Positions 1 through 64,000 of a DNA stretch of 64,000 nucleotides are shown piece by piece. The notes below the pieces were generated by a model. That model worked only from the letters and a program-made list of their open reading frames with translations. It ran no database searches and was not told the origin of the DNA. Position 1 is the first letter of the stretch; each line of letters starts with the position of its first letter. Origin of the DNA: Actinospica robiniae DSM 44927 (GTDB lineage: Bacteria; Actinomycetota; Actinomycetes; Streptomycetales; Catenulisporaceae); the NCBI RefSeq assembly GCF_000504285.1, contig NZ_KI632511.1:6802154-6866153 (forward strand), read 5' to 3'. The position numbers and the translations under genes are program-made.

Positions 1-2
1 TG

Positions 3-824
3 CTGACCCGCCTGCTCGAGCCGACCGGTGGACAGGTGCGCTTCGAGGGCCGCGACATCACCCACATGAAGGCGCGCGAGCTGCGCCCGATGCGGCGGGA
101 CATCCAGATGGTGTTCCAGGACCCGCAGTCCTCGCTCAACCCGCGCCACACCATCGGCGCGATCGTCGGCGCGCCGTTCGAGATCCAGGGCATCAAGAGC
201 CCGGGCGGCACGAAGCGCGCGGTGCAGGACCTGCTCGCGCTGGTGGGCCTCTCGCCCGAGCACTACAACCGCTACCCGCACGAGTTCTCCGGCGGCCAGC
301 GCCAGCGCATCGGCATCGCCCGCGCGCTGGCCCTGAAGCCGAAGCTCGTGGTCGCGGACGAGCCGGTCTCCGCGCTCGACGTCTCGATCCAGGCGCAGGT
401 GGTGAACCTGTTCGAGGACCTGCAGGCGGAGCTGAACCTGGCCTACGTCTTCATCGCCCACGACCTGTCCGTGGTCCGGCACATCTCGGACCGCGTCGCG
501 GTCATGTACCTGGGCAAGATCGTGGAGATCGCCTCGCGCGACGACCTGTACGGCGCGGCCCGGCACCCCTACACCCAGGCGCTGCTCTCGGCCGTGCCGA
601 TCCCCGACCCGGAGCGCAAGGAGGGCGAGGGCAAGCGCGACCGCATCCTGCTCAAGGGCGACGTGCCGTCCCCGATCAACCCGCCGTCCGGCTGCCGCTT
701 CCGCACCCGCTGCTGGAAGGCGCAGGAGGTGTGCGCCACCCAGGAGCCGCCGCTGGTGCAGCTCACCTCGGGCCCGCGTCCGACCAGCCCGGACCACCAG
801 GTGGCCTGCCACTTCCCGGACTAG
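3..824 (+). CDS. Oligopeptide/dipeptide ABC transporter ATP-binding protein, 5' truncated by window
   Basis: This is the ATPase that powers peptide import (OppF/DppF family); the start lies left of the window and the frame is open to base 3. Visible are the Q-loop region [12 protein letters not shown], the signature [15 protein letters not shown], the Walker B stretch VVADEP followed by a D-loop SALD, and the switch histidine in AHDLSVVRH. The C-terminal tail carries the oligopeptide-transporter extension ([12 protein letters not shown], then [13 protein letters not shown] and four cysteines). The Walker A is missing only because of the window edge. It closely resembles the ATPase at 36542-37621, so the genome has at least two such systems. 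A 25-bp hairpin follows the stop. Its substrate cannot be read from the sequence. Confidence 0.95.
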
Positions 825-845
825 CCGGGAGCGTTCGACGCTGCT

Positions 846-898
846 GCCGAGGGCGGCAGGGAGCTGTTTCACTGAAACAGCTCCCTGCCGCCCTCGGC
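846..898. terminator. Perfect 25-bp hairpin after the ABC ATPase gene
   Basis: Bases 846-870 and 874-898 are perfectly complementary around a 3-base loop (ACT). There is no T-run, as is common for terminators in GC-rich actinobacteria. It lies 22 bases past the ATPase stop codon and is symmetric, so it could end transcription from either side. Confidence 0.8.
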
Positions 899-910
899 GT
901 CTGCGTGCCG

Positions 911-1082
911 TCAGGTTGTAGTTCGGGCAGCTGCCGGCGGTGCGGAGCTCCCGGTACCTGAAGTGGACGGTGATCGAGCCGTCGCCCGAGGTGATGCCGA
1001 AGCAGGTGGGGCCGGCGGCGACGGCGAGGCGGGACCGTGTGGGTGAGACGGAGATGCGCGTGCTCCCGTAAGCCCGGACGTA
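911..1082 (-). pseudogene. Possible remnant of a minus-strand coding sequence
   Basis: On the minus strand one frame reads about 57 codons with strongly GC-rich third positions and protein-like composition, for example GPTCFGITSGDGSITVHF and SCPNYNLT. It is preceded immediately by a stop codon (1083-1085), has no start codon, and runs into the hairpin at 846-898. I infer a decayed fragment of a secreted-type protein; no family is recognised. The remaining bases of 825-1311 show nothing else convincing except the promoter region of the next gene. Confidence 0.25.
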
Positions 1083-1311
1083 TCAAACTGCTGCCGGGGT
1101 GTCTTCGTGATCGTATTCGCTCGTTGATCGCCGGTCGACCGGTGCGGGCGGGAGAAAATAAGAACTCTGTGCTGATTCGTCGCCGCCCGTGGCGGTTCGG
1201 AGCCGGGGCGGCGCGCGACGATCGGCGGCCGGCGGCCCGGACGGCGCCGCTGCCGAGCCGTAATGGAAACGGCTGGCAAGCGCGACCTGGGCCGAGTAGC
1301 GTCCCACGATT

Positions 1312-2148
1312 GTGGTGGAGACTTCATACCTTGATCAAAGCTACGAGTCCTACGCGGACATAGAGGACGAGTTCCAACTCGCGCTCGACGAGAGCCTGGA
1401 CGCACGCGGGCCCGGCGTGCTCTACGGCCTGGTCGACCTACTCAACCTGCCGGCCGGGGCGCTGGCGCTGGACATCGGCTGCGGCGAGGGCGGCCACGCC
1501 ATCGAGCTCGCTCGGCGGTTCGGCCTGCGTGTGCGCGGCTTCGATCCGGTGGCCCGGCACCTGCGGATCGCCCGCACCCGGCTGGCCGCCGAGGTGATCG
1601 CGGCGCGGCTGCCCGGCCTGTTCGACGCGGTGAGCTTCGAGCCGGGCGTCGTCGAACGGCTGCCGGTCGAGTCCGGCGTGGCCGACCTGGTGTGGTGCCG
1701 GGACGTGCTCGTGCACGTGGACGACCTCGGCGGGGCCCTGGCGGAGATCGCCCGCGTGCTCACGCCGGGCGGCAGTGCTCTGATCTACCAGATGTACGCC
1801 ACCGACCGGCTCGAGCCGGCCGAGGCGTCCTGGCTCTTCGAGGCGATGGGCTGCGTGCCGCGCAACATGCGCCCGGAGTACACCGAGGCCGCGATCGAGG
1901 CGGCCGGACTGCGGGTGACCCGGCGCGAGGAGTTCGGCTCCGAGTGGGGTGAATACGCGCACGAACACGCCGGGGACGGCGGCCGCCGGCTGGTGCACGC
2001 CGCCCGGCTGCTGCGCGATCCGGACCGCTACGTGCGCCGATTCGGCCGGGAGAACTACGAGATCGCGCTGGGCGACAACCTCTGGCACGTCTACCGGATG
2101 ATCGGGAAGCTGGCCGGGCGGGCCTACCTGCTCCGCCGCCCGATGTGA
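1312..2148 (+). CDS. Class I SAM-dependent methyltransferase
   Basis: The protein (278 aa) has a Rossmann-type methyltransferase core: motif I ALDIGCGEGGHA at about residues 52-63, an acidic strand-2 end (GFDP), the motif IV region DLVWCRDVLVHVDD, and the post-motif region LAEIARVLTPGG typical of the Methyltransf_11 group. The substrate is unknown; the C-terminal third is specific to this protein. GTG at 1312 is chosen because a TAGCGT box lies just upstream and no ribosome binding site is visible, suggesting a leaderless transcript. It stands alone between a hairpin-ended ABC gene and etfB, so context does not identify the substrate. Confidence 0.75.
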   Translation: MVETSYLDQSYESYADIEDEFQLALDESLDARGPGVLYGLVDLLNLPAGALALDIGCGEGGHAIELARRFGLRVRGFDPVARHLRIARTRLAAEVIAARLPGLFDAVSFEPGVVERLPVESGVADLVWCRDVLVHVDDLGGALAEIARVLTPGGSALIYQMYATDRLEPAEASWLFEAMGCVPRNMRPEYTEAAIEAAGLRVTRREEFGSEWGEYAHEHAGDGGRRLVHAARLLRDPDRYVRRFGRENYEIALGDNLWHVYRMIGKLAGRAYLLRRPM

Positions 2149-2245
2149 CCCAGGACACATTACTGAACGGTAGTTTTGTCGGCGGCACCCTTTACGATGT
2201 CAGGAGAAGAGTTGGGCCGTTAGCACCGTACGGAGGCTCCCGAGC

Positions 2246-3025
2246 ATGAAAATCGTCGTCCTGGTGAAGCAGGTGCCGGACACGGCCGCGGACAAGCGGC
2301 TGGACCCGGACACCCTGGCCGTGGACCGCGGCGCGGTCGACGGCCTGATCAACGAGATGGACGAGTTCGCCATCGAAGAGGCCCTGCAGCTGGTGGAGAA
2401 GCACGGCGGCGAGGTCACGGTCGTGTCGATGGGTCCCGAGGACGCCACCGACGCCTACAAGAAGGCGCTGCAGATGGGCGCCGACAAGGCCGTGTTCCTC
2501 AGCGACCCGGCGCTGGCCGGCTCGGACGCGCTGGCCACCTCGCTCGCCCTCGCGAAGGTGCTCGGGACCCTCGAGTACGACCTGGTCATCCTCGGCTCCG
2601 AGGCCTCCGACGCGCGCACCTCGCTGGTGCCCGCGCTGCTGGCCGAGCGGCTCGGCCTGCCGCAGCTCTCCTTCGCCTCGAAGGTGGAGGTGGACGGCGG
2701 CGCCATCAAGATCAACCGGCTGACCGACTACGGGCACGACGTGGTCGAGGCCGCCCTGCCGGCCGTGGTCTCCGTGGTGGAGAAGATCAACGAGCCGCGC
2801 TACCCCTCGTTCAAGGGGATCATGGCGGCCAAGAAGAAGCCGGTCGAGGCCCTCGACGCGGCCGGCGCGGGCATCGACGCGGCCGAGGTCGGCTGGGCCG
2901 GCTCGCGCACCAAGGTCCTCGACGCGACCGTGGCCCCGCCGCGCGCCAAGGGCACCATCGTCAGCGACGAGGGCAACGGCGGCGTCGAGCTCGTCGAGTT
3001 CCTCGCGTCCAAGAAGTTCGTCTGA
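2246..3025 (+). CDS. etfB: Electron transfer flavoprotein beta subunit
   Basis: EtfB (259 aa) binds AMP and, with EtfA, passes electrons from acyl-CoA and other flavin dehydrogenases to ETF:quinone oxidoreductase. The N-terminus MKIVVLVKQVPDT and the segments DEFAIEEALQL, KALQMGADKA and LGSEASDARTSLVPALLAERL are characteristic of the ETF domain. A good ribosome binding site (GGAGG) precedes the ATG. The gene lies 30 bases upstream of etfA and is almost certainly co-transcribed with it. Confidence 0.95.
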   Translation: MKIVVLVKQVPDTAADKRLDPDTLAVDRGAVDGLINEMDEFAIEEALQLVEKHGGEVTVVSMGPEDATDAYKKALQMGADKAVFLSDPALAGSDALATSLALAKVLGTLEYDLVILGSEASDARTSLVPALLAERLGLPQLSFASKVEVDGGAIKINRLTDYGHDVVEAALPAVVSVVEKINEPRYPSFKGIMAAKKKPVEALDAAGAGIDAAEVGWAGSRTKVLDATVAPPRAKGTIVSDEGNGGVELVEFLASKKFV

Positions 3026-3055
3026 GTCGGCTCCGCCGGGAAGGCAGTGAATCAC

Positions 3056-4015
3056 ATGTCTGAGATCCTCGTCCTGGTCGAGCACACCGAAGGCGACGTC
3101 AAGAAGGTCACGCTCGAGCTGCTGACCAAGGCCCGTGCGCTCGGCGCCCCGTCCGCCGTGTACATCGGCGCCGGCTTCGAGAAGGCCAAGGACAAGCTGG
3201 CCGAGTACGGCGCGGCCAAGGTCTACGTGGCCGAGTCGGCCGAGCTGACCGACTACGTCGTGGCGCCGAAGGCCGAACTGCTCGCCAAGATCGTCGCCGA
3301 CCACGAGCCGTCCGCCGTGCTGGTGGCCGCGACCGCCGAGGGCAAGGAGGTGGCCGGCCGGCTGGCGATCAAGACCGGCTCCGGCGTGCTCACCGACGCC
3401 GTGGACCTCACCGTCGCCGACGGCGTGTTCGTGGCCGAGCAGTCGATCTTCGGCGGCTCCTCGATCGTGCACGCCTCGGTCACCGAGGGCACCCCGATCA
3501 TCGCCATGCGGCCGAACGCCACGCCGCCCGCCCCCGAAGCGGCCGCGGCCGAACGGGTGGACGTGGAGGTGACCCTGACCGAGTCGGCCAAGCTGGCCCG
3601 GGTGGTGGAGAAGGTCACCGTGGCCAAGGGCGACCGGCCCGAGCTGACCGAGGCCGCGATCGTGGTCTCCGGCGGCCGCGGCGTCGGCTCGGCCGAGAAG
3701 TTCTCCGTCATCGAGGCCCTCGCCGACCAGCTCGGCGCCGCCGTCGGCGCCTCGCGCGCGGCGGTGGACTCCGGCTGGTACCCGCACCAGTCGCAGGTCG
3801 GCCAGACCGGCAAGACCGTCTCCCCGCAGCTCTACCTCGCCTGCGGCATCTCCGGCGCGATCCAGCACCGGGCCGGCATGCAGACCTCGAAGACGATCGT
3901 CGCGGTCAACAAGGACCCCGAGGCCCCCATCTTCGAGCTGGTGGACTACGGCGTCGTGGGCGACCTGTTCGCGGTGGTCCCGCAGGCCACCGAAGAGATC
4001 GCCAAGCGCAAGTAA
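3056..4015 (+). CDS. etfA: Electron transfer flavoprotein alpha subunit
   Basis: EtfA (319 aa from ATG 3056) holds the FAD of the heterodimer. The N-terminal ETF domain ([12 protein letters not shown]) is followed by the C-terminal FAD domain with [14 protein letters not shown], the [19 protein letters not shown] stretch and [11 protein letters not shown], all classic EtfA signatures. I prefer ATG 3056 to the in-frame GTG at 3047 because the GGAAGG ribosome binding site at 3039-3044 would be too close to the latter. A GC-rich hairpin at 4035-4068 follows, ending the etfBA operon. Confidence 0.95.
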
Positions 4016-4034
4016 CGCCGCCCGGCAAACCGCC

Positions 4035-4068
4035 GCCCCGCCTCCGCCGACCTCGGCGGATGCGGGGC
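4035..4068 (+). terminator. Terminator hairpin after etfBA
   Basis: GCCCCGC (4035-4041) pairs with GCGGGGC (4062-4068), with an inner CCGCCG/CGGCGG stem. It has no T-run and lies 20 bases past the etfA stop codon. Confidence 0.65.
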
Positions 4069-4106
4069 TCCGGTGTGTTCCCCCGGCGTCTAGAATCAAG
4101 CTCGCT

Positions 4107-5306
4107 ATGACCTACCTCGACCACGCGGCGACCACGCCCATGCATCCCGACGCGATCGCGGCGGTCAACGCCCAGTTCGCGCTCGTCGGCAATGCGAACT
4201 CGCTGCACGGCCCGGGCCGCGCCGCGCGCCGGGTCGTGGAGGAGTCGCGCGAGGCGGTGGCCGCCGCGCTCGGCGCCCGGCCCAGCCATGTGGTGTTCAC
4301 CGGCGGCGGCACCGAGGCCGACAACCTCGCGGTCAAGGGCCTGTACTGGGCCCGGCGCGCCGAGGACCCGCGCCGGGTGCGGATCGTGGCGGCCAGGATC
4401 GAGCACCACGCCGTCCTCGACGCCCTGTTCTGGCTCGAGCAGCACGAGGGCGCCGAGCTGGACTGGCTGCCGGTGCGCCCGGACGGCTCGGTCGCCCCGG
4501 CCGCGCTCGACGCCGCGCTGGCCGAGGACCCGCAGACCGCCGCACTGGTCACCCTGATGTGGGCGAACAACGAGGTCGGCACGGTGCTGCCGATCCGCGA
4601 ACTGGCCGAGGTGGCGCACCGGCACGGCGTGCCGATCCACTCCGACGCGATCCAGGCCGCGGGCCACCTCCCGCTGGACTTCGCCGAGAGCGGGCTCGAC
4701 GCGCTCAGCGTCACCGGCCACAAGCTCGGCGGCCCGCTCGGGGTGGGCGCGCTGCTGCTGGGCCGGGAGACGAAGCTGACCGCGCTGCAGCACGGCGGCG
4801 GCCAGGAGCGCGACGTGCGCTCCGGCACCCTGGACACCCCCGGCATCGCCGGCTTCGCCGCGGCCGTCACCGCTGCCCGGGCCGAGCAGCCCAAGGAGTA
4901 CGTGCGGCTGTGCGCCTTGCGGGACCGGCTGATCGAGGGCGTGCTGCGCGCGGTCCCGGGCGCGGTGCTCTCCGGTCCGGCGCTGCCCGAGCCGGACGCG
5001 CGGCCCGAGCCGGAGGCCGCCGACCGGCTGCCCGGCATCGCGCACTTCTGCTTCCCCGGCTGCGAGGGCGACTCCCTGCTGCTCCTCCTCGACGCCCGCG
5101 GCATCTCCTGCTCCACCGGCTCCGCCTGCTCGGCCGGCATCGCCCAGCCCAGCCACGTCCTGCTGGCCATGGGCCGCAGCGAGGAACTGGCCCGCGGCTC
5201 GCTGCGTTTCTCGCTCGGCCGCACCTCGACCGATCAGGACGTCGACGCTCTGCTCGAGGCCCTGCCCGCGGTCGTCAGCCGGGCCCGGGCCGCCGGGCTG
5301 AGCTGA
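4107..5306 (+). CDS. Cysteine desulfurase (NifS/IscS family)
   Basis: This PLP enzyme (399 aa) removes sulfur from cysteine and passes it on as a persulfide for Fe-S clusters or tRNA thiolation. The N-terminal YLDHAATTP, the PLP lysine in [10 protein letters not shown] (K206), the H100-H101 pair and the catalytic cysteine loop [11 protein letters not shown] (C341 by alignment with IscS) are all present. The gene is two places upstream of mnmA, the tRNA 2-thiouridylase, so supplying its sulfur is the likely job; this is inference from context. The start is close to a TAGAAT box at 4092, which suggests a short leader. Confidence 0.93.
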
Positions 5307-5412
5307 GGCGTCGCAGGGGGCGAAGGCCCGGCGTCGTTGATCACCCGATGGTGTGATCTTCAGCGGATTGCGGCACAGATAAGGCGAGACCCTCGTAGAA
5401 AGGTTCGGAAAG

Positions 5413-5991
5413 ATGGCGAACGACGAGGAGGAATGGGACATGTACGCCCCGGTGTTGCCGGCTACGCCGCCCGATGGCTGGACGCTCGAGAACCTCCCTC
5501 CGGATCTGCCGAAGCACACCGAGCTGATCCGGGGGGCGCTCGTCATGAGCCCGCAGAAGAGCTGGCATCTGGTTATCGTCCGGATGCTCGAAGGCGAATT
5601 GCTCAAGCAGGCGCCGGATGCATACCGCGTGCTCCGGGAAATGGCCGTGCGGAAGAGTCCGCGATCCGCTCCGGAACCGGACATCTCCATCGTTCGCGCC
5701 GAGGCCTTCGACTTGGATAAGTCGGTCTATCTCCCGCAGGACATCGTTCTCGCCGCCGAGGTCGTCTCGCCTGAATCCGAGGAGCGCGACCGCGAGGACA
5801 AGCCCGCCATGTACGCGATGATGGGCATCGCCTCATTCTGGCTGATCGAGCGTGGCGAGGACGACGATCCGGTGGTGCACGAGCACCGGCTGGTCGGCGA
5901 CCGGTTCGAGTGGAAGCGCGCCCACGTGGGCCGACTGGTGACCGACGTCCCGTTCGCCCTCGACATCCCCTTGCGCGTCCCGTCCCGGTAG
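5413..5991 (+). CDS. Uma2 family (DUF820) putative restriction endonuclease-fold protein
   Basis: The protein (192 aa) shows the Uma2 pattern of a PD-(D/E)XK-like core: PEPDISIV near residue 91, then AAEVVSPESEERDREDKPAMYA, and a final FWLIE strand. Members are common in actinobacteria and cyanobacteria as orphan genes; their function is not established. Codon use is less GC-biased than in the neighbours (for example GTTATCGTCCGG), hinting at later acquisition between two sulfur-relay genes. An inverted repeat GATCAC-N8-GTGATC at 5339-5358 lies 55 bases upstream and could be an operator or part of the promoter. Confidence 0.8.
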   Translation: MANDEEEWDMYAPVLPATPPDGWTLENLPPDLPKHTELIRGALVMSPQKSWHLVIVRMLEGELLKQAPDAYRVLREMAVRKSPRSAPEPDISIVRAEAFDLDKSVYLPQDIVLAAEVVSPESEERDREDKPAMYAMMGIASFWLIERGEDDDPVVHEHRLVGDRFEWKRAHVGRLVTDVPFALDIPLRVPSR

Positions 5992-6030
5992 TACGAAAAA
6001 TCCCCTGTCCGGCTCACGTACCCTTGAGGT

Positions 6031-7134
6031 ATGCGAGTACTAGCAGCGATGTCCGGCGGAGTCGACTCGGCGGTGGCGGCCGCCCGCGCGGTGGCGGCGG
6101 GGCATGAAGTGACCGGGGTGCACTTGGCGCTCTCGCGCAACCCGCAGTCCTTCCGTACCGGGGCCCGCGGCTGCTGCACCGTCGAGGATTCGCGCGACGC
6201 GCGGCGGGCCGCCGACGTGATCGGCATCCCGTTCTATGTGTGGGACATGGCCGAGCGCTTCCACGCGGACGTGGTGGACGACTTCGTCGCCGAGTACGCC
6301 GCGGGGCGCACGCCCAACCCCTGCCTGCGCTGCAACGAGAAGATCAAGTTCGCCGCGGTGCTGGACAAGGCGCAGGCGCTCGGCTTCGACGCGGTGTGCA
6401 CCGGGCACTACGCGCGGATCGTGGACGGGCCGGACGGCGGGCGGGAGCTGCATCGCGCTCTGGACCCGGCCAAGGACCAGTCCTACGTCCTCGGTGTGCT
6501 CGACGCCCGGCAGCTGGCCGGCGCGCTTTTCCCGCTCGGCGACTCGCTCAAGACCGACGTGCGCGCCGAGGCGGAGCGGCTCGGGCTCGCCGTCGCGGAC
6601 AAGCCGGACTCGCACGACGTCTGCTTCATCGCCGACGGCGACACCCGCGGGTTCCTGGCCGAGCGCCTCGGCACCGCGCCCGGCAAGATCGTGGACAGCT
6701 CCGGCGCCGTGGTCGGGGAGCATCAGGGGGCGTACGGGTACACCATCGGGCAGCGCAAGGGCCTGCGAATCGGGGATCCGGCCGGGGACGGGCGCCCGCG
6801 CTACGTGCTGGAGATCTCGCCGGTCGAGAACACCGTCACCGTGGGCACGGCCGAGGAGCTCGCGGTGGACGCGCTCGACGCCGGGCACGTGCGCTGGTGC
6901 GGGCCGGTCGGCCGGGACGGCTTCGACTGCCTGGTCCAGCTGCGCGCGCACGGCGAGCCGGTCGCGGCCTCGGCCCGCTACGACGCGGATGGCGGCGTGG
7001 TGATGCTGGCGTTCGCCGCGTCCGTGCGCGGCATCGCGCCGGGACAGACCGCGGTGCTCTACGACGGCAGCCGCGTCATCGGCTCGGCCACGATCACCGC
7101 GACCCGCCGGGCCGACGCGGTCGCAGGCGCCTGA
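6031..7134 (+). CDS. mnmA: tRNA-specific 2-thiouridylase MnmA
   Basis: MnmA (367 aa) thiolates U34 of tRNA-Lys, -Glu and -Gln using ATP and relayed sulfur. The PP-loop SGGVDS is at residues 8-13, the catalytic cysteines are C98 (NPCLRCN) and C198 (DVCFI), and GHYARI and KDQSYVL are family signatures. The ATG is about 7 bases after a TACCCT box, consistent with a leaderless transcript. The upstream cysteine desulfurase probably provides its sulfur, and tRNA-Gln and tRNA-Glu genes lie farther along this window. Confidence 0.95.
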
Positions 7135-7141
7135 TTCGTCC

Positions 7142-7552
7142 TCACTGCTGCGGCGGAAAGGCGAAGAGCACGAACAGGACGAAGACCGCCAGGGCCAGCA
7201 GCAGGGTCAGCAGCGCGCCCGCGGCGATGCCGAAGACGGCGAGGCCGAATCCGCGCTCACCCGAACGGCGGATCTGGCGCAGCCCCAGGCCGCCGAAGAC
7301 GATCGCGGCCGGCGGGCAGAGCACGAGGAGGACCAGCGACAGCAGGGAGCACACGTTGATCCTGGTGAGCCGCACGGCCGCGGCCGTCCTCGTGCTCGCG
7401 CCGGACCTGCGCGCGGCGTAGGCCAGGCCCGGCACGGTCGAGGGCGAGGCCTTCTCCGCGCGCAGCGGCTTCGGGATCGCGTCCTCGGGCTCGGGCCCGG
7501 GCCACGGCCGGGCGTCCTCGGGTTCCGGGCCGAGCGGTACGTACCACGACAT
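7142..7552 (-). CDS. Small DUF4190-type membrane protein
   Basis: The 136-aa protein has an acidic, proline-rich cytoplasmic N-terminus (PLGPEPEDARPWPGPEPED) and two hydrophobic segments near residues 71-93 and 106-131, joined by a short basic loop (GLRQIRRSGERG), the layout of DUF4190 proteins. Its ATG overlaps the stop of the upstream gene in a TGATG, so the two are translationally coupled. It converges on mnmA with only 7 bases between stops. The function is unknown. Confidence 0.7.
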   Translation of the reverse strand: MSWYVPLGPEPEDARPWPGPEPEDAIPKPLRAEKASPSTVPGLAYAARRSGASTRTAAAVRLTRINVCSLLSLVLLVLCPPAAIVFGGLGLRQIRRSGERGFGLAVFGIAAGALLTLLLALAVFVLFVLFAFPPQQ

Positions 7553-8031
7553 CAGACGTCGAAGCGCACGTACACGCCGCGGTACTCGCGGGTGGCCAGC
7601 TCCGAGAGCATCGAGAGCCCGCGCAGCAGGCCGGCGTAGCGCTCGGCGCTCCACTCGGTGCCCCAGGTGCGCACCTGCCACAGCCGGGCCAGCTCCATCA
7701 GCCGCCGGTCCCCGCACCCGGCCAGCTGCCGGTAGAGCGGGGTGCGCACGGTCAGCACCACCTGCTCCTCAGTGCCCTGAGCCAGCGATCCCGGGGCCAG
7801 CGCGGCACATCGGCCCAGCTCCCGCGCCGGGGTCAGCAGCGCCTCGCGCACGCTCACCGGGTCGTGCCCGGTCGCCAGCGTGTCGAGTTCCAGCAGCTGG
7901 GCCGGATCGAGGTCCGCCGCGTCCACGAAGGCCAGCCGCACGCCCGCCGCCACCGCGTCACGACCGCGGCTCCAGGCGCCGACGAGCCGAGACAGTTCCG
8001 CGGCCGTGGCGGTGAAGAACATGGTCTGCAC
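7552..8031 (-). CDS. Conserved hypothetical protein
   Basis: This 159-aa protein has no family I recognise. It reads TMFFTATAAELSRLVGAW at the start and ends in a segment rich in Leu and Arg (SMLSELATREYRGVYVRFDV), with no membrane segment or signal peptide. I chose GTG 8031, which follows GAGAGGGG by a normal spacing; an in-frame GTG 9 bases upstream is an alternative. It is the first gene of a two-gene unit with the membrane protein downstream, and diverges from the MetE-like gene. Confidence 0.6.
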   Translation of the reverse strand: MQTMFFTATAAELSRLVGAWSRGRDAVAAGVRLAFVDAADLDPAQLLELDTLATGHDPVSVREALLTPARELGRCAALAPGSLAQGTEEQVVLTVRTPLYRQLAGCGDRRLMELARLWQVRTWGTEWSAERYAGLLRGLSMLSELATREYRGVYVRFDV

Positions 8032-8165
8032 GCGGATCACCCCTCTCAACGCTAGCCGGTCGAAGTCCTCACCCGTCGGATGACAGAGTTTTGCATAGCC
8101 CGCCCTGATCCGCCGCTCTTTTCGGAGCAGATTCGCCTTAGCGGGTGTAGCGATATTCTGCAGAC

Positions 8166-9194
8166 ATGACCAACGATCACCGGGCCGCGGTCCCGGGACC
8201 AGCCGCCTCCGGCGTCGGATCGCTGCCGGGCGGTGATCTGGGAGCCGCCCTGCGCCTGGTTTTCGACGGCCTGGGTGGCGCTCCTGGCCTACCGTACCTG
8301 CCCGAGCTGCCCGCGCGGGGGGTGGGGGCGGACATGGCCGGGCGCACGGCCGCACTGCTGGTGGACCTGGCGGTGGAGCTTGCTCCGTCCGGTTGGCGGG
8401 TGGCCGACGCGGCGGGCCGCGACCACGGGCGGGCGCACAGCCATCTGCGCCGTGATCTGGACCTGCTCGAGGAGCACACCCAGGACTACACCGGCGCGCT
8501 GAAGGTGCAGGCGGTGGGGCCGTGGACGCTCGCGGCCACGATCGAGCTCAAGCACGGCGACAAGGTGCTCGCGGACCGCGGCGCCTGCCGGGACCTGGCC
8601 GAGTCGCTGGCCGAGGGCCTCGCTCTGCATCTGGCCGAGCTGCGCCGGCGGATCCCGGGAGCCAAGCTCGTGCTCCAACTGGACGAACCGGCGCTGCCCG
8701 GCGTGTTGCGCGGCACCGTCCCGACCGCCAGCGGCTTCGGCCGGCTGCGCTCGGTGGAGGAGCCGGCCGCGCGGGACCTGCTGCGCCGGGTGATCGAGAC
8801 CGCGGCGCCGGACAGCCCGGTCGTCGTGCACTGCTGCGCCCCGGACGTCCCGTTCGCCACGCTGCGCGGCGCCGGCGCCTCCGCCGTCTCGGTGGACTGG
8901 TCGCTGCTGACGACCCGCCAGGACGAGGAGCTCGCCGAGCTGGTCGAGGCCGGCGTCATGCTCTACGCGGGCGTCGTCCCGGCGCTGGACCCGGTCTCCA
9001 GCGTGCCGCCGGGCTACCAGAAGTTCGTCGACGAGATCCTCGCGCTGCGCCGGATCGGCCTGCCGCCCCGTCAGATCGCCGGCGCCGTCGTGGTCACGCC
9101 GTCCTGCGGCCTGGCCGGCGCGAGCCCGCAGTGGGCGGCGCGGGCGCAGCGGCTGTGCCTGGACGCGGCGCAGGCGCTCGCCGACGTGGAGTGA
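8166..9194 (+). CDS. MetE-like cobalamin-independent methionine synthase domain protein
   Basis: The 342-aa protein corresponds to the C-terminal catalytic half of MetE: it keeps GSLPGGD at the start, QAVGPWTLAA, LQLDEPALPG, the zinc-ligand region VVVHCCAP near residue 218, and the final zinc cysteine in VTPSCGLAGA. Full MetE is about 750 aa, so this belongs to the short group seen near mnmA and ligA in actinobacteria. Whether it makes methionine or transfers another methyl group cannot be decided from the sequence. The ATG follows a TATTCT box by 7 bases, suggesting a leaderless transcript. Confidence 0.8.
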   Translation: MTNDHRAAVPGPAASGVGSLPGGDLGAALRLVFDGLGGAPGLPYLPELPARGVGADMAGRTAALLVDLAVELAPSGWRVADAAGRDHGRAHSHLRRDLDLLEEHTQDYTGALKVQAVGPWTLAATIELKHGDKVLADRGACRDLAESLAEGLALHLAELRRRIPGAKLVLQLDEPALPGVLRGTVPTASGFGRLRSVEEPAARDLLRRVIETAAPDSPVVVHCCAPDVPFATLRGAGASAVSVDWSLLTTRQDEELAELVEAGVMLYAGVVPALDPVSSVPPGYQKFVDEILALRRIGLPPRQIAGAVVVTPSCGLAGASPQWAARAQRLCLDAAQALADVE

Positions 9195-9287
9195 GCGGGC
9201 GGCGCGCGGGGCCGTTCGAGCGAACACGGCTGAACCGAATCTGAAGAATCCGGCAACCGTTCCCCGGTCGGCGGCATCTGTCAGTAC

Positions 9288-10190
9288 ATGACGGATCCGC
9301 AGCCGCACGCCTGGTCCCGCCGCCGCTTCACCAAGATCATGGGCGGTGCGGCATCACTGGCCACCCTGGGTACCTTCGCCTCCGCCTGCGACGGGCCGGC
9401 CGGGTCGCCCACGTCGGCGCAAGCCGCGAACGCGGGCGTGACCAAGGCGCCGACGACCGCCGCGTCGCCGCAGCCGAAGGCCGCCGCGCAGAACGTGGTG
9501 GACGCGCAACTGCTCTCCAGCCGCTACGGCCTCAAGCCCTTCCTGCCGGCCCCGCCGCCGCCCACGGCCAAGGCCATCCACCTCGACCCGAACCACCCGA
9601 CGACCTTCTCGGACGTCCCGGCCAGCGAGAAGATCGTGTTCGTCACCATCGACGACGGGATCGACAAGGACCCGGCCTTCATCCAGATGGTCAAGGACTT
9701 CAAGATCCCGCTGACCCTCTCGCTGGCCGACACGCTGATCCGGGACGACTACGCGTACTTCGAGAAGCTGTACGAGACCGGCTTCGTCTCCATTCAGAAC
9801 CACACGGTGACCCATCCCCTGGAGATGCCCGGGCTCTCCTTCCAGCAGCAGCTCGACGAGGTGGCCGGGCAGCAGGTCAAGCTGAAGCGGGAGTACGGCG
9901 TCACGCCTTACATATTCCGGCCGCCGGGCGGCAACTACAACGAGACCACCCGCGCGGCGGTGCGCCAGGCCGGTCTCAAGGGCATGATGATGTGGCGGGA
10001 GGCGATGGAGATAGAGGACATGGAGTATCAGACCTCGCGCCGGCAGCTGAACCCGGGCGACATCATCCTGTGCCACTTCCGCGGTCCGGCCCAGCTCAAG
10101 GGCAAGACCATGGTCCAGATGATGACCAACCTGTACCGCCACATCCAGGCCCAGGGGTTCGCTGTCGCCGACGTCACCCAGTACGTCTGA
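9288..10190 (+). CDS. Exported polysaccharide deacetylase (NodB domain, CE4)
   Basis: The 300-aa protein begins with a Tat-type signal (RRRFTKIMGG, then a hydrophobic run ending ASAC, which may be lipid-modified). The catalytic domain shows motif 1 VTIDDG around residue 120, motif 2 NHTVTH around 170, and motif 3 FRPPGGNYNE. These are the metal and substrate positions of carbohydrate esterase family 4, which removes N-acetyl groups from peptidoglycan or other wall glycans. It probably acts outside the membrane. A linker rich in Ala, Pro and Thr separates signal and domain. Confidence 0.88.
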   Translation: MTDPQPHAWSRRRFTKIMGGAASLATLGTFASACDGPAGSPTSAQAANAGVTKAPTTAASPQPKAAAQNVVDAQLLSSRYGLKPFLPAPPPPTAKAIHLDPNHPTTFSDVPASEKIVFVTIDDGIDKDPAFIQMVKDFKIPLTLSLADTLIRDDYAYFEKLYETGFVSIQNHTVTHPLEMPGLSFQQQLDEVAGQQVKLKREYGVTPYIFRPPGGNYNETTRAAVRQAGLKGMMMWREAMEIEDMEYQTSRRQLNPGDIILCHFRGPAQLKGKTMVQMMTNLYRHIQAQGFAVADVTQYV

Positions 10191-10224
10191 CCTACCGTCG
10201 GCCCCGCAGCGGTACCATCGGGGC

Positions 10225-10260
10225 ATGGTGGGTCACGTATCGGGACGGACCGTGGCATGA
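10225..10260 (+). CDS. Possible 11-residue leader ORF overlapping the RelE-like gene
   Basis: ATG 10225 opens an 11-codon frame (MVGHVSGRTVA) whose TGA overlaps the next gene's ATG in ATGA (10257-10260). A TACCAT box at 10213-10218 is spaced so that transcription could begin at this ATG. It may serve to couple translation into the downstream gene; this is inference. Confidence 0.35.
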   Translation: MVGHVSGRTVA

Positions 10261-10556
10261 CGGATCGTCCCAAACTCAAGGTCTCCTACACCGTGGAGGC
10301 CAAGCAGACGCGCGACGAACTGCCCGTCGAACGTCAGGCGATGCTCGATCACGCGGTGAAGGTGCTCTCCCGCGACCCGTATCACAAGACCGCTACCGCA
10401 TCCATCGGAACGAACGACAACTACCGCAAGGCCTACGTCGCACCCGGGCTCATGCTCGAGTACACAGTGGTGCGGGAGGTACTCGTGGTGGTGCTGCTCG
10501 AGATCTTCGACGAGAGCAGATACCTGCTCGACCTCGACGTGGACGAGGAGCTCTGA
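10257..10556 (+). CDS. Small protein with RelE/ParE-like features
   Basis: The 99-aa protein has the size and strand pattern of RelE/ParE toxins: an N-terminal helix region (YTVEAKQTRDELPVERQAM), then strands YRKAYVAPGLMLEYTV and VLVVVLLEIFDES. No antitoxin gene is next to it and the usual catalytic basic residues are not clear, so a toxin role is only a possibility. It has no ribosome binding site of its own and is probably translated through the overlapping leader ORF. Its neighbours are housekeeping genes. Confidence 0.5.
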   Translation: MTDRPKLKVSYTVEAKQTRDELPVERQAMLDHAVKVLSRDPYHKTATASIGTNDNYRKAYVAPGLMLEYTVVREVLVVVLLEIFDESRYLLDLDVDEEL

Positions 10557-10621
10557 CCAGGAGAACCCTCGAAGCGCGTCACCGGCCGTGGTCGGCTGTT
10601 TCTGTCGGTGGGCACCGGTAG

Positions 10622-12892
<2,271 letters not shown>

Positions 12893-12920
12893 GGGCCGCC
12901 GGCCCGCCCGTCCGCCTGGG

Positions 12921-12970
12921 CCGGGTCTTCAAACCGGCGTCGCGGAGTCGGCGCCGGTTTGACGACCCGG
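12921..12970 (+). terminator. Terminator hairpin after ligA
   Basis: CCGGGTC and CAAACCGGCG (12921-12939, with a 2-base internal loop) pair with CGCCGGTTTG and GACCCGG (12952-12970). It has no T-run and lies 28 bases past the ligA stop. Confidence 0.75.
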
Positions 12971-13235
12971 CGGGGGCGCGTGCCCGGCGCGCGCCCTGGC
13001 GTGTGAGCCCGGCGCGGGCGGCGCGCGCTACCCCTCCCGTGTCCGCGCAGGCCAGGGTGGGCGCGGAGACGAAGATCATCTGATTCACCGTCACGAATCG
13101 GCCAAGCTTTCACCTGAATACGTGCTATGCGATTAGCCTGGTTGCTCACGCGCTCCCGTCGCGTGCCCGGCGCGTCCGGCCGGAGTGATCGGCCCGTGCC
13201 TGAGTGACTGAACCGGCTCGACGACGGAGGTGGAG
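12971..13235. other. Intergenic region between ligA terminator and GGDEF-EAL gene
   Basis: No supportable gene is seen. A minus-strand frame opens at GTG 13094 (VTVNQMIFVSAPTLACAD) but runs straight into the ligA terminator and loses protein-like composition, so I do not call it. A GTGCTATGCGATTAGCCT stretch near 13121-13138 may hold the promoter of the next gene. Confidence 0.5.
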
Positions 13236-15332
13236 ATGGCGCGGTTCCGGATGTTCTGGACGGATCCGACCTGGCGTCCGCGCGCCTACCTCAGTCTCGT
13301 CATAGGCGGCGGCGGCGCCGCGATCGCCGCCGCGCTCTACTCCCTGTGGACCGGAGCGGGCGCGGCCGGCCGGCTGCAGCTGCAGCCCGCGGTGCTCTGG
13401 CTGCTGATCGCGCTGGTCGTCCTGGGCGAGGCCCGGCCGGTCCTGTCCCGCCGCAACACCGACGGCGCCAGCCTCGGCCTCGCCTTCGCCTCGGCCATCT
13501 ACGCCGTGGACGGCTGGCAGGACGCGGTGCTCGCCCAAGCCCTGGGCATGCTGCTGGCCGAGGTCGGCCGCCGGCACACCTTCGACCGGATCGCGTTCAA
13601 CGTCTGCCAGCAGGCCATCTCCTACTTCGCCGGCTCGTTCCTGTTCACCCTGCTGGTCGACCGGAACGGCAACAGCGCGGTCCACGCCAACGTGCTCGGG
13701 CCGGCCAGGGTCAGCGCCCTGATCGTCACCGGCTGCGTCATCGTCGTCGTCAACCACTCGCTGGTCTGGGGCTACGTGGCGCAGGTGCGCGGCCTGCCGT
13801 TCTCGCTGCAGCTGCGCCGGGACGGCTGGCGGCAGACCCGCGCGTCCGGCGCCATGGTCTGCCTGGCCCCGCTCGTGGTGGGGCTGACGATGCGTCACGG
13901 CTGGCTGCTGCTGTGCCTGCTGCCCGCCATCTACGTCGTGCACGGCAGCACCACCGAGCGGTGGGAGCGCGAGTGGGAGTCCAAGCACGACGTGCTCACC
14001 GGGCTGCCCAACGGCCGGCTGCTGCGCGCCGAGGGGGACAAGGCGCTGGAGGTGGCCGAGCGCACCGGCGGCCGGGTGGGCGTGCTGCTGCTCGACCTCG
14101 ACCGGTTCAAGGACGTCAACGACACGCTCGGGCACCTGATCGGGGATCAGCTGCTGCGCGTGGTGGCCAGTCGGCTCTCCGCCTGCGTCGGCAGCCAGGG
14201 CATGCTGGCCCGGTGGAGCGGCGACGAGTTCGTGGTGCTGCTGCCGAACGTGCGCACCGAGCAGGAGGCCTTCTCCGCCGCGCACCGGATCGCCGAGTGC
14301 TTCACGATCCCGTTCCAGCTCGAGGCCTACACGCTCGACCTCGAGTGCTCCATCGGCGTGGCCGAGTATCCCCGGGACGCGGACGACTTCGAACAGCTGC
14401 TCCAGCGCGCGGACGTGGCCATGTACCAGGCCAAGCGCTCGCGCTCGGGCATCGCGGTCTACGAGGCGGGCCGGGACCAGAACACCCCGGACCGGCTCGC
14501 GCTGCTCGGCGACCTGCGCCGCGCGCTGGCCGGCGGCGAGATCCAGCTGCACTACCAGCCGAAGGTGGCGTTCGCCACCGGCCAGGTCGTCGGCTTCGAG
14601 GGCCTGGTGCGGTGGAACCACGCCGGACGCGGCCCGGTCAACCCGGAGGAGTTCGTCCAGCTCGCCGAGCAGACCGGCCTGATGCCGACGCTCACCACGT
14701 ACGTGGTCGAGCGGGCGCTGGCGCAGGCCGCAGTCTGGTGGCGCTCGGGCCTGTCGGTGCCGGTCGCGGTGAACGTCTCCATGCGCGACATCCACGGCCC
14801 CAACTTCGTCGCCGCGATCCAGGAAGGCCTGCGCAAGCACCGCGTGCCGCCGGCCGCGCTGCAGCTCGAGATCACCGAGCGGGTGCTGTTGCAGGACCCT
14901 GAGCGCGCGAAGGCCACCCTGCACCGCCTCGACGCGCTCGGGGTGAACCTGTCGCTGGACGACTTCGGCACCGGCTACTCCTCCCTGGTGCTGCTGCGCA
15001 GCGTGCCGGTGCGCGAGATCAAGATCGACAAATCCTTCGTGGCCCGGCTGGTGCACGACCAGGAGGACGCCGCGATCGTGCGCTCCACCGTGGACCTCGC
15101 CCACTCGCTCGGCCTGAAGGTGGTCGCCGAGGGCGTGGAGGACCAGGTGACCTGGCAGCGCCTGGCCGAACTCGGCTGCGACATCGCCCAGGGCTGGCTG
15201 CTGGCCAAGGCGCTGCCCGCGCACGAGGCCACGGCGTGGCTCAACCGCCGGGCCCAGGCCGTCGCGCACGGCCGTCCGACCGCGGCGCTGCCCGGGCCGA
15301 AGAACCGGCCTTCGCTGCGCGGCGCCCCCTGA
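13236..15332 (+). CDS. Membrane GGDEF-EAL protein (cyclic di-GMP turnover)
   Basis: The 698-aa protein has about six membrane segments in residues 17-235, then a GGDEF domain starting LTGLPNGRLLRAEG (residue 254) and an EAL domain from about 430. The GGDEF signature reads SGDEF (328-332) and no RxxD inhibitory site precedes it. The EAL signature reads EGLVRW (455-460), but DDFGTGYSS, the DKSFV lysine and VAEGVED are intact. Phosphodiesterase activity is therefore plausible; cyclase activity is uncertain. I use ATG 13236, five bases after GGAGG. In Streptomyces a GGDEF-EAL gene holds the same place between ligA and gat. Confidence 0.9.
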   Translation: MARFRMFWTDPTWRPRAYLSLVIGGGGAAIAAALYSLWTGAGAAGRLQLQPAVLWLLIALVVLGEARPVLSRRNTDGASLGLAFASAIYAVDGWQDAVLAQALGMLLAEVGRRHTFDRIAFNVCQQAISYFAGSFLFTLLVDRNGNSAVHANVLGPARVSALIVTGCVIVVVNHSLVWGYVAQVRGLPFSLQLRRDGWRQTRASGAMVCLAPLVVGLTMRHGWLLLCLLPAIYVVHGSTTERWEREWESKHDVLTGLPNGRLLRAEGDKALEVAERTGGRVGVLLLDLDRFKDVNDTLGHLIGDQLLRVVASRLSACVGSQGMLARWSGDEFVVLLPNVRTEQEAFSAAHRIAECFTIPFQLEAYTLDLECSIGVAEYPRDADDFEQLLQRADVAMYQAKRSRSGIAVYEAGRDQNTPDRLALLGDLRRALAGGEIQLHYQPKVAFATGQVVGFEGLVRWNHAGRGPVNPEEFVQLAEQTGLMPTLTTYVVERALAQAAVWWRSGLSVPVAVNVSMRDIHGPNFVAAIQEGLRKHRVPPAALQLEITERVLLQDPERAKATLHRLDALGVNLSLDDFGTGYSSLVLLRSVPVREIKIDKSFVARLVHDQEDAAIVRSTVDLAHSLGLKVVAEGVEDQVTWQRLAELGCDIAQGWLLAKALPAHEATAWLNRRAQAVAHGRPTAALPGPKNRPSLRGAP

Positions 15333-15416
15333 CCGGCGTCCGAGCGCTCTCTCGGCCCAGCCCGTCCCCGCCGATCCCAGCCCGCGAAAAGTAATCCGCC
15401 CGAGTGACAACCGGTC

Positions 15417-15854
15417 GTGCCGCAGAGGCGTGACACCATCGAGCGCGCCTGCTGCGGGGCGCCGACGTTCACCGCGCACCGGCGCCAGGCCGCGGAGAGC
15501 TCCGACGTACCGGACCTGAGCCCGGACCGGCTGGCGATCGTCGTCGCGCTGCAGAAGATCACACCGGAGCTGCGGCAGGTGATCGTGCTGCACCATCTGC
15601 TCGACCTCTCCGTCGAGGAGATCTGCGCGGAGACCGGGGTGCCCTCCGGCACGGTGAAGGCGCGCCTGGTACGCGGTCGCAAGGCGCTGGCCCCTCATCT
15701 GAGCGAGTTCGCACAGGAGGCCGGGCATGGCCCCGAGACCACGCAGACCCGCGGCGCCAAGGCCGTCGGCCGGGCCGCCGGCCCGGCGACGTCCGACACA
15801 TCCGGCAGTTCGACTCACGAAACGACTTCGAAGGAGGGTACGCGCTATGTCTGA
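15417..15854 (+). CDS. Truncated ECF-type sigma factor: region 4 only
   Basis: The 145-aa product contains a complete sigma-70 region 4 of the SigE-type ECF family (ALQKITPELRQVIVLHHLL, then LSVEEICAETGVPSGTVKAR), which recognises the -35 element. Region 2, needed to bind core polymerase and the -10 element, is missing; only 84 bases separate the start from the previous gene, so it is not hidden in another frame. It overlaps by 8 bases a membrane protein of the kind often paired with ECF sigma factors. It is either a decaying gene or a DNA-binding remnant kept for regulation. The GTG start lacks an obvious ribosome binding site. Confidence 0.7.
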   Translation: MPQRRDTIERACCGAPTFTAHRRQAAESSDVPDLSPDRLAIVVALQKITPELRQVIVLHHLLDLSVEEICAETGVPSGTVKARLVRGRKALAPHLSEFAQEAGHGPETTQTRGAKAVGRAAGPATSDTSGSSTHETTSKEGTRYV

Positions 15855-16857
15855 GCATTTCGACGAACTGCTTTCCGGCGTGGTCGAGTCGGCGAGCAGC
15901 GCCGCGCGCGAGCCCGGCGCTGCGGCGGCCCGCAAGCGAGGCCGGCAGCGCCGCACCCGGCAACGGCTGGCCTCCTCCGCGCTGACCGTGGCCGTGCTCG
16001 GCGGGGCGGGCGGCGTGGCCGCGGTCTCGCTGAACCACAGCGGTCCCGGCAAGGTGCCCGTCGCGAACTCCTCCGTCTCGGCCAGTGCGAGCGTCATCAC
16101 GGCGAGCCCGTCGCCGTCCCAGTCGGCGTCCGAATCCGCGAGTCCGACCGCTCCGACGCAGAACCCGACCACCACCACGCCGAGCGACACGAACTCGGGC
16201 ACACCGACGAGTTCGATCCCGAGCGCTGTGAAGACGTTCTGGTCGGCGGTTCCGGCTGGTTGGCTTTCGCCGTCGCTGGTGCCGCTCGACGGCACGCTGC
16301 ACTGGGCCGGGGGTGGTGTGTCGACGGCGCTGAGCGGTGTGGCGCTGATGGGGCAGACCCCGATTCTCTACCCGTGTGCGGACGCGGCGAACGGCTACCC
16401 GATCTTCTCGAAGGATGTCGCCGGGTTCTCGATGAACAGTTTCACTGCCACGGCGGATGTCACCGGTGCCGGGTTCGACGGCACTTCGGGGGCGAGGCAG
16501 GAGTACGTGCGTTATAGCAGTGTCGCGGCGGCGCAGGCCGCGTACGCTGCGCTGGTCAGGGATGTGGGGGCGTGCTCGGTTCTCAAGGACATGACCGATG
16601 TGAAGAACGTGCCCTCCACGGAGGTGGCCACGAAGACCGCGACGGTCTCCGACGGTGTGGCCTACACCGACATCAGGCGTACCGATCAGGGCCGGCCCGC
16701 GCAGGTGAACGGCAACTACACCGCCTCCGACTACCACGGCTACGTCGTGCGTAGCGGGAACCTGCTCGACATCGTCTTCCTCGACGGCGGGTCCCCCGTG
16801 GACGACTCCAGCCACGACAGCGCCGCCCTCACCACCATGATCCGCGCGCTGGGTTGA
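15847..16857 (+). CDS. Single-pass membrane protein with secreted sensor-like domain, sigma-associated
   Basis: The 336-aa protein has a cytoplasmic basic N-terminus of about 40 residues (ARKRGRQRRTRQR), one membrane segment around 45-65, a long Ser/Thr/Pro linker, and an extracellular domain with features of PknH-type sensor domains (alternating aromatic strands, a YVRYSSVAAAQAAYAAL helix, a conserved Cys in VGACSVL). It overlaps the truncated sigma gene, so an anti-sigma or sensory role is possible; no classical zinc-binding anti-sigma motif is visible. The ATG has a good GGAGGG site. Codon use in the external domain is less GC-extreme. Confidence 0.65.
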   Translation: MSEHFDELLSGVVESASSAAREPGAAAARKRGRQRRTRQRLASSALTVAVLGGAGGVAAVSLNHSGPGKVPVANSSVSASASVITASPSPSQSASESASPTAPTQNPTTTTPSDTNSGTPTSSIPSAVKTFWSAVPAGWLSPSLVPLDGTLHWAGGGVSTALSGVALMGQTPILYPCADAANGYPIFSKDVAGFSMNSFTATADVTGAGFDGTSGARQEYVRYSSVAAAQAAYAALVRDVGACSVLKDMTDVKNVPSTEVATKTATVSDGVAYTDIRRTDQGRPAQVNGNYTASDYHGYVVRSGNLLDIVFLDGGSPVDDSSHDSAALTTMIRALG

Positions 16858-16997
16858 GATTCGGCCGAAGACGCGGCAGGGCGCGTCGCGCGCCGGTGAA
16901 AAGCGGGACTCGTCTCCTTCCACCCCCATTAGGATGGAGCGGTCCGACCCGGCCGCGGCGCGTCCGCGGGCGCCGCTGCGAGCAGAAAGCAGGACCG

Positions 16998-17306
16998 ATG
17001 TCCGCGATCACCCGCGAGGAGGTGGCCCACCTCGCCCGGCTTTCCCGGCTTGCGCTGAGCGAGGCCGAACTCGACCATTTCGCCGAGCAGCTCGACGCGA
17101 TCGTCGGCGCCGTGGCGAGGGTGAGCGAGCTGCCGACCGAAGACGTGCCGCCCACCTCGCACGCCCAGCCGCTGACGAACATCTTCCGGGCCGACGTGGT
17201 GCGTCCGGCCGGGACCCAGGTGCTCGACCGCGCCGAGGTCCTCGCCCAGGCGCCGGCCGCCGAGGACGACCGCTTCCGGGTTCCGCGCATCCTCGGTGAG
17301 GACTGA
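16998..17306 (+). CDS. gatC: Glutamyl-tRNA(Gln)/aspartyl-tRNA(Asn) amidotransferase subunit C
   Basis: GatC (102 aa) stabilises the GatAB enzyme that converts mischarged Glu-tRNA-Gln to Gln-tRNA-Gln. The sequence [21 protein letters not shown] is the family hallmark and the length is normal. ATG 16998 is chosen over the long upstream frame because it matches the family start. gatA follows after 4 bases. Confidence 0.95.
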
Positions 17307-17310
17307 GACC

Positions 17311-18816
17311 ATGAGCACTGATCTGACCAGGCGCACCGCCGCCGAACTGGCCGCCTCGATCGCCTCCGGCGAGGTCTCCGCGCTCGAAGTGACGCAGGCT
17401 CACCTGGACCGCATCGGCAAGGTGGACGAGAAGGTCAACGCCTTCCTGCACGTGGACACCGAGGGCGCGCTCTCGGCCGCGCGGGCCGTGGACGCCAAGC
17501 GGGCCAAGGGCGAGCGGCTCGGCCCGCTGGCCGGCGTGCCGCTCGCGCTCAAGGACCTGTTCACCACCCGCGGCATCCCGACCACCTGCGGCTCGAAGAT
17601 CCTCGAGGGCTGGCTCCCGCCGTACGACGCGACCGTCACCCGCAGGCTGCGGGAGGCCGACGTGGTCATCCTGGGCAAGTCCAACATGGACGAGTTCGCC
17701 ATGGGCTCCTCCACCGAGAACTCCGCCTACGGCCCCACCCGCAACCCGTGGGATCTCGAGCGCATCCCCGGCGGCTCCGGCGGCGGCTCCGCGGCCGCGC
17801 TGGCCGCCTTCGAGGCGCCGCTCGCGATCGGCACAGACACCGGCGGCTCGATCCGCCAGCCCGGCGCCGTCACCGGCACCGTGGGCGTGAAGCCGACCTA
17901 CGGCGGCGTCTCCCGCTTCGGCATGGTGGCCTTCTCCTCCTCGCTCGACCAGGGCGGCCCCTGTGCCCGCACCGTGCTCGACGCGGCGCTTCTGCACGAG
18001 GTCATCGCCGGGCACGACCCGCTCGACTCCACCTCCATCGACGCCCCGGTTCCCGGGGTGGTCGCGGCCGCCGAGGCGGGCGCGCGCGAGGGGATCAAGG
18101 GCCTGCGGGTCGGCGTGGTCAAGCAGCTCGCCGGCGAGGGCTACCAGGCCGGCGTCATGCAGCGCTTCGAGGAGTCGGTGGCGCTGCTGCGCGAGCTCGG
18201 CGCCGAGGTCGTCGAGGTGGACTGCCCCTCGTTCGCCTACGCGCTGCCGGCCTACTACCTGATCGCGCCGAGCGAGTGCTCCTCGAACCTGGCCCGCTTC
18301 GACGCCATGCGCTACGGACTGCGCGTCGGCGACAACGGCGAGCACAGCGCCGAGGAGGTCACCGCGCTCACCCGCGAGGCCGGCTTCGGCGCCGAGGTCA
18401 AGCGCCGGATCATGCTGGGCACCTACGCGCTCTCCTCGGGCTACTACGACGCCTACTACGGCCAGGCGCAGAAGGTGCGCACCCTGATCACCCGGGACTT
18501 CGACGCCGCGTTCGGCCGGGTGGACGTCATGGTCTCGCCGACCACCCCGACCACCGCCTTCAAGATCGGCGAGCGCGCCGACGACCCGATGGCGATGTAC
18601 CTGGCGGACCTGTGCACCATCCCCACCAACCTGGCCGGCAACGCCGGCATGTCGCTGCCCTGCGGCCTCGCGCCGGAGGACGGGCTGCCGGTGGGCCTGC
18701 AGATCCTCGCGCCGGCCATGGCCGACGACCGGCTCTACCGCGTGGGCGCCGCGCTGGAGGCCGCGTTGCTGGCACAGTGGGGCCGGCCGATGCTGGACGC
18801 CGTCCCGGCGCTGTAG
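17311..18816 (+). CDS. gatA: Glutamyl-tRNA(Gln) amidotransferase subunit A
   Basis: GatA (501 aa) hydrolyses glutamine to give ammonia for transamidation. The amidase-signature triad is visible: K81 ([11 protein letters not shown]), cis-Ser S156 ([10 protein letters not shown]) and nucleophile S180 ([10 protein letters not shown]). The organism needs this route because the window carries a GltX of the non-discriminating arrangement plus a tRNA-Gln gene, and no glutaminyl-tRNA synthetase is seen here. The start is ATG 17311, directly after gatC. Confidence 0.96.
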
Positions 18817-18897
18817 CCGGCGCGGGCACGGCAAGGGCGGTCGCCGAACTGCCGGGCGGGGCGCGCGTCGCCCCGCCCGCACGAGAAGGGCACGGGT

Positions 18898-19185
18898 ATG
18901 GGCATGCTGGGCAGGGGCAAGAAGGACCAGTCGCTGGTCAAGGTCCCCAAGGGCAGGATCGGCCGGACGGTGTTCGCCGGCGGCCAGGTCGCCGCCGCGC
19001 TCGCCGCCTGGCGGGCGTTCAAGGACGCGAAGAGCAAGGGCGACCGGCTCGCCCAGCTGCACGGCGCGGTCACCGGCGCCGCGGTCCTGGTGACCCTGGC
19101 CGTGGCGCTGCGCACCGTGCACGAGCAGGACGAGACGATCGAGGGCGAGATCGTCGAACCGAGTACGTCGGCCGCCGCGGGCTAG
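18898..19185 (+). CDS. Small conserved membrane protein between gatA and gatB
   Basis: The 95-aa protein has a basic N-terminus ([16 protein letters not shown]), two short hydrophobic stretches (around 27-40 and 56-72) and an acidic tail ([12 protein letters not shown]). It sits inside the gat operon, 81 bases after gatA, in the position where streptomycetes also carry a small membrane protein; its role is unknown. ATG 18904 is an alternative start two codons in. Confidence 0.7.
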
Positions 19186-19190
19186 CCGGA

Positions 19191-19229
19191 GTGAACCTGA
19201 TGACTGTGTTGAAGGAGCTGAACTTCTGA
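19191..19229 (+). CDS. 12-residue leader ORF overlapping gatB start
   Basis: GTG 19191 opens a short frame [12 protein letters not shown] whose TGA overlaps the gatB ATG in TGATG (19227-19231). The gatB ribosome binding site (AAGGAG) lies inside it. It probably couples gatB translation to ribosomes arriving on this short ORF; this is inference. Confidence 0.4.
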
Positions 19230-20731
19230 TGACCGCGACCACCGAGGAGCTGATGGACCTCGACGAGGCGCTCACCCGGTTCGATCCGGTGATGGGCCTC
19301 GAGGTGCACGTCGAGCTGGGTACGAACACGAAGATGTTCTGCTCCTGCCCGACCGAGTTCGGTGCCGAGCCCAACACCCAGGTCTGCCCCACCTGCCTGG
19401 GCCTGCCCGGCGCGCTGCCGGTGGTCAACGAGATCGGGGTGGAGTCCGCGATCCGGATCGGCCTGGCGCTCAACTGCGAGATCGCCGAGTGGTGCCGGTT
19501 CGCCCGGAAGAACTACTTCTACCCGGACATGCCGAAGAACTTCCAGACCTCGCAGTACGACGAGCCGATCGCGTACGAGGGATACCTGGACGTCGAGGTG
19601 GAGGGCCAGACCTTCCGCATCGGCATCGAACGGGCGCACATGGAGGAGGACACCGGCAAGTCGACCCACGTGGGCGGCGCGACCGGGCGGATCCACGGCG
19701 CCGACTACTCGCTGGTGGACTACAACCGGGCCGGCATCCCGCTGATCGAGATCGTCACCAAGACGATCGAGGTGCCCGGCCACCTCGCCGCCGCGGTGGC
19801 CCGCGCGTACGTGGCCGAACTGCGTGAGCTGATCGTCGCGCTCGGCGTCTCGGAGGCGCGGATGGAGCGTGGCCAGATGCGCTGCGACGTGAACCTCTCG
19901 CTCAAGCCGACCGGCTCGGAGAAGTTCGGCACCCGGTCCGAGACCAAGAACGTCAACTCCCTGCGGTCGGTGGAGCGGGCCGCCCGCTTCGAGATCCAGC
20001 GGCACGCCGCGGTGCTCGCGTCCGGCGGCACGATCGTGCAGGAGACGCGCCACTTCCACGAGGACAAGGGCACGACCACCTCGGGCCGGGTGAAGGAGGA
20101 GGCGGAGGACTACCGCTACTTCCCCGAGCCCGACCTGGTCCCGATCGCCCCGGCCCGGGAGTGGGTGGACAAGCTCCGCGAGACCCTGCCGGAGCTGCCG
20201 GGCGCCCGCCGCAAGCGGCTCGCCTCCGACTGGGTCATCTCGGACTTCGACATGCAGTCGGTGGTCAACGCCGGCGCCCTCGACCTGATCGAGGCGACCA
20301 TCGCGGCCGGCGCGGACCCGACCTCGGCCCGCAAGTGGTGGCTGGGCGAGCTGGCCCGCACCGCGAACGAGCGCACGGTGGAGCTGGCCGAGCTGCCCAT
20401 CACCCCGGCCCATGTGGCCCGGATCGTCGCGCTGGTCTCGGCCGGCGAGCTCAGCGACAAGCTGGCCCGCCAGGTCATCGAGGGCGTGCTGGCCGGCGAG
20501 GGCGACCCGGACGCGGTGGTGGCCGCCCGCGGCCTGAAGGTCGTCTCCGACGACACCGCCCTGCTCGCCGCGATCGACGACGCGATCGCCGCCAACCCGG
20601 CCGTGGCCGACAAGATCCGTGGCGGCAACCACGCCGCCGCCGGTGTGATCATCGGTGCGGTGATGAAGGCGACCAAGGGCCAGGCCGACGCGGCGAAGGT
20701 CAAGGAACTGACGCTCTCCCGCCTCGCCTGA
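19229..20731 (+). CDS. gatB: Glutamyl-tRNA(Gln) amidotransferase subunit B
   Basis: GatB (500 aa) binds the mischarged tRNA and phosphorylates its amino acid. Family signatures include [10 protein letters not shown], the zinc region CSCP...[43 protein letters not shown] and [11 protein letters not shown], followed by the helical YqeY-like tail domain. It completes the gatCAB set. Confidence 0.97.
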
Positions 20732-20783
20732 GCCGGACTCCGGATCGGCGCCGCGGCTCGCAGATGCCGCGGCGCCGGCCAGA

Positions 20784-21848
20784 CTAGAACAGCGCGTTCG
20801 GGCCGCCGGCCAGCCCGATCTGGACCAGCTGCGCGCTGGTCGGATGCCGTAGATCGGCGAACAGCACGGCGAACTCGTCGTCGAAAGCCCGGGATTTCTG
20901 GGCGATGGTCAGCGCGACGTAATCGCCGCCGACGACCTCGACCTCGGTCGCGTCGTCGAGCGTTTCGAAGGTGCCGTCGTCGGCGGCCTCCCAGTGCCCG
21001 GGGGCGGTCTGGCCGCAGGACATACCCCGCCGGTCGAAGTCGTCGACCTTCTCCAGGATGTCGGGGAGCTGGGAACAGGGCGAGGACTTCGTCGCCGGGA
21101 AGACCGTGATGGTCACGTCGTAGCCGAGGTCGGGCCCGTCCGTCGCGGCCTGGTGCGCGGATGCGGGCAGCCGATAGCCGAGCCAAGCGGCCGGGTTCTG
21201 GTGGAAGTACCCCGCGACGGTCTTCGCGCCGGGCATCTCGAGCACGTAGAGCATCGACGGCGGCACGTTGATCTCGTGGCGCAGGACGTCGGCAGTCTGG
21301 GCGCGCATGCCCCGCAGCAGGGCCGGCCAGGTCAGCGCCAGGGCCGCGGCCACCAGCACGCAGACCTCGACGGCCAGCCTTCGGCGAATCCCGGGCATCA
21401 CGAGCCAGCCGACGAGCGGATAGGGCAGGCAGGAGATCGCGTACTTCTCCAGCACGGTCGCCCACCAGAAGTCGCCGGTGGCGGGCAGGTTCAGCGAGTT
21501 CGGCAGCAGGAAGACGACGCTGCCGGCCAGCAGCACCAGCAAGACCCGCCACAGTGCATGACGCCAGGTCCAGTGGATGTAGTGCACGCCGACGAGGACG
21601 AAGAGCGCGGCCAAGACCATGAGCGGCGCCAAGACGATCGTGACCACCACGGGCTGCGGATGGCCGTGGTTGACGGCCAGCCCGATCACCGGCCCGGCGA
21701 CGAGGCCGAAGCCGAGGCTCGCCGCCAGCCAATGTGTCAGCCCACGTCGTCGCAGCCCGCTGTGGCGCGCGGCCCAGGACGGCGCCGATTCCTCGATCGG
21801 CAAGGTGGCCTCGTCCGTTGTCTCCGTATCCGAGTTCGCATCAGGCAC
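20784..21848 (-). CDS. Multi-pass membrane protein, last gene of a five-gene cluster
   Basis: The 354-aa protein has an acidic N-terminus, then four to five hydrophobic segments between residues 40 and 185, and a soluble C-terminal half of about 170 residues. The latter contains cysteines in SSPCSQL and GMSCGQ that could form a disulfide, suggesting it lies outside the membrane. I recognise no family. It lies 25 bases downstream of the previous cluster gene and ends 52 bases from the convergent gatB. It could anchor or serve the single-pass proteins encoded upstream. Confidence 0.6.
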   Translation of the reverse strand: MPDANSDTETTDEATLPIEESAPSWAARHSGLRRRGLTHWLAASLGFGLVAGPVIGLAVNHGHPQPVVVTIVLAPLMVLAALFVLVGVHYIHWTWRHALWRVLLVLLAGSVVFLLPNSLNLPATGDFWWATVLEKYAISCLPYPLVGWLVMPGIRRRLAVEVCVLVAAALALTWPALLRGMRAQTADVLRHEINVPPSMLYVLEMPGAKTVAGYFHQNPAAWLGYRLPASAHQAATDGPDLGYDVTITVFPATKSSPCSQLPDILEKVDDFDRRGMSCGQTAPGHWEAADDGTFETLDDATEVEVVGGDYVALTIAQKSRAFDDEFAVLFADLRHPTSAQLVQIGLAGGPNALF

Positions 21849-21873
21849 CGGCGACGAGCTCCTCTCGGACGGC

Positions 21874-22659
21874 CTACTCCAGCAGCTCCGCCTGCAGGCT
21901 GAACTCCTGGCGGAACGGCGTAACGCCCACGGAACTCGGCGCGGTGTAGACGATTTCCAGCACCGTATCGTGCAGCTGCGCGATTCCGTACCAGGTGTTC
22001 TTCGTACCCCGTGCCTCCTTGTCGTACGTCAGGGGGTTCGAACCCAGCATGAGAAGCGAGGTCGCGGCGTTGCTCGGCTCGCCCGTCATGTCGTCGAGAA
22101 TGGTGAAGGCCGCAGCGGCGTTGCGCTCGTTGCCGAACTGCAGCAGGTAGATCTTCGTCTCCGCGCCATCGGTCGTCTTCCACGACTCCGCCGCCGTGTG
22201 CCGCCAGCCGTACTCGCCGAAGTCCAGCCGCGCCGCGTCCGACGTGGTGAGCTTCTCCGAGTCGGCTTCGGAGAGCCAGCCGTGGCTCAGCTCCAGCGCT
22301 TCGTCGTCGACCGCGCCCTGCGGTGCCGGCAGCAGCAGCTTCCTGATGTCGGCCAGGTGCTGCTCGCCGATGTTCGCCAAGTCGTCGGGCGTGAGCTGGC
22401 CGGGAGCCAACGTGGGCAGCGACAGCGGCGCGAAGACGTATCGCCCGTCGGTAGCGGTCTTGAGACCCGGCAGGTCGGCACGCTGCGGCGCCATCATCGC
22501 GAACGCGCAGCCGGCCCCGACGACGACGGCGGCAGCCAGCGCGCCGGCCCACCGCCAAGGGAATGGACGCTTCGGCTTCGCCGGCAGCACCGGGACCTGC
22601 GGCGAGATATCCCACTGCTGAGCGATCGCCTCCGGCTGCGGCTCCGGCTGCTCAGACAT
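21874..22659 (-). CDS. Single-pass secreted-domain protein, LLPxPxG family (copy 4)
   Basis: The 261-aa protein has a Pro-rich cytoplasmic tail, one membrane segment at about 36-56, and an external domain with the shared motif IRKLLLPAPQG (105-115). Later elements are a strand-helix unit KIYLLQFGNERNAAAAFTIL and a final strand HDTVLEIVYTAP. It overlaps the preceding gene by 8 bases (ATGTCTGA). Its relatives are the three genes upstream. The function is unknown; the topology resembles lipoprotein-like sensor or binding proteins. Confidence 0.6.
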   Translation of the reverse strand: MSEQPEPQPEAIAQQWDISPQVPVLPAKPKRPFPWRWAGALAAAVVVGAGCAFAMMAPQRADLPGLKTATDGRYVFAPLSLPTLAPGQLTPDDLANIGEQHLADIRKLLLPAPQGAVDDEALELSHGWLSEADSEKLTTSDAARLDFGEYGWRHTAAESWKTTDGAETKIYLLQFGNERNAAAAFTILDDMTGEPSNAATSLLMLGSNPLTYDKEARGTKNTWYGIAQLHDTVLEIVYTAPSSVGVTPFRQEFSLQAELLE

Positions 22660-23440
22660 TCTGCCCCCCGATGCTCGGATCGCCGCTGGGCGCGGTCAGT
22701 ATCTGGTTGCCCTTCAACCGATCCAGCTGCCGCGCGATCATCTTCACGGCGCTCCCCTGGTCCAGCGGCGCCGCCCCGCTGACCTCCACCACGACCTCGA
22801 CATCGCCGTACGAGGCCGCGCACAGCATCTCGTCGACGCGGTCGCTGCCGAGGCTCGGCGGCAGTACGCATTTGGCCGTGCCATAGCCGGGGACGGAGGT
22901 GCCCTGGCGGTAGCCGAGGCCGTCGACGAGGCTGCCGAGCGACTTCTCGTCGGACGCCGCCGCTTTGGGGTCGAGCTGCATCAGCTCGAAGTCGATCTCC
23001 TCGGTGCCGGGTTCGTTCACCATCGTGCGCACGGCTATGCCTTGCAGATGCAGGTCGGCGAGGGTGCCCTTGGTGCTGGCCATGTCGTTTTTGGGCAGGC
23101 TCAGCAGCTGTCCCTGGATTTGTGCGTCGACCTGGGCCGCGGAGATGTAGTTGTTGTCGCCGATCGTGCCGATGTCGGGGCCGAGCGAGTAGCCCGTCGG
23201 CAGGGGCAGGAGGTAGGCGAACAGCGAGCCGTAATGCGAGCCGTCGGAGCGGACTGCGCCGGTGATCGGCGTCTGGATGGCGTTGGTCCGCGCCTGCGCC
23301 GAGGCGGCGGCGTCGGCCACGGCTTGCTGCTGGCCGTGCGTCACGTCGCGCGCGTGCACCACGCAGACGCCGACGGCGGCGCCGACGACGAGCGAGGCCA
23401 CCGCGCCGGCGGCGAGCCGGGTTCGGATGGAGGCGGACAT
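22652..23440 (-). CDS. Single-pass secreted-domain protein, LLPxPxG family (copy 3)
   Basis: The 262-aa protein has a very short cytoplasmic start, a membrane segment at about 8-29 (possibly an uncleaved signal) and an external domain with LFAYLLPLPTG (73-83), EEIDFELMQLDPKAAASDEK and YGDVEVVVEVSG. Two cysteines (AKCVLPP and EMLCAAS) may pair. The start codon directly follows the TAG of the preceding gene, so translation is coupled. The function is unknown. Confidence 0.6.
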   Translation of the reverse strand: MSASIRTRLAAGAVASLVVGAAVGVCVVHARDVTHGQQQAVADAAASAQARTNAIQTPITGAVRSDGSHYGSLFAYLLPLPTGYSLGPDIGTIGDNNYISAAQVDAQIQGQLLSLPKNDMASTKGTLADLHLQGIAVRTMVNEPGTEEIDFELMQLDPKAAASDEKSLGSLVDGLGYRQGTSVPGYGTAKCVLPPSLGSDRVDEMLCAASYGDVEVVVEVSGAAPLDQGSAVKMIARQLDRLKGNQILTAPSGDPSIGGQNV

Positions 23441-24283
23441 CTACAGCCTCGCCATCTGCTGCGTCATCAGGTCATCGATCAGCGATGGGTCGGGGACGCG
23501 CTCGGTCGAGCCGACCCAGAACTCGACGGCGAGGTCGCCGTGCGCGGCCGCGCCGTAGTCGAGGTGATCGCCGTCCTCCGTGTAGGTGTCCGCGACGGCC
23601 GACGCGTCGAGCAGCGGCGGGGTGTCGATGGGCGAGCCCTCGGACGAGATGCCGTCCAGAAAGGCGTTGGTGTCATAGGAGGGGGCGTACCGGAAGATGC
23701 GGATCTCCTCGTAGTAGCCCGATGACGTAGTCCAGCCGGTGTCCGCGACGGCCCGTACGCCGGCATTGATCTTGTCCGAGAAGCACTCTGCCTGGCGGTC
23801 GTCGGAGCAGAGCTCGGCGTCATCCATGACGTCCAGCCATTGGTGATCCCACGCGTCCTGCACCGAGGCGCCGGCCGGGGTGGGCAGCAGAAGCTTGGTC
23901 AGATCGCCGTCGGTCACGGTCAGATCGTCTTGGGACGGGGGCAGCGTCGGCGGGGCGACGCCCGCGTACACGCCGACCGGAGCGTACTTCGGCGCCGCCG
24001 GGAGCAGGGCCGGCAGCGGCGTGGGCGGACGGGAGGACTGGATCGCGTAGCCGACGCCCGCTCCGCCGAGCAAGCCGAGGACGACGGCGCTCGCCATGAG
24101 CGTGCGGGTCTTGATTCGGCGCCGAGGCTTGCGGGCGGCCGGGATCTGGCACAGCGGGGGTTCGGGGAGCGGCGGCAGCATCTGCATGGGCAGAGCCGGC
24201 GGTGCCGGATCAGCCACCGCCGCCGCCAACGCCGCCGGGTCCTGCTGCGGTTCCGGTTCCGGCGTCTGTTCGTTCTCGGTCAT
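23441..24283 (-). CDS. Single-pass secreted-domain protein, LLPxPxG family (copy 2)
   Basis: The 280-aa protein has a 55-residue Pro/Glu/Ala-rich cytoplasmic region ending in basic residues (RKPRRRIKTR), a membrane segment around 62-82, a Pro-rich stalk, and an external domain with LTKLLLPTPAG (128-138), AELCSDDRQAECF (likely disulfide) and EEIRIFRYAPSYDTNAFL. It starts 12 bases after the previous gene. The function is unknown, but architecture and motif order match its neighbours. Confidence 0.6.
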   Translation of the reverse strand: MTENEQTPEPEPQQDPAALAAAVADPAPPALPMQMLPPLPEPPLCQIPAARKPRRRIKTRTLMASAVVLGLLGGAGVGYAIQSSRPPTPLPALLPAAPKYAPVGVYAGVAPPTLPPSQDDLTVTDGDLTKLLLPTPAGASVQDAWDHQWLDVMDDAELCSDDRQAECFSDKINAGVRAVADTGWTTSSGYYEEIRIFRYAPSYDTNAFLDGISSEGSPIDTPPLLDASAVADTYTEDGDHLDYGAAAHGDLAVEFWVGSTERVPDPSLIDDLMTQQMARL

Positions 24284-24295
24284 CTTCTCCCCGCC

Positions 24296-25369
24296 CTAAC
24301 CGTTCCCCAGTCGAGCATGCTCGGCCTTGATGACCTGCGCGAGATCCGAAGCAGTCACCGGTTCGTCGCCGAAGATGCTCACCTGGAAGAACGTGTCGCC
24401 ATCCCGGTACGCGCCGATGAGCACGTATGTCCCGCCCTTGTGGTAGCTCCAGCCGACCGCGCCGGAGACGCCGGGGACGGAGATGCGCTTGGTGCCGCTG
24501 CTGGTGGATCCGGTGAATCCGCTGAGCCATTGCGAGGATCCGTTCGATCCGGCGAACCGCAGGAGCTCGATGGTCACGTTCGCGCCCATCGTCGAGTCCT
24601 GGTACGTCCGGTCGCAGGCGGCCTTGAACCCGAGCTCGCGCAAGAGAGAGCGCACACTCGAGCCGCCGCCGTAAGCGTCGACGACGTCGTTCGTGGTTTC
24701 GGTGGCGCCGTCCGGGTCGCCCTGCACCGAGCTCGGTCCGTCGGGCGGCGGCAGCAGGAAGTAGCGCAGGTCGCCGCTGTGCACGCCGCCGCTGACGTGG
24801 CCGGTGACGGTCGAGGTCGGAGTGGCGCTGGTCGGCGGTTGTGTAGTCGGTGCCGCGCTTGCGGTGGAAGGACTCGGCGAGGGTGCCGCGGAAGCCGCGC
24901 TCGTCGCGGTCGTGTCGGCCAGGCTCGCCACCCTGACCGGGCCGGGCGATGCGATCGCGATCACGGCGAACGCGGTGACCGCCGCGATCGCGGCGTAGCC
25001 GAGCCCGATTCCGGTGCCCAGCAGGACTCTGCCGCGCGCCTTGGCCGAGGCCGAGGTCGAGGACGCGGTCAGGAAGGAAGCGGAGAGCGTGCCCCAGGCC
25101 GGCACCCCCGATCCTTCGGGCTCCGCTGCCATCGTGGCCGGTGGCGGGCCGCTGTGCATTGATATGGACGTACCGCCCTGATCGAGGCCATCCGTTTGCG
25201 CCTGCCTCGAAGCGCGCTCCGGCGGCTCCGATTCCCCCGCGGATATGGCGAATCCGGCGCTCCGACCGACCTCCGTGTCCCCGGCGCCGGGCGCCGGGCC
25301 CTTTTCGGCGTCGATGGACGGTCGGTTGAACGGTTCCGGCTCGACGGGCTCCGACTGTTCGTCGGACAC
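24296..25369 (-). CDS. Single-pass secreted-domain protein, LLPxPxG family (copy 1, operon head)
   Basis: The 357-aa protein has a 115-residue disordered cytoplasmic region, a membrane segment at about 116-140, a Ser/Thr/Pro/Ala stalk, then LRYFLLPPPDG (201-211) and an external domain with TIELLRFAGSNGSSQWL and GDTFFQVSIFGDEPV. It is first in the minus-strand cluster and diverges from the PAS-GGDEF gene, so the operon promoter should lie in 25370-25685. No family is recognised with confidence. Confidence 0.6.
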   Translation of the reverse strand: MSDEQSEPVEPEPFNRPSIDAEKGPAPGAGDTEVGRSAGFAISAGESEPPERASRQAQTDGLDQGGTSISMHSGPPPATMAAEPEGSGVPAWGTLSASFLTASSTSASAKARGRVLLGTGIGLGYAAIAAVTAFAVIAIASPGPVRVASLADTTATSAASAAPSPSPSTASAAPTTQPPTSATPTSTVTGHVSGGVHSGDLRYFLLPPPDGPSSVQGDPDGATETTNDVVDAYGGGSSVRSLLRELGFKAACDRTYQDSTMGANVTIELLRFAGSNGSSQWLSGFTGSTSSGTKRISVPGVSGAVGWSYHKGGTYVLIGAYRDGDTFFQVSIFGDEPVTASDLAQVIKAEHARLGNG

Positions 25370-25685
25370 CGTTCCCTCCCTGGCTGCTTATATCAGGACC
25401 CCGCTGTCGTTCCGCGAAGTCCTCACCGGTCTACACCCTCTCCGCCGAGCATGTCATGGCCCTCCGACAACGATTCGGTATCCGCATACGGACATCGCCG
25501 TTACACGGCGCCGCTTCGGGGTATGCCTGCCCGTCCACGCTCGCCGCGCGCCTTCGCGCCCCGCGCCGACGGCGCCTCCGTGCGGCGCCGTCGACGGGCG
25601 GATCCGAGCTCTGATGGCCCATGCGCAGCCGTTTTCCACGCCTTCTTCACGACGCGCGATCAACTCATCGCGTAGAGTGAGCGCC
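25370..25685. promoter_or_regulatory. Divergent intergenic region
   Basis: No convincing gene is seen. The region must hold the promoter for the minus-strand membrane cluster and that of the PAS-GGDEF gene. A TAGAGT box at 25673-25678 is spaced for a leaderless start at GTG 25686. A GTTACACGGCGCC stretch near 25500 and several weak inverted repeats are present, but none stands out. Confidence 0.4.
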
Positions 25686-27662
25686 GTGCCCGCCATCCTG
25701 CCCCGCCGCCCGGAAGTGCCGCCCGCGGCCCGGGTGGCGGCCGCGGTGGGCGCCGCCGTGGCCGCCACCGCCGTCTTCGTGCTCGGTGCCGTTCTGCACT
25801 GGGGCGGGGTCGGCGACCGTTCCAGCCGCACCGTCGCCGACATCATGGGCGACTTCGGACTGGCCGGCGCGGCCGCGCTGGCCGCGGTCTCCAGTGTTCG
25901 CAGGGCCCTGACTCTTTCCGGGGCGCTGCGGGTGTCCTGGCTGCTGTTCGCCGGATCGGCGCTGGTGGCCGGGTTCGGCAACGCGGTGTGGGGCTGGTAC
26001 GAGCTCGTGCTGCGCACCTCCCCGCCGGTGCCGTCGATGGCCGACTGGGCCTTCCTGTGCTTCGCGCCCTTCGCGATGGCGGGCACGCTGGTGCACCACC
26101 GCGGCGTGGGCGGACCGCTGGCCTGGCTGCGGCTCGGGCTCGACGGGACGCTGGTGGGCGGCGCGCTGTTCACCGCCGGGTGGGGGGTGGCGCTGTCCCG
26201 GGTCGCCTACAGCGACGGGCATACACCCACGCAGATCACCTTCGCGCTGGCCTATCCGGTGTTCGACATCCTGCTGGTGTCTCTCGTGCTGTGCCTGCGC
26301 CACCGCGGCAAGGGGCGCGGCGACGGCGCCTCGATGCTGATGCTGGTGTGCGGATACAGCGTCGTCGTGGTCTTCGACGGCCTGTGGACCCTGCCGCAGG
26401 TGCGGGCGCACTACTACTCCGGCGAGCTGATGGACGCCGGCTGGTTCTTCGGATACCTGCTGCTGGCCATCGCGCCGTGGATGTCCGTGTGGCGAGCCGA
26501 AGCCGGCGCCGGCGTGGCGTCCGGCTGGCGGACGCGCCTGCTCGCCGGCAGCCGGCGGCTGGTCGACCTCGCCGGCCAGCTCTTCCCTTATCTGGCCGGA
26601 TCCACCTGCCTGGCCGTGATCATGAGCGACGGGCTGCGCGGGCGCCACCAGGTGCACCCGGTGCCGCTGATCACCGGCTGCGCGGTGCTGGCCGCGCTGG
26701 TGGCGCGCCAGGCCCTGACGCTGACCGAGAACCTGCGGCTGACCAAGCAGCTGACCCTGCGCGAGAACCACTTCCGCTCTCTGGTCCAGGGCGCCAGCGA
26801 GGTCATCATGACCCTGACGCGCCCGGGCCGGCTCGGCTACATCTCCCCGGCGGTCAGCGGCGTGCTCGGCTACGAGCCGCAGCATCTGATCGGCAGCTCG
26901 CTCTACGACCTGATCCACCTCGAGGACCGGAGGGGCGTGATCGAGGCGGTGGACCGCTTCCTGGCCGGGGTGGCGCCGGCCGTGCTGGTCGAGTGCCGGA
27001 TCCGGGCCGCGCGGGTGATGCCGCTGCCGGGCGCGGGGGAGGGGGCGCAGTCGATCTGGCGGCACGCCGAGTCCACCGTCACCCGGCACTGCGGCGGCCT
27101 GGTCTTCACCATCCGGGACGTGAGCGACCGGGTCGCGCTGCGCAACCAGCTGGCCTACAACGCGTACCACGACGCGCTCACCGGGCTGCCCAACCGCGCG
27201 CTGTTCGGCGAACGGCTGGCCCAGGCGCTGCATCAGCGTTCGGCGGCGCGCCGGCCGCCGGCCGTGGTCTTCCTGGATCTGGACTGGTTCAAGGAGGTCA
27301 ACGACGCGCAGGGCCACGCCGTCGGCGACGAGCTGCTGATCGAGGCCGCGGCCCGGCTGCGCGCGGCGGTCCGGGTCGGGGACACGGTCGCCCGGTTCGG
27401 CGGGGACGAGTTCGCCGCGCTGGTGCAGGCCGGCGACGACGGCACGGTGCACGAAGTGGCCGAGCGGCTGCACGCGGCGCTGGTGCGGCCCTATCTGCTG
27501 CCGGCCGGCCGGTTCGTGGTCGGCGCCTCGGTCGGCGTGGCGTTCTGGCGTCCGGGGATGTCGGCCGCGCAGCTGCTGCGCGAGGCGGATCTGGCGATGT
27601 ACGAGGCGAAGGGCGAGGGCAAGGGCCGGCTGATCGTCCGTGAGGCGCCGGTGCCGCGGTGA
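25686..27662 (+). CDS. Membrane PAS-GGDEF diguanylate cyclase
   Basis: The 658-aa protein has about eight hydrophobic segments in its N-terminal half, a PAS domain from about residue 360 (FRSLVQGASEVIMTLTRPG), and a C-terminal GGDEF domain (HDALTGLPNRALFGERL) with an intact GGDEF near 571 and an RVGD inhibitory site five residues before it. It should make cyclic di-GMP in response to a membrane or PAS signal, with product feedback. GTG 25686 is preferred because a TAGAGT box lies 7 bases upstream; GTG 25677 is in frame. Its position before ilvB matches Streptomyces. Confidence 0.9.
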   Translation: MPAILPRRPEVPPAARVAAAVGAAVAATAVFVLGAVLHWGGVGDRSSRTVADIMGDFGLAGAAALAAVSSVRRALTLSGALRVSWLLFAGSALVAGFGNAVWGWYELVLRTSPPVPSMADWAFLCFAPFAMAGTLVHHRGVGGPLAWLRLGLDGTLVGGALFTAGWGVALSRVAYSDGHTPTQITFALAYPVFDILLVSLVLCLRHRGKGRGDGASMLMLVCGYSVVVVFDGLWTLPQVRAHYYSGELMDAGWFFGYLLLAIAPWMSVWRAEAGAGVASGWRTRLLAGSRRLVDLAGQLFPYLAGSTCLAVIMSDGLRGRHQVHPVPLITGCAVLAALVARQALTLTENLRLTKQLTLRENHFRSLVQGASEVIMTLTRPGRLGYISPAVSGVLGYEPQHLIGSSLYDLIHLEDRRGVIEAVDRFLAGVAPAVLVECRIRAARVMPLPGAGEGAQSIWRHAESTVTRHCGGLVFTIRDVSDRVALRNQLAYNAYHDALTGLPNRALFGERLAQALHQRSAARRPPAVVFLDLDWFKEVNDAQGHAVGDELLIEAAARLRAAVRVGDTVARFGGDEFAALVQAGDDGTVHEVAERLHAALVRPYLLPAGRFVVGASVGVAFWRPGMSAAQLLREADLAMYEAKGEGKGRLIVREAPVPR

Positions 27663-27742
27663 GCCGGATGCGCCGCCGCATGCGGCGATGAAGAGGAAAT
27701 GGACATTGTATGTCCGGCATTCGAGACGCACGGCGGGGTGGC

Positions 27743-27773
27743 TTGACGGCACCGGGCCGTGCGCGAGTATGGT
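27743..27773 (+). promoter_or_regulatory. Promoter of the ilvB leader
   Basis: TTGACG (27743-27748) and TATGGT (27768-27773) with a 19-base spacer place the transcription start at about 27780, the A of the leader-peptide ATG. A palindrome GGACAT-TGT-ATGTCC at 27701-27715 lies 27 bases upstream of the -35 and could be a regulator site. Confidence 0.65.
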
Positions 27774-27779
27774 CGCCCC

Positions 27780-27836
27780 ATGCGGATTTCCCACGCGCGT
27801 CAGCGCGAGCTCGTACTTGGCCAGCGCGCCGGCTGA
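27780..27836 (+). CDS. ilvB leader peptide
   Basis: A leaderless 18-residue peptide, MRISHARQRELVLGQRAG, carries Ile and a Leu-Val-Leu run just before a region that can fold alternatively with the terminator at 27870-27903. This is the layout of branched-chain amino acid attenuators, which are known upstream of ilvB in actinobacteria: ribosome stalling at Leu/Val codons should favour antitermination. Confidence 0.8.
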   Translation: MRISHARQRELVLGQRAG

Positions 27837-27869
27837 AGCCCCCTCAAGGGCCCACCTGCCAGCGCGCTT

Positions 27870-27903
27870 CCCTCGGTTGCCCCTTCGGGCCCGAGGGTTT
27901 TTT
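27870..27903 (+). terminator. ilvB attenuator terminator
   Basis: CCCTCGG (27870-27876) and GCCC pair with GGGC and CCGAGGG (to 27897), followed by six Ts (27898-27903). A canonical T-run terminator is unusual in this GC-rich sequence and lies between the leader peptide and the ilvB start, so it works as an attenuator. Confidence 0.88.
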
Positions 27904-27965
27904 GTTGGCCGCATACAGCATCGCCCGGGTAGGAAGCCCGGACCCAGACCGAGAGAAGCCTCACC

Positions 27966-29753
27966 ATGACGGAGCAGGGCAGCAGCCTTCGCGCACCCGA
28001 GCTGACCGGAGCCCAGGCCCTCATCCGCGCCCTCGAGGAGCTGGGTGTGGACACCGTGTTCGGCATCCCCGGCGGGACGATCCTGCCGGCCTACGACCCG
28101 CTGTTCGACTCCAAGCAGATCCGCCACATCCTGGTGCGCCACGAGCAGGGCGCCGGCCACGCCGCGACCGGCTACGCGCAGGCCACCGGCAAGGTCGGGG
28201 TGTGCATGGCCACCTCCGGTCCGGGCGCGACCAACCTGGTCACCCCGATCGCCGACGCCTATATGGACTCCGTCCCGATGGTGGCCATCACCGGGCAGGT
28301 GGCCAGCGCGCAGATCGGCACCGACGGCTTCCAGGAGGCCGACATCTGCGGCATCACGATGCCGATCACCAAGCACAACTTCCTGGTGACCCGGCCCGAG
28401 GACATCCCCCGGGCCGTCGCCGAGGCCTTCCACATCGCCGGCACCGGCCGGCCCGGCCCGGTCGTGGTGGACATCCCCAAGGACGTGCTGCAGGCCACCG
28501 CCCCGTTCCGCTGGCCGGTGGAGCTGAACCTGCCCGGCTACCGGCCGGTGTCCAAGCCGCACGGCAAGCAGATCCGCGAGGCGGCCCGGCTGCTCGGGCT
28601 GGCCCGGCGCCCGGTGCTCTACGTCGGCGGCGGCGTGCTCAAGGCCCGCGCCACCGCGGAGCTGCTGGAGCTGGCCGAGCTGACCGGCGCGCCCGTCGTC
28701 ACGACCCTGATGGCCCGCGGCGCCTTCCCGGACAGCCACCGCCAGCACCTGGGCATGCCCGGCATGCACGGCTCGGTGGCCGCGGTCACCGCGCTGCAGA
28801 AGTCGGACCTGATCGTCGCGCTCGGCGCCCGCTTCGACGACCGGGTGACCGGCAAGCTGGTCAGCTTCGCCCCGGACGCCAAGGTCGTGCACGCCGACAT
28901 CGACCCGGCCGAGATCTCCAAGAACCGCACCGCGGACGTCCCGATCGTCGGCGACTGCCGCGAGGTGCTGACCGAGCTGTCCGCCGCCGTGCGCGCCGAG
29001 GCCGCGGCCGGCCGCGCCGGGGACTACGCGGCCTGGTGGGACTCGCTCGAGGACTGGCGCACCCGCTACCCGCTGGGCTACGAGACCGAGCCCGGCCAGC
29101 TGGCCCCGCAGTACGTGATCGAGCGGATCGGCAAGATCGCCGGCCCGGACGCCATCTACACCACCGGCGTCGGGCAGCACCAGATGTGGGCGGCGCAGTT
29201 CATCTCGTACGAGAAGCCCAACACCTTCCTCAACTCCGGCGGCGCGGGCACCATGGGCTACGGCGTGCCGGCCGCGATGGGCGCCAAGGCCGGCCGGCCG
29301 GACGCGACGGTGTGGTGCATCGACGGCGACGGCTGCTTCCAGATGACCAACCAGGAACTGGCCACCTGCGCGCTCAACAACATCCCGATCAAGATCGCCG
29401 TCATCAACAACGGCGCCCTGGGCATGGTGCGGCAGTGGCAGACGCTGTTCTACAACCAGCGTTACTCCAACACGAACTTGCGCGCAAGCGCGGGGACGGG
29501 GTCCCAAATTCGGATCCCGGACTTCGTCAAGCTGGCCGAGGCCTACGGCTGCGTGGGCCTGCGCTGCGAGAGTCCGGACCAGGTCGACTCGGTGATCGAG
29601 AAGGCCATGGCCATCACCGACGCGCCGGTGGTGATCGACTTCGTGGTGCACGAGGACGCCATGGTGTGGCCGATGGTGCCCGCCGGGCTGTCCAACGACG
29701 AGATCCTGGCCGCGCGCGACCAGCGTCCTGAGTTCGACGAGGAAAGTGAGTGA
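27966..29753 (+). CDS. ilvB: Acetolactate synthase large (catalytic) subunit
   Basis: IlvB (595 aa) joins two pyruvates, or pyruvate and 2-oxobutyrate, in the first common step of Val, Leu and Ile synthesis. The catalytic glutamate is in [15 protein letters not shown], the PLVA-like middle domain includes [12 protein letters not shown], and the TPP motif runs [15 protein letters not shown]...NN. The next gene overlaps its stop (GTGA), so the two subunits are translationally coupled. Expression is probably controlled by the leader attenuator upstream. Confidence 0.97.
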
Positions 29754-30301
29754 GCACCATGACGAACTCGGCCCCGGCCCAGACGCACACGCTCTCCGTG
29801 CTGGTCGAGAACCGCCCGGGCGTGCTGGCCCGGGTCTCCGCGCTCTTCTCCCGGCGCGGATTCAACATCGAGTCGCTCGCGGTCGGACCGACCGAGCACT
29901 CGGAGATCTCCCGGATCACCCTGGTCGTGAACGTCGAGGACCACCCCCTCGAACAGGTGACCAAGCAGCTCAACAAGCTGGTGAACGTGCTCAAGATCGT
30001 GGAGCTGGAACCCTCGGCCTGCGTCCGGCGCGAACTGATCCTGGTCAAGGTGCGGGCGGATGCCTCCGAGCGCCAGCACGTGCTCGCCACCCTCGAGCCC
30101 TTCGGCGCGCGGGTGGTGGACATGTCCACCGACAGCCTCGTGATCGAGGCCACCGGCGAGTCCGCCAAACTGGAGGCGCTGCTGCGCGTGCTCGAGCCCT
30201 TCGGCATCAAGGAGCTGGTCCAGTCGGGCCTGCTCGCCGTCGGGCGCGGCTCGCGCTCCATCACCGACCGATCGCTGCGCGCCGTCGAACGCGCCGCATA
30301 G
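29750..30301 (+). CDS. ilvN: Acetolactate synthase small (regulatory) subunit
   Basis: IlvN (183 aa) confers valine feedback on IlvB. The N-terminal ACT domain reads [22 protein letters not shown], and [13 protein letters not shown] follows, as in the family. GTG 29750 overlaps the ilvB stop and is 5-6 bases after GAGGAAAG; ATG 29759 is possible but more distant from that site. Confidence 0.95.
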
Positions 30302-31378
<1,077 letters not shown>

Positions 31379-31391
31379 TCCGGCGGCTTCG

Positions 31392-31424
31392 AGCCCCCCT
31401 CCCGCCCCGGCGGGAGGGGGGCTT
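31392..31424 (+). terminator. Terminator after ilvBNC
   Basis: AGCCCCCCTCCCGC pairs with GCGGGAGGGGGGCT around a short CCCG-type loop, 13 bases past the ilvC stop. The stem is 13-15 bp. Confidence 0.85.
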
Positions 31425-31564
31425 CGTCATGTCCGTCGTGTGACTCTCCGTCATTCATTCGGCGGCAAGAGCGCGCGTCGGGACGCGTAACGCCCTAGTT
31501 TGTCCATAGTTGTCAGGTGAAATGACTCTGTCAACGAAAGAGATCTAGGGCTGAAGGAGCGCGA

Positions 31565-33319
31565 ATGTCCGGGACGGTGAGACGGCGGCAGAGGCGGCGC
31601 TGGACAGTGGTGTGCGCCGCGATGGCGACCGGGCTCGCGCTGCTGGCCGGCTGCGGCGGTTCGGGCAACAGCAGCTCGAGCGGGAACTCGACCCAGTCCA
31701 TCTCCGGCACCTCGGCCGCCGACACGTTCAACTCCGGCACTCCCAAGCAGGGCGGCTCGGTCACCTGGACGATCGAGAAGACCATGCAGAACTGGAACGT
31801 GCTCTCGGCGGACGGCAACACCTTCGACTACGCCCAGGTCGTCAACCCGCTCACCCCCTCGACGTACATCTTCAACCCGTCCTACCAGGTCACGCTCAAC
31901 TCCGACCTGCTGGTGAGCGCGAGCCAGACGAGCAGCAGCCCGCAGACCGTGGTCTACAAGATCCAGCCGAACGCGGTCTGGTCCGACGGCACGCCGATCA
32001 ACGCGGACGACTTCGTCTACAACTGGCAGGTGCAGAACGGCACCGACCCGAACATCGCGGCCGCCTCCACCACCGGCTACTCGAACATCCAGTCGGTCAC
32101 CGGCTCGGACAACGGCAAGACCGTCACCACCGTGTACAAGACCCCGTTCGGCGACTGGAAGTCGCTGTTCATCAACATGTACCCGGCGCACATCGCCAAG
32201 CAGCACGGCAACAACGAGCAGTCCTTCAACTGGTTCCAGACCAACCCGCCGCCGGTCTCCGGCGGTCCGTTCGTGGTCTCGAGCGTGTCCGCGGACAAGA
32301 CCTCGGTCATCCTCAAGCGCAATCCGAAGTGGTACGGCAAGGCGGTCCCGCTCGACCAGGTCACCTTCCGGGCCATCACCGACGCGGCCCAGGAACCCAC
32401 CGCGCTGCAGAACCACGAGGTGGACGGGATCTACCCGCAGCCGGAGACCAACCTGGTCAACCAGCTCAAGAACATGGGCAGCACGATCACCTACAAGATC
32501 GACGCGGGCCTGGGCTTCGAGCACATCGACTTCAACCTGAAGAACTCCGCGCTCGGCAACGCCACCTGGGGCAAGACCCTGCGCACGGCGATGTTCACCG
32601 CGACCGACCGCAACGCGATCCTGTCCAAGACCATCCAGCAGTTCCAGAGCTCGGCGGTGCCGCTCAACAGCCGGATGTTCGTGCAGGGCCAGAACGGCTT
32701 TCAGGACAACGTCACCCAGTTCGGCCTCGGCACCGGCAACCTGAGCAAGGCCCAGCAGGAGCTGACCAGCGCCGGCTTCAAGAACGTCGGCTCGGGCAAG
32801 GGCGGCCTGACCGCGCCCGACGGCAGCAAGATCCCGACCTTCCAGATGAAGTACACGGTCGGCAACCAGATCCGCCTGGACACCTGCAGCCTGTTCGCCT
32901 CGGAGATGGCCCAGCTCGGCATCAACGTCGCGGTGACCCCGACCGACAACCTCGGCGCCACGCTCACCCAGACCGGCGGCAACGGCTACGACATCGTCGA
33001 CTTCGCCTGGGTCAACACCCCGTTCCCGGCCTCGGCGAACCAGCCGCTCTACACCACCGGCGGGGGCGGCAACTTCGGCGGCTACTCGAACAAGAACGTC
33101 GACACCTGGCTGGCCACGGCCGCCTCGAGCTCGGACTCCGCGACCCAGATCTCGAACCTGAACAAGGCGGACCAGCAGATCAGCCAGGACGCCTACACAC
33201 TGCCGCTCTACCAGAAGCCGACCCTGATCGCCTTCAACCCCAACCTGGTCAACGTCCGCGACAACGCGACCTCCATGGGCCCGACCTACAACGTCGGCCA
33301 GTGGGGCCTGAAGTCCTGA
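31565..33319 (+). CDS. Peptide ABC transporter substrate-binding lipoprotein
   Basis: The 584-aa protein is a family 5 solute-binding protein. It begins with a basic signal peptide and lipobox LLAGC (lipid-modified C30), then a Ser/Gly/Asn linker. The core contains YKIQPNAVWSDGTPINADDFVYNW, a hallmark of OppA/DppA proteins, and VILKRNPKWYGK. It captures peptides outside the cell for the permease and ATPase genes that follow. AAGGAG precedes the ATG. Confidence 0.93.
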   Translation: MSGTVRRRQRRRWTVVCAAMATGLALLAGCGGSGNSSSSGNSTQSISGTSAADTFNSGTPKQGGSVTWTIEKTMQNWNVLSADGNTFDYAQVVNPLTPSTYIFNPSYQVTLNSDLLVSASQTSSSPQTVVYKIQPNAVWSDGTPINADDFVYNWQVQNGTDPNIAAASTTGYSNIQSVTGSDNGKTVTTVYKTPFGDWKSLFINMYPAHIAKQHGNNEQSFNWFQTNPPPVSGGPFVVSSVSADKTSVILKRNPKWYGKAVPLDQVTFRAITDAAQEPTALQNHEVDGIYPQPETNLVNQLKNMGSTITYKIDAGLGFEHIDFNLKNSALGNATWGKTLRTAMFTATDRNAILSKTIQQFQSSAVPLNSRMFVQGQNGFQDNVTQFGLGTGNLSKAQQELTSAGFKNVGSGKGGLTAPDGSKIPTFQMKYTVGNQIRLDTCSLFASEMAQLGINVAVTPTDNLGATLTQTGGNGYDIVDFAWVNTPFPASANQPLYTTGGGGNFGGYSNKNVDTWLATAASSSDSATQISNLNKADQQISQDAYTLPLYQKPTLIAFNPNLVNVRDNATSMGPTYNVGQWGLKS

Positions 33320-33416
33320 CCCGGAGGCACCCCTCCGGCGGGGCACGAGTCGCGCGCGATCCGTGCCCCGCCGGGCCGTCCCCGGCCGCGCGCGCCCCTT
33401 CCGACACGAGGCCCCC

Positions 33417-34394
33417 ATGCTCGCTTTCGCGCTCAGACGCCTGCTGATCTCGATCCCGGTCTTCATCGTCTCGACGTTCCTGGTCTTCCTCCTGGTGACC
33501 TGGGGCGCGGATCCGCTCGGCCAGCTCAAGGCGAAGAACCCGCCGCCGCCGCAGGCGGAGATCGACCAGCTCTCCAACCAGCTCTACCTCAACCACTCCA
33601 TCCCGGAGCGCTACTGGCACTGGTTCTCCCAGCTCTTCTTCCACGGCAACTGGGGGCCCTCGGTCCAGGCGGGCACGAGCATCGGGCAGCTGCTGGCGAC
33701 CAGCATCGAGCTGACCGCGCGGCTGGTCATCCTGGCCATCATCGTCGCGGTGATCCTGGCCATCATCGCCGGCGTGGTCAGCGCGACCCGGCAGTACTCG
33801 AAGACCGACTACGCCATCACCCTGATCGGCTTCCTGTTCCTCTCGCTGCCGGTGTTCTGGTTCGCCATCCTGCTCAAGCAGGCGGTGGTGAACCTGAACA
33901 ACTCGACGGGCTGGTATGGGATCTCGACCTACGGCTCCGGCACCCCGGGCCTGACCGGCGGCGCGGCCTTCACCGACGCGATCGGCCACCTGATCCTGCC
34001 GACGGTCGTGCTGGCGATGTCCTCGTACGCGTCCTGGTCCCGGTTCCAGCGCGCCTCGATGCTCGACGTGCTCGGCAGCGACTACATGCGCCTGGCCCGG
34101 GCCAAGGGCCTGAGCCGGCGCCAGGTGATGATCCGGCACGGCCTGCGCACCGCGCTGATCCCGCTGACCACCCAGGTCGCCCTGGACGTCGCGGCGATCC
34201 TCGGCGGCGCGGTGCTGACCGAGTCCGTCTTCGGCTGGCAGGGCATGGGCACGATGCTGGTCAACGGCATCAACTCGTCCGACTTCAACGTCATCCTGGC
34301 CTGGCTGACCGTCTCCGCGATCTTCGTGATCGTCTTCAACCTCATCGCCGACCTTCTCTACGGTGTCCTGGATCCGAGGATTCGCCATGCATGA
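33417..34394 (+). CDS. Peptide ABC transporter permease (OppB/DppB type)
   Basis: The 325-aa permease begins MLAFALRRLLISIPVFIVS, has about six membrane segments, and the coupling-helix EAA motif is in DYMRLARAKGLSRRQVMIRHGLR. The C-terminus (TESVFGWQGMGTMLVNGI) is typical of OppB. The start is ATG 33417, where homologues begin. It overlaps the next gene by 8 bases (ATGCATGA). Confidence 0.93.
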   Translation: MLAFALRRLLISIPVFIVSTFLVFLLVTWGADPLGQLKAKNPPPPQAEIDQLSNQLYLNHSIPERYWHWFSQLFFHGNWGPSVQAGTSIGQLLATSIELTARLVILAIIVAVILAIIAGVVSATRQYSKTDYAITLIGFLFLSLPVFWFAILLKQAVVNLNNSTGWYGISTYGSGTPGLTGGAAFTDAIGHLILPTVVLAMSSYASWSRFQRASMLDVLGSDYMRLARAKGLSRRQVMIRHGLRTALIPLTTQVALDVAAILGGAVLTESVFGWQGMGTMLVNGINSSDFNVILAWLTVSAIFVIVFNLIADLLYGVLDPRIRHA

Positions 34395-35337
34395 ACTCCC
34401 CCGGGAGGACCCGGAGCCCACCGAGATCACGCCGTCGGCCGGATCGGAGCGTCCGTTCCAGGAGCGCGAGTTCACGGTCAAGGCGCGCACCCAGACGCAG
34501 CTGGTGCTGCGCCGCTTCATGCAGCACCGGCTGGCCGTGGTGAGCCTGTTCGTGCTGATCGCGGTGATCCTGCTGGCCTTCGTGGGCGCGCCGCTGTGGC
34601 ATTACAGCTACACCGACATCACCCCGGACAACTCGGTGCCGCCCTCGGGCACCCACCCGTTCGGCACCGACAACCTCGGCTACGACGAGTTCGCCCGGGT
34701 GCTGCGCGGCACCCAGCGCTCGCTCGAGATCGCGTTCAGCGTGGCCGTGCTGGCCACGCTGATCGGCACGGTCTGGGGCGCGGTGGCCGGGTACTACCGG
34801 GGCTGGCTGGACACGTTGATGATGCGCATCGCCGACCTGTTCCTGACCATCCCGATCCTGGCGGCCGGCGCGCTGCTCTCGCACCACTTCCAGTCCGCCG
34901 GCTGGTGGGCGCTGGCCCTGGTGATCGCGGGCCTGGCCTGGCCGGCCGTGGCCCGGATCGTGCGCGGCCAGACGCTCTCGCTGCGGGAGAAGGAGTACGT
35001 GGAGGCGGGCCGGTCGATGGGCGCCAAGGACGGGCGGATCATCTTCCGGCACATCCTGCCGAACGTGATCGGCCAGATCATCGTCGTGGTCACCATCCAG
35101 ATCGCCTTCGCCATCCTGCTCGAGTCCTCGCTCTCCTACCTGGGCTTCGGCGTGCAGCCGCCGGACACCTCGCTCGGCACGCTGATCTCCACCGCGCAGA
35201 CCGCGCTGCAGGGCGGCCAGTGGTGGCTGTTCTACTTCCCCGGCATCATGATCATCCTGATCAGCCTCTCGGTGAACTTCATCGGCGACGGGCTGCGGGA
35301 TGCGTTCGACCCGTCCCAGCAGAGAGTGCGCGCCTGA
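34387..35337 (+). CDS. Peptide ABC transporter permease (OppC/DppC type)
   Basis: The 316-aa permease has a 45-residue cytoplasmic start, about six membrane segments, [20 protein letters not shown] and the EAA motif [20 protein letters not shown]. It pairs with the OppB-type permease. Its stop overlaps the next start (TGATG). Confidence 0.93.
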
Positions 35338-36545
35338 TGTCGACGAACAGCGGCTCCGCCGCGGTGCCCGCGGGGCCCACCGAGACGTACACCGACGCGG
35401 TGCTGACCGTGGAGGACCTGACCGTGGACTTCCCCACCCCGGACGGCGCGGTGCACGCGGTGCGCGGCGTCTCCTACCGGCTGCGCCCGGGCGAGGTGCT
35501 CGGCATCGTGGGCGAGTCCGGCTCGGGCAAGTCGGTCACCTCGATGGCGGTGATGGGTCTGCTGCCCAAGACCGCCAAGGTCTCCGGCTCGGTGCGCTTC
35601 CGCGACCGCGAGTTGCTCGGCCTGTCGGACAAGGAGATGAAGCGGGTGCGCGGCCGCAACGTCGCGATGATCTTCCAGGACCCGATGACCTCGCTCAACC
35701 CGGTCTACAAGGTCGGCCACCAGCTGGCCGAGGCGGTCCTGGCGCACCACGACGTGCCCAAGGCGCAGGCGCACAAGCGCGCGGTCGAGCTGCTCGAGAT
35801 GGTCAACATCCCGCAGCCGGACCGCCGGGTGGATCAGTACCCGCACGAGTTCTCCGGCGGCATGCGCCAGCGTGTGGTGATCGCGATCGCGATGGCCAAC
35901 AACCCGGACGTGATCATCGCGGACGAGCCGACCACCGCCCTCGACGTCACCGTGCAGGCCCAGGTGCTCGACTCGCTGCGGGCCGCGCAGCGCGAGACCG
36001 GCGCCGCGATGGTGCTGATCACCCACGACCTCGGCGTGGTGGCCGGCCAGGCAGACCGGGTGCTGGTGATGTACGCGGGCAAGCCGGTGGAGATCGGCTC
36101 GGTCGACGACATCTACTACCGGCCGCGGATGCCCTACACGCTCGGGCTGCTGGGCTCGCTGCCCCGGCTCGACAAGCGCGAGGCGACCCGGCTGACGCCC
36201 ATTCAGGGATCCCCGCCCTCGCTGGTGAACCTGCCGCCCGGCTGCCCGTTCACCCCGCGCTGCCCGCTCGCCCAGGACGTGTGCCAGACCCGCGAGCCCG
36301 AGCTCGAACTGGTCGATCCGGACCAGGGCAGCCCGCTCGGGCACCGCGCCGCCTGCCACTTCAAGGACCGCGTCGCCCGGCACGCGCCGTCCGACCTGTT
36401 CGACGAGACCGCCGCGGACGCCGAGCTGCCGGTCGACTTCGGCGCGAGCGCGTACGACGACGAGGACATCCAGGGCCGCCGGCCGGAGGACATCGACGTC
36501 CGCTCGGTCAACAGCGACTTCGGGACGGAGGACGACCGCTCATGA
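35337..36545 (+). CDS. Peptide ABC transporter ATPase (OppD/DppD type)
   Basis: The 402-aa ATPase has Walker A GESGSGKS, signature [16 protein letters not shown], Walker [13 protein letters not shown] and H-loop [10 protein letters not shown], then the oligopeptide C-terminal region with [15 protein letters not shown] long acidic tail of about 60 residues, rich in Asp/Glu ([15 protein letters not shown]), is unusual. It is coupled to both neighbours by overlapping start and stop codons. Confidence 0.95.
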
Positions 36546-37621
36546 GCTCGCTGACCCCGCCCTCGCCCCAGCAGCCGGATCCGCACTCGGCGCCCGGGGC
36601 GGTCCAGGGCGAGCCGATCCTGTCGGTCCGTCACCTGGTCAAGGAGTTCCCGATCCGGTCCAAGGGCCTGATCCCGCGCACCATCGGCGCCGTGCACGCG
36701 GTCTCCGACATCTCCTTCGACCTCTACCGCGGCGAGACGCTCGGCCTGGTGGGGGAGTCCGGCTGCGGCAAGAGCACCACCTCCCGCGCCGTGCTGCACC
36801 TGCAGCCGGCCACCAGCGGCAGCGTCGTGTTCGAGGGCGAGGAGGTGACCACGCTCAGCGCGCGGCGTCTGCGGGCTCTGCGACGCGACATGCAGCTGGT
36901 GTTCCAGGACCCGTACGCCTCGCTCAACCCGCGGATCACGGTCAACGAGATCATCGCCGAGCCGCTCAAGATCCACGGCCTGTTCCAGCGCGACGGCAAG
37001 CAGTACGTCGAGGACCTGATGCAGCGCGTCGGGCTGAATCCCGAGCACGGCAACCGGTATCCGCACGAGTTCTCCGGCGGCCAGCGCCAGCGCATCGGCA
37101 TCGCCCGCGCGCTCGCGCTCAAGCCGAAGGTGCTGGTGCTCGACGAGCCGGTCTCCGCGCTCGACGTCTCCATCCAGGCCGGTGTGATCAACCTGCTGGA
37201 GGATCTTCAGGACGAGCTGGGGCTGGCTTATCTGTTCGTCGCGCACGACCTGTCCGTGGTCCGGCACATCGCCGACCGGGTGGCGGTGATGTACCTCGGC
37301 AAGATCGTGGAAGTCGGCCCGGCGGACCAGTTGTTCGAACATCCGCTGCACCCGTATACCCAGGCATTGATCTCAGCGATCCCCATTCCGGACCCCCGCC
37401 GGGAGCGCGAGCGGGAGCGGATCCTGGTGCAGGGTGACGTGCCCTCGCCGGCCAATCCGCCCTCCGGCTGCCGGTTCCGCACCCGGTGCCCGCTGTTCGT
37501 CACGCTCTCGGAGGCTGACCAGCAGCGATGCATCAACGAGGAGCCGGAGTTGATCGATCGGGGGCTCGGCGGCTCGCACGCCGCGGCCTGCCACTACGCG
37601 AAGGTCCAGAAGGTTATCTAA
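36542..37621 (+). CDS. Peptide ABC transporter ATPase (OppF/DppF type)
   Basis: The 359-aa ATPase has Walker [11 protein letters not shown], signature [15 protein letters not shown], Walker [13 protein letters not shown] and the same C-terminal cysteine region as the partial gene at the window start, which it resembles closely. It starts at ATG 36542, overlapping the previous stop as ATGA, and completes a five-gene import operon. Confidence 0.95.
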
Positions 37622-37656
37622 CCTGAGCGCGAGGCCGGTGATCCGATCATCGGATG

Positions 37657-37685
37657 TTGCACAATCGGGACCGGCGCGGTATCAA
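37657..37685 (+). promoter_or_regulatory. Probable serA promoter with overlapping palindrome
   Basis: TTGCAC (37657-37662) and TATCAA (37680-37685) have an ideal 17-base spacer. The palindrome ATCCGAT-C-ATCGGAT at 37641-37655 ends one base before the -35, so a regulator or the end of the peptide operon could act there. This leaves a leader of about 170 bases before serA, in which no gene or clear structure is seen. Confidence 0.55.
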
Positions 37686-37865
37686 AAGTGGTCCTGGCGC
37701 TTGCCGGACGAATCTGTACCATTGCTGGTGTACGGCCGAAAGACATGCGACGTTAACATTCGCCGATTCCGTGTGTCGTCGCCGTATGCCAGGACCACAG
37801 CGTCGTGGACCCGGGAGCTCATCCGTTGCTCAACCCCCACACCGACGGACGACCGGAGAGACGCT

Positions 37866-39458
37866 GTGTCAGGCAAACCCGTTGTGCTCATCGCCGAGGA
37901 GCTCAGCCCCGCCACCGTCGAGGCCCTCGGCCCCGACTTCGAAGTGCGCTACTGCGACGGCGCGGACCGCGCCGCCCTGCTGTCCGCCATCGTCGAGGCG
38001 GACGCGATCCTGGTGCGTTCGGCCACCCAGGTCGACGCCGAGGCCGTCGAGGCCGCCAAGAACCTCAAGGTGATCGCCCGCGCGGGCGTGGGCCTCGACA
38101 ACGTGGACATCCCGGCCGCCACCCGGGCCGGGGTCATGGTGGTCAACGCGCCCACCTCGAACATCACCTCCGCGGCCGAGCTGACCGTGGCCATGATCCT
38201 GGCCAGCGCGCGCAACGTCGCGAGCGCCAACGCCGCGCTCAAGGCCGGCAAGTGGGCCCGGAGCAAGTACACCGGCGTCGAGCTCGACGGCAAGACCGTC
38301 GGCATCGTCGGCCTCGGCCGCATCGGCGCCCTGGTCGCCGCCCGGCTGCTGCCCTTCGGCGTGAAGCTGCTGGCCTACGACCCCTACGTGCAGGCCGGCA
38401 AGGCCGCCCAGATAGGGGCCCAGCTGGTCTCCCTGGACGAGCTGCTGGCCGAGTCCGACTTCATCACCGTGCACATGCCCAAGACCCCGGAGACCCTCGG
38501 CCTGATCGGCGCCGAGGCCCTGCTCAAGGTCAAGCCCACGGTCCGGATCGTCAACGTCGCCCGCGGCGGCCTGGTGGACGAGGCCGCGCTGGCGGACGCG
38601 ATCCGCGAGGGCCGGGTGGCCGGCGCCGGCATCGACGTGTTCGCCAAGGAGCCGACCACCGAGTCCCCGCTGTTCGAGCTGGACTCCGTCGTGGTCACCC
38701 CGCACCTCGGCGCCTCCACCGACGAGGCCCAGGAGAAGGCCGGCATCTCGGTGGCCCGCTCGGTGCGCCAGGCCCTCGGCGGCGAGCTGGTCCCGGACGC
38801 GGTCAACATCCAGGGCGGCCTGATCGCCGAGGACGTGCGCCCGGGCCTGCCCCTGGCCGAGGAGCTCGGCCGGCTGTTCACCGCCCTCGCCGGCGGCGCC
38901 GCGCAGCAGCTCGACGTGGTGGTGGCGGGCGAGATCACCCAGCACGACGTCAAGGTGCTCGAGCTCTCCGCGCTCAAGGGCGTGTTCGCGGACATCACCG
39001 AGAGCCCGGTCTCCTTCGTCAACGCGCCCTACCTGGCTCAGGAGCGCGGCCTCGAGGTGCGGCTGACCACGACCTCGGAGTCTCCCGACTACCGCAACCT
39101 GGTCACCGTGCGCGGCGCGCTGGCCAGCGGCGAGATCGTCTCGGTGACCGGCACCATCGCGGGCAAGGCCCAGGTGCGCCGGATCGTGGACGTCAACGGC
39201 TTCACCGTGGACATCGGCCTCGAGGCGCACACCGTCTTCTTCCGCTACACCGACCGCGCCGGCGTGATCGGCACGCTCGGCCGGATCCTCGGCGAGGCCG
39301 GCGTCAACATCGCCGGCATGCAGGTCTCGCGCAACGCCCGCGGCGGCGAGGCGCTGGTCGCCCTCACCGTCGACTCGGCCGTCTCCGCCGAACTGCTCGC
39401 GGAGATCTCCGACGCCATCGGGGCCACCTGGTCCCGCAGCGCCGACCTGAGCGAATAA
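37866..39458 (+). CDS. serA: D-3-phosphoglycerate dehydrogenase
   Basis: SerA (530 aa) oxidises 3-phosphoglycerate in the first step of serine synthesis. The NAD fold reads VGIVGLGRIGALVAARL, catalytic Arg and His lie in NVARGGLVDE and TPHLGAST, and the long form is complete with the intervening domain and a C-terminal ACT domain (VFFRYTDRAGVIGTLGRIL) for serine feedback. GTG 37866 is chosen: GGAGAG lies 6 bases upstream and homologues start here. Confidence 0.96.
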   Translation: MSGKPVVLIAEELSPATVEALGPDFEVRYCDGADRAALLSAIVEADAILVRSATQVDAEAVEAAKNLKVIARAGVGLDNVDIPAATRAGVMVVNAPTSNITSAAELTVAMILASARNVASANAALKAGKWARSKYTGVELDGKTVGIVGLGRIGALVAARLLPFGVKLLAYDPYVQAGKAAQIGAQLVSLDELLAESDFITVHMPKTPETLGLIGAEALLKVKPTVRIVNVARGGLVDEAALADAIREGRVAGAGIDVFAKEPTTESPLFELDSVVVTPHLGASTDEAQEKAGISVARSVRQALGGELVPDAVNIQGGLIAEDVRPGLPLAEELGRLFTALAGGAAQQLDVVVAGEITQHDVKVLELSALKGVFADITESPVSFVNAPYLAQERGLEVRLTTTSESPDYRNLVTVRGALASGEIVSVTGTIAGKAQVRRIVDVNGFTVDIGLEAHTVFFRYTDRAGVIGTLGRILGEAGVNIAGMQVSRNARGGEALVALTVDSAVSAELLAEISDAIGATWSRSADLSE

Positions 39459-39502
39459 GGCCCTTCCGTCCCGCCGGCCGCACGCCGCGCGGGCGGAAAG
39501 CG

Positions 39503-39532
39503 AAGCCGCGTCCCCCTGAGGGGGCGCGGCTT
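39503..39532 (+). terminator. Terminator after serA
   Basis: AAGCCGCG and CCCCC (39503-39516, one bulged T) pair with GGGGG and CGCGGCTT (39520-39532) around a TGA loop, then a partly T-rich tail. Confidence 0.8.
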
Positions 39533-39570
39533 TCGTCGTTTTCCTCCCCCCTACGGCTCAGGCATCTCAA

Positions 39571-39646
39571 ATACTAGGAAGTCCGAAGAAAAACGAGACA
39601 TCTCGCCCGACAAGGGGTACGGTCGGATACTAGGACGTCCGAGCAA
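39571..39646. promoter_or_regulatory. Two copies of an ATACTAGGANGTCCGA element upstream of leuB
   Basis: Bases 39571-39590 and 39627-39646 share 16 of 20 positions (ATACTAGGAAGTCCGAAGAA and ATACTAGGACGTCCGAGCAA), 56 bases apart. The second contains a perfect GGACGTCC palindrome. Spacing close to a whole number of helical turns fits a protein binding to both. The regulator is unknown. Confidence 0.5.
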
Positions 39647-39741
39647 ACGGCCCCACCCCCGCCGCACCCGGACCCGCCCGCGTGGCCACAAGCCCGCGTG
39701 TCCGTACCCCACCGATAGTCAGCGAGGGACGGAACACGACG

Positions 39742-39942
39742 ATGCACCAGCACCACCGTCACAGCACTCAGGATTCCGAAGCCAGGGCCGCGGCACGCCG
39801 TGCGCTGCAGCAGGCCTACGACTGGCGCGACGAGAGCGAACTCGAGTCTCGGGATGTGGACGGGCTTCTGCGCGAATTTGAGACGGGCGTACGCTACCCG
39901 GCATGCCCGACACCGCAGTCCGCAGCCGTGACAGTAAGCTGA
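39742..39942 (+). CDS. Possible small protein overlapping leuB start
   Basis: A 66-aa frame begins [20 protein letters not shown] behind GAGGGACGG and has a plausible helical, charged composition ([19 protein letters not shown]). Its end overlaps leuB by 40 bases in another frame and would cover the leuB promoter box, which weighs against it. No family is recognised. Confidence 0.35.
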
Positions 39943-40985
39943 TCGATCTCGCCGTCATCGGCGGCGACGGGATCGGCCCGGAGGTGACCGCCGAGGCCCT
40001 GAAGGTCCTGCGCGCGGTCCTGCCGGAAGACGTCAAGCTCGAGACCACCGAGTACGCCCTGGGCGCCGAGCACTACCTGGCGACCGGCGAAGCGCTCTCC
40101 GAGGACACGCTCGAGGCACTGCGGCAGCACGACGCGATCCTGTTCGGCGCCGTCGGCGCGGCCCCGGGGGACACCCGGATCCCGTCCGGCCTGATCGAGC
40201 GCGGCATGCTGCTCAAGCTGCGTTTCGCCTTCGACCACTACGTCAACCTGCGCCCCTCCAAGCTGTGGCCGGGCACCACCGGCCCGCTGCGGAGCGAGGC
40301 TCCGATCGACTTCGTGGTCGTGCGCGAGGGCACCGAGGGGCCGTACACCGGCAACGGCGGAAGCCTGCGCACCGGCACGCCGCAGGAGATCGCCACCGAG
40401 GTCTCGCTCAACACGGCCTTCGGCATCGAGCGCGTCGTGCGCGACGCCTTCGAGCGGGCGCAGGCCCGCCCCCGGCGCAAGCTGACGCTGGTGCACAAGA
40501 ACAACGTGCTGGTCCACGCGGGGCACCTGTGGACCCGCACCTTCAACGCGGTCGCGGCCGAGTACCCCGAGGTCGCCACCGACTACCTGCACGTGGACGC
40601 GGCCACCATCTTCCTGACCACGCAGCCCGAGCGCTTCGACGTGATCGTCACCGACAACCTGTTCGGCGACATCCTGACCGACCTCGCCGCGGCCATCTCC
40701 GGCGGCATCGGCCTGGCCGCGTCCGGCAACATCAACCCGACCGGCGCGTTCCCGTCGATGTTCGAGCCGGTGCACGGCTCGGCTCCGGACATCGCCGGCC
40801 TCGGCAAGGCCGACCCCACCGCCGCGATCCTGAGCGCGGCGCTACTGCTGGCGCACCTCGGCCACGCCGAAGCCGCCGCGCGGATCGAAACCGCCGTCGA
40901 GGCGGATCTGGCCGAGCGCGCCGACCTGGGCGTACGCGGCACCTCGGCCATCGGAGACGCCATCCGGGGGCGAGTAGCTCGGTGA
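39903..40985 (+). CDS. leuB: 3-isopropylmalate dehydrogenase
   Basis: LeuB (360 aa) oxidatively decarboxylates 3-isopropylmalate in leucine synthesis. Signatures are [22 protein letters not shown], substrate arginines in [13 protein letters not shown] and [12 protein letters not shown], and the metal/NAD region [15 protein letters not shown] and [12 protein letters not shown]. The ATG is 7 bases after a TACGCT box, suggesting a leaderless transcript starting inside the small ORF upstream. Confidence 0.95.
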
Positions 40986-41035
40986 GACGGTAGGAAAAAC
41001 TGGGTTACCGTCTCACTAGGCGAGAACAACTAGTG
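40982..41035. promoter_or_regulatory. Inverted repeats between leuB and ilvE
   Basis: GTGAGACGGTA (40982-40992) and TACCGTCTCAC (41006-41016) are perfect 11-base complements around 13 bases. A second pair, CACTAG (41014-41019) and CTAGTG (41030-41035), overlaps the first. The outer hairpin covers the leuB stop and may terminate leuB; the nested layout also fits an operator for ilvE. Confidence 0.55.
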
Positions 41036-41127
41036 TGACGGCCCCGGATGCCGTACACCCGATCCCACGGTCGGGCCGTCACGAGGCGTAATCCATCGTT
41101 ACGGCCCGACGCAAGAGGGAAACTGAC

Positions 41128-42252
41128 ATGTCCAGTGCGACGACCATCGAGCTCAAGCCCACCACCGAGCCGTTGAGCGAGGCCGAGCGCTCAGCCATCC
41201 TCGCCGATCCCAAGTTCGGTCAGTACTTCACCGACCACATGATCACGATCCGCTACAGCGAGGGTCGTGGCTGGCACTCGGCGGAGCTGCGTCCGTACGG
41301 ACCGATCGAGATCGACCCGGCGACCTCGGTGCTGCACTACGGCCAGGAGGTCTTCGAGGGCCTCAAGGCCTACCGGCAGGCGGACGGCTCGATCGCCTGC
41401 TTCCGCCCCGAGGCCAACGCCGAGCGGATGGCGAACTCGTCGGTCCGGATGGCCATGCCGGTGCTGCCCGAGGAGCTCTTCCTCGCCGCCATCGACGCCC
41501 TCGTCAACCAGGACGTCGACTGGGTGCCGCAGGACCCGGAGAAGTCGCTCTACCTGCGCCCGTTCATGTTCTCCACCGAGGTCGGGCTCGGCGTGAACCG
41601 CCCCTCGTCCGAGTACCTGTTCATGCTGATCGCCTCGCCGGCCGGCTCGTACTTCAGCCCCGGCAAGACCGTCACCGCCTGGATCGGCACCGACTACGTG
41701 CGCGCCGCGCCCGGCGGCACCGGCGAGGCGAAGTGCGGCGGCAACTACGCGGCCTCCTTCCTGGCCCAGGCCCAGGCCGTGGCCGAGGGCTGCGACCAGG
41801 TGTGCTGGCTCGACGCGATCGAGCGCAAGTACATCGAGGAGATGGGCTCGAACAACGTCTTCTTCGTCTACGGCGCCGGTGAGCACGCGAAGCTGTTCAC
41901 CCCCCGCCTGTCCGGCTCGCTGCTGCCCGGCATCACCCGCGACTCGCTGCTCAAGGCCGCCGAGGAGCTCGGCATCCCGGCCGAGGAGGGCCTGATCTCG
42001 GTCGACGAGCTGCGCGAGCACGCCGAGAGCGGCGCGATCACCGAGGCCTTCGGCTCCGGCACCGCGGCCGTGGTCACCCCGATCGGGGGCTTCCGCGGCA
42101 AGGACGGCGCCATCGTCATCGGCGGCGGCGAGGCCGGCCCGGTCACCATGCGGGTGCGCGAGCACCTGCTGGCCATCCAGCACGGCGACCTGCCCGACAC
42201 CCGCGGCTGGCTGCACACCATCGTCCCCGCGCCGGTGCCGGCCGCCGGCTGA
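41128..42252 (+). CDS. ilvE: Branched-chain amino acid aminotransferase
   Basis: IlvE (374 aa) transaminates the branched-chain 2-oxo acids. Class IV signatures are SVLHYGQEVFEGLKAYR, the PLP lysine in GGTGEAKCGGNYAAS, and SNNVFFVYG with the glycine-rich end. The size is typical of the actinobacterial and eukaryotic-like group. AGAGGGA precedes the ATG. Confidence 0.95.
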   Translation: MSSATTIELKPTTEPLSEAERSAILADPKFGQYFTDHMITIRYSEGRGWHSAELRPYGPIEIDPATSVLHYGQEVFEGLKAYRQADGSIACFRPEANAERMANSSVRMAMPVLPEELFLAAIDALVNQDVDWVPQDPEKSLYLRPFMFSTEVGLGVNRPSSEYLFMLIASPAGSYFSPGKTVTAWIGTDYVRAAPGGTGEAKCGGNYAASFLAQAQAVAEGCDQVCWLDAIERKYIEEMGSNNVFFVYGAGEHAKLFTPRLSGSLLPGITRDSLLKAAEELGIPAEEGLISVDELREHAESGAITEAFGSGTAAVVTPIGGFRGKDGAIVIGGGEAGPVTMRVREHLLAIQHGDLPDTRGWLHTIVPAPVPAAG

Positions 42253-42372
42253 GCCCGCGCGCCGCACCAAGCCGGCCTCGTCCCACATGTTGCTCGCGAC
42301 TCGTCCCATCTCAGGACAGGCAATTCACTGGACTGTGCGCCTCCGATCCGCTAGGCAGGAGGCGTGACGGAG

Positions 42373-43692
42373 ATGACCCAGCGCGACGCGGACGGCGTGG
42401 ACGAGGCCGGCCCGGTTCTCGAGACGAGAGTGGCCGAGGCGGCCGTCCCCGCCCAGCGAGGCAAGCCCGCGTCCCTGTGGCGCCACCGCGACTTCATGCT
42501 GCTCTGGAGCGGCCAGACGGTCAGCGACGTCGGCAGCGCGGTGACCATGCTCGCCCTGCCGCTGCTCGCCGTCTCCGTGCTCAAGGCGAGCACCTTCCAG
42601 GTCTCTCTGATCAGCATACTGACGAGCCTGGCCTTCCTGCTGATCTCGCTGCCGGCCGGCGTGATCGTGGACCAGGTGCGCAAGCACGGCCTGATGATGT
42701 GGTGCGACGTGGCGCGGATGGTGCTGCTCGGCTCCATCCCGCTGGCCGGCTGGCTCTGGCATGTGACGCTCTGGCAGATCTACCTCGTGGCCACCCTCGC
42801 CGGCGTCCTCAGCGTGTTCTTCGACGTCTCCTACCAGAGCTACGTCCCGGTGCTGCTCGACGGCGAACAACTGGTCGACGCGAACGGCAAGCTCGGCGCC
42901 ACCAACTCCTTCGCCGGACTCGTCGGCCCGTCCGTCGGCGGCGCCCTGGTCGGCTTCATCGGCGCGGCCAAGGCCATCGCGGCCGACGCCGGCTCCTTCG
43001 CAGCCAGCGCGATCTCGCTCCTGCTCATCCGCACCCACGAGCCCAAGCCGGAGAAGCGGGCCGAGCACGTCACCTTCCGCGCCGCCATGAACGAGGGCCT
43101 GGCCTTCGTGGTCAAGCACCCGATCCTGCGCAAGATCGTGGCCTGCACCGGCACCTCCAACTTCTTCAGCTCCACCGTCGGCGCGGTCGACGTGGTCTTC
43201 CTGGTGCGCGTCCTGCACGCCTCGCCGAGCGTGATCGGCGCGCTGTTCTCGCTGGCCGCGATCGGCGGGGTGATCGGCGGCCTGACCGCGGGCCTGCTCG
43301 GCCGGTGGATCGGCTCGGCCCGGATCATCTGGGTCTCCGTTCTCGTGCCGAGCCCGCTGTTCCTGCTCATGCCGCTGGCCCGGCCCGGCTGGGGCGTGCT
43401 GCTGTTCGCGGTCGGCCTGTTCGCGCAGTTCTTCCTCGCCGTCGTCTACAACACCGCCCAGGTCTCCTACCGCCAGCGCATCTGCCCGCCGCAACTGCTT
43501 GGCCGGATGAACGCCTCGGTGCGCTGGATAGTGTGGGGCACCATGCCGCTCGGCGCGCTGTTCGGCGGCGCCCTCGGCACCTGGATCGGCGTGCGCGAGA
43601 CCATCGCGATCGGCGCCGTCGGCGGCATGCTCTCCGGCCTGTGGGTCTTCTTCTCCCCGCTGAGGCAGCTGCGCGACGTGCCCGCCGAGTGA
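42373..43692 (+). CDS. Major facilitator superfamily transporter (enterobactin-exporter-like type)
   Basis: The 439-aa protein has about 12 membrane segments and resembles MFS_3/EntS-like exporters: LWSGQTVSDVGSAVTMLALPL in the first helix region, LPAGVIVDQVRKHG in the first loop (motif A-like), and QISYRQRICPPQLLGRMNAS-type sequence in the central loop. The substrate is unknown. ATG 42373 is preferred because AGGAGG at 42357-42362 is one base from GTG 42364 but 10 from this ATG. It sits alone between ilvE and cimA. Confidence 0.85.
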   Translation: MTQRDADGVDEAGPVLETRVAEAAVPAQRGKPASLWRHRDFMLLWSGQTVSDVGSAVTMLALPLLAVSVLKASTFQVSLISILTSLAFLLISLPAGVIVDQVRKHGLMMWCDVARMVLLGSIPLAGWLWHVTLWQIYLVATLAGVLSVFFDVSYQSYVPVLLDGEQLVDANGKLGATNSFAGLVGPSVGGALVGFIGAAKAIAADAGSFAASAISLLLIRTHEPKPEKRAEHVTFRAAMNEGLAFVVKHPILRKIVACTGTSNFFSSTVGAVDVVFLVRVLHASPSVIGALFSLAAIGGVIGGLTAGLLGRWIGSARIIWVSVLVPSPLFLLMPLARPGWGVLLFAVGLFAQFFLAVVYNTAQVSYRQRICPPQLLGRMNASVRWIVWGTMPLGALFGGALGTWIGVRETIAIGAVGGMLSGLWVFFSPLRQLRDVPAE

Positions 43693-43768
43693 GGCGGGCC
43701 CGCCCGTACCTATCCCACCTTTCGAGACGCTCTGTCCCGATCGGATCGATGGTGGCAGACTGCCGGGC

Positions 43769-43810
43769 ATGAAGACCCGGAGCATTATTACCGGCAGCGC
43801 ATCGGCATAG
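43769..43810 (+). CDS. cimA leader peptide with Ile-Ile
   Basis: ATG 43769 opens a 13-residue frame MKTRSIITGSASA ending in TAG at 43810. The two adjacent Ile codons are both ATT, rare in this GC-rich genome, and the frame ends 30 bases before a strong T-run terminator. A CAGACT box at 43756-43761 fits a leaderless start. This matches attenuation by isoleucine, the end product that cimA feeds. Confidence 0.7.
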   Translation: MKTRSIITGSASA

Positions 43811-43840
43811 GGCTTTCGCAGTCCGCCGCCGGTGTGCAGA

Positions 43841-43875
43841 CCTCTCGCGTATCGCGAGGGGTTTTGTTGTTTTTC
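43841..43875 (+). terminator. cimA attenuator terminator
   Basis: CCTCTCGCG (43841-43849) pairs with CGCGAGGGG (43853-43861) around TAT, followed by TTTTGTTGTTTTT. It lies between the leader peptide and the cimA start, so it ends transcription before cimA when not prevented from forming. Confidence 0.88.
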
Positions 43876-43908
43876 ACGACCGGTTGCCCACCCGAACGAG
43901 GAGTCAGC

Positions 43909-45486
43909 GTGAACGACAGCTTCCACGTCTATGACACGACGCTGAGAGACGGCGCCCAGCAGGAGGGCCTCGCCCTCTCGGTGGCGGACAAGCTGCTGAT
44001 CGCCCGTCAGCTCGACGGACTCGGGGTCGGGTTCATCGAGGGAGGGTGGCCCGGGGCGATCCCCAAGGACACCGAGTTCTTCCGGCGCGCTCAGACCGAG
44101 CTCGACCTGAAGCACGCGCAGCTGGCCGCGTTCGGCATGACCCGCCGAGCCGACCTGAAGGCCGCCGACGACCCCCAGGTGGCCGCCCTGCGCGATTCCC
44201 GCGCCCCGATCGTCACCCTCGTGGCCAAGGCACACGACCGCCACGTCGAACTCGCCCTGCGCACCACCCTGGACGAGTGCCTGGCCATGGTCAGCGACAC
44301 CGTGCGCCACCTGCGCGCCGAAGGCCAGCGCGTGTTCATCGACGCGGAGCACTTCTTCAACGGCTACCAGGACAATCCCGCCTACGCGCTCGAGTTCGTC
44401 CGCGTCGCCGCCGAGGCCGGCGCCGACCTGATCGCCCTGTGCGACACCAACGGCGGCATGCTCCCGACGGAGCTCGGCGACGTGGTGCGCACCGTGATCG
44501 ACCGCACCGGCGCGCGCGTCGGCATCCACTGCCACGACGACTCCGGCTGCGCCGTGGCCAACTCGCTCGCCGCCATCGAGGCCGGCGCCACGCACGTCCA
44601 GGGCGCCGCGAACGGCTACGGCGAGCGCACCGGCAACGCGAACCTGTTCACCATCGTGGCCAACCTGCAGCTGAAGAAGAACATGCAGGTCGTTCCGCAG
44701 GAATCCCTGGCCGAGATGACCCGGATCGCGCACGCGATCTCCGAAGTGACCAACATCGCCCCGCACACCAAGCAGCCCTATGTCGGCTTCTCCGCGTTCG
44801 CGCACAAGGCCGGCATCCACGCGTCCGCGGTCAAGGCAGACCCGATGCTCTACCAGCACATCGACCCGGCCGTGGTGGGCAACGACATGCGCATGCTGGT
44901 ATCCGAGATGGCCGGCCGCGCCTCGATCGAACTGAAGGGCCGTGAGCTCGGCTACGACCTGTCCGGCAACCGCGACGCGCTGACCCGGATCACCGACCGG
45001 GTCAAGGGCCTCGAGGCCACCGGCCACTCGTTCGAGGCGGCCGACGCCTCGTTCGAACTGCTCATCCTGGACGAGCTGAGCGGCACCGAGCGCCCCGAGT
45101 TCTTCACGGTCGAGGCCTGGCGGGTGATCGTCGAGCAGCGCCAGGACGGCACCCAGGGCTGCGAGGCCACGGTGAAGCTGCACGCCAAGGGAGAGCGGAT
45201 CATCACCGTCGGCGAGGGCAACGGCCCGGTCAACGCCCTCGACACCGCTCTGCGCAACGCGATCGGCCAGCTCTACCCGGAACTCGCGGAGCTGGAGCTG
45301 ACGGACTACAAGGTGCGCATCCTCGAAGGCGACCACGGCACGAACTCCCGCACCCGCGTGCTGATCACCACGAGCGACGGCAAGGACGAGTGGGCGACCG
45401 TCGGTGTGCAGGAGAACATCGTCGCCGCGAGCTGGAACGCGCTGGTCGAGGCCGTGACGTACGGACTGCTGCGGCTCGAGAGCTGA
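43909..45486 (+). CDS. cimA: Citramalate synthase
   Basis: The 525-aa enzyme belongs to the HMGL/LeuA family in its citramalate synthase branch and would condense pyruvate and acetyl-CoA to give citramalate, a threonine-independent route to 2-oxobutyrate and isoleucine. Signatures are YDTTLRDGAQQEG, IHCHDDSGCAVANSLAAIEAG, VQGAANGYGERTGNANL and a C-terminal LeuA-type allosteric domain (GEGNGPVNALDTALRNAI). GTG 43909 follows ACGAGGAG. LeuB in this window can act in the same route. The last bases are nearly repeated after the stop (45506-45531). Confidence 0.9.
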   Translation: MNDSFHVYDTTLRDGAQQEGLALSVADKLLIARQLDGLGVGFIEGGWPGAIPKDTEFFRRAQTELDLKHAQLAAFGMTRRADLKAADDPQVAALRDSRAPIVTLVAKAHDRHVELALRTTLDECLAMVSDTVRHLRAEGQRVFIDAEHFFNGYQDNPAYALEFVRVAAEAGADLIALCDTNGGMLPTELGDVVRTVIDRTGARVGIHCHDDSGCAVANSLAAIEAGATHVQGAANGYGERTGNANLFTIVANLQLKKNMQVVPQESLAEMTRIAHAISEVTNIAPHTKQPYVGFSAFAHKAGIHASAVKADPMLYQHIDPAVVGNDMRMLVSEMAGRASIELKGRELGYDLSGNRDALTRITDRVKGLEATGHSFEAADASFELLILDELSGTERPEFFTVEAWRVIVEQRQDGTQGCEATVKLHAKGERIITVGEGNGPVNALDTALRNAIGQLYPELAELELTDYKVRILEGDHGTNSRTRVLITTSDGKDEWATVGVQENIVAASWNALVEAVTYGLLRLES

Positions 45487-45605
45487 CCCGCGCGGCCGGG
45501 TGGGTGGCTCGAGAGCCGACCCGCCCGGCCGCCGAGGTCCGACGCGTCGGACCCGGTGCCCTTGATGCCGGTCGGCTGCACGCGGCAGCCGCCTAGACTT
45601 AGCTC

Positions 45606-46406
45606 GTGCGTATCGCGAGATTCTCCCTTCCCGACACCGCCGCCGACGCCGGGGCCGTGCGCTTCGGCATCGTCGAAGGCGACCCGGAGCAGCCCGAGGC
45701 GATGGTCATCGCCGAACTCGACGGCCACCCCTTCACCCCCGAGCCCCAGACCACCGGCCGGGCCTGGCCGCTCGCGGACGTGCGCCTGCTCGCCCCCGTC
45801 CTGCCCAGCAAGATCGTCGCGGTCGGCCGCAACTACGCCGACCACGCCAAGGAGCTCGGCAACGAGGTCCCGGCCGTGCCGCTGACCTTCCTCAAGCCCT
45901 CCACCAGCGTGATCGGCCCGAACGAGACGATCGCCTACCCGAGCTTCTCCCAGGACGTGCAGCACGAGGCCGAGCTCGCGATCGTCATCGGCCGGCTGTG
46001 CAGCCAGGTACCGCGCGAGCGGGTGCGCGAGGTCATTCTCGGCTACACCTGCGCCAACGACGTCACCGCGCGCGACGCGCAGAAGGCCGAGGGCCAGTGG
46101 GCCCGGGCCAAGGGCTTCGACACCTCCTGCCCGCTCGGCCCGTGGATCGAGACCGAGCTGGACCCGAGCGACCTGGCCGTGACCTGCACCGTCAACGACG
46201 AGCTCAGGCAAGCCGGCCGCACCGGCCAGATGATGCGCGGGGTGGAGGAGCTGGTCGCCTTCATCTCCGAGGCGCTCACCCTGCTGCCCGGCGACGTCAT
46301 CCTCACCGGCACCCCCGCCGGCGTCGGCCCGATGAACGTCGGCGACCGGGTCTCGGTCAGCGTCGAGGGCATCGGCACCCTGACGAACCGGATCGTGAAG
46401 CGCTAG
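45606..46406 (+). CDS. Fumarylacetoacetate hydrolase family protein
   Basis: The 266-aa protein has the FAH fold: KIVAVGRNYADHAKELG, the metal ligands in QHEAELAIVIGR and GYTCANDVTARDAQ, and ILTGTPAGVGPM. Members cleave or decarboxylate fumarylpyruvate-like diketo acids; the exact substrate is not clear. GTG 45606 is exactly 7 bases after the TAGACT box at 45594-45599, a textbook leaderless start. It lies upstream of gltX as in Streptomyces. Confidence 0.88.
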   Translation: MRIARFSLPDTAADAGAVRFGIVEGDPEQPEAMVIAELDGHPFTPEPQTTGRAWPLADVRLLAPVLPSKIVAVGRNYADHAKELGNEVPAVPLTFLKPSTSVIGPNETIAYPSFSQDVQHEAELAIVIGRLCSQVPRERVREVILGYTCANDVTARDAQKAEGQWARAKGFDTSCPLGPWIETELDPSDLAVTCTVNDELRQAGRTGQMMRGVEELVAFISEALTLLPGDVILTGTPAGVGPMNVGDRVSVSVEGIGTLTNRIVKR

Positions 46407-46497
46407 TCCGGACGGCCCGGCCGGGCCCGGCCACCCCCTTGATTCGACGCTCGCACCCGGGGCGCGACCGAATGCGAAGTAGAACGGTATTGGAAAC

Positions 46498-48186
46498 GTG
46501 AGCATCGACACCTCAAAGCTCGACAACAGCGTCCGGGTCAGATTCCCCCCGTCCCCGACCGGAGACCCGCACGTGGGCCTGGTCCGCTCGGCGCTGTTCA
46601 ACTACGCCTTCGCCCGGCACTACGGCGGCAAGCTGGTGCTGCGGATCGAGGACACCGACGCCGCGCGCAACACCGAGGAGTCCTACCAGGCGATCCTGCA
46701 GACCCTGCGGTGGATGGGCCTGGAGTGGGACGAAGGCCCCGAGGTCGGCGGCGAGCACGGTCCGTACCGCCAGTCCGAGCGCGGCGAGATCTACCAGGAG
46801 ACGGCCGCCCGGCTGAAGGAGGGCGGCTTCGCCTACCCGTGCTACTGCACCGCGGAGGAGCTCGAGGCGGCGCGCGAGCGGGCGAAGGAGGAGAAGCGCA
46901 ACCCCGGATACGAGGGCACCTGCCGCAACCTGACGGCGGACCAGATCGCCGCGTACGAGGCTGACGGCCGCACGCACGTGCTGCGCTTCCGCATGCCGGA
47001 CCGTCAGATCGCGTGGAACGACCTGGTGCGCGGCGAGATCTCCTTCGAGGCCGAGAACGTCCCGGACTACCCCCTGCTGCGCGCCGACGGCTCCCCGCTC
47101 TACGCGCTGACGAACCCGGTCGACGACGCGATGATGGCCATCAGCCACGTCCTGCGCGGCGAAGACCTCCTGCCGTCGACGCCCCGTCAGATCCCGCTGC
47201 ACGAAGCGCTGGTCGAGCTCGGCGTCTCGAAGCGGGTCCCGGAGTTCGGCCACCTGCCCTTCGTCATGGGCGAGGGGAACAAGAAGCTGTCCAAGCGCGA
47301 CCCGCAGGCGAGCTTCAGCTTCTACCCGAGGACGGGCTACCTGCCCGAGGGCGTGCTGAACTACCTGGCGCTGCTCGGCTGGTCCCTCGGCAACGACGAG
47401 GAGATCTTCACCAAGGAAGACCTGGTCGCTGGCTTCGACGGGACGAGGATCAACTCGAGCCCGGCGCGCTTCGACCTGAAGAAGTGCGAGGCGATCAACG
47501 CCGTCCACCTGCGCAAGCTGGAGACGCAGGACCTCGCGAAGCGGATCCTGCCCTTCCTCGATCGGGAGGGCCTGCTCCTCGGCGGCGAGGACGGCCACCT
47601 CGCCGACGACGCGGAGTGGCGCACCCTGCTCGCGGCGACCCCGCTGGTGCAGGAGCGGATGACGGTGCTGTCGGAGGCCGTGCCGATGCTCGGCTTCCTG
47701 TTCACCGGCGACGGGACGGACCGCCGGCACAAGTTCCAGGTCAACGAGGATGACGCGGCGAAGGTCCTGACGGCCGACGCGTGGCCCGCCCTCGCCGCCG
47801 CCACGGCGGCGCTCGAGGCGATCGGCGTGGACGGCGAGGGCAGCGCGGAGGCGGCCGCCGACGCGGGCGGTTCGGCGCCGTCGCCGTCCGTGTCCGCCGG
47901 CTCCGCCCAGTCGCCCCACCTGCCGCAGTCGGCGCAGGTGTCCGAGTCGGCCGAGGCGCAGTGGACGACCCAGGCGATCGACGACGCGCTGCGCGCCGCG
48001 CTGATCGAAGGCCTCGGTCTGAAGCCGAAGAACGCGTTCACCCCGATCCGCGTGGCCATCACCGGCCGCCGCGTCTCCCCGCCGCTCTTCGAGTCGATCG
48101 AGCTCCTCGGCCGCGACCGCGCCCTGGCGCGCCTCCGCGCCGCCACCGCCCGCGCCCGCGCCGCCGCCTCCGCAGCGGTGTCGTAG
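46498..48186 (+). CDS. gltX: Glutamyl-tRNA synthetase
   Basis: GltX (562 aa) charges tRNA-Glu and, with gatCAB present, presumably also tRNA-Gln. Class I motifs are PPSPTGDPHVGL (HIGH-type) near residue 18 and KKLSKRD (KMSKS-type) near 262. The protein is about 60 residues longer than usual because of an Ala/Ser/Pro/Gly-rich segment (about residues 440-485) inside the anticodon-binding region. No frameshift is needed. The start is GTG 46498. Confidence 0.95.
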   Translation: MSIDTSKLDNSVRVRFPPSPTGDPHVGLVRSALFNYAFARHYGGKLVLRIEDTDAARNTEESYQAILQTLRWMGLEWDEGPEVGGEHGPYRQSERGEIYQETAARLKEGGFAYPCYCTAEELEAARERAKEEKRNPGYEGTCRNLTADQIAAYEADGRTHVLRFRMPDRQIAWNDLVRGEISFEAENVPDYPLLRADGSPLYALTNPVDDAMMAISHVLRGEDLLPSTPRQIPLHEALVELGVSKRVPEFGHLPFVMGEGNKKLSKRDPQASFSFYPRTGYLPEGVLNYLALLGWSLGNDEEIFTKEDLVAGFDGTRINSSPARFDLKKCEAINAVHLRKLETQDLAKRILPFLDREGLLLGGEDGHLADDAEWRTLLAATPLVQERMTVLSEAVPMLGFLFTGDGTDRRHKFQVNEDDAAKVLTADAWPALAAATAALEAIGVDGEGSAEAAADAGGSAPSPSVSAGSAQSPHLPQSAQVSESAEAQWTTQAIDDALRAALIEGLGLKPKNAFTPIRVAITGRRVSPPLFESIELLGRDRALARLRAATARARAAASAAVS

Positions 48187-48271
48187 CGGCGTAGCGGCCT
48201 AGGGCAGCCGGCTGACCGCCCGCTGCGTACAGCTCGGCTCCGCTCCGAGCCGCTTTGGGCCTCTTCGGGCG

Positions 48272-48310
48272 CTCCGGGCCGAAGACGACAAGTCCGTCTT
48301 CGGCCCGGAG
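48272..48310 (+). terminator. Terminator after gltX
   Basis: CTCCGGGCCGAAGACG (48272-48287) and CGTCTTCGGCCCGGAG (48295-48310) form a perfect 16-bp stem with a 7-base loop, 85 bases past gltX. The rest of 48187-48406 holds no gene I can support. Confidence 0.8.
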
Positions 48311-48406
48311 AGGCGGGCTGCTCCGCGGCGCTGCGGTCACTGTGCGTCATCTCAACCCCGCCTGCCGCACATCCGCCCTTCGGTCCACGCGAGTTGAACT
48401 AACTGA

Positions 48407-48436
48407 TTTGGGCCACCGGGCGCCGCCCGCTATAGT
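48407..48436 (+). promoter_or_regulatory. tRNA-Gln promoter
   Basis: TTTGGG (48407-48412) and TATAGT (48431-48436), 18 bases apart, resemble the tRNA-Glu promoter at 53214-53244. A CCGGAAAG stretch (48459-48466) in the leader is also shared with that gene. Confidence 0.6.
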
Positions 48437-48478
48437 TATCTACGCAGCGACCGGGCAACCGGAAAGACTGCACGCCAA

Positions 48479-48550
48479 TGGGGTATGGTGTAATTGGCAA
48501 CACGACAGATTCTGGCTCTGTTGTTCTAGGTTCGAGTCCTGGTACCCCAG
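48479..48550 (+). tRNA. tRNA-Gln (CTG anticodon)
   Basis: A 72-base cloverleaf: acceptor TGGGGTA pairs with TACCCCA (48543-48549), discriminator G, anticodon stem ACAGA/TCTGT around loop TTCTGGC giving anticodon CTG, and T arm with GGTTCGAGTCC. The CCA end is not encoded. Confidence 0.95.
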
Positions 48551-48689
48551 CTTGTGGGCGTATCGCTTAGGCGATACGCCCGTTTTGCTTTTCCGGGCCG
48601 GGCCGGCGATCGCCTCGGTCCCGCGCTCCTTACGCTCGTTTGGCTTAGGCGGCGGGCGCGAAGCACCGGATCAGGCCGAAGATCTCCCT

Positions 48690-50315
48690 ATGGAGACGGA
48701 CGGGCCGCCGCGACGGGAGACGGAGTCGGGATCCGGGCGTAGCGACCGCGGCCGTTCTTCGGACGGACGTGGCGGTGCCAGCGGAGGCGGGGCTGCTTTC
48801 GGGCCGCGCGGAACGGGTCCCGGGCGTTGGCGGGGGCGGCGGGGACGTGAGAAGTGGTCCATACGCAAGAGGCTCATCGTCTGGTGCAGCAGCGCGCTCG
48901 CCGGCATCATCGTGCTCGGCGCGTCGACGTTCATGCTGGTCTGGAATCACCTGAACGGCAACATCAGGACCGAGTGGGCCAACCTGAAGCCGTCGGCCAT
49001 GAACGGCAAGCAGGACGTCCTGTTCATAGGTTCCGACTCGCGGGCGGGGGCCAACGAGGCGCTCGGCGGCGGCACCGTCGACGGGGCGCGGTCGGACACG
49101 ACGATGGTCTTCGACAGTCCGGCCGACCGGCACAAGGGCACCGAGGTCTCGATCCCGAGGGACTCGATGGTGCAGATCCCCAGCTGCACGGGCGCCGGCG
49201 GGCAGACCGTGTCGGCGACATACGGGATGTTCAACTCCGCGTTCACCTCCGGCGGCGCGCCCTGCACCGTCCGCACAGTGGAGAGCCTGACCAGCCTGTC
49301 GCTCACCCATTTCATCGTGGTCGACTTCGAGGGCGTCGTCGGCGTCGTCAACGCGCTCGGCGGCGTGAAGGTATGCGTGAAGCAGCCGATAAAAGACCGC
49401 GACTCCGGCCTCAATCTCCCCGCCGGCACGACGACGCTCAACGGCCAGCAGGCACTCGCCTTCGTGCGGGTGCGGCACGCGGTCGGCGACGGCTCGGACT
49501 TGGAGCGCATCCAGCGTCAGCAGTACTTCATCGACCAGCTCTCGTCTCAGGTACGTGCAGCCGGCCTGCTCACCGACCCCGTCAAGCTCTACAAGGTCCT
49601 CAACGCCGCGACCAGCGCCATTCAGGCCGACCCCGGCCTCGGCACGGTCAGCGACCTGTACGGTCTCGCCCAGACGCTCAACTCCATTCCCTCCGGCAAG
49701 ATGACGTACGTGACGGTGCCCAACACGCCGTTCCCGGACGACCCGGACCGCGTCGTGTGGAGCGAGCCCGCGGCGACCAAGTTGTGGGACGGCCTGATCA
49801 ACGAGCCGAAGTCGGCCACCGCCACGTCCGGCAGCGCGGCACTCGGCCTGCGCCCGGGCATCGGCGGGCACGACATCGCGAACTGGGGCATCAACGGCCA
49901 AGCGCCGCTCGATCCCGCCGCCCGGGCAGCCGTTCCCGGCCCCAACATCGGCCCGCTGGGCACTCCGGTCTTCGGACCGATGCCGATGACCCCGCCGATG
50001 TCGGCGCCCGGCTCGACGCAAGCAATGTCGTACGTCGAGGCTTACCTCGGCGCAGGCAGTCAGCCCGCGCCGCGGACGGCTGGGCCGAGCGAGGCGATGG
50101 ACGACGTGCGCGCCGCCGAGTCGGTTGGCGCATTCGAGAGCCTGATGCGGCTCGCCCTGATGGCGGACGCCCCCAGCGACGCGATGAACGCGTCGGCCCA
50201 GTCGGGCGCATCGGAGACTTCCGGCACATCCGACATGCCGTCGGGCAGCTCCACCACCGGCCCGGCGGCCGGCACCGCGACGCCCGGCGGCGTGGACACC
50301 TGCCCGGTCAGCTGA
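48690..50315 (+). CDS. LytR-CpsA-Psr family cell-wall ligase
   Basis: The 541-aa protein has a disordered basic, Gly/Arg-rich N-terminus, one membrane segment near residues 75-97 (RLIVWCSSALAGIIVLGAS) and an LCP domain: VLFIGSDSRAG, GARSDTTMVF, VSIPRDSMVQIP, LGGVKVCV and ALAFVRVRHAVGDGSDLERIQRQQ, with the conserved Arg and Asp residues. LCP enzymes attach polymers such as teichoic acid or arabinogalactan to peptidoglycan outside the membrane. A long Pro/Ala/Gly/Ser tail of about 180 residues follows. ATG 48690 is chosen as the first start after the tRNA. Confidence 0.88.
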   Translation: METDGPPRRETESGSGRSDRGRSSDGRGGASGGGAAFGPRGTGPGRWRGRRGREKWSIRKRLIVWCSSALAGIIVLGASTFMLVWNHLNGNIRTEWANLKPSAMNGKQDVLFIGSDSRAGANEALGGGTVDGARSDTTMVFDSPADRHKGTEVSIPRDSMVQIPSCTGAGGQTVSATYGMFNSAFTSGGAPCTVRTVESLTSLSLTHFIVVDFEGVVGVVNALGGVKVCVKQPIKDRDSGLNLPAGTTTLNGQQALAFVRVRHAVGDGSDLERIQRQQYFIDQLSSQVRAAGLLTDPVKLYKVLNAATSAIQADPGLGTVSDLYGLAQTLNSIPSGKMTYVTVPNTPFPDDPDRVVWSEPAATKLWDGLINEPKSATATSGSAALGLRPGIGGHDIANWGINGQAPLDPAARAAVPGPNIGPLGTPVFGPMPMTPPMSAPGSTQAMSYVEAYLGAGSQPAPRTAGPSEAMDDVRAAESVGAFESLMRLALMADAPSDAMNASAQSGASETSGTSDMPSGSSTTGPAAGTATPGGVDTCPVS

Positions 50316-50434
50316 GCTGGTTCGCGAAGCGGGGTCTAGCAGGCGCAGGCGCAGGCGACGGCAAGGGCCCCGCAGGCCGGCCGGCTTCGCGCCGTCCAAC
50401 CCGCAGGGCCCTGAGTCGCTCGGTCCGCGTGCGG

Positions 50435-52501
50435 CTACGACTCCTGCGCCACCAGCAGGCCCCGGCGCTCCAGGAGCGCGTCGATCTCGGGGGCGCGGCC
50501 GCGGAAGCTGGTGAAGGCGGAGAGGGGGTCGACGCTGCCGCCGCGCGAGAGCAGTTCGCCGCGGAAGCGGTCGCCGTTCTCGCGGCGCATCCCGCCGTTC
50601 TCCTCGAACCACTTGACCGTGTCCGCGTCCAGCACCTCGGACCAGATGTACGAGTAGTACCCGGCGCTGTAGCCGCTGCTGAAGATGTGCGAGAAGTAGC
50701 CCGTGCGGTAACGCGGTGGGATCTCGGCCATGGCCACACCGGCCCTCTCCAGCGCTGCCGCCTCGAAGGCCTCGAGGTCGGCGCCCGGGTCCTGGCCGGC
50801 CGCGAGGGAGTGCCAGGCCCAGTCGAGCAGCGTCGCGCCGAGGTACTCGACGGTCCGGAAGCCCTCGCCGAAGAGCTTGGCCTCCTTCATCTTCGCCACC
50901 AGGTCGGCCGGAATCGGCTCGCCGGTCTGGTAGTGGCGGGCGTAGTTCGAGAGCACCTCCGGCCAGACCGACCACATCTCGTTGACCTGCGAGGGGTACT
51001 CGACGAAGTCACGCGGGACGGTCGTGCCGGTGAAGTACGGATAGCGCACGTTCGAGAACAGCCCGTGCAGCGCGTGGCCGAACTCGTGGAACATGGTGTC
51101 GACCTCGTCGAAGGTCAGCAGCGTCGGCTCGCCTGCCGGGGGCTTGGCGATGTTGAGGTTGTTGACCACCACCGGCTTCGTGCCGGCCAGCTCCGACTGG
51201 TCGACGAGCTCGTTCATCCACGCGCCGCCGCGCTTGGACTGGCGAGCGTAGAAGTCCGCGATGAACAGGCCGAGCGCGCTGCCATCCGCGTTGAAGACCT
51301 CGTATACGCGCGCATCCGGGTGGTAGGCCTTGAGATCGGGGCGCTCGGTGAACGTCAGGCCGTAGACCTGGTTGGCGGCGAAGAAGACACCATCGTGCAG
51401 AACTGCGTTCAACTCGAGATATGGGCGCAGCGCGGCGGAGTCGATGTCGTACTCCGCCTTGCGCACCTTCTCGGAGTAGTACTGCCAGTCCCACGCCTCG
51501 ATCGCCGCGCCGCCGTTGGCCGCGCGCAGTGCCGCAGCCTCCTTGCGCGCGTTGGCGACCGCAGGCGGGACGATCCGCCCGAGCATCGCTTCCACCGCGT
51601 CGACGCTCCGGGCGGTCTGGTCGCTGACGGTGTACGCGGCGTGCGAGGGGAATCCGAACAGGGCGGCTCGTTCGGCCCGCAGCATCACGATCCGCCGGAT
51701 GACGTCGCCGTTCACCGAGAACCCGCGCCCGACCGAGGCCTCGAGCAGGCGGCGGCGCACATCCCGGTCGTCGAGCGAAGCCAACTCGCTTTGGTTGGAG
51801 AACAGCTTGAGGCTGAGCACGTACTTGCCGTCGTGGCCCAGTTCCCTGCCGTTCTCGGCGGCTGCCGACACGCTGTCCGCAGACAAGCCGGCCAAGTCGG
51901 CGGCGTCATCGACTACGAGCGCACGGGCCTTGGTGTCGGCGAGCAGATTGCGCTGGAAGGTCGTGGTGAGCGAGGCCAGTTCGGCGTTGTACTCACGCAA
52001 GCGGTCCTGCTGCTCGGCGTCGAGTTCGGCTCCGGCGCGCACGAACTCCTCGTGGTACTTCTCGATCAGCCGCAGCGCTTCTCCGTCCGGCAGCTCCAAC
52101 GACTCGCGCGCGTCATACAGAGCCTTGATACGCCCGTAAAGCGCGTGGTCGAGGTGGATGGCGTCTTCGTGAGCGGCCAGCAGCGGCGAGATCTCCGCTT
52201 CGATCTGCTCGAGCTCCTCGTTCGTGTCCGCCGACGACTGGTTGAAGAACACGTGGGTGACGCGCCTGAGCAGGGCGCCGCTGCGCTCCATCGCGATCAG
52301 GGTGTTGTCGAAACTGGGCTCCGCCGGATTGCCGGTGATCGCGGCGATCTCGGCCAACTGCTCCGCCATGCCCTTGTCGAAGGCCGGCCGGTAATGCTCC
52401 ATTCGGATCAGCTCGAACGGAGGCAGTTGGTACGGAAGGGTGGAAGTCCGGAAGAAGGGGTTGTCCTCCGGCGCGTGAGTGATCTCGGTTTCGAGCGACA
52501 T
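50435..52501 (-). CDS. M3 family oligopeptidase (Dcp/OpdA type)
   Basis: The 688-aa cytoplasmic metallopeptidase has the zinc site TMFHEFGHALHG near residue 470, with the downstream glutamate region PSQVNEMWSVWPEVL. N-terminal NPFFRTSTLPYQLPPFELIRMEHY and the length fit Dcp (peptidyl-dipeptidase) and oligopeptidase A. It would break down short peptides, possibly those brought in by the peptide transporter. It follows the P-loop gene by 9 bases. Confidence 0.92.
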   Translation of the reverse strand: MSLETEITHAPEDNPFFRTSTLPYQLPPFELIRMEHYRPAFDKGMAEQLAEIAAITGNPAEPSFDNTLIAMERSGALLRRVTHVFFNQSSADTNEELEQIEAEISPLLAAHEDAIHLDHALYGRIKALYDARESLELPDGEALRLIEKYHEEFVRAGAELDAEQQDRLREYNAELASLTTTFQRNLLADTKARALVVDDAADLAGLSADSVSAAAENGRELGHDGKYVLSLKLFSNQSELASLDDRDVRRRLLEASVGRGFSVNGDVIRRIVMLRAERAALFGFPSHAAYTVSDQTARSVDAVEAMLGRIVPPAVANARKEAAALRAANGGAAIEAWDWQYYSEKVRKAEYDIDSAALRPYLELNAVLHDGVFFAANQVYGLTFTERPDLKAYHPDARVYEVFNADGSALGLFIADFYARQSKRGGAWMNELVDQSELAGTKPVVVNNLNIAKPPAGEPTLLTFDEVDTMFHEFGHALHGLFSNVRYPYFTGTTVPRDFVEYPSQVNEMWSVWPEVLSNYARHYQTGEPIPADLVAKMKEAKLFGEGFRTVEYLGATLLDWAWHSLAAGQDPGADLEAFEAAALERAGVAMAEIPPRYRTGYFSHIFSSGYSAGYYSYIWSEVLDADTVKWFEENGGMRRENGDRFRGELLSRGGSVDPLSAFTSFRGRAPEIDALLERRGLLVAQES

Positions 52502-52510
52502 GCTTCGAGC

Positions 52511-53164
52511 CTAGTCCGCAGCGCCATCGTGGTTTGCGATGCGCGACACCTCTTCTTCGACGAGCCGATCGACTTGTACCGGAAGCGGAATCGGGCAATC
52601 GGCGCGATTGTCGACAAGCAGGTGGGGGACCGGCGGCGGGACGGCCGGGGTCATCCGCCGCAGGAACGCGTCGAAGGAGGCGAGCTTCTCCGTGTCGCGC
52701 GGCGACCCGCGCTCGATGAGCCGGGAGCGCAAGGTCTCGGCGTCGCTCTGGACGTAGACGAGGGTGACGAGCGGCCCGCCGAGCGCCTCGACCCAGTCGG
52801 CCCAACGCGAGGGGGACCGGATCTGCCCGGTGAACGGCGCGCTCAGCAGCACCGGACAGCCGAACGAGCGGATCTCCCGGGCCCCGGCGGTGAGCCCGGC
52901 GTACTCGTGCGCCTTGACGTGCTCGTCGTACCACCCGCCCTCCCGCTCCCCGGCAGCCCGCCCGCCCGCCGCCAGCGTCGCCGCCACGAACGAGCCGAAC
53001 AGCGTGTCCTTGTCGAGCAGCGCCGGCACCGGCTCGAGCGCGCCGAGCAGCAGCGAGCAGACGGTGCTCTTGCCCGCCCCCGGCGCCCCCGCCACCACCC
53101 ACACCCGCCCCTTCGCCGAGCCGACCGCCCGCCCCTGCCCGGCCGTCGGCCGCTGCGTACCCAT
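52511..53164 (-). CDS. P-loop ATP-binding protein, kinase-like
   Basis: The 217-aa protein has a clear Walker A (GAPGAGKST, residues 26-34), an early acidic pair LLDKDTLFG, and a C-terminal pattern of AAA_33/zeta-toxin-like small-molecule kinases ([25 protein letters not shown]). The substrate is unknown. No antitoxin partner is present and it shares a transcript with the M3 peptidase, so I infer a metabolic kinase rather than a toxin. Confidence 0.75.
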
Positions 53165-53213
53165 GCGCCCGACTCTAGGTGACCGGCCCCCCGCCGGCCG
53201 CCCGGCTTATCGA

Positions 53214-53244
53214 TTTGGCCGTCCGCCTCCCCGTCGCCTATAGT
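53214..53244 (+). promoter_or_regulatory. tRNA-Glu promoter
   Basis: TTTGGC (53214-53219) and TATAGT (53239-53244), spacer 19, with the leader stretch CCGGAAAG at 53272-53279, mirror the tRNA-Gln promoter region. Confidence 0.6.
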
Positions 53245-53317
53245 TAAGCCCGTTGGCAAGCGGGCCGGCCGCCGGAAAGCACAAGATCGGCGAGAAGATC
53301 CGCAGCTGACAAGCTAG

Positions 53318-53390
53318 GGCCCCGTTGTGTAGCGGCCTAGCACGCTGCCCTCTCAAGGCAGTAGCGCGGGTTCGAATCCCGTCGGGGCTA
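53318..53390 (+). tRNA. tRNA-Glu (CTC anticodon), integration site
   Basis: A 73-base cloverleaf: acceptor GGCCCCG pairs with CGGGGCT (53383-53389, G-T at the end), D arm GTGT/GCAC, anticodon stem CTGCC/GGCAG with loop CTCTCAA (anticodon CTC), and T arm with GGGTTCGAATCCC. Its 3' end is the junction with the integrative element. Confidence 0.95.
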
Positions 53391-53391
53391 C
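53343..53391 (+). other. Probable attachment site (attL) in the tRNA-Glu 3' half
   Basis: A tyrosine recombinase gene begins to converge on this tRNA 62 bases downstream, the arrangement of pSAM2-like elements, which recombine in the tRNA 3' half and restore it. The exact core cannot be set because the matching attR copy is not found in the window. Confidence 0.6.
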
Positions 53392-53407
53392 TTCGCAAGA
53401 ACGCAGA

Positions 53408-53435
53408 TCAGGCCACCTCGCCAGAGGTGGCCTGA
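53408..53435. terminator. Hairpin between tRNA-Glu and int
   Basis: TCAGGCCACCTC (53408-53419) pairs with GAGGTGGCCTGA (53424-53435), a perfect 12-bp stem, followed on the plus strand by AGTGTTTT. It can end the tRNA transcript and, from the other side, int. Confidence 0.85.
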
Positions 53436-53452
53436 AGTGTTTTCAGAGAGAG

Positions 53453-54676
53453 CTACTCGGGCGGAGTCAGCGGAAAGTCAGCGAGCGCGTCCCGGATGCG
53501 CTGATTCCGCGCTTCGACGTCCGGCAGGACGTGCGTGTACCGGTTGAGCGTCGTAGTGACCTGTTCGTGCCCGAGGACCCGGGCGACCTCGTTGACCGGA
53601 ACGCCGGTCGAGATGAGCCACGTCGCGTATGAGTGCCGGAGATCGTGGAACCGAAGCGACTTGCCGCCGCCCCGGCTGATGTCGACGACTGCCGCATCCT
53701 CGGTCTTGGTGTAACTCCGGCACGGCTCGCCGGCCGCGTCCGTCCACGAGGCCAGGAACCGGCCGTCGTCCTGCTTCGCGATGCTGCCGAGCAGGCCGGC
53801 CCGGACGAGCGCGGGTCGCCAGACGCACAGGCGGAACGTGCCGCGGTAGAGCGGGCCGAGCGAGGCCGACACGAACAGCTCGCCACTGGGACCTGGCGCG
53901 AACTCGTCCATGTGGACCTTCAGCACCAGAGCGAGCCAGCCAGGAAGCGGGACAGTGCGGAAGCCCGCCCGCGACTTGGGATAAGGCTTCATCGAGACGG
54001 TCCCGCTGACCTCGACGACCGTCCGTCGCACAGTTAGAGTCCTGTTGCTCAGGTCGATGGAGTCGAGGCACAGGCCGAGGCACTCGCCCCACCGCAGGCC
54101 AGCACCGGCCCCGACAGCCACAAGGGCCTGGTACTGCGACGGCAGGGCGGGCAGCAGCTTCTCGCGGACAACGGGCATGGGAATGATCTGGTACGCGTCG
54201 ATGGACCGTCGCACGGACGGCAGCTTGACGCCCTCGCAGGGATTTGAGCTGATCAGTCGGTCGCGCACAGCCGCGGTGAAGACGGCGGACGTGAGCTGGT
54301 GGCACTTCACGACCGACGCCGGAGCCAGGGCCTTGGACAGTTCGACGACCCAGGCCTGCACCATGCTGTACGTGACCTTGCCCATCGGTACGTCATTCCA
54401 TCTGGGCATCACGTGCGTGCGCATGTATGAGAGATCCCGCGCGTGCGAAGTCTTCTCGGTCGCGCGGTGCTCGAGCCAGGTCGAGGCGTAGGCCCCGAAT
54501 TTGGTTTTGGCGCCGTTTGGGTCGACGTACGCGCCGCGGGTGGTCGCCGTCTCCATCTCGGCGAGGTGGGCCGAGGCTTCCCGCTTGGTACGGAACGTCT
54601 TGGCCCGCTGACGGCCGGCAGGGTCGCGCCAGTTCGCCCGGAACCCTCCGGCCGGAGTCTTGCTGATGAAGCCCAT
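53453..54676 (-). CDS. Tyrosine recombinase (integrase)
   Basis: The 407-aa integrase would insert and excise the element at tRNA-Glu. Catalytic residues are R195 (AGLRWGE), H344 and R347 (FHDLRHSY), H370 (LGHEQV) and Y380 (NRYTHV). The N-terminus carries an arm-type DNA-binding module (GGFRANWRDPAGRQRAKTF), and a similar unit (GRFLASWTDAAGEP) is inserted at about 304-330, between the first Arg and the HxxR box. The ATG overlaps the xis stop (TGATG), so the two are translated together. Confidence 0.95.
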   Translation of the reverse strand: MGFISKTPAGGFRANWRDPAGRQRAKTFRTKREASAHLAEMETATTRGAYVDPNGAKTKFGAYASTWLEHRATEKTSHARDLSYMRTHVMPRWNDVPMGKVTYSMVQAWVVELSKALAPASVVKCHQLTSAVFTAAVRDRLISSNPCEGVKLPSVRRSIDAYQIIPMPVVREKLLPALPSQYQALVAVGAGAGLRWGECLGLCLDSIDLSNRTLTVRRTVVEVSGTVSMKPYPKSRAGFRTVPLPGWLALVLKVHMDEFAPGPSGELFVSASLGPLYRGTFRLCVWRPALVRAGLLGSIAKQDDGRFLASWTDAAGEPCRSYTKTEDAAVVDISRGGGKSLRFHDLRHSYATWLISTGVPVNEVARVLGHEQVTTTLNRYTHVLPDVEARNQRIRDALADFPLTPPE

Positions 54677-54918
54677 CAGGACACTTCCTTATACTCGGCG
54701 GATGTCGCGTCCAGCCAGGCATGGAACGCGGCTTTCGGGATGACCCAGCGAGAGCCCACCTTGCGAGCGGGGATCTCGCCGTTACGGACGGCTGCATAGG
54801 TGAGGCCCAGGCCGAGGCCGAGCAAGTCAGACACCTCGTTGACGGTGTAGGTCAGCCGGGCCGAGGACCGCTCGGAGCGGACAAGGCGCAGAGGAACGAC
54901 GCTGCTCACGTTGGCCAC
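54676..54918 (-). CDS. Excisionase, MerR-like helix-turn-helix
   Basis: The 80-aa protein has the HTH_17 pattern of actinomycete Xis proteins: LTYTVNEVSDLLGLGL, then TYAAVRNGEIPARKVGSRWVIPKAAFHAWLD. It would bend DNA at the attachment sites to favour excision. GTG 54918 has its AAGGAG inside the end of the rep gene, which it overlaps by 13 bases. Confidence 0.9.
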   Translation of the reverse strand: MANVSSVVPLRLVRSERSSARLTYTVNEVSDLLGLGLGLTYAAVRNGEIPARKVGSRWVIPKAAFHAWLDATSAEYKEVS

Positions 54919-56297
54919 TCCTTGACGCGCTTTGGAAGCCTGGGCGCGTCATCGTGTCCGGCGAACGACCAGTGGTTGATAACGATGAGGTCTTCGCTCT
55001 CGGCGAACGCGGCGGTGAGCGGGTCGTGCGCAGCCATGTAGTCGGCGCGCTCCTGGCGCAAGGCACCGAAGGTGGTCGAGTACGTCCGGCTCTTGGTGGC
55101 GAAGTGTCCGCCGAAGCCGAGCATGTGAGCCCACTGCCGAAGCCGGAGAGCCGCTAATTGGGACACGGCGCCGAGACGCCAGCACGTCTCGATGAGAATC
55201 CGGTGGTGCTCGCGCAGTTCCCAAGCATCGAGGTCGTAGCGGCGGCCGGTGGCGTCGCAGGTACCGCAGGGGGTCGGGGCGTGTCCCTCGATCTGCCGGT
55301 AGCCGGTGGCGGTGCAGTCGCGGCAGGCGAGCGGGGGCAGTTCGGTGCCGGCGGTCTCGGCGCCCTTGGTGGCGTACTTGGCGATGTACCGGGCGACCGT
55401 CACGTCGCTGAGCCCGTCGCCGTCGAGCTGGTCGGCGCCGATCGGGCGGATGTCGAGTTGACGGCCCCAGGTGACGACCGGGACACCGAGCGCTTTGGAG
55501 TCGGGCAGATCGAGGCGGGCAGTGGTGACCGCTTCGCGGATGGCCCGGTCGAGGTGGTCGGCGGTGATCCAGGCTGGGGGCGGGGTGTCGGGTCCGTCTG
55601 GGCCGTCGAGGCGTACCACGGCGTGGAAGTGCACGACGCCGCGCTGCTGGTATTCGGCGACTTTGGCGAAGGTCAGGGTCACGTGGTCGCGCAGTTCGCG
55701 GCGGGGGATGCCGAGCAGGCGGGCGAAGGTGCGGCGGATTTCGGTGGTGGTAACGGACCACAGGCGGCCGGCGGCGGCGTTGAACAGGACGTGGCCGGTG
55801 TAGTCGTAGGTCTCGGGGTGCAGCGGCGTGCCGATGAGCGGGTCAGCGGCCCGGTGGTAGCGGCCGCAGCTCGAGCCGTCGCGGCGCGGGTGGCAGGGGC
55901 GGAGGGTGCCGTCTTTGGCGGGGCCGAGGTGGATCGGGCCGAAGGAGGGGGCGGTGAGGGTGATGAACAGGCGCGGGTGGACGGCGACGGTGTCCGGGGT
56001 GGCTTTGCCGCCGCGCAGGCCGGCGGCGACGAGGTTGTACGCGTCGTATTTGTAGAGGGTGGAGCAGTGGGTGCAGCGGGTGGCGCGGCGGTTGCCGCAG
56101 GGTACGGAGATCTGCCGGTCGATGCCGGATTCGAGCAGGACGCCGGTTGCTTTCTCGATCACGTCGCGTCCGCCGACGAGGCGGATGGGGTGTTCGCAGG
56201 TTCCGGCGGACTGGAGTTCGAGGGTGGCGCCGGCGATCCGAACGAGCTGGTCGAGGTTTTCGACGCCGAACGCGGTCAGGTCGAGGGTGTCGGTCAC
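54906..56297 (-). CDS. HUH replication initiator (RepSA type)
   Basis: The 463-aa initiator should nick a plus origin and start rolling-circle replication of the excised element. Motif FITLTAPSFG (111-120), the HUH pair HFHAV (223-227) and the tyrosine region VARYIAKYATKG (Y304/Y308) are in the expected order. Zinc-binding cysteines occur in CGNRRATRCTHC and in CRDCTATGY...CGTCDATG. GTG 56297 overlaps the previous stop (GTGA). Confidence 0.9.
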   Translation of the reverse strand: MTDTLDLTAFGVENLDQLVRIAGATLELQSAGTCEHPIRLVGGRDVIEKATGVLLESGIDRQISVPCGNRRATRCTHCSTLYKYDAYNLVAAGLRGGKATPDTVAVHPRLFITLTAPSFGPIHLGPAKDGTLRPCHPRRDGSSCGRYHRAADPLIGTPLHPETYDYTGHVLFNAAAGRLWSVTTTEIRRTFARLLGIPRRELRDHVTLTFAKVAEYQQRGVVHFHAVVRLDGPDGPDTPPPAWITADHLDRAIREAVTTARLDLPDSKALGVPVVTWGRQLDIRPIGADQLDGDGLSDVTVARYIAKYATKGAETAGTELPPLACRDCTATGYRQIEGHAPTPCGTCDATGRRYDLDAWELREHHRILIETCWRLGAVSQLAALRLRQWAHMLGFGGHFATKSRTYSTTFGALRQERADYMAAHDPLTAAFAESEDLIVINHWSFAGHDDAPRLPKRVKEWPT

Positions 56298-56497
56298 TTG
56301 TCACCTCCGGTGGTCGCGGCGGGGATGAGGTCGGCCAGGACGGCCCATGCGGGGTGGGTCGTGGTGGCGGCGAGCTGGTCGAGGGTGTCGGTCTTCAGGC
56401 AGGCGAGCGCGCCGAGGAGGGCGGGCAGGTCGTGTCGTTCGAGTGCCATGGCGGCGAGTTCGAGGTACGCGGCTTGGGCGAGGTCCGGGGTGTCCAT
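56294..56497 (-). CDS. Small hypothetical element protein
   Basis: The 67-aa protein is Ala/Leu-rich and helical (AQAAYLELAAMALERHDL). No family is recognised. It lies one base after the DUF2637 gene stop and overlaps the rep start, so it is translated as part of the operon. Confidence 0.6.
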   Translation of the reverse strand: MDTPDLAQAAYLELAAMALERHDLPALLGALACLKTDTLDQLAATTTHPAWAVLADLIPAATTGGDK

Positions 56498-56498
56498 G

Positions 56499-57211
<713 letters not shown>

Positions 57212-57212
<1 letters not shown>

Positions 57213-57538
57213 CACGCCACCTTCCGGGCCGTGGTGGTCTGGTCGCGGCGCAGCCGGTAGATGATCCGGGTGGACAGGGCGGGGGCGGAGATGTGGAGCG
57301 ATTCGGCGGCGCGGCGGCGGGTGTCGTGTTCCGGGCCGTAGCCGTTGCGTAGGCGCGGGGCGTAGCCGAGGGTGTTGGCGAGGTAGGTCATTTCCGCCTC
57401 GGTCAGCGCGTCGATCGGGTGGCCGTCGAGGACGCGCTGAACGGCGACGAGGTCGACCGGGCCGAGCGGGGTGTCGAGGGTGAGGCCGTCCGATTCGATG
57501 GCCGGGTCGTAGACGGTGGGGGTGGTCTTGATGGTCAT
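57212..57538 (-). CDS. Small element protein, possible DNA-binding
   Basis: The 108-aa protein ends in a basic helical segment with an HTH-like spacing (RRRAAESLHISAPALSTRIIYRLRRD), so DNA binding is possible. It starts 2 bases after the upstream gene and overlaps the DUF2637 start. No family is recognised. Confidence 0.6.
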
Positions 57539-57540
57539 GG

Positions 57541-57900
57541 TCAGGCCGCCTTGCGGTATTCGTACTCGGCGCAGGGGTGGGCGGCGGGCGGGGTGACGTG
57601 GGTGAAGCGGCCGGCGATGCCGTCAAGGGCGAGGAATTCGGCCGACTCGGCGGCGGTGATGCCGTTGGCCTGGCGGGCCATCTCGGCGAGCACGACGGCG
57701 CGGGTGCGCTTGTCGAGGTTCTTGGCCTTGAGCTGTCCGGTGCGGATCTGTTCGGCCAGCTCGCGCGGGTGCACCTCGGTCCAGGTGCCGTGCAGGTAGC
57801 CGATGCCGCGGATGTCGTTGGCGCGCAGGCCGATCACGAAGCCGAGGGAGCCGGAGGTGACGGCGGAGGCGATCGCGGTTGCCTCGATCGGGGTGAGCAT
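57541..57900 (-). CDS. Hypothetical element protein
   Basis: The 119-aa protein begins MLTPIEATAIASAVTSGSLG, perhaps one weak membrane segment, then a charged helical region (LAEQIRTGQLKAKNLDKRTR). It has a good AAAGGAA site before the ATG. No family is recognised. About 100 bases separate it from the gene upstream. Confidence 0.6.
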   Translation of the reverse strand: MLTPIEATAIASAVTSGSLGFVIGLRANDIRGIGYLHGTWTEVHPRELAEQIRTGQLKAKNLDKRTRAVVLAEMARQANGITAAESAEFLALDGIAGRFTHVTPPAAHPCAEYEYRKAA

Positions 57901-58000
57901 CAGGGGGTTCCTTTCTTTGTGTCAGCGGGTGGTGGTTCGGGCGGTTCGCGCCGAGCCCCGGGCCGGGCAGGAGGTCCGGGGATCAGCGCCAGCCGGCCGA

Positions 58001-58384
58001 TCAGGCGGCGATCAGTTCCGGGTCGGTGGGCGCCCACTCGGGCGAGGGGTGCAGGTCGTGCAGGTGGCGCCAGACCTCGAACAGCGCGCCGGAGGGCAGG
58101 CGCAGCACGGCCGCGAGCTGCCGGTACGGCGGGGTGGAGTGGGTCATCTCGTCACCGAGGAGCACCACGGCGCCGAGCGCGTCGGCCCAGGTACGGATGG
58201 CGTCGATCGCCTCGATGTCGTTTCCGAGGTGGGAGAGCTGGGCCTTTCCGCGCAGCCCGCCGTGGATGTCCGGGCTGGCGTCGATGGCGTGGATCTCGGG
58301 CAGCGCGGCCAGGTCGAGGCCGGCGAGCACGTCGGCGACCTCGCGCAGCACGGCGAGCAGGCCCACGGACTGAGGGGTGTTCAT
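58001..58384 (-). CDS. Hypothetical element protein
   Basis: The 127-aa acidic protein (LLAVLREVADVLAGLDLAAL, LGNDIEAIDAIRTWADALG) has no recognised family and no membrane segment. GAGAGGAAA precedes the ATG, and it follows the zinc-finger gene by 15 bases. Confidence 0.6.
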   Translation of the reverse strand: MNTPQSVGLLAVLREVADVLAGLDLAALPEIHAIDASPDIHGGLRGKAQLSHLGNDIEAIDAIRTWADALGAVVLLGDEMTHSTPPYRQLAAVLRLPSGALFEVWRHLHDLHPSPEWAPTDPELIAA

Positions 58385-58399
58385 CAGGGCGTTTCCTCT

Positions 58400-58597
58400 C
58401 TACGGGTGGTAGGGCTGAGCAGCGGTCTTGGTCGGGACGTCCCGGGCGATGCCGTCGCCGAAGCAGGCGAGGCACACCCCGAGCTGACCCTTGATCGAGC
58501 GGCGGGAACGGGTTACGACCTGCTCGGTCTCTCCGGTGCCGTCGCAGGCCGGGCACGGCTCGTGAGCTGCGGCGACGGTCTTCGGCTTGCGCGGCAT
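58400..58597 (-). CDS. Small zinc-finger protein
   Basis: The 65-aa protein has two CxxC-type knuckles, CPACDGTGETE and CLACFGDG, separated by a basic stretch (TRSRRSIKG), as in DnaJ-like zinc ribbons. Such small proteins are common in AICEs. GGAAGGAA precedes the ATG. Confidence 0.7.
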   Translation of the reverse strand: MPRKPKTVAAAHEPCPACDGTGETEQVVTRSRRSIKGQLGVCLACFGDGIARDVPTKTAAQPYHP

Positions 58598-58682
58598 GAC
58601 GTTCCTTCCGGGGTGTTCGGGGACGGGTGTGGCTAGGGTCAGGGCTCGGTGAACCGTGACCAGCGGGTTTACGGGGAGGTGG

Positions 58683-60044
58683 TTAGGCTGTTAGCGCGTC
58701 GTCGTCGACGGCGTGAAGGCCTCGGATGGCGTACTCGATCAGGGCGAGCGGGTCGGCGACCAGGTGCGCAGTCGCCTCGGCGAGCGCGATCGTGTCTGCG
58801 TCGCTGGTGAACGGGTTACGTACGAGGGTGTAGCCGGAGCGGCCCTCGGCGAGCACGGTCATCACGCCAATGAACGCCGGGTCTTGCAGCCGGCGCGGGT
58901 GCGCGTGCGGATAGTCGGCGATGTCCTCACCGAGCGCGGCTTTCGCTGCCTCTGTGGAGCGCTGGGCGAAGGACATCGCGATCTGGCAGGCGTCACGGAT
59001 CGAGGTCGGAACCGCCTCGCCGGTCGGCTTCTGCGTCAGGAACATCAGCTGAATACCAAGGGCACGACCCATCCGCACCATGTCACCGCACATGCGGATC
59101 ATCTCGCGTACGAGCTTGTCCCGCGTGACCGAGGCGTCATCCCTCAGCTTGGACTCGAACAGGAACCAGTGCGCCTCATCCATGATCAGCTTGATGAATG
59201 GCCATGCGGTGACCGGAGCGCCGTCCCAGAAGTTCTTACGCCCCAGGACGGCGCGGATCTGATCCTGCCTCGTCTCGAACAGCGTGTAGACCTTCGAGAT
59301 GACCCGGTGCGCGTCCTCGATCGAGGCGCCGGCGTAGAGCCAGGCGCGCAGGGCGAGATCTTCGAGCTCATAGCCCTTGCCGTCGATCAGCGCGAACTGG
59401 ACGTGGGGGCAGGGTGCGAGTTTGGCGAACCGGTGGCGCACGAGCGCGGTCTTACCGGTGCCGGACAGCCCGCCGACGATGATTCCGGAGACGTTCGCGG
59501 TCCGGACGCTCACGGGAGCGGCGTACCGGTCGTGCCCGAGTTCCCAAGCCCGCAGGTCCACCACGTCATCAGGCGACGGGGTGAAGCTGGTCCGGTTCCG
59601 CAGCGCATCCTTGAGCGTCACGCGCAGCCGCAGCCGGCCCGGCTTGCCCGGGGAGACCGAGACGAACCGCACCCGCCACGCGTTGGCCAGGTCATCACAG
59701 GCCCGCTCGAACGCCTCGAGCCCGAGCTTGCCCACGGCGCGCACCTCGACCTGGACGCCCCCGGGAATCGGGGTGACCTTGATACGCGGTACCAGGATCT
59801 TCTCGCTCCGGTGCGCCCGCAGTTCCTCAACCAACGGCACCTCCGCGCCGACCTTCGCACCGTGCACCGCCTGGAACAGACCCACCCGCACCGCGGTACG
59901 ACGCCAGGTCGCGCGGATACGCCACGCCTTGCGCAGCACCGCCTGCCGATCGCGGTCCGACAGGACGTAGCGAGTTGCGGAGGTCACGGCCACAGCGGCC
60001 GGCGGCGCGGCGGTTACTGCGCCGAAGAGCGCGAGAGCTTCCAC
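58683..60044 (-). CDS. FtsK/SpoIIIE-type DNA translocase (TraB/TraSA)
   Basis: The 453-aa ATPase would pump double-stranded element DNA into a recipient, as in Streptomyces plasmid transfer. It has one N-terminal hydrophobic segment, Walker A GLSGTGKT (192-199), Walker B IKLIMDE (284-290), and FLTQKPTGEAVPTSIRDACQIAMSF typical of FtsK proteins. The C-terminus lacks a long gamma extension, but SLRRLQD-like sequence could contact recognition repeats. GTG 60044 has GGAGGT at 60051-60056 and overlaps the previous gene by 31 bases. Confidence 0.92.
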   Translation of the reverse strand: MEALALFGAVTAAPPAAVAVTSATRYVLSDRDRQAVLRKAWRIRATWRRTAVRVGLFQAVHGAKVGAEVPLVEELRAHRSEKILVPRIKVTPIPGGVQVEVRAVGKLGLEAFERACDDLANAWRVRFVSVSPGKPGRLRLRVTLKDALRNRTSFTPSPDDVVDLRAWELGHDRYAAPVSVRTANVSGIIVGGLSGTGKTALVRHRFAKLAPCPHVQFALIDGKGYELEDLALRAWLYAGASIEDAHRVISKVYTLFETRQDQIRAVLGRKNFWDGAPVTAWPFIKLIMDEAHWFLFESKLRDDASVTRDKLVREMIRMCGDMVRMGRALGIQLMFLTQKPTGEAVPTSIRDACQIAMSFAQRSTEAAKAALGEDIADYPHAHPRRLQDPAFIGVMTVLAEGRSGYTLVRNPFTSDADTIALAEATAHLVADPLALIEYAIRGLHAVDDDALTA

Positions 60045-60226
60045 GAGCGCACCTCCCCGACCACGAACAGCACCAGAAACCGCACGAGCTTGTAGGCGAG
60101 ACGCACCAGCACGGCCACCGAGGCGGCGATGTCCTTGACCCACGCGTACGCCGGGTGGCGCACCAGGCGCCGCGCGAGGGTAAGCGCGGCGACCGGAGCG
60201 ACGACGACAACCAGCAGAGTCCCCAC
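60014..60226 (-). CDS. Small membrane protein upstream of the translocase
   Basis: The 70-aa protein has two hydrophobic segments (GTLLVVVVAPVAALTLA and a second around residues 33-57) and a basic tail (RSWKLSRSS). It overlaps the translocase start by 31 bases. It may assist the translocase in the membrane; no family is recognised. Confidence 0.6.
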   Translation of the reverse strand: MGTLLVVVVAPVAALTLARRLVRHPAYAWVKDIAASVAVLVRLAYKLVRFLVLFVVGEVRSWKLSRSSAQ

Positions 60227-60231
60227 GTCGA

Positions 60232-60552
60232 TCAGCCCTTGACCAGAGACAGGGCGGCGGCGCGGTACATGTACCAGGCCTTGCCGTTCTTCACGTCCGT
60301 GACCAGGGTCAACCCGGTCGCCTTGACCATCGAACCCATCTTCACTTCCTCGGCCATGCCGGTCACCGGCACCGTCACCCGCATCGTCAGCGGCTGACCG
60401 TCGTCGGTCGGCATCACCAGCGGCACGTCCATCAGCGGCGCACCGGTCGCCCGGTCCACAGCCGGCTGACCGACGTTCGCCCGGTCCATCTGCGGGGTAG
60501 CCGGGCCGACCGCCAGCAGCGTCCGGGAGTTGTCCATCGGAATGATCAGCAT
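60232..60552 (-). CDS. Conserved AICE protein of unknown function
   Basis: The 106-aa protein starts MLIIPMDNSRTLLAVGPATP after GGAGGA, giving ATG 60552. It contains GKAWYMYRAAALSL at its end. Proteins of this kind recur next to traB in actinomycete elements, sometimes noted as regulatory; no motif confirms that. It lies 5 bases upstream of the small membrane protein and 91 bases below hairpin copy A. Confidence 0.65.
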   Translation of the reverse strand: MLIIPMDNSRTLLAVGPATPQMDRANVGQPAVDRATGAPLMDVPLVMPTDDGQPLTMRVTVPVTGMAEEVKMGSMVKATGLTLVTDVKNGKAWYMYRAAALSLVKG

Positions 60553-60642
60553 TCTGGTTCCTCCATGCGAGATGTGAGATCGGAAATCACGAGGCGGAGC
60601 ATGTGCGATGCTGAACGAGACCCCCGACCGCATCGCGGCGGA

Positions 60643-60700
60643 GGGAAGAGCCCGGGTGGCGGCGGTCTGTTCTTGGCGGAAGGGAACGCCGCCCCCCGGG
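60643..60700 (-). repeat. Hairpin element copy A (conserved loop, pairing stem)
   Basis: On the minus strand CCCGGG and GGCGGCG (60695-60700 and 60687-60693) pair with CGCCGCC (60658-60664) and CCCGGG (60651-60656), enclosing a 22-base loop (60665-60686) containing CTTCCGCCAAGAACAG. The loop and the following GGGCTCTTCCC are identical to copy B, while the stem differs but still pairs. Confidence 0.75.
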
Positions 60701-60709
60701 TGCCTGCTG

Positions 60710-60856
60710 CTATCGGAGCCAGCGCCGCGCGGTGTTGTCCGCGATCCGCGCGCGCTGACCGTCCCCGACGTTCTCGTTGATCCGGGTCCGCTGGGCCACC
60801 TGCTCAGCGGTGATGCGCTCGTCAGCAGTGGCTTCGACGACCAGACGACGGGCCAT
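60710..60856 (-). CDS. 48-residue basic protein between the hairpin copies
   Basis: ATG 60856 follows GGAGGG by 8 bases and opens a 48-codon frame: MARRLVVEATADERITAEQV..., ending NTARRWLR. It is basic and helical, with a helix-turn-helix-like spacing (ITAEQVAQRTRI). It lies directly downstream of operators and hairpin copy B and ends just before hairpin copy A, as the first gene of the minus-strand operon. It is too short for confident family placement. Confidence 0.65.
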   Translation of the reverse strand: MARRLVVEATADERITAEQVAQRTRINENVGDGQRARIADNTARRWLR

Positions 60857-60871
60857 GTAAACACCCTCCTA

Positions 60872-60931
60872 GGGAAGAGCCCGGGACTCTGGCCGTCTGT
60901 TCTTGGCGGAAGGGAAGACCATGGATCCCGG
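60872..60931 (-). repeat. Hairpin element copy B
   Basis: On the minus strand CCGGGA (60926-60931) and TGGTC (60917-60921) pair with GGCCA (60890-60894) and TCCCGG (60881-60886), enclosing the same 22-base loop (60895-60916) as copy A. The inner stem sequence differs from copy A throughout but remains paired. It lies 16 bases upstream of the 48-aa ORF. Confidence 0.75.
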
Positions 60932-60960
60932 ATGCGAGTCCTACAGACAAGTACCTCTGT

Positions 60961-61012
60961 AGTCCTTTATAGGAGTTGCCTGAAAGCCTGTCAAGGACTC
61001 CTGTATAGGAGA
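60961..61012. promoter_or_regulatory. Two repressor operators upstream of the transfer operon
   Basis: AGTCCTTTATAGGAGT (60961-60976) and ACTCCTGTATAGGAGA (60997-61012) are near-perfect palindromes of one type, matched by ACTCCTGTAGTGGAGT at 61806-61821. The consensus is ACTCCTNTANNGGAGT. They lie between the repressor gene end and the first operon gene, so the HutC-type repressor probably blocks transcription there. Confidence 0.75.
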
Positions 61013-61021
61013 TTTTGAGGG

Positions 61022-61795
61022 CTAGTCGGCGGGGAGCTCGTAGGAGAGAACGAACAGGTCAGCAGTCATGACCGTGTCACACACCTCAACGGGCGTACCG
61101 TCCGTGTCGTACGCCGTCCTCAGCACCCGCATCACGGGTGTTCCAGCGGCCAGGTGAAGAGCCCTTGCCTCATCAGGTAGAGGCATGCGCGCCGTGACGT
61201 CCTCGGTGAACTTTCCGAGGCGGTGACCGGTCTCTTCAATCCGTGCGTAGATCCCACCAGGCCCCGGGTACTGCTCAGTCATCTGAGTGCCGTCGGCGAT
61301 TGACCAGGGGATGTACGACGTAGCGATCTCCATCGGCGTGCCGCTGTGAAGGTAGCGCCGGCTGCGCACGAGGACCGTAGAGCCAATAGGCACGCTGAGG
61401 CGTTCGGCGATCTCGTCGGGTGCAACATCCGGTCCGACCTTCGAGACCTCTACGTCGTGCTTGATGCCCTGCGCCTCAGCATCCACCGTGTACGCAGCCT
61501 TACCCGCATCGCGATGGGCCCTCAGGAACCGATTGGATGCCTTCCGCTGCATCGGCGGCCGCGCTCGAACGAACACACCTTTCCCATGCTCAGCGATGAT
61601 CAGGCCCTCGGCTCGGAGCACATTGAGCGCGTTCCTGACTGTGCCCTGAGCAACCCCGAACGAGCGGATCAGTTCAGACTCGCTGGGGATCTTCGCCCCG
61701 GGAGCAAGTTCCCCACTGCCGACAGCGGCACGGATGGCATCGGCGATCTGCTTGTACGCCGGCCGATCGCTTGTGGGGTCGATTGTCGTCAGCAT
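61022..61795 (-). CDS. GntR/HutC-type repressor (KorSA-like)
   Basis: The 257-aa regulator has an N-terminal winged helix (PAYKQIADAIRAAVGSGELA, IPSESELIRSFGVAQGTVRNAL, GLIIAEHGKGVFV) and a C-terminal UTRA ligand-binding domain. In pSAM2, KorSA of this family silences transfer. ATG 61795 has GAGGAG upstream and matches the family start. An operator in its own promoter region (61806-61821) and two more past its stop suggest self-control and control of the downstream operon. Confidence 0.92.
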   Translation of the reverse strand: MLTTIDPTSDRPAYKQIADAIRAAVGSGELAPGAKIPSESELIRSFGVAQGTVRNALNVLRAEGLIIAEHGKGVFVRARPPMQRKASNRFLRAHRDAGKAAYTVDAEAQGIKHDVEVSKVGPDVAPDEIAERLSVPIGSTVLVRSRRYLHSGTPMEIATSYIPWSIADGTQMTEQYPGPGGIYARIEETGHRLGKFTEDVTARMPLPDEARALHLAAGTPVMRVLRTAYDTDGTPVEVCDTVMTADLFVLSYELPAD

Positions 61796-61805
61796 GGAAC
61801 TCCTC

Positions 61806-61821
61806 ACTCCTGTAGTGGAGT
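61806..61821. promoter_or_regulatory. Operator between the repressor and NUDIX genes
   Basis: ACTCCTGTAGTGGAGT is the third copy of the operator consensus, in the 39-base gap between the divergent starts, where it would regulate both genes. Confidence 0.75.
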
Positions 61822-61834
61822 ATACGCTGGAGCT

Positions 61835-62272
61835 ATGAGACCGGAACCCTCGCCGAAGCACTCGGTCAGCGTTGCAGCAGCCGTCATCGATGGCACAGGT
61901 CGAGCGCTCGCTGTGCAGCGCCGAGACAACGGGACGTGGGAGCCTCCAGGCGGAGTGCTCGAGCTAGGCGAGTCGATTCCGGAAGGCCTCGCCCGCGAGG
62001 TCCTCGAAGAGACCGGCTTGACCATCGAGGCGGAGTCAGTCTCCGGCGTCTACAAGAACATGAAGCACGGCATTGTGGCGATCGTCTTCCGTTGCCACGT
62101 CACTGGCGGGAAGCTCCGCGCGAGCGATGAGACGACGGCCTTCGCGTGGCTCGAACCCAACGAGATCAAGCAGCGCATGAACGAGGTCTTCGCCGTGCGA
62201 GTCCTGGACGCGTACGAAGCAGACGGGCCGAAGGTCCGCAGCCACGATGGCGTGAACCTGCTGCCGCGGTGA
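61835..62272 (+). CDS. NUDIX hydrolase, Pif-like
   Basis: The 145-aa protein has a perfect NUDIX box GVLELGESIPEGLAREVLEETGL-type pattern (G-x5-E-x7-REVLEETGL) within residues 39-61. In pSAM2 the immunity factor Pif, which blocks redundant transfer between element-bearing cells, carries a NUDIX motif; the location beside the KorSA-like gene supports a Pif-like role, but activity on nucleotides is equally possible. ATG 61835 follows GGAG by 4 bases. Confidence 0.8.
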   Translation: MRPEPSPKHSVSVAAAVIDGTGRALAVQRRDNGTWEPPGGVLELGESIPEGLAREVLEETGLTIEAESVSGVYKNMKHGIVAIVFRCHVTGGKLRASDETTAFAWLEPNEIKQRMNEVFAVRVLDAYEADGPKVRSHDGVNLLPR

Positions 62273-62299
62273 TGGGCTAGAACTTTCTCTACAAGGATC

Positions 62300-62361
62300 A
62301 AGGCGCGCCGTTCCGTCGCGCGGCCCCGTCCCCCTGGTTCCGCCGGCCGGAAAGATCAGGG
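62300..62361 (+). repeat. Inverted repeat, left arm
   Basis: This 62-base arm matches the reverse complement of 62983-63044 at about 59 positions, including CCCCGTCCCCCTGGTTCCG. The arms enclose about 620 bases without a convincing gene. Confidence 0.9.
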
Positions 62362-62982
62362 CGGGCAAAGACGGGTGGGGTGGGTTCGCGCTGGGGGCAG
62401 GCGACCACGCGGTGAGGCAACGGCAGACAGCGAAGAATACGGGCACCAGGCCCGCCGCCCGGGTCGGCCGGCGAGGCCATGAATGCTCAAGCGTCACCGC
62501 TCAGAACCTCGAGAACCGACACGCCAGGACCGGGCTGTGTGGCCACTCCCAGGGCTTGCACCGAGCCCACGCCGTCAGACTGCGTGATCGAGTTTGATGG
62601 GTCTTCCCCTGCCTCTGAAGGAGCCAAGGGAGCGGTCGAGGCCTTCACGAAGCCCTCAGCACATCCCCACGGGATGCACTGGCCCGCGCTCGCCCGGGCG
62701 CCTGCGTTCCGCGCGCCCGGCGGCGCGGCCAGCACCCAGGAAGAACCTGGACGCCGGAAGCCGACCACCCCGCACCAGAATGCGGGAACCCACACCCTCA
62801 TCGCCGCCACAGCAAGCCACGAACGCCCCAGAAACCACACCCCCAAACCAGACCCGACGACCACGAACCCAACCAGGAACACCGACCCCACGACAACCAG
62901 CTACCAGCACCAGCAGGTACCGAGGATCGGCGAACAAGCAAAAGGAACGAAGGGATAAGCAGGGGGAGTTGCGCTGGGGGAG

Positions 62983-63044
62983 CCCTGGTCTTTCCGGCCG
63001 GCGGAACCAGGGGGACGGGGCCGCGCGACGGAACGAGGCGCCTT
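62983..63044 (-). repeat. Inverted repeat, right arm
   Basis: The partner of 62300-62361 in opposite orientation. The shared length far exceeds chance; there is no transposase between the arms and no clear target-site duplication outside them. Confidence 0.9.
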
Positions 63045-63229
63045 GGCCCTCTTCGAGCACGAACCCAGCCACCACCGAGCCAACTTCCTCCAGCTGCACC
63101 CCGTCACCGTCCCGGACACTCACACCCGCGGCGAACTCACGCACGTGGCCGGAGAGAGCGAAAAGCAACGCCTCCGGCGGGCCACCTCGGGGATGATTCA
63201 ACGGGTCAGGCTGCGGTCTGTGGGTGGTG

Positions 63230-63381
63230 GCGGGGCTGCTCGGATCATCCCCGCGGACGCCACCCGGAGGGCTGCCAGACGCCGGCCAACACGTCAAGAC
63301 GAAAAGCATGTCTTGACGCGCCGACCACCGCCCGGCAGAACAGGAGTTTGCCGCCCCCGGGGATGATCCGAGCAGCCCCGC
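63230..63381. repeat. Long imperfect palindrome, candidate single-strand origin or transfer site
   Basis: A perfect 23-bp outer stem (63230-63252 with 63359-63381) encloses partly pairing sequence and a perfect central hairpin CGTCAAGAC/GTCTTGACG (63292-63300 with 63310-63318), all sharing one centre. A 150-base foldback in a rolling-circle element resembles a single-strand origin; a transfer locus is the alternative. Confidence 0.6.
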
Positions 63382-63494
63382 TCTATCGGTGAAGTAGATC
63401 GCAAGTGATTTAATACATGAAGCTGACTCCAAGCGGCAGTCTATAACGATACGGTTACAGATTTTCTCGCATGCAAGCGACTTTGTGAGATGGG

Positions 63495-63627
63495 CTGAAC
63501 TTATTCAGTCGCACGCAGTCGGAGTTGATTTGAATCAACTATAAACGTGCAGGTCAAGCCCACTATAGGTTGCACGCGTGCAACTTTCTTGCTTGGCATA
63601 CCAAGCCCGGGCACTGAGTTCACTCAG
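63495..63627. repeat. Cluster of five short palindromes
   Basis: In order: CTGAA-N4-TTCAG (63495-63508), AGTTGATT-TG-AATCAACT (63523-63540), perfect GTTGCACGCGTGCAAC (63569-63584), GCTTGG-N4-CCAAGC (63591-63606) and CTGAG-N4-CTCAG (63614-63627). The region is clearly more AT-rich than its surroundings. It may hold the promoter and operators of the gene at 63767 or part of an origin. Confidence 0.65.
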
Positions 63628-63689
63628 CAATCCGGCGACGTGCGGCAGAGTTGCCAAACTGATACCTTCTGGCGAGCGGCAGGCCGCGC

Positions 63690-63725
63690 AAAAAAGGCGG
63701 CCCTCTGTTGGACCAGAGAGCCGCC
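63690..63725 (-). terminator. Minus-strand intrinsic terminator
   Basis: Read on the minus strand, GGCGGC and CAGAG-type stem sequences (63714-63725) pair with CTCTG/GCCGCC (63696-63707), followed by six Ts (complement of 63690-63695). It would end a transcript coming from the right, across or antisense to the gene at 63767. Confidence 0.75.
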
Positions 63726-63766
63726 ACGCACCCGTATGCCCTTAGCAGAGAGATAGGAGTGCTTCC

Positions 63767-63973
63767 ATGAGGGTACCCGTTTTGGCACGTCCTGGCGACA
63801 AGCGGCCTCGCCGCCGTATCGCGTTCGGCCTCACCGGAGGCGTGGTCGCTTCCACCGCGTGTGCCGCTGTGTGGCCGCAGGCTGGCACGCCGGTTTTGGT
63901 CGCCCTTACGGCGTCCGGCGTGGCCCTCACGGGCTGGCTCGTGTGCCTCACGAGGGGCACACAAGGCGAGTAG
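63767..63973 (+). CDS. Small two-segment membrane protein of the element
   Basis: The 68-aa protein has a basic start (RPGDKRPRRR) and two hydrophobic segments (FGLTGGVVASTACAAVW and VLVALTASGVALTGWLV), like small Spd proteins of actinomycete plasmids. The ATG follows TAGGAG by 7 bases. It is probably the first gene of a plus-strand unit continuing past the window. Confidence 0.6.
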   Translation: MRVPVLARPGDKRPRRRIAFGLTGGVVASTACAAVWPQAGTPVLVALTASGVALTGWLVCLTRGTQGE

Positions 63974-64000
63974 CAGTACCGCAGCGGAGTACAGCAACAG

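Follow-up and report, generated by a model that had tools for sequence, protein, structure and literature searches.

The window, a 64,000-nucleotide stretch of the genome of Actinospica robiniae DSM 44927, carries two copies, here called H1 and H2, of a small hairpin. Comparison with its relatives in other mobile elements demonstrates its composition: the hexaloop CGCCAA caps a 3-bp apical stem that covaries, and a small internal loop separates this stem from a lower one of variable sequence. That a selected folded structure exists is near certain. Its role is inferred: our preferred explanation, put forward tentatively and without replication data, is that it acts as a DNA hairpin during replication, where a factor of the host recognizes it.

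Two hairpins in an AICE of Actinospica robiniae

The mobile element in the window is a pSAM2-like AICE located on the minus strand beside a tRNA-Glu gene, which is likely its attachment site. The features of the AICE and of the two hairpins are the following (R2 is the refined covariance model described below).

53318..53391, plus strand: tRNA-Glu, adjoining the integrase end of the AICE
54906..56297, minus strand: RepSA replication initiator (PF20199, E 5.9e-132)
58683..60143, minus strand: FtsK/SpoIIIE-type transfer protein (Pfam, 22.9 bits, cut-off 24)
60232..60552, minus strand: 106-aa SCO3933/Pra-type protein, downstream of H2 (NF051478, E 4.3e-14, 52.6 bits, curated cut-off 80)
60643..60653, minus strand: 3' flank of H2, GGGCTCTTCCC, read from the sequence
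60651..60700, minus strand: hairpin H2, outer stem CCCGGG/CCCGGG, inner stem GGCGGCG/CGCCGCC, R2 score 60.7 bits
60673..60678, minus strand: H2 hexaloop CGCCAA, with the 3-bp apical stem UUC/GAA at 60679-60681 / 60670-60672
60710..60856, minus strand: 48-aa open reading frame between H1 and H2
60872..60882, minus strand: 3' flank of H1, GGGCTCTTCCC, predicted to pair with the ribosome-site region after it
60881..60931, minus strand: hairpin H1, outer stem CCGGGA/TCCCGG, inner stem TGGTC/GGCCA, in the leader of the 48-aa ORF, R2 score 49.8 bits
60903..60908, minus strand: H1 hexaloop CGCCAA, with the 3-bp apical stem UUC/GAA at 60909-60911 / 60900-60902
60966..60994, minus strand: promoter-like TTGACA-17-TATAAA upstream of H1, a sequence reading, amid operator-like inverted repeats
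61022..61861, minus strand: GntR/UTRA regulator, KorSA-type by position

Within the pSAM2-type gene set RepSA and the GntR gene are present, FtsK is just under the cut-off, and the SCO3933 family is under its cut-off; the integrase was assigned solely because it resembles a plasmid integrase annotated as such. As the 18-base stretch of the tRNA-Glu 3' end (53373) is found only once in the window, it did not reveal the right attachment site of the AICE. H1 lies between the GntR/KorSA-type gene and the 48-aa ORF, starting 34 nt downstream of the −10-like box of the promoter-like site (TTGACA at 60994-60989 and TATAAA at 60971-60966, minus strand). The stop codon of the 48-aa ORF is followed by 9 nt, then by H2, and then by the SCO3933/Pra-type gene. 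A tblastn search for homologs of the 48-aa ORF over the collected loci had no match outside the window's own genome. Inverted repeats of the CTCCTATANAGGA type recur around the promoter-like site upstream of H1 (window 60940-61020) and look like operators of the GntR-type gene.

Sequence comparison bore out the statement of the initial annotation that the two copies share 22 identical bases (60665-60686 and 60895-60916), which are part of a shared block of 26 bases with one mismatch (60661-60686 and 60891-60916), and that the same 3' flank, GGGCTCTTCCC, follows both on the minus strand. A flank resembling it, GGGCTCNTCCC, was recognized by eye in loci L217, L228, L232, L249, and L260. The differing inner and outer stems pair in both copies, as had been claimed. 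On the other hand, the 22 bases had been described as a loop and this part did not hold, since they are not open: UUC CGCCAA GAA forms a 3-bp stem capped by a hexaloop, with an internal loop beside it.

H1 is the weaker of the two copies, and its inner stem includes one G-U pair. The RNA folding z scores of the minus strand are −1.59 for H2 and −0.76 for H1, the corresponding DNA values are −3.90 and +0.22, and H1 folded as DNA reaches only −7.2 kcal/mol. The folding energies in the window are by themselves not beyond chance, and relatives were therefore needed to support a claim of structure; the case rests on the repeat and on the comparison with other mobile elements, not on energies. The window's genome has no third match to either model (R1 at E≤0.1, R2 at E≤0.01), and the exact loop core is found in its 9.9 Mb single contig at two places only, H1 and H2.

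Relatives and conservation of the structure

The exact 16-mer loop was found in 28 stretches of viral contigs; in 391 genomes of the order it occurs three times, H1 and H2 accounting for two. Such exact searches alone are misleading, and the sole convincing copy that they gave beyond the window is L040. A looser 14-mer was found in at least 120 stretches of viral contigs. L105, L040, and L109 were chosen by the score of the stems around the loop and L149 by eye; L012, L132, L092, L111, and L110 outscored L149 in this first scoring, while with a mismatch-tolerant score L149 ranks high and those five are absent. L163, a relative of L105, was added through a longer string. L012, a short hairpin with 20.2 bits, was considered as a copy but is probably due to chance and was dropped.

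A covariance model, R1, built from the six hairpins of alignment A2, matched 15 of 147 genomes of the same order at E≤0.1, in 19 places, 14 of which have the CGCCAA loop. The refined model R2 was built from the 20 rows of alignment A3, which omits L169, L171, L175, L177, and L181 for lack of the CGCCAA loop and L182 by its E-value. R2 matched 110 of 391 genomes of the window's order at E≤0.01, 6 of 296 genomes of a phylum sample (some of which overlap the order sample), and, at E≤0.02, 15 of 239 genomes of the order to which genome G587 belongs. The E-values of both models are rough, and at E≤0.01 per genome about 4 of the 391 genomes are expected by chance. From the 137 R2 places in the order, 81 (79 regions) were inspected together with the window's two, and the remaining 54 are mostly weak. 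In the genus of the window, neither of the other two genomes is matched by R1 or R2. All 11 records searched in a viral collection have one match each; one of them, L414, looks like an AICE with a primase/polymerase (prim-pol) gene. BLAST searches of plasmids and phages with the 361-base region or with single hairpins of the window or L040 gave chance-level matches only, whereas a Streptomyces-type hairpin as query matched three plasmids, all copies having CGCCAA. The covariance-model search that had been proposed as a check yielded further copies in many AICEs, in AICE-like Streptomyces plasmids, and in several phage contigs.

Two copies per stretch are found in five stretches, the window, L218, L239, L260, and L268. 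L559 carries, besides its main copy, a weaker second CGCCAA hairpin with three G-U pairs. In the examined stretch of L011, the locus of a Pra-type homolog from Actinocrinis, a CGCCAAGAAC-type core is absent.

In the 18 distinct rows of A3, standard pairs occupy 94.4% of the pair cells versus 67.8% in shuffles, and 30-51% are paired in slid-partner controls; two-sided changes are found at 11 of 11 modelled pairs, the covariation score is 0.615 versus 0.153, and RNAalifold returns the same structure. The pairing in A3 is favored because the alignment was fitted to its structure. The hexaloop is CGCCAA in all 91 aligned matches (86 sources), and the apical stem pairs in 89 of them with six compositions: TTC/GAA (41), TCT/AGA (36), TCA/TGA (6), ATC/GAT (4), GTC/GAC (1), and TAC/GTA (1). 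The mispaired TCT/AGT is found in the other two. These are not 91 independent tests, because many of the matches are related and the model favors the loop. Likewise, bias affects a permutation count of the hexaloop (92 versus at most 2), which used loci selected by the model. The fair control is a census of 60 AICE loci (227 kb) that were selected by RepSA or SCO3933-family protein homology alone: at a stem score of at least 32 all 10 hairpins of the same geometry have CGCCAA (5) or its mirror TTGGCG (5), and at a score of 24 these loops account for 5 and 5 of 40, each other loop being found at most once. A seventh apical composition, AAC/GTT, comes from such unbiased loci. The proposal that a conserved loop on covarying stems marks a selected structure is upheld by stems that vary and still pair in independent elements; what would have refuted it, a lack of more copies or unpaired stems in homologs, was looked for, and the copies pair and vary.

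Four copies from one phage group (L149 at 2984, L412 at 6059, L461 at 3965, and L494 at 7575) have one C-A or A-C stem mismatch. In the same group a second inverted repeat follows the hairpin within about 30 nt (GAGCCAGG ... CCTGGCTC in L149 and L412).

Gene context and orientation of the copies

In the initial annotation each copy was said to precede a gene of the transfer operon, a description that, elsewhere, is not the rule. The first recognized gene on the sense side of 98 copies, identified by similarity to a few references only, is within 250 nt downstream a prim-pol gene in 43, a DNA methylase-type gene in 26, RepSA in four, and a Pra-type gene in four; it is further off in seven, and none of the references is found in 14. 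The commonest class consists of Streptomyces AICEs and three small plasmids (H90-H92), in which a tra-/spd-type or hypothetical gene and its stop codon are followed by the hairpin and the start of a bifunctional DNA primase/polymerase gene, and then by DUF3631- or YfjI-type, HTH, and integrase genes. RepSA is next on the sense side in L235, L255, L557, and L558, and the hairpin is further upstream of it in L503, L505, L506, L508, and L522. In L228, L232, L249, and L260 the order is promoter-like site, hairpin, Pra-type gene. The hairpin follows a DUF669 gene in L163 and an HTH_17 gene in L494. In the AICE class of L228, L232, L249, and L260 a small gene and the Pra-type gene are divergently oriented, and promoter-like sites and CGCAG-type repeats occupy the interval.

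Among the loci chosen by protein homology, the hairpin is present in the examined stretches of five RepSA loci and one SCO3933-family locus, out of 30 each, and it is therefore not an essential origin of all AICEs. The closest sister AICE, L217, is 66%, 60%, and 67% identical to that of the window in RepSA, Tra, and the Pra-type protein, respectively; since its copy is upstream of another gene, the hairpin is not bound to one gene. In the stretches compared, no protein common to the window AICE and L163, L105, L040, L149, L412, L461, L420, or L109 was detectable, and L428 and L494 have the integrase alone in common with it. This lack of common proteins among carriers suggests a host factor. 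The comparison covered stretches rather than whole phages, and one AICE stretch (L208) was also without a match at the cut-off.

When 96 distinct copies were scored for a start codon with a ribosome-site match, 71 had it on the sense side only, 11 on both, one on the antisense side only, and 13 on neither. The distance from hairpin to start codon is mostly 32-38 nt, and many copies start about 4 nt after a stop codon. The hairpin was found by eye between a promoter-like site and a start codon in five leaders (window H1, L228, L232, L249, and L260) and in an early-region position in some phage contigs. Antisense copies belong to a family of ten loci from the order of G587 (L560-L568 and L205, the latter being the same place as L275), of which six are antisense, none is sense, and four have no start by the start-codon rule. 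L569, from the same order, is antisense by this rule and L275 by gene layout. In the L275 family and in L569 the hairpin occupies the usual place between stop and start codons with CGCCAA on the strand opposite to the flanking genes, and in L275 the RepSA gene runs with these genes. L557, L558, and L559 are sense by the same rule and L570 by eye. With the contexts grouped by hand, 14 are sense and two antisense (p 0.004). The ribosome-binding site is within a small palindrome directly ahead of the start codon in 49 of 85 motif leaders (e.g. L221 and L254 of the prim-pol class), compared with 76 of 384 control starts; the motif leaders in this count are not independent. A boxA-like GCUC was seen by eye in the window, L217, and L228-type copies and not in the prim-pol class.

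Possible roles of the hairpin

The suggestion of a chance repeat or simple duplication without function could appeal to the modest single-copy folding scores in the window, but it is refuted by the covariation in A3, the constancy of the hexaloop in 91 of 91 matches, and the protein-homology census. The DNA-hairpin explanation is preferred only by a hair over a near-equal rival. According to it, during replication of the mobile element one strand, either single-stranded or extruded as a cruciform, would fold into the hairpin, whose CGCCAA tip would be recognized by a host factor not encoded in the element. The most plausible outcome would be that DNA synthesis is started or primed there or that a replication protein is loaded, as happens at single-strand initiation sites and origins, and the usual intergenic place of the hairpin may be just the free space in compact elements. 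It is supported by the scarcity of G-U pairs: 119 copies, with 49 distinct arm pairs, have 5 G-U pairs, 574 Watson-Crick pairs, and 15 other positions, compared with 33 G-U and 463 Watson-Crick pairs in 22 tRNAs of these GC-rich loci (Fisher p 1.6e-7, or 3e-5 without the main Streptomyces class; the p value overstates the case because the rows share ancestry). A subset without H1 and later loci has one G-U versus 340 Watson-Crick pairs, and chance hairpins of the same geometry have 13-23% G-U. The orientation that is not fixed, the lack of a tie to one gene, the replication genes downstream (prim-pol or RepSA), and, for the host factor, carriers without a detectable common protein point the same way. 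Against it, a few G-U pairs do exist (in window H1, L213, L290, L557, and L569, with three more in the weaker L559 place), and their scarcity could also result from template-switch correction of the arms or from strong selection for stable stems. Furthermore, 26 of the 98 copies precede a methylase-type gene and 14 something else, the hairpin is missing from most RepSA and SCO3933-family loci examined, and H1 is weak as DNA. The strong sense bias and the five promoter-hairpin-start leaders would be natural for RNA, and they support the rival explanation, which is itself no more than possible: an RNA leader or intercistronic element, the CGCCAA tip of which would bind RNA polymerase or some RNA-binding protein and which would control how the following gene is translated, processed, or read through. 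The spacing to the start codon, the copies close behind stop codons, the excess of ribosome-site palindromes, the early place in some phage contigs, and the presence of rare G-U pairs in several lineages all agree with it, but G-U pairs rarer than in tRNAs, the antisense L275 family and L569, and downstream genes that differ even between sister AICEs do not.

The remaining explanations have much less in their favor. It is improbable that the hairpin is a strand-specific single-strand origin whose orientation follows the direction of rolling-circle replication of the RepSA type: the conserved loop on a variable stem, a hallmark of such origins, is present, the hairpin sometimes adjoins RepSA, and AICEs replicate autonomously (PMC3218068, available in part), but it is also found before prim-pol genes and in phages, it is sense to RepSA in four loci and antisense in L275 (the replication strand is not known), and it is absent from the stretch examined at 25 of 30 RepSA loci. 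The antisense L275 case, which speaks against strand-specific use, is also a difficulty for the DNA-hairpin explanation. There is very little room for a double-stranded operator of an element-coded regulator, in which the palindrome would be a symmetric binding site only. Operator-like repeats do lie close to H1, but arms and apical stem vary with pairing kept, which counts against it because a duplex reader would conserve the arm sequence, and the published SCO3932 site, AC[TC]T[AG]TT[GC][TG][GT]ACG, is different (PMC8584621, consulted in part). An intrinsic terminator is disfavored still more: the stems are GC-rich and often located past stop codons, but by eye no T-run follows the stem in the aligned copies, and neither an invariant loop nor a 3-bp apical stem is needed for termination.

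The hairpin belongs to the known class of cis-acting hairpins with a conserved loop. The single-strand origins of rolling-circle plasmids and ICEBs1 are hairpins with a conserved loop and a freer stem, the CS-6 sequence being TAGCGT. They resemble the present hairpin in this architecture on autonomously replicating mobile elements; the loop differs (CGCCAA rather than TAGCGT), the orientation to the RepSA gene is inconstant, and copies are found in phage contigs and before prim-pol genes. Initiation hairpins of the G4 and RSF1010 types are read by primase, and here the likeness is that a single factor could read the conserved tip of a folded strand in unrelated replicons, although for the present hairpin no priming has been shown and no sequence comparison was made. 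The lambdoid boxB/nut and HK022 put sites are conserved-loop RNA hairpins early in phage operons, put RNA being recognized by RNA polymerase; the present hairpin likewise has a conserved loop and an early place in some phage contigs, but it has antisense copies, and a boxA-like GCUC was seen in some copies only. In the Streptomyces plasmid pWTY27 the origin includes an inverted repeat bound by RepA, a replication protein proposed to read a DNA stem-loop, and RepB is a predicted primase/polymerase; it differs in having a repeat of about 105 bp with iterons and an unprotected loop, and no CGCCAA hexaloop was noticed in the part of the source available (PMC3583192). The SCO3932/KorSA operators come from the same AICE neighborhood, with a GntR gene and a SCO3933/Pra gene, but are a duplex binding motif and not a hairpin loop (PMC8584621, same partial source).

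The CGCCAA hairpin itself has no Rfam family and no description that we could find, in agreement with the initial view that no described element has this loop. A search of Rfam 15 with window 54000-64000 at E≤5 gave one unrelated match (58728-58776, 19.8 bits, E 3.9), taken as chance, and with L040, L105, L149, and L109 at E≤1 only tRNAs; the literature was covered by text searches, which a description in other wording would escape.

Of the genomes sampled from one large bacterial order, more than a quarter are matched by this cis-acting structure with its constant hexaloop. The hexaloop that AICEs and phages have in common suggests that one factor acts on mobile elements that are unrelated in other respects. 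It is conceivable, although rather unlikely as it stands, that the hairpin is a portable "landing hairpin" in unrelated actinomycete AICEs, plasmids, and phages, an undescribed single-strand initiation signal that combines sequence and structure, with CGCCAA read by one conserved host replication factor. The factor, if found, would open AICE replication or gene control to study, and the CGCCAA loop is a simple handle for finding and testing carriers.
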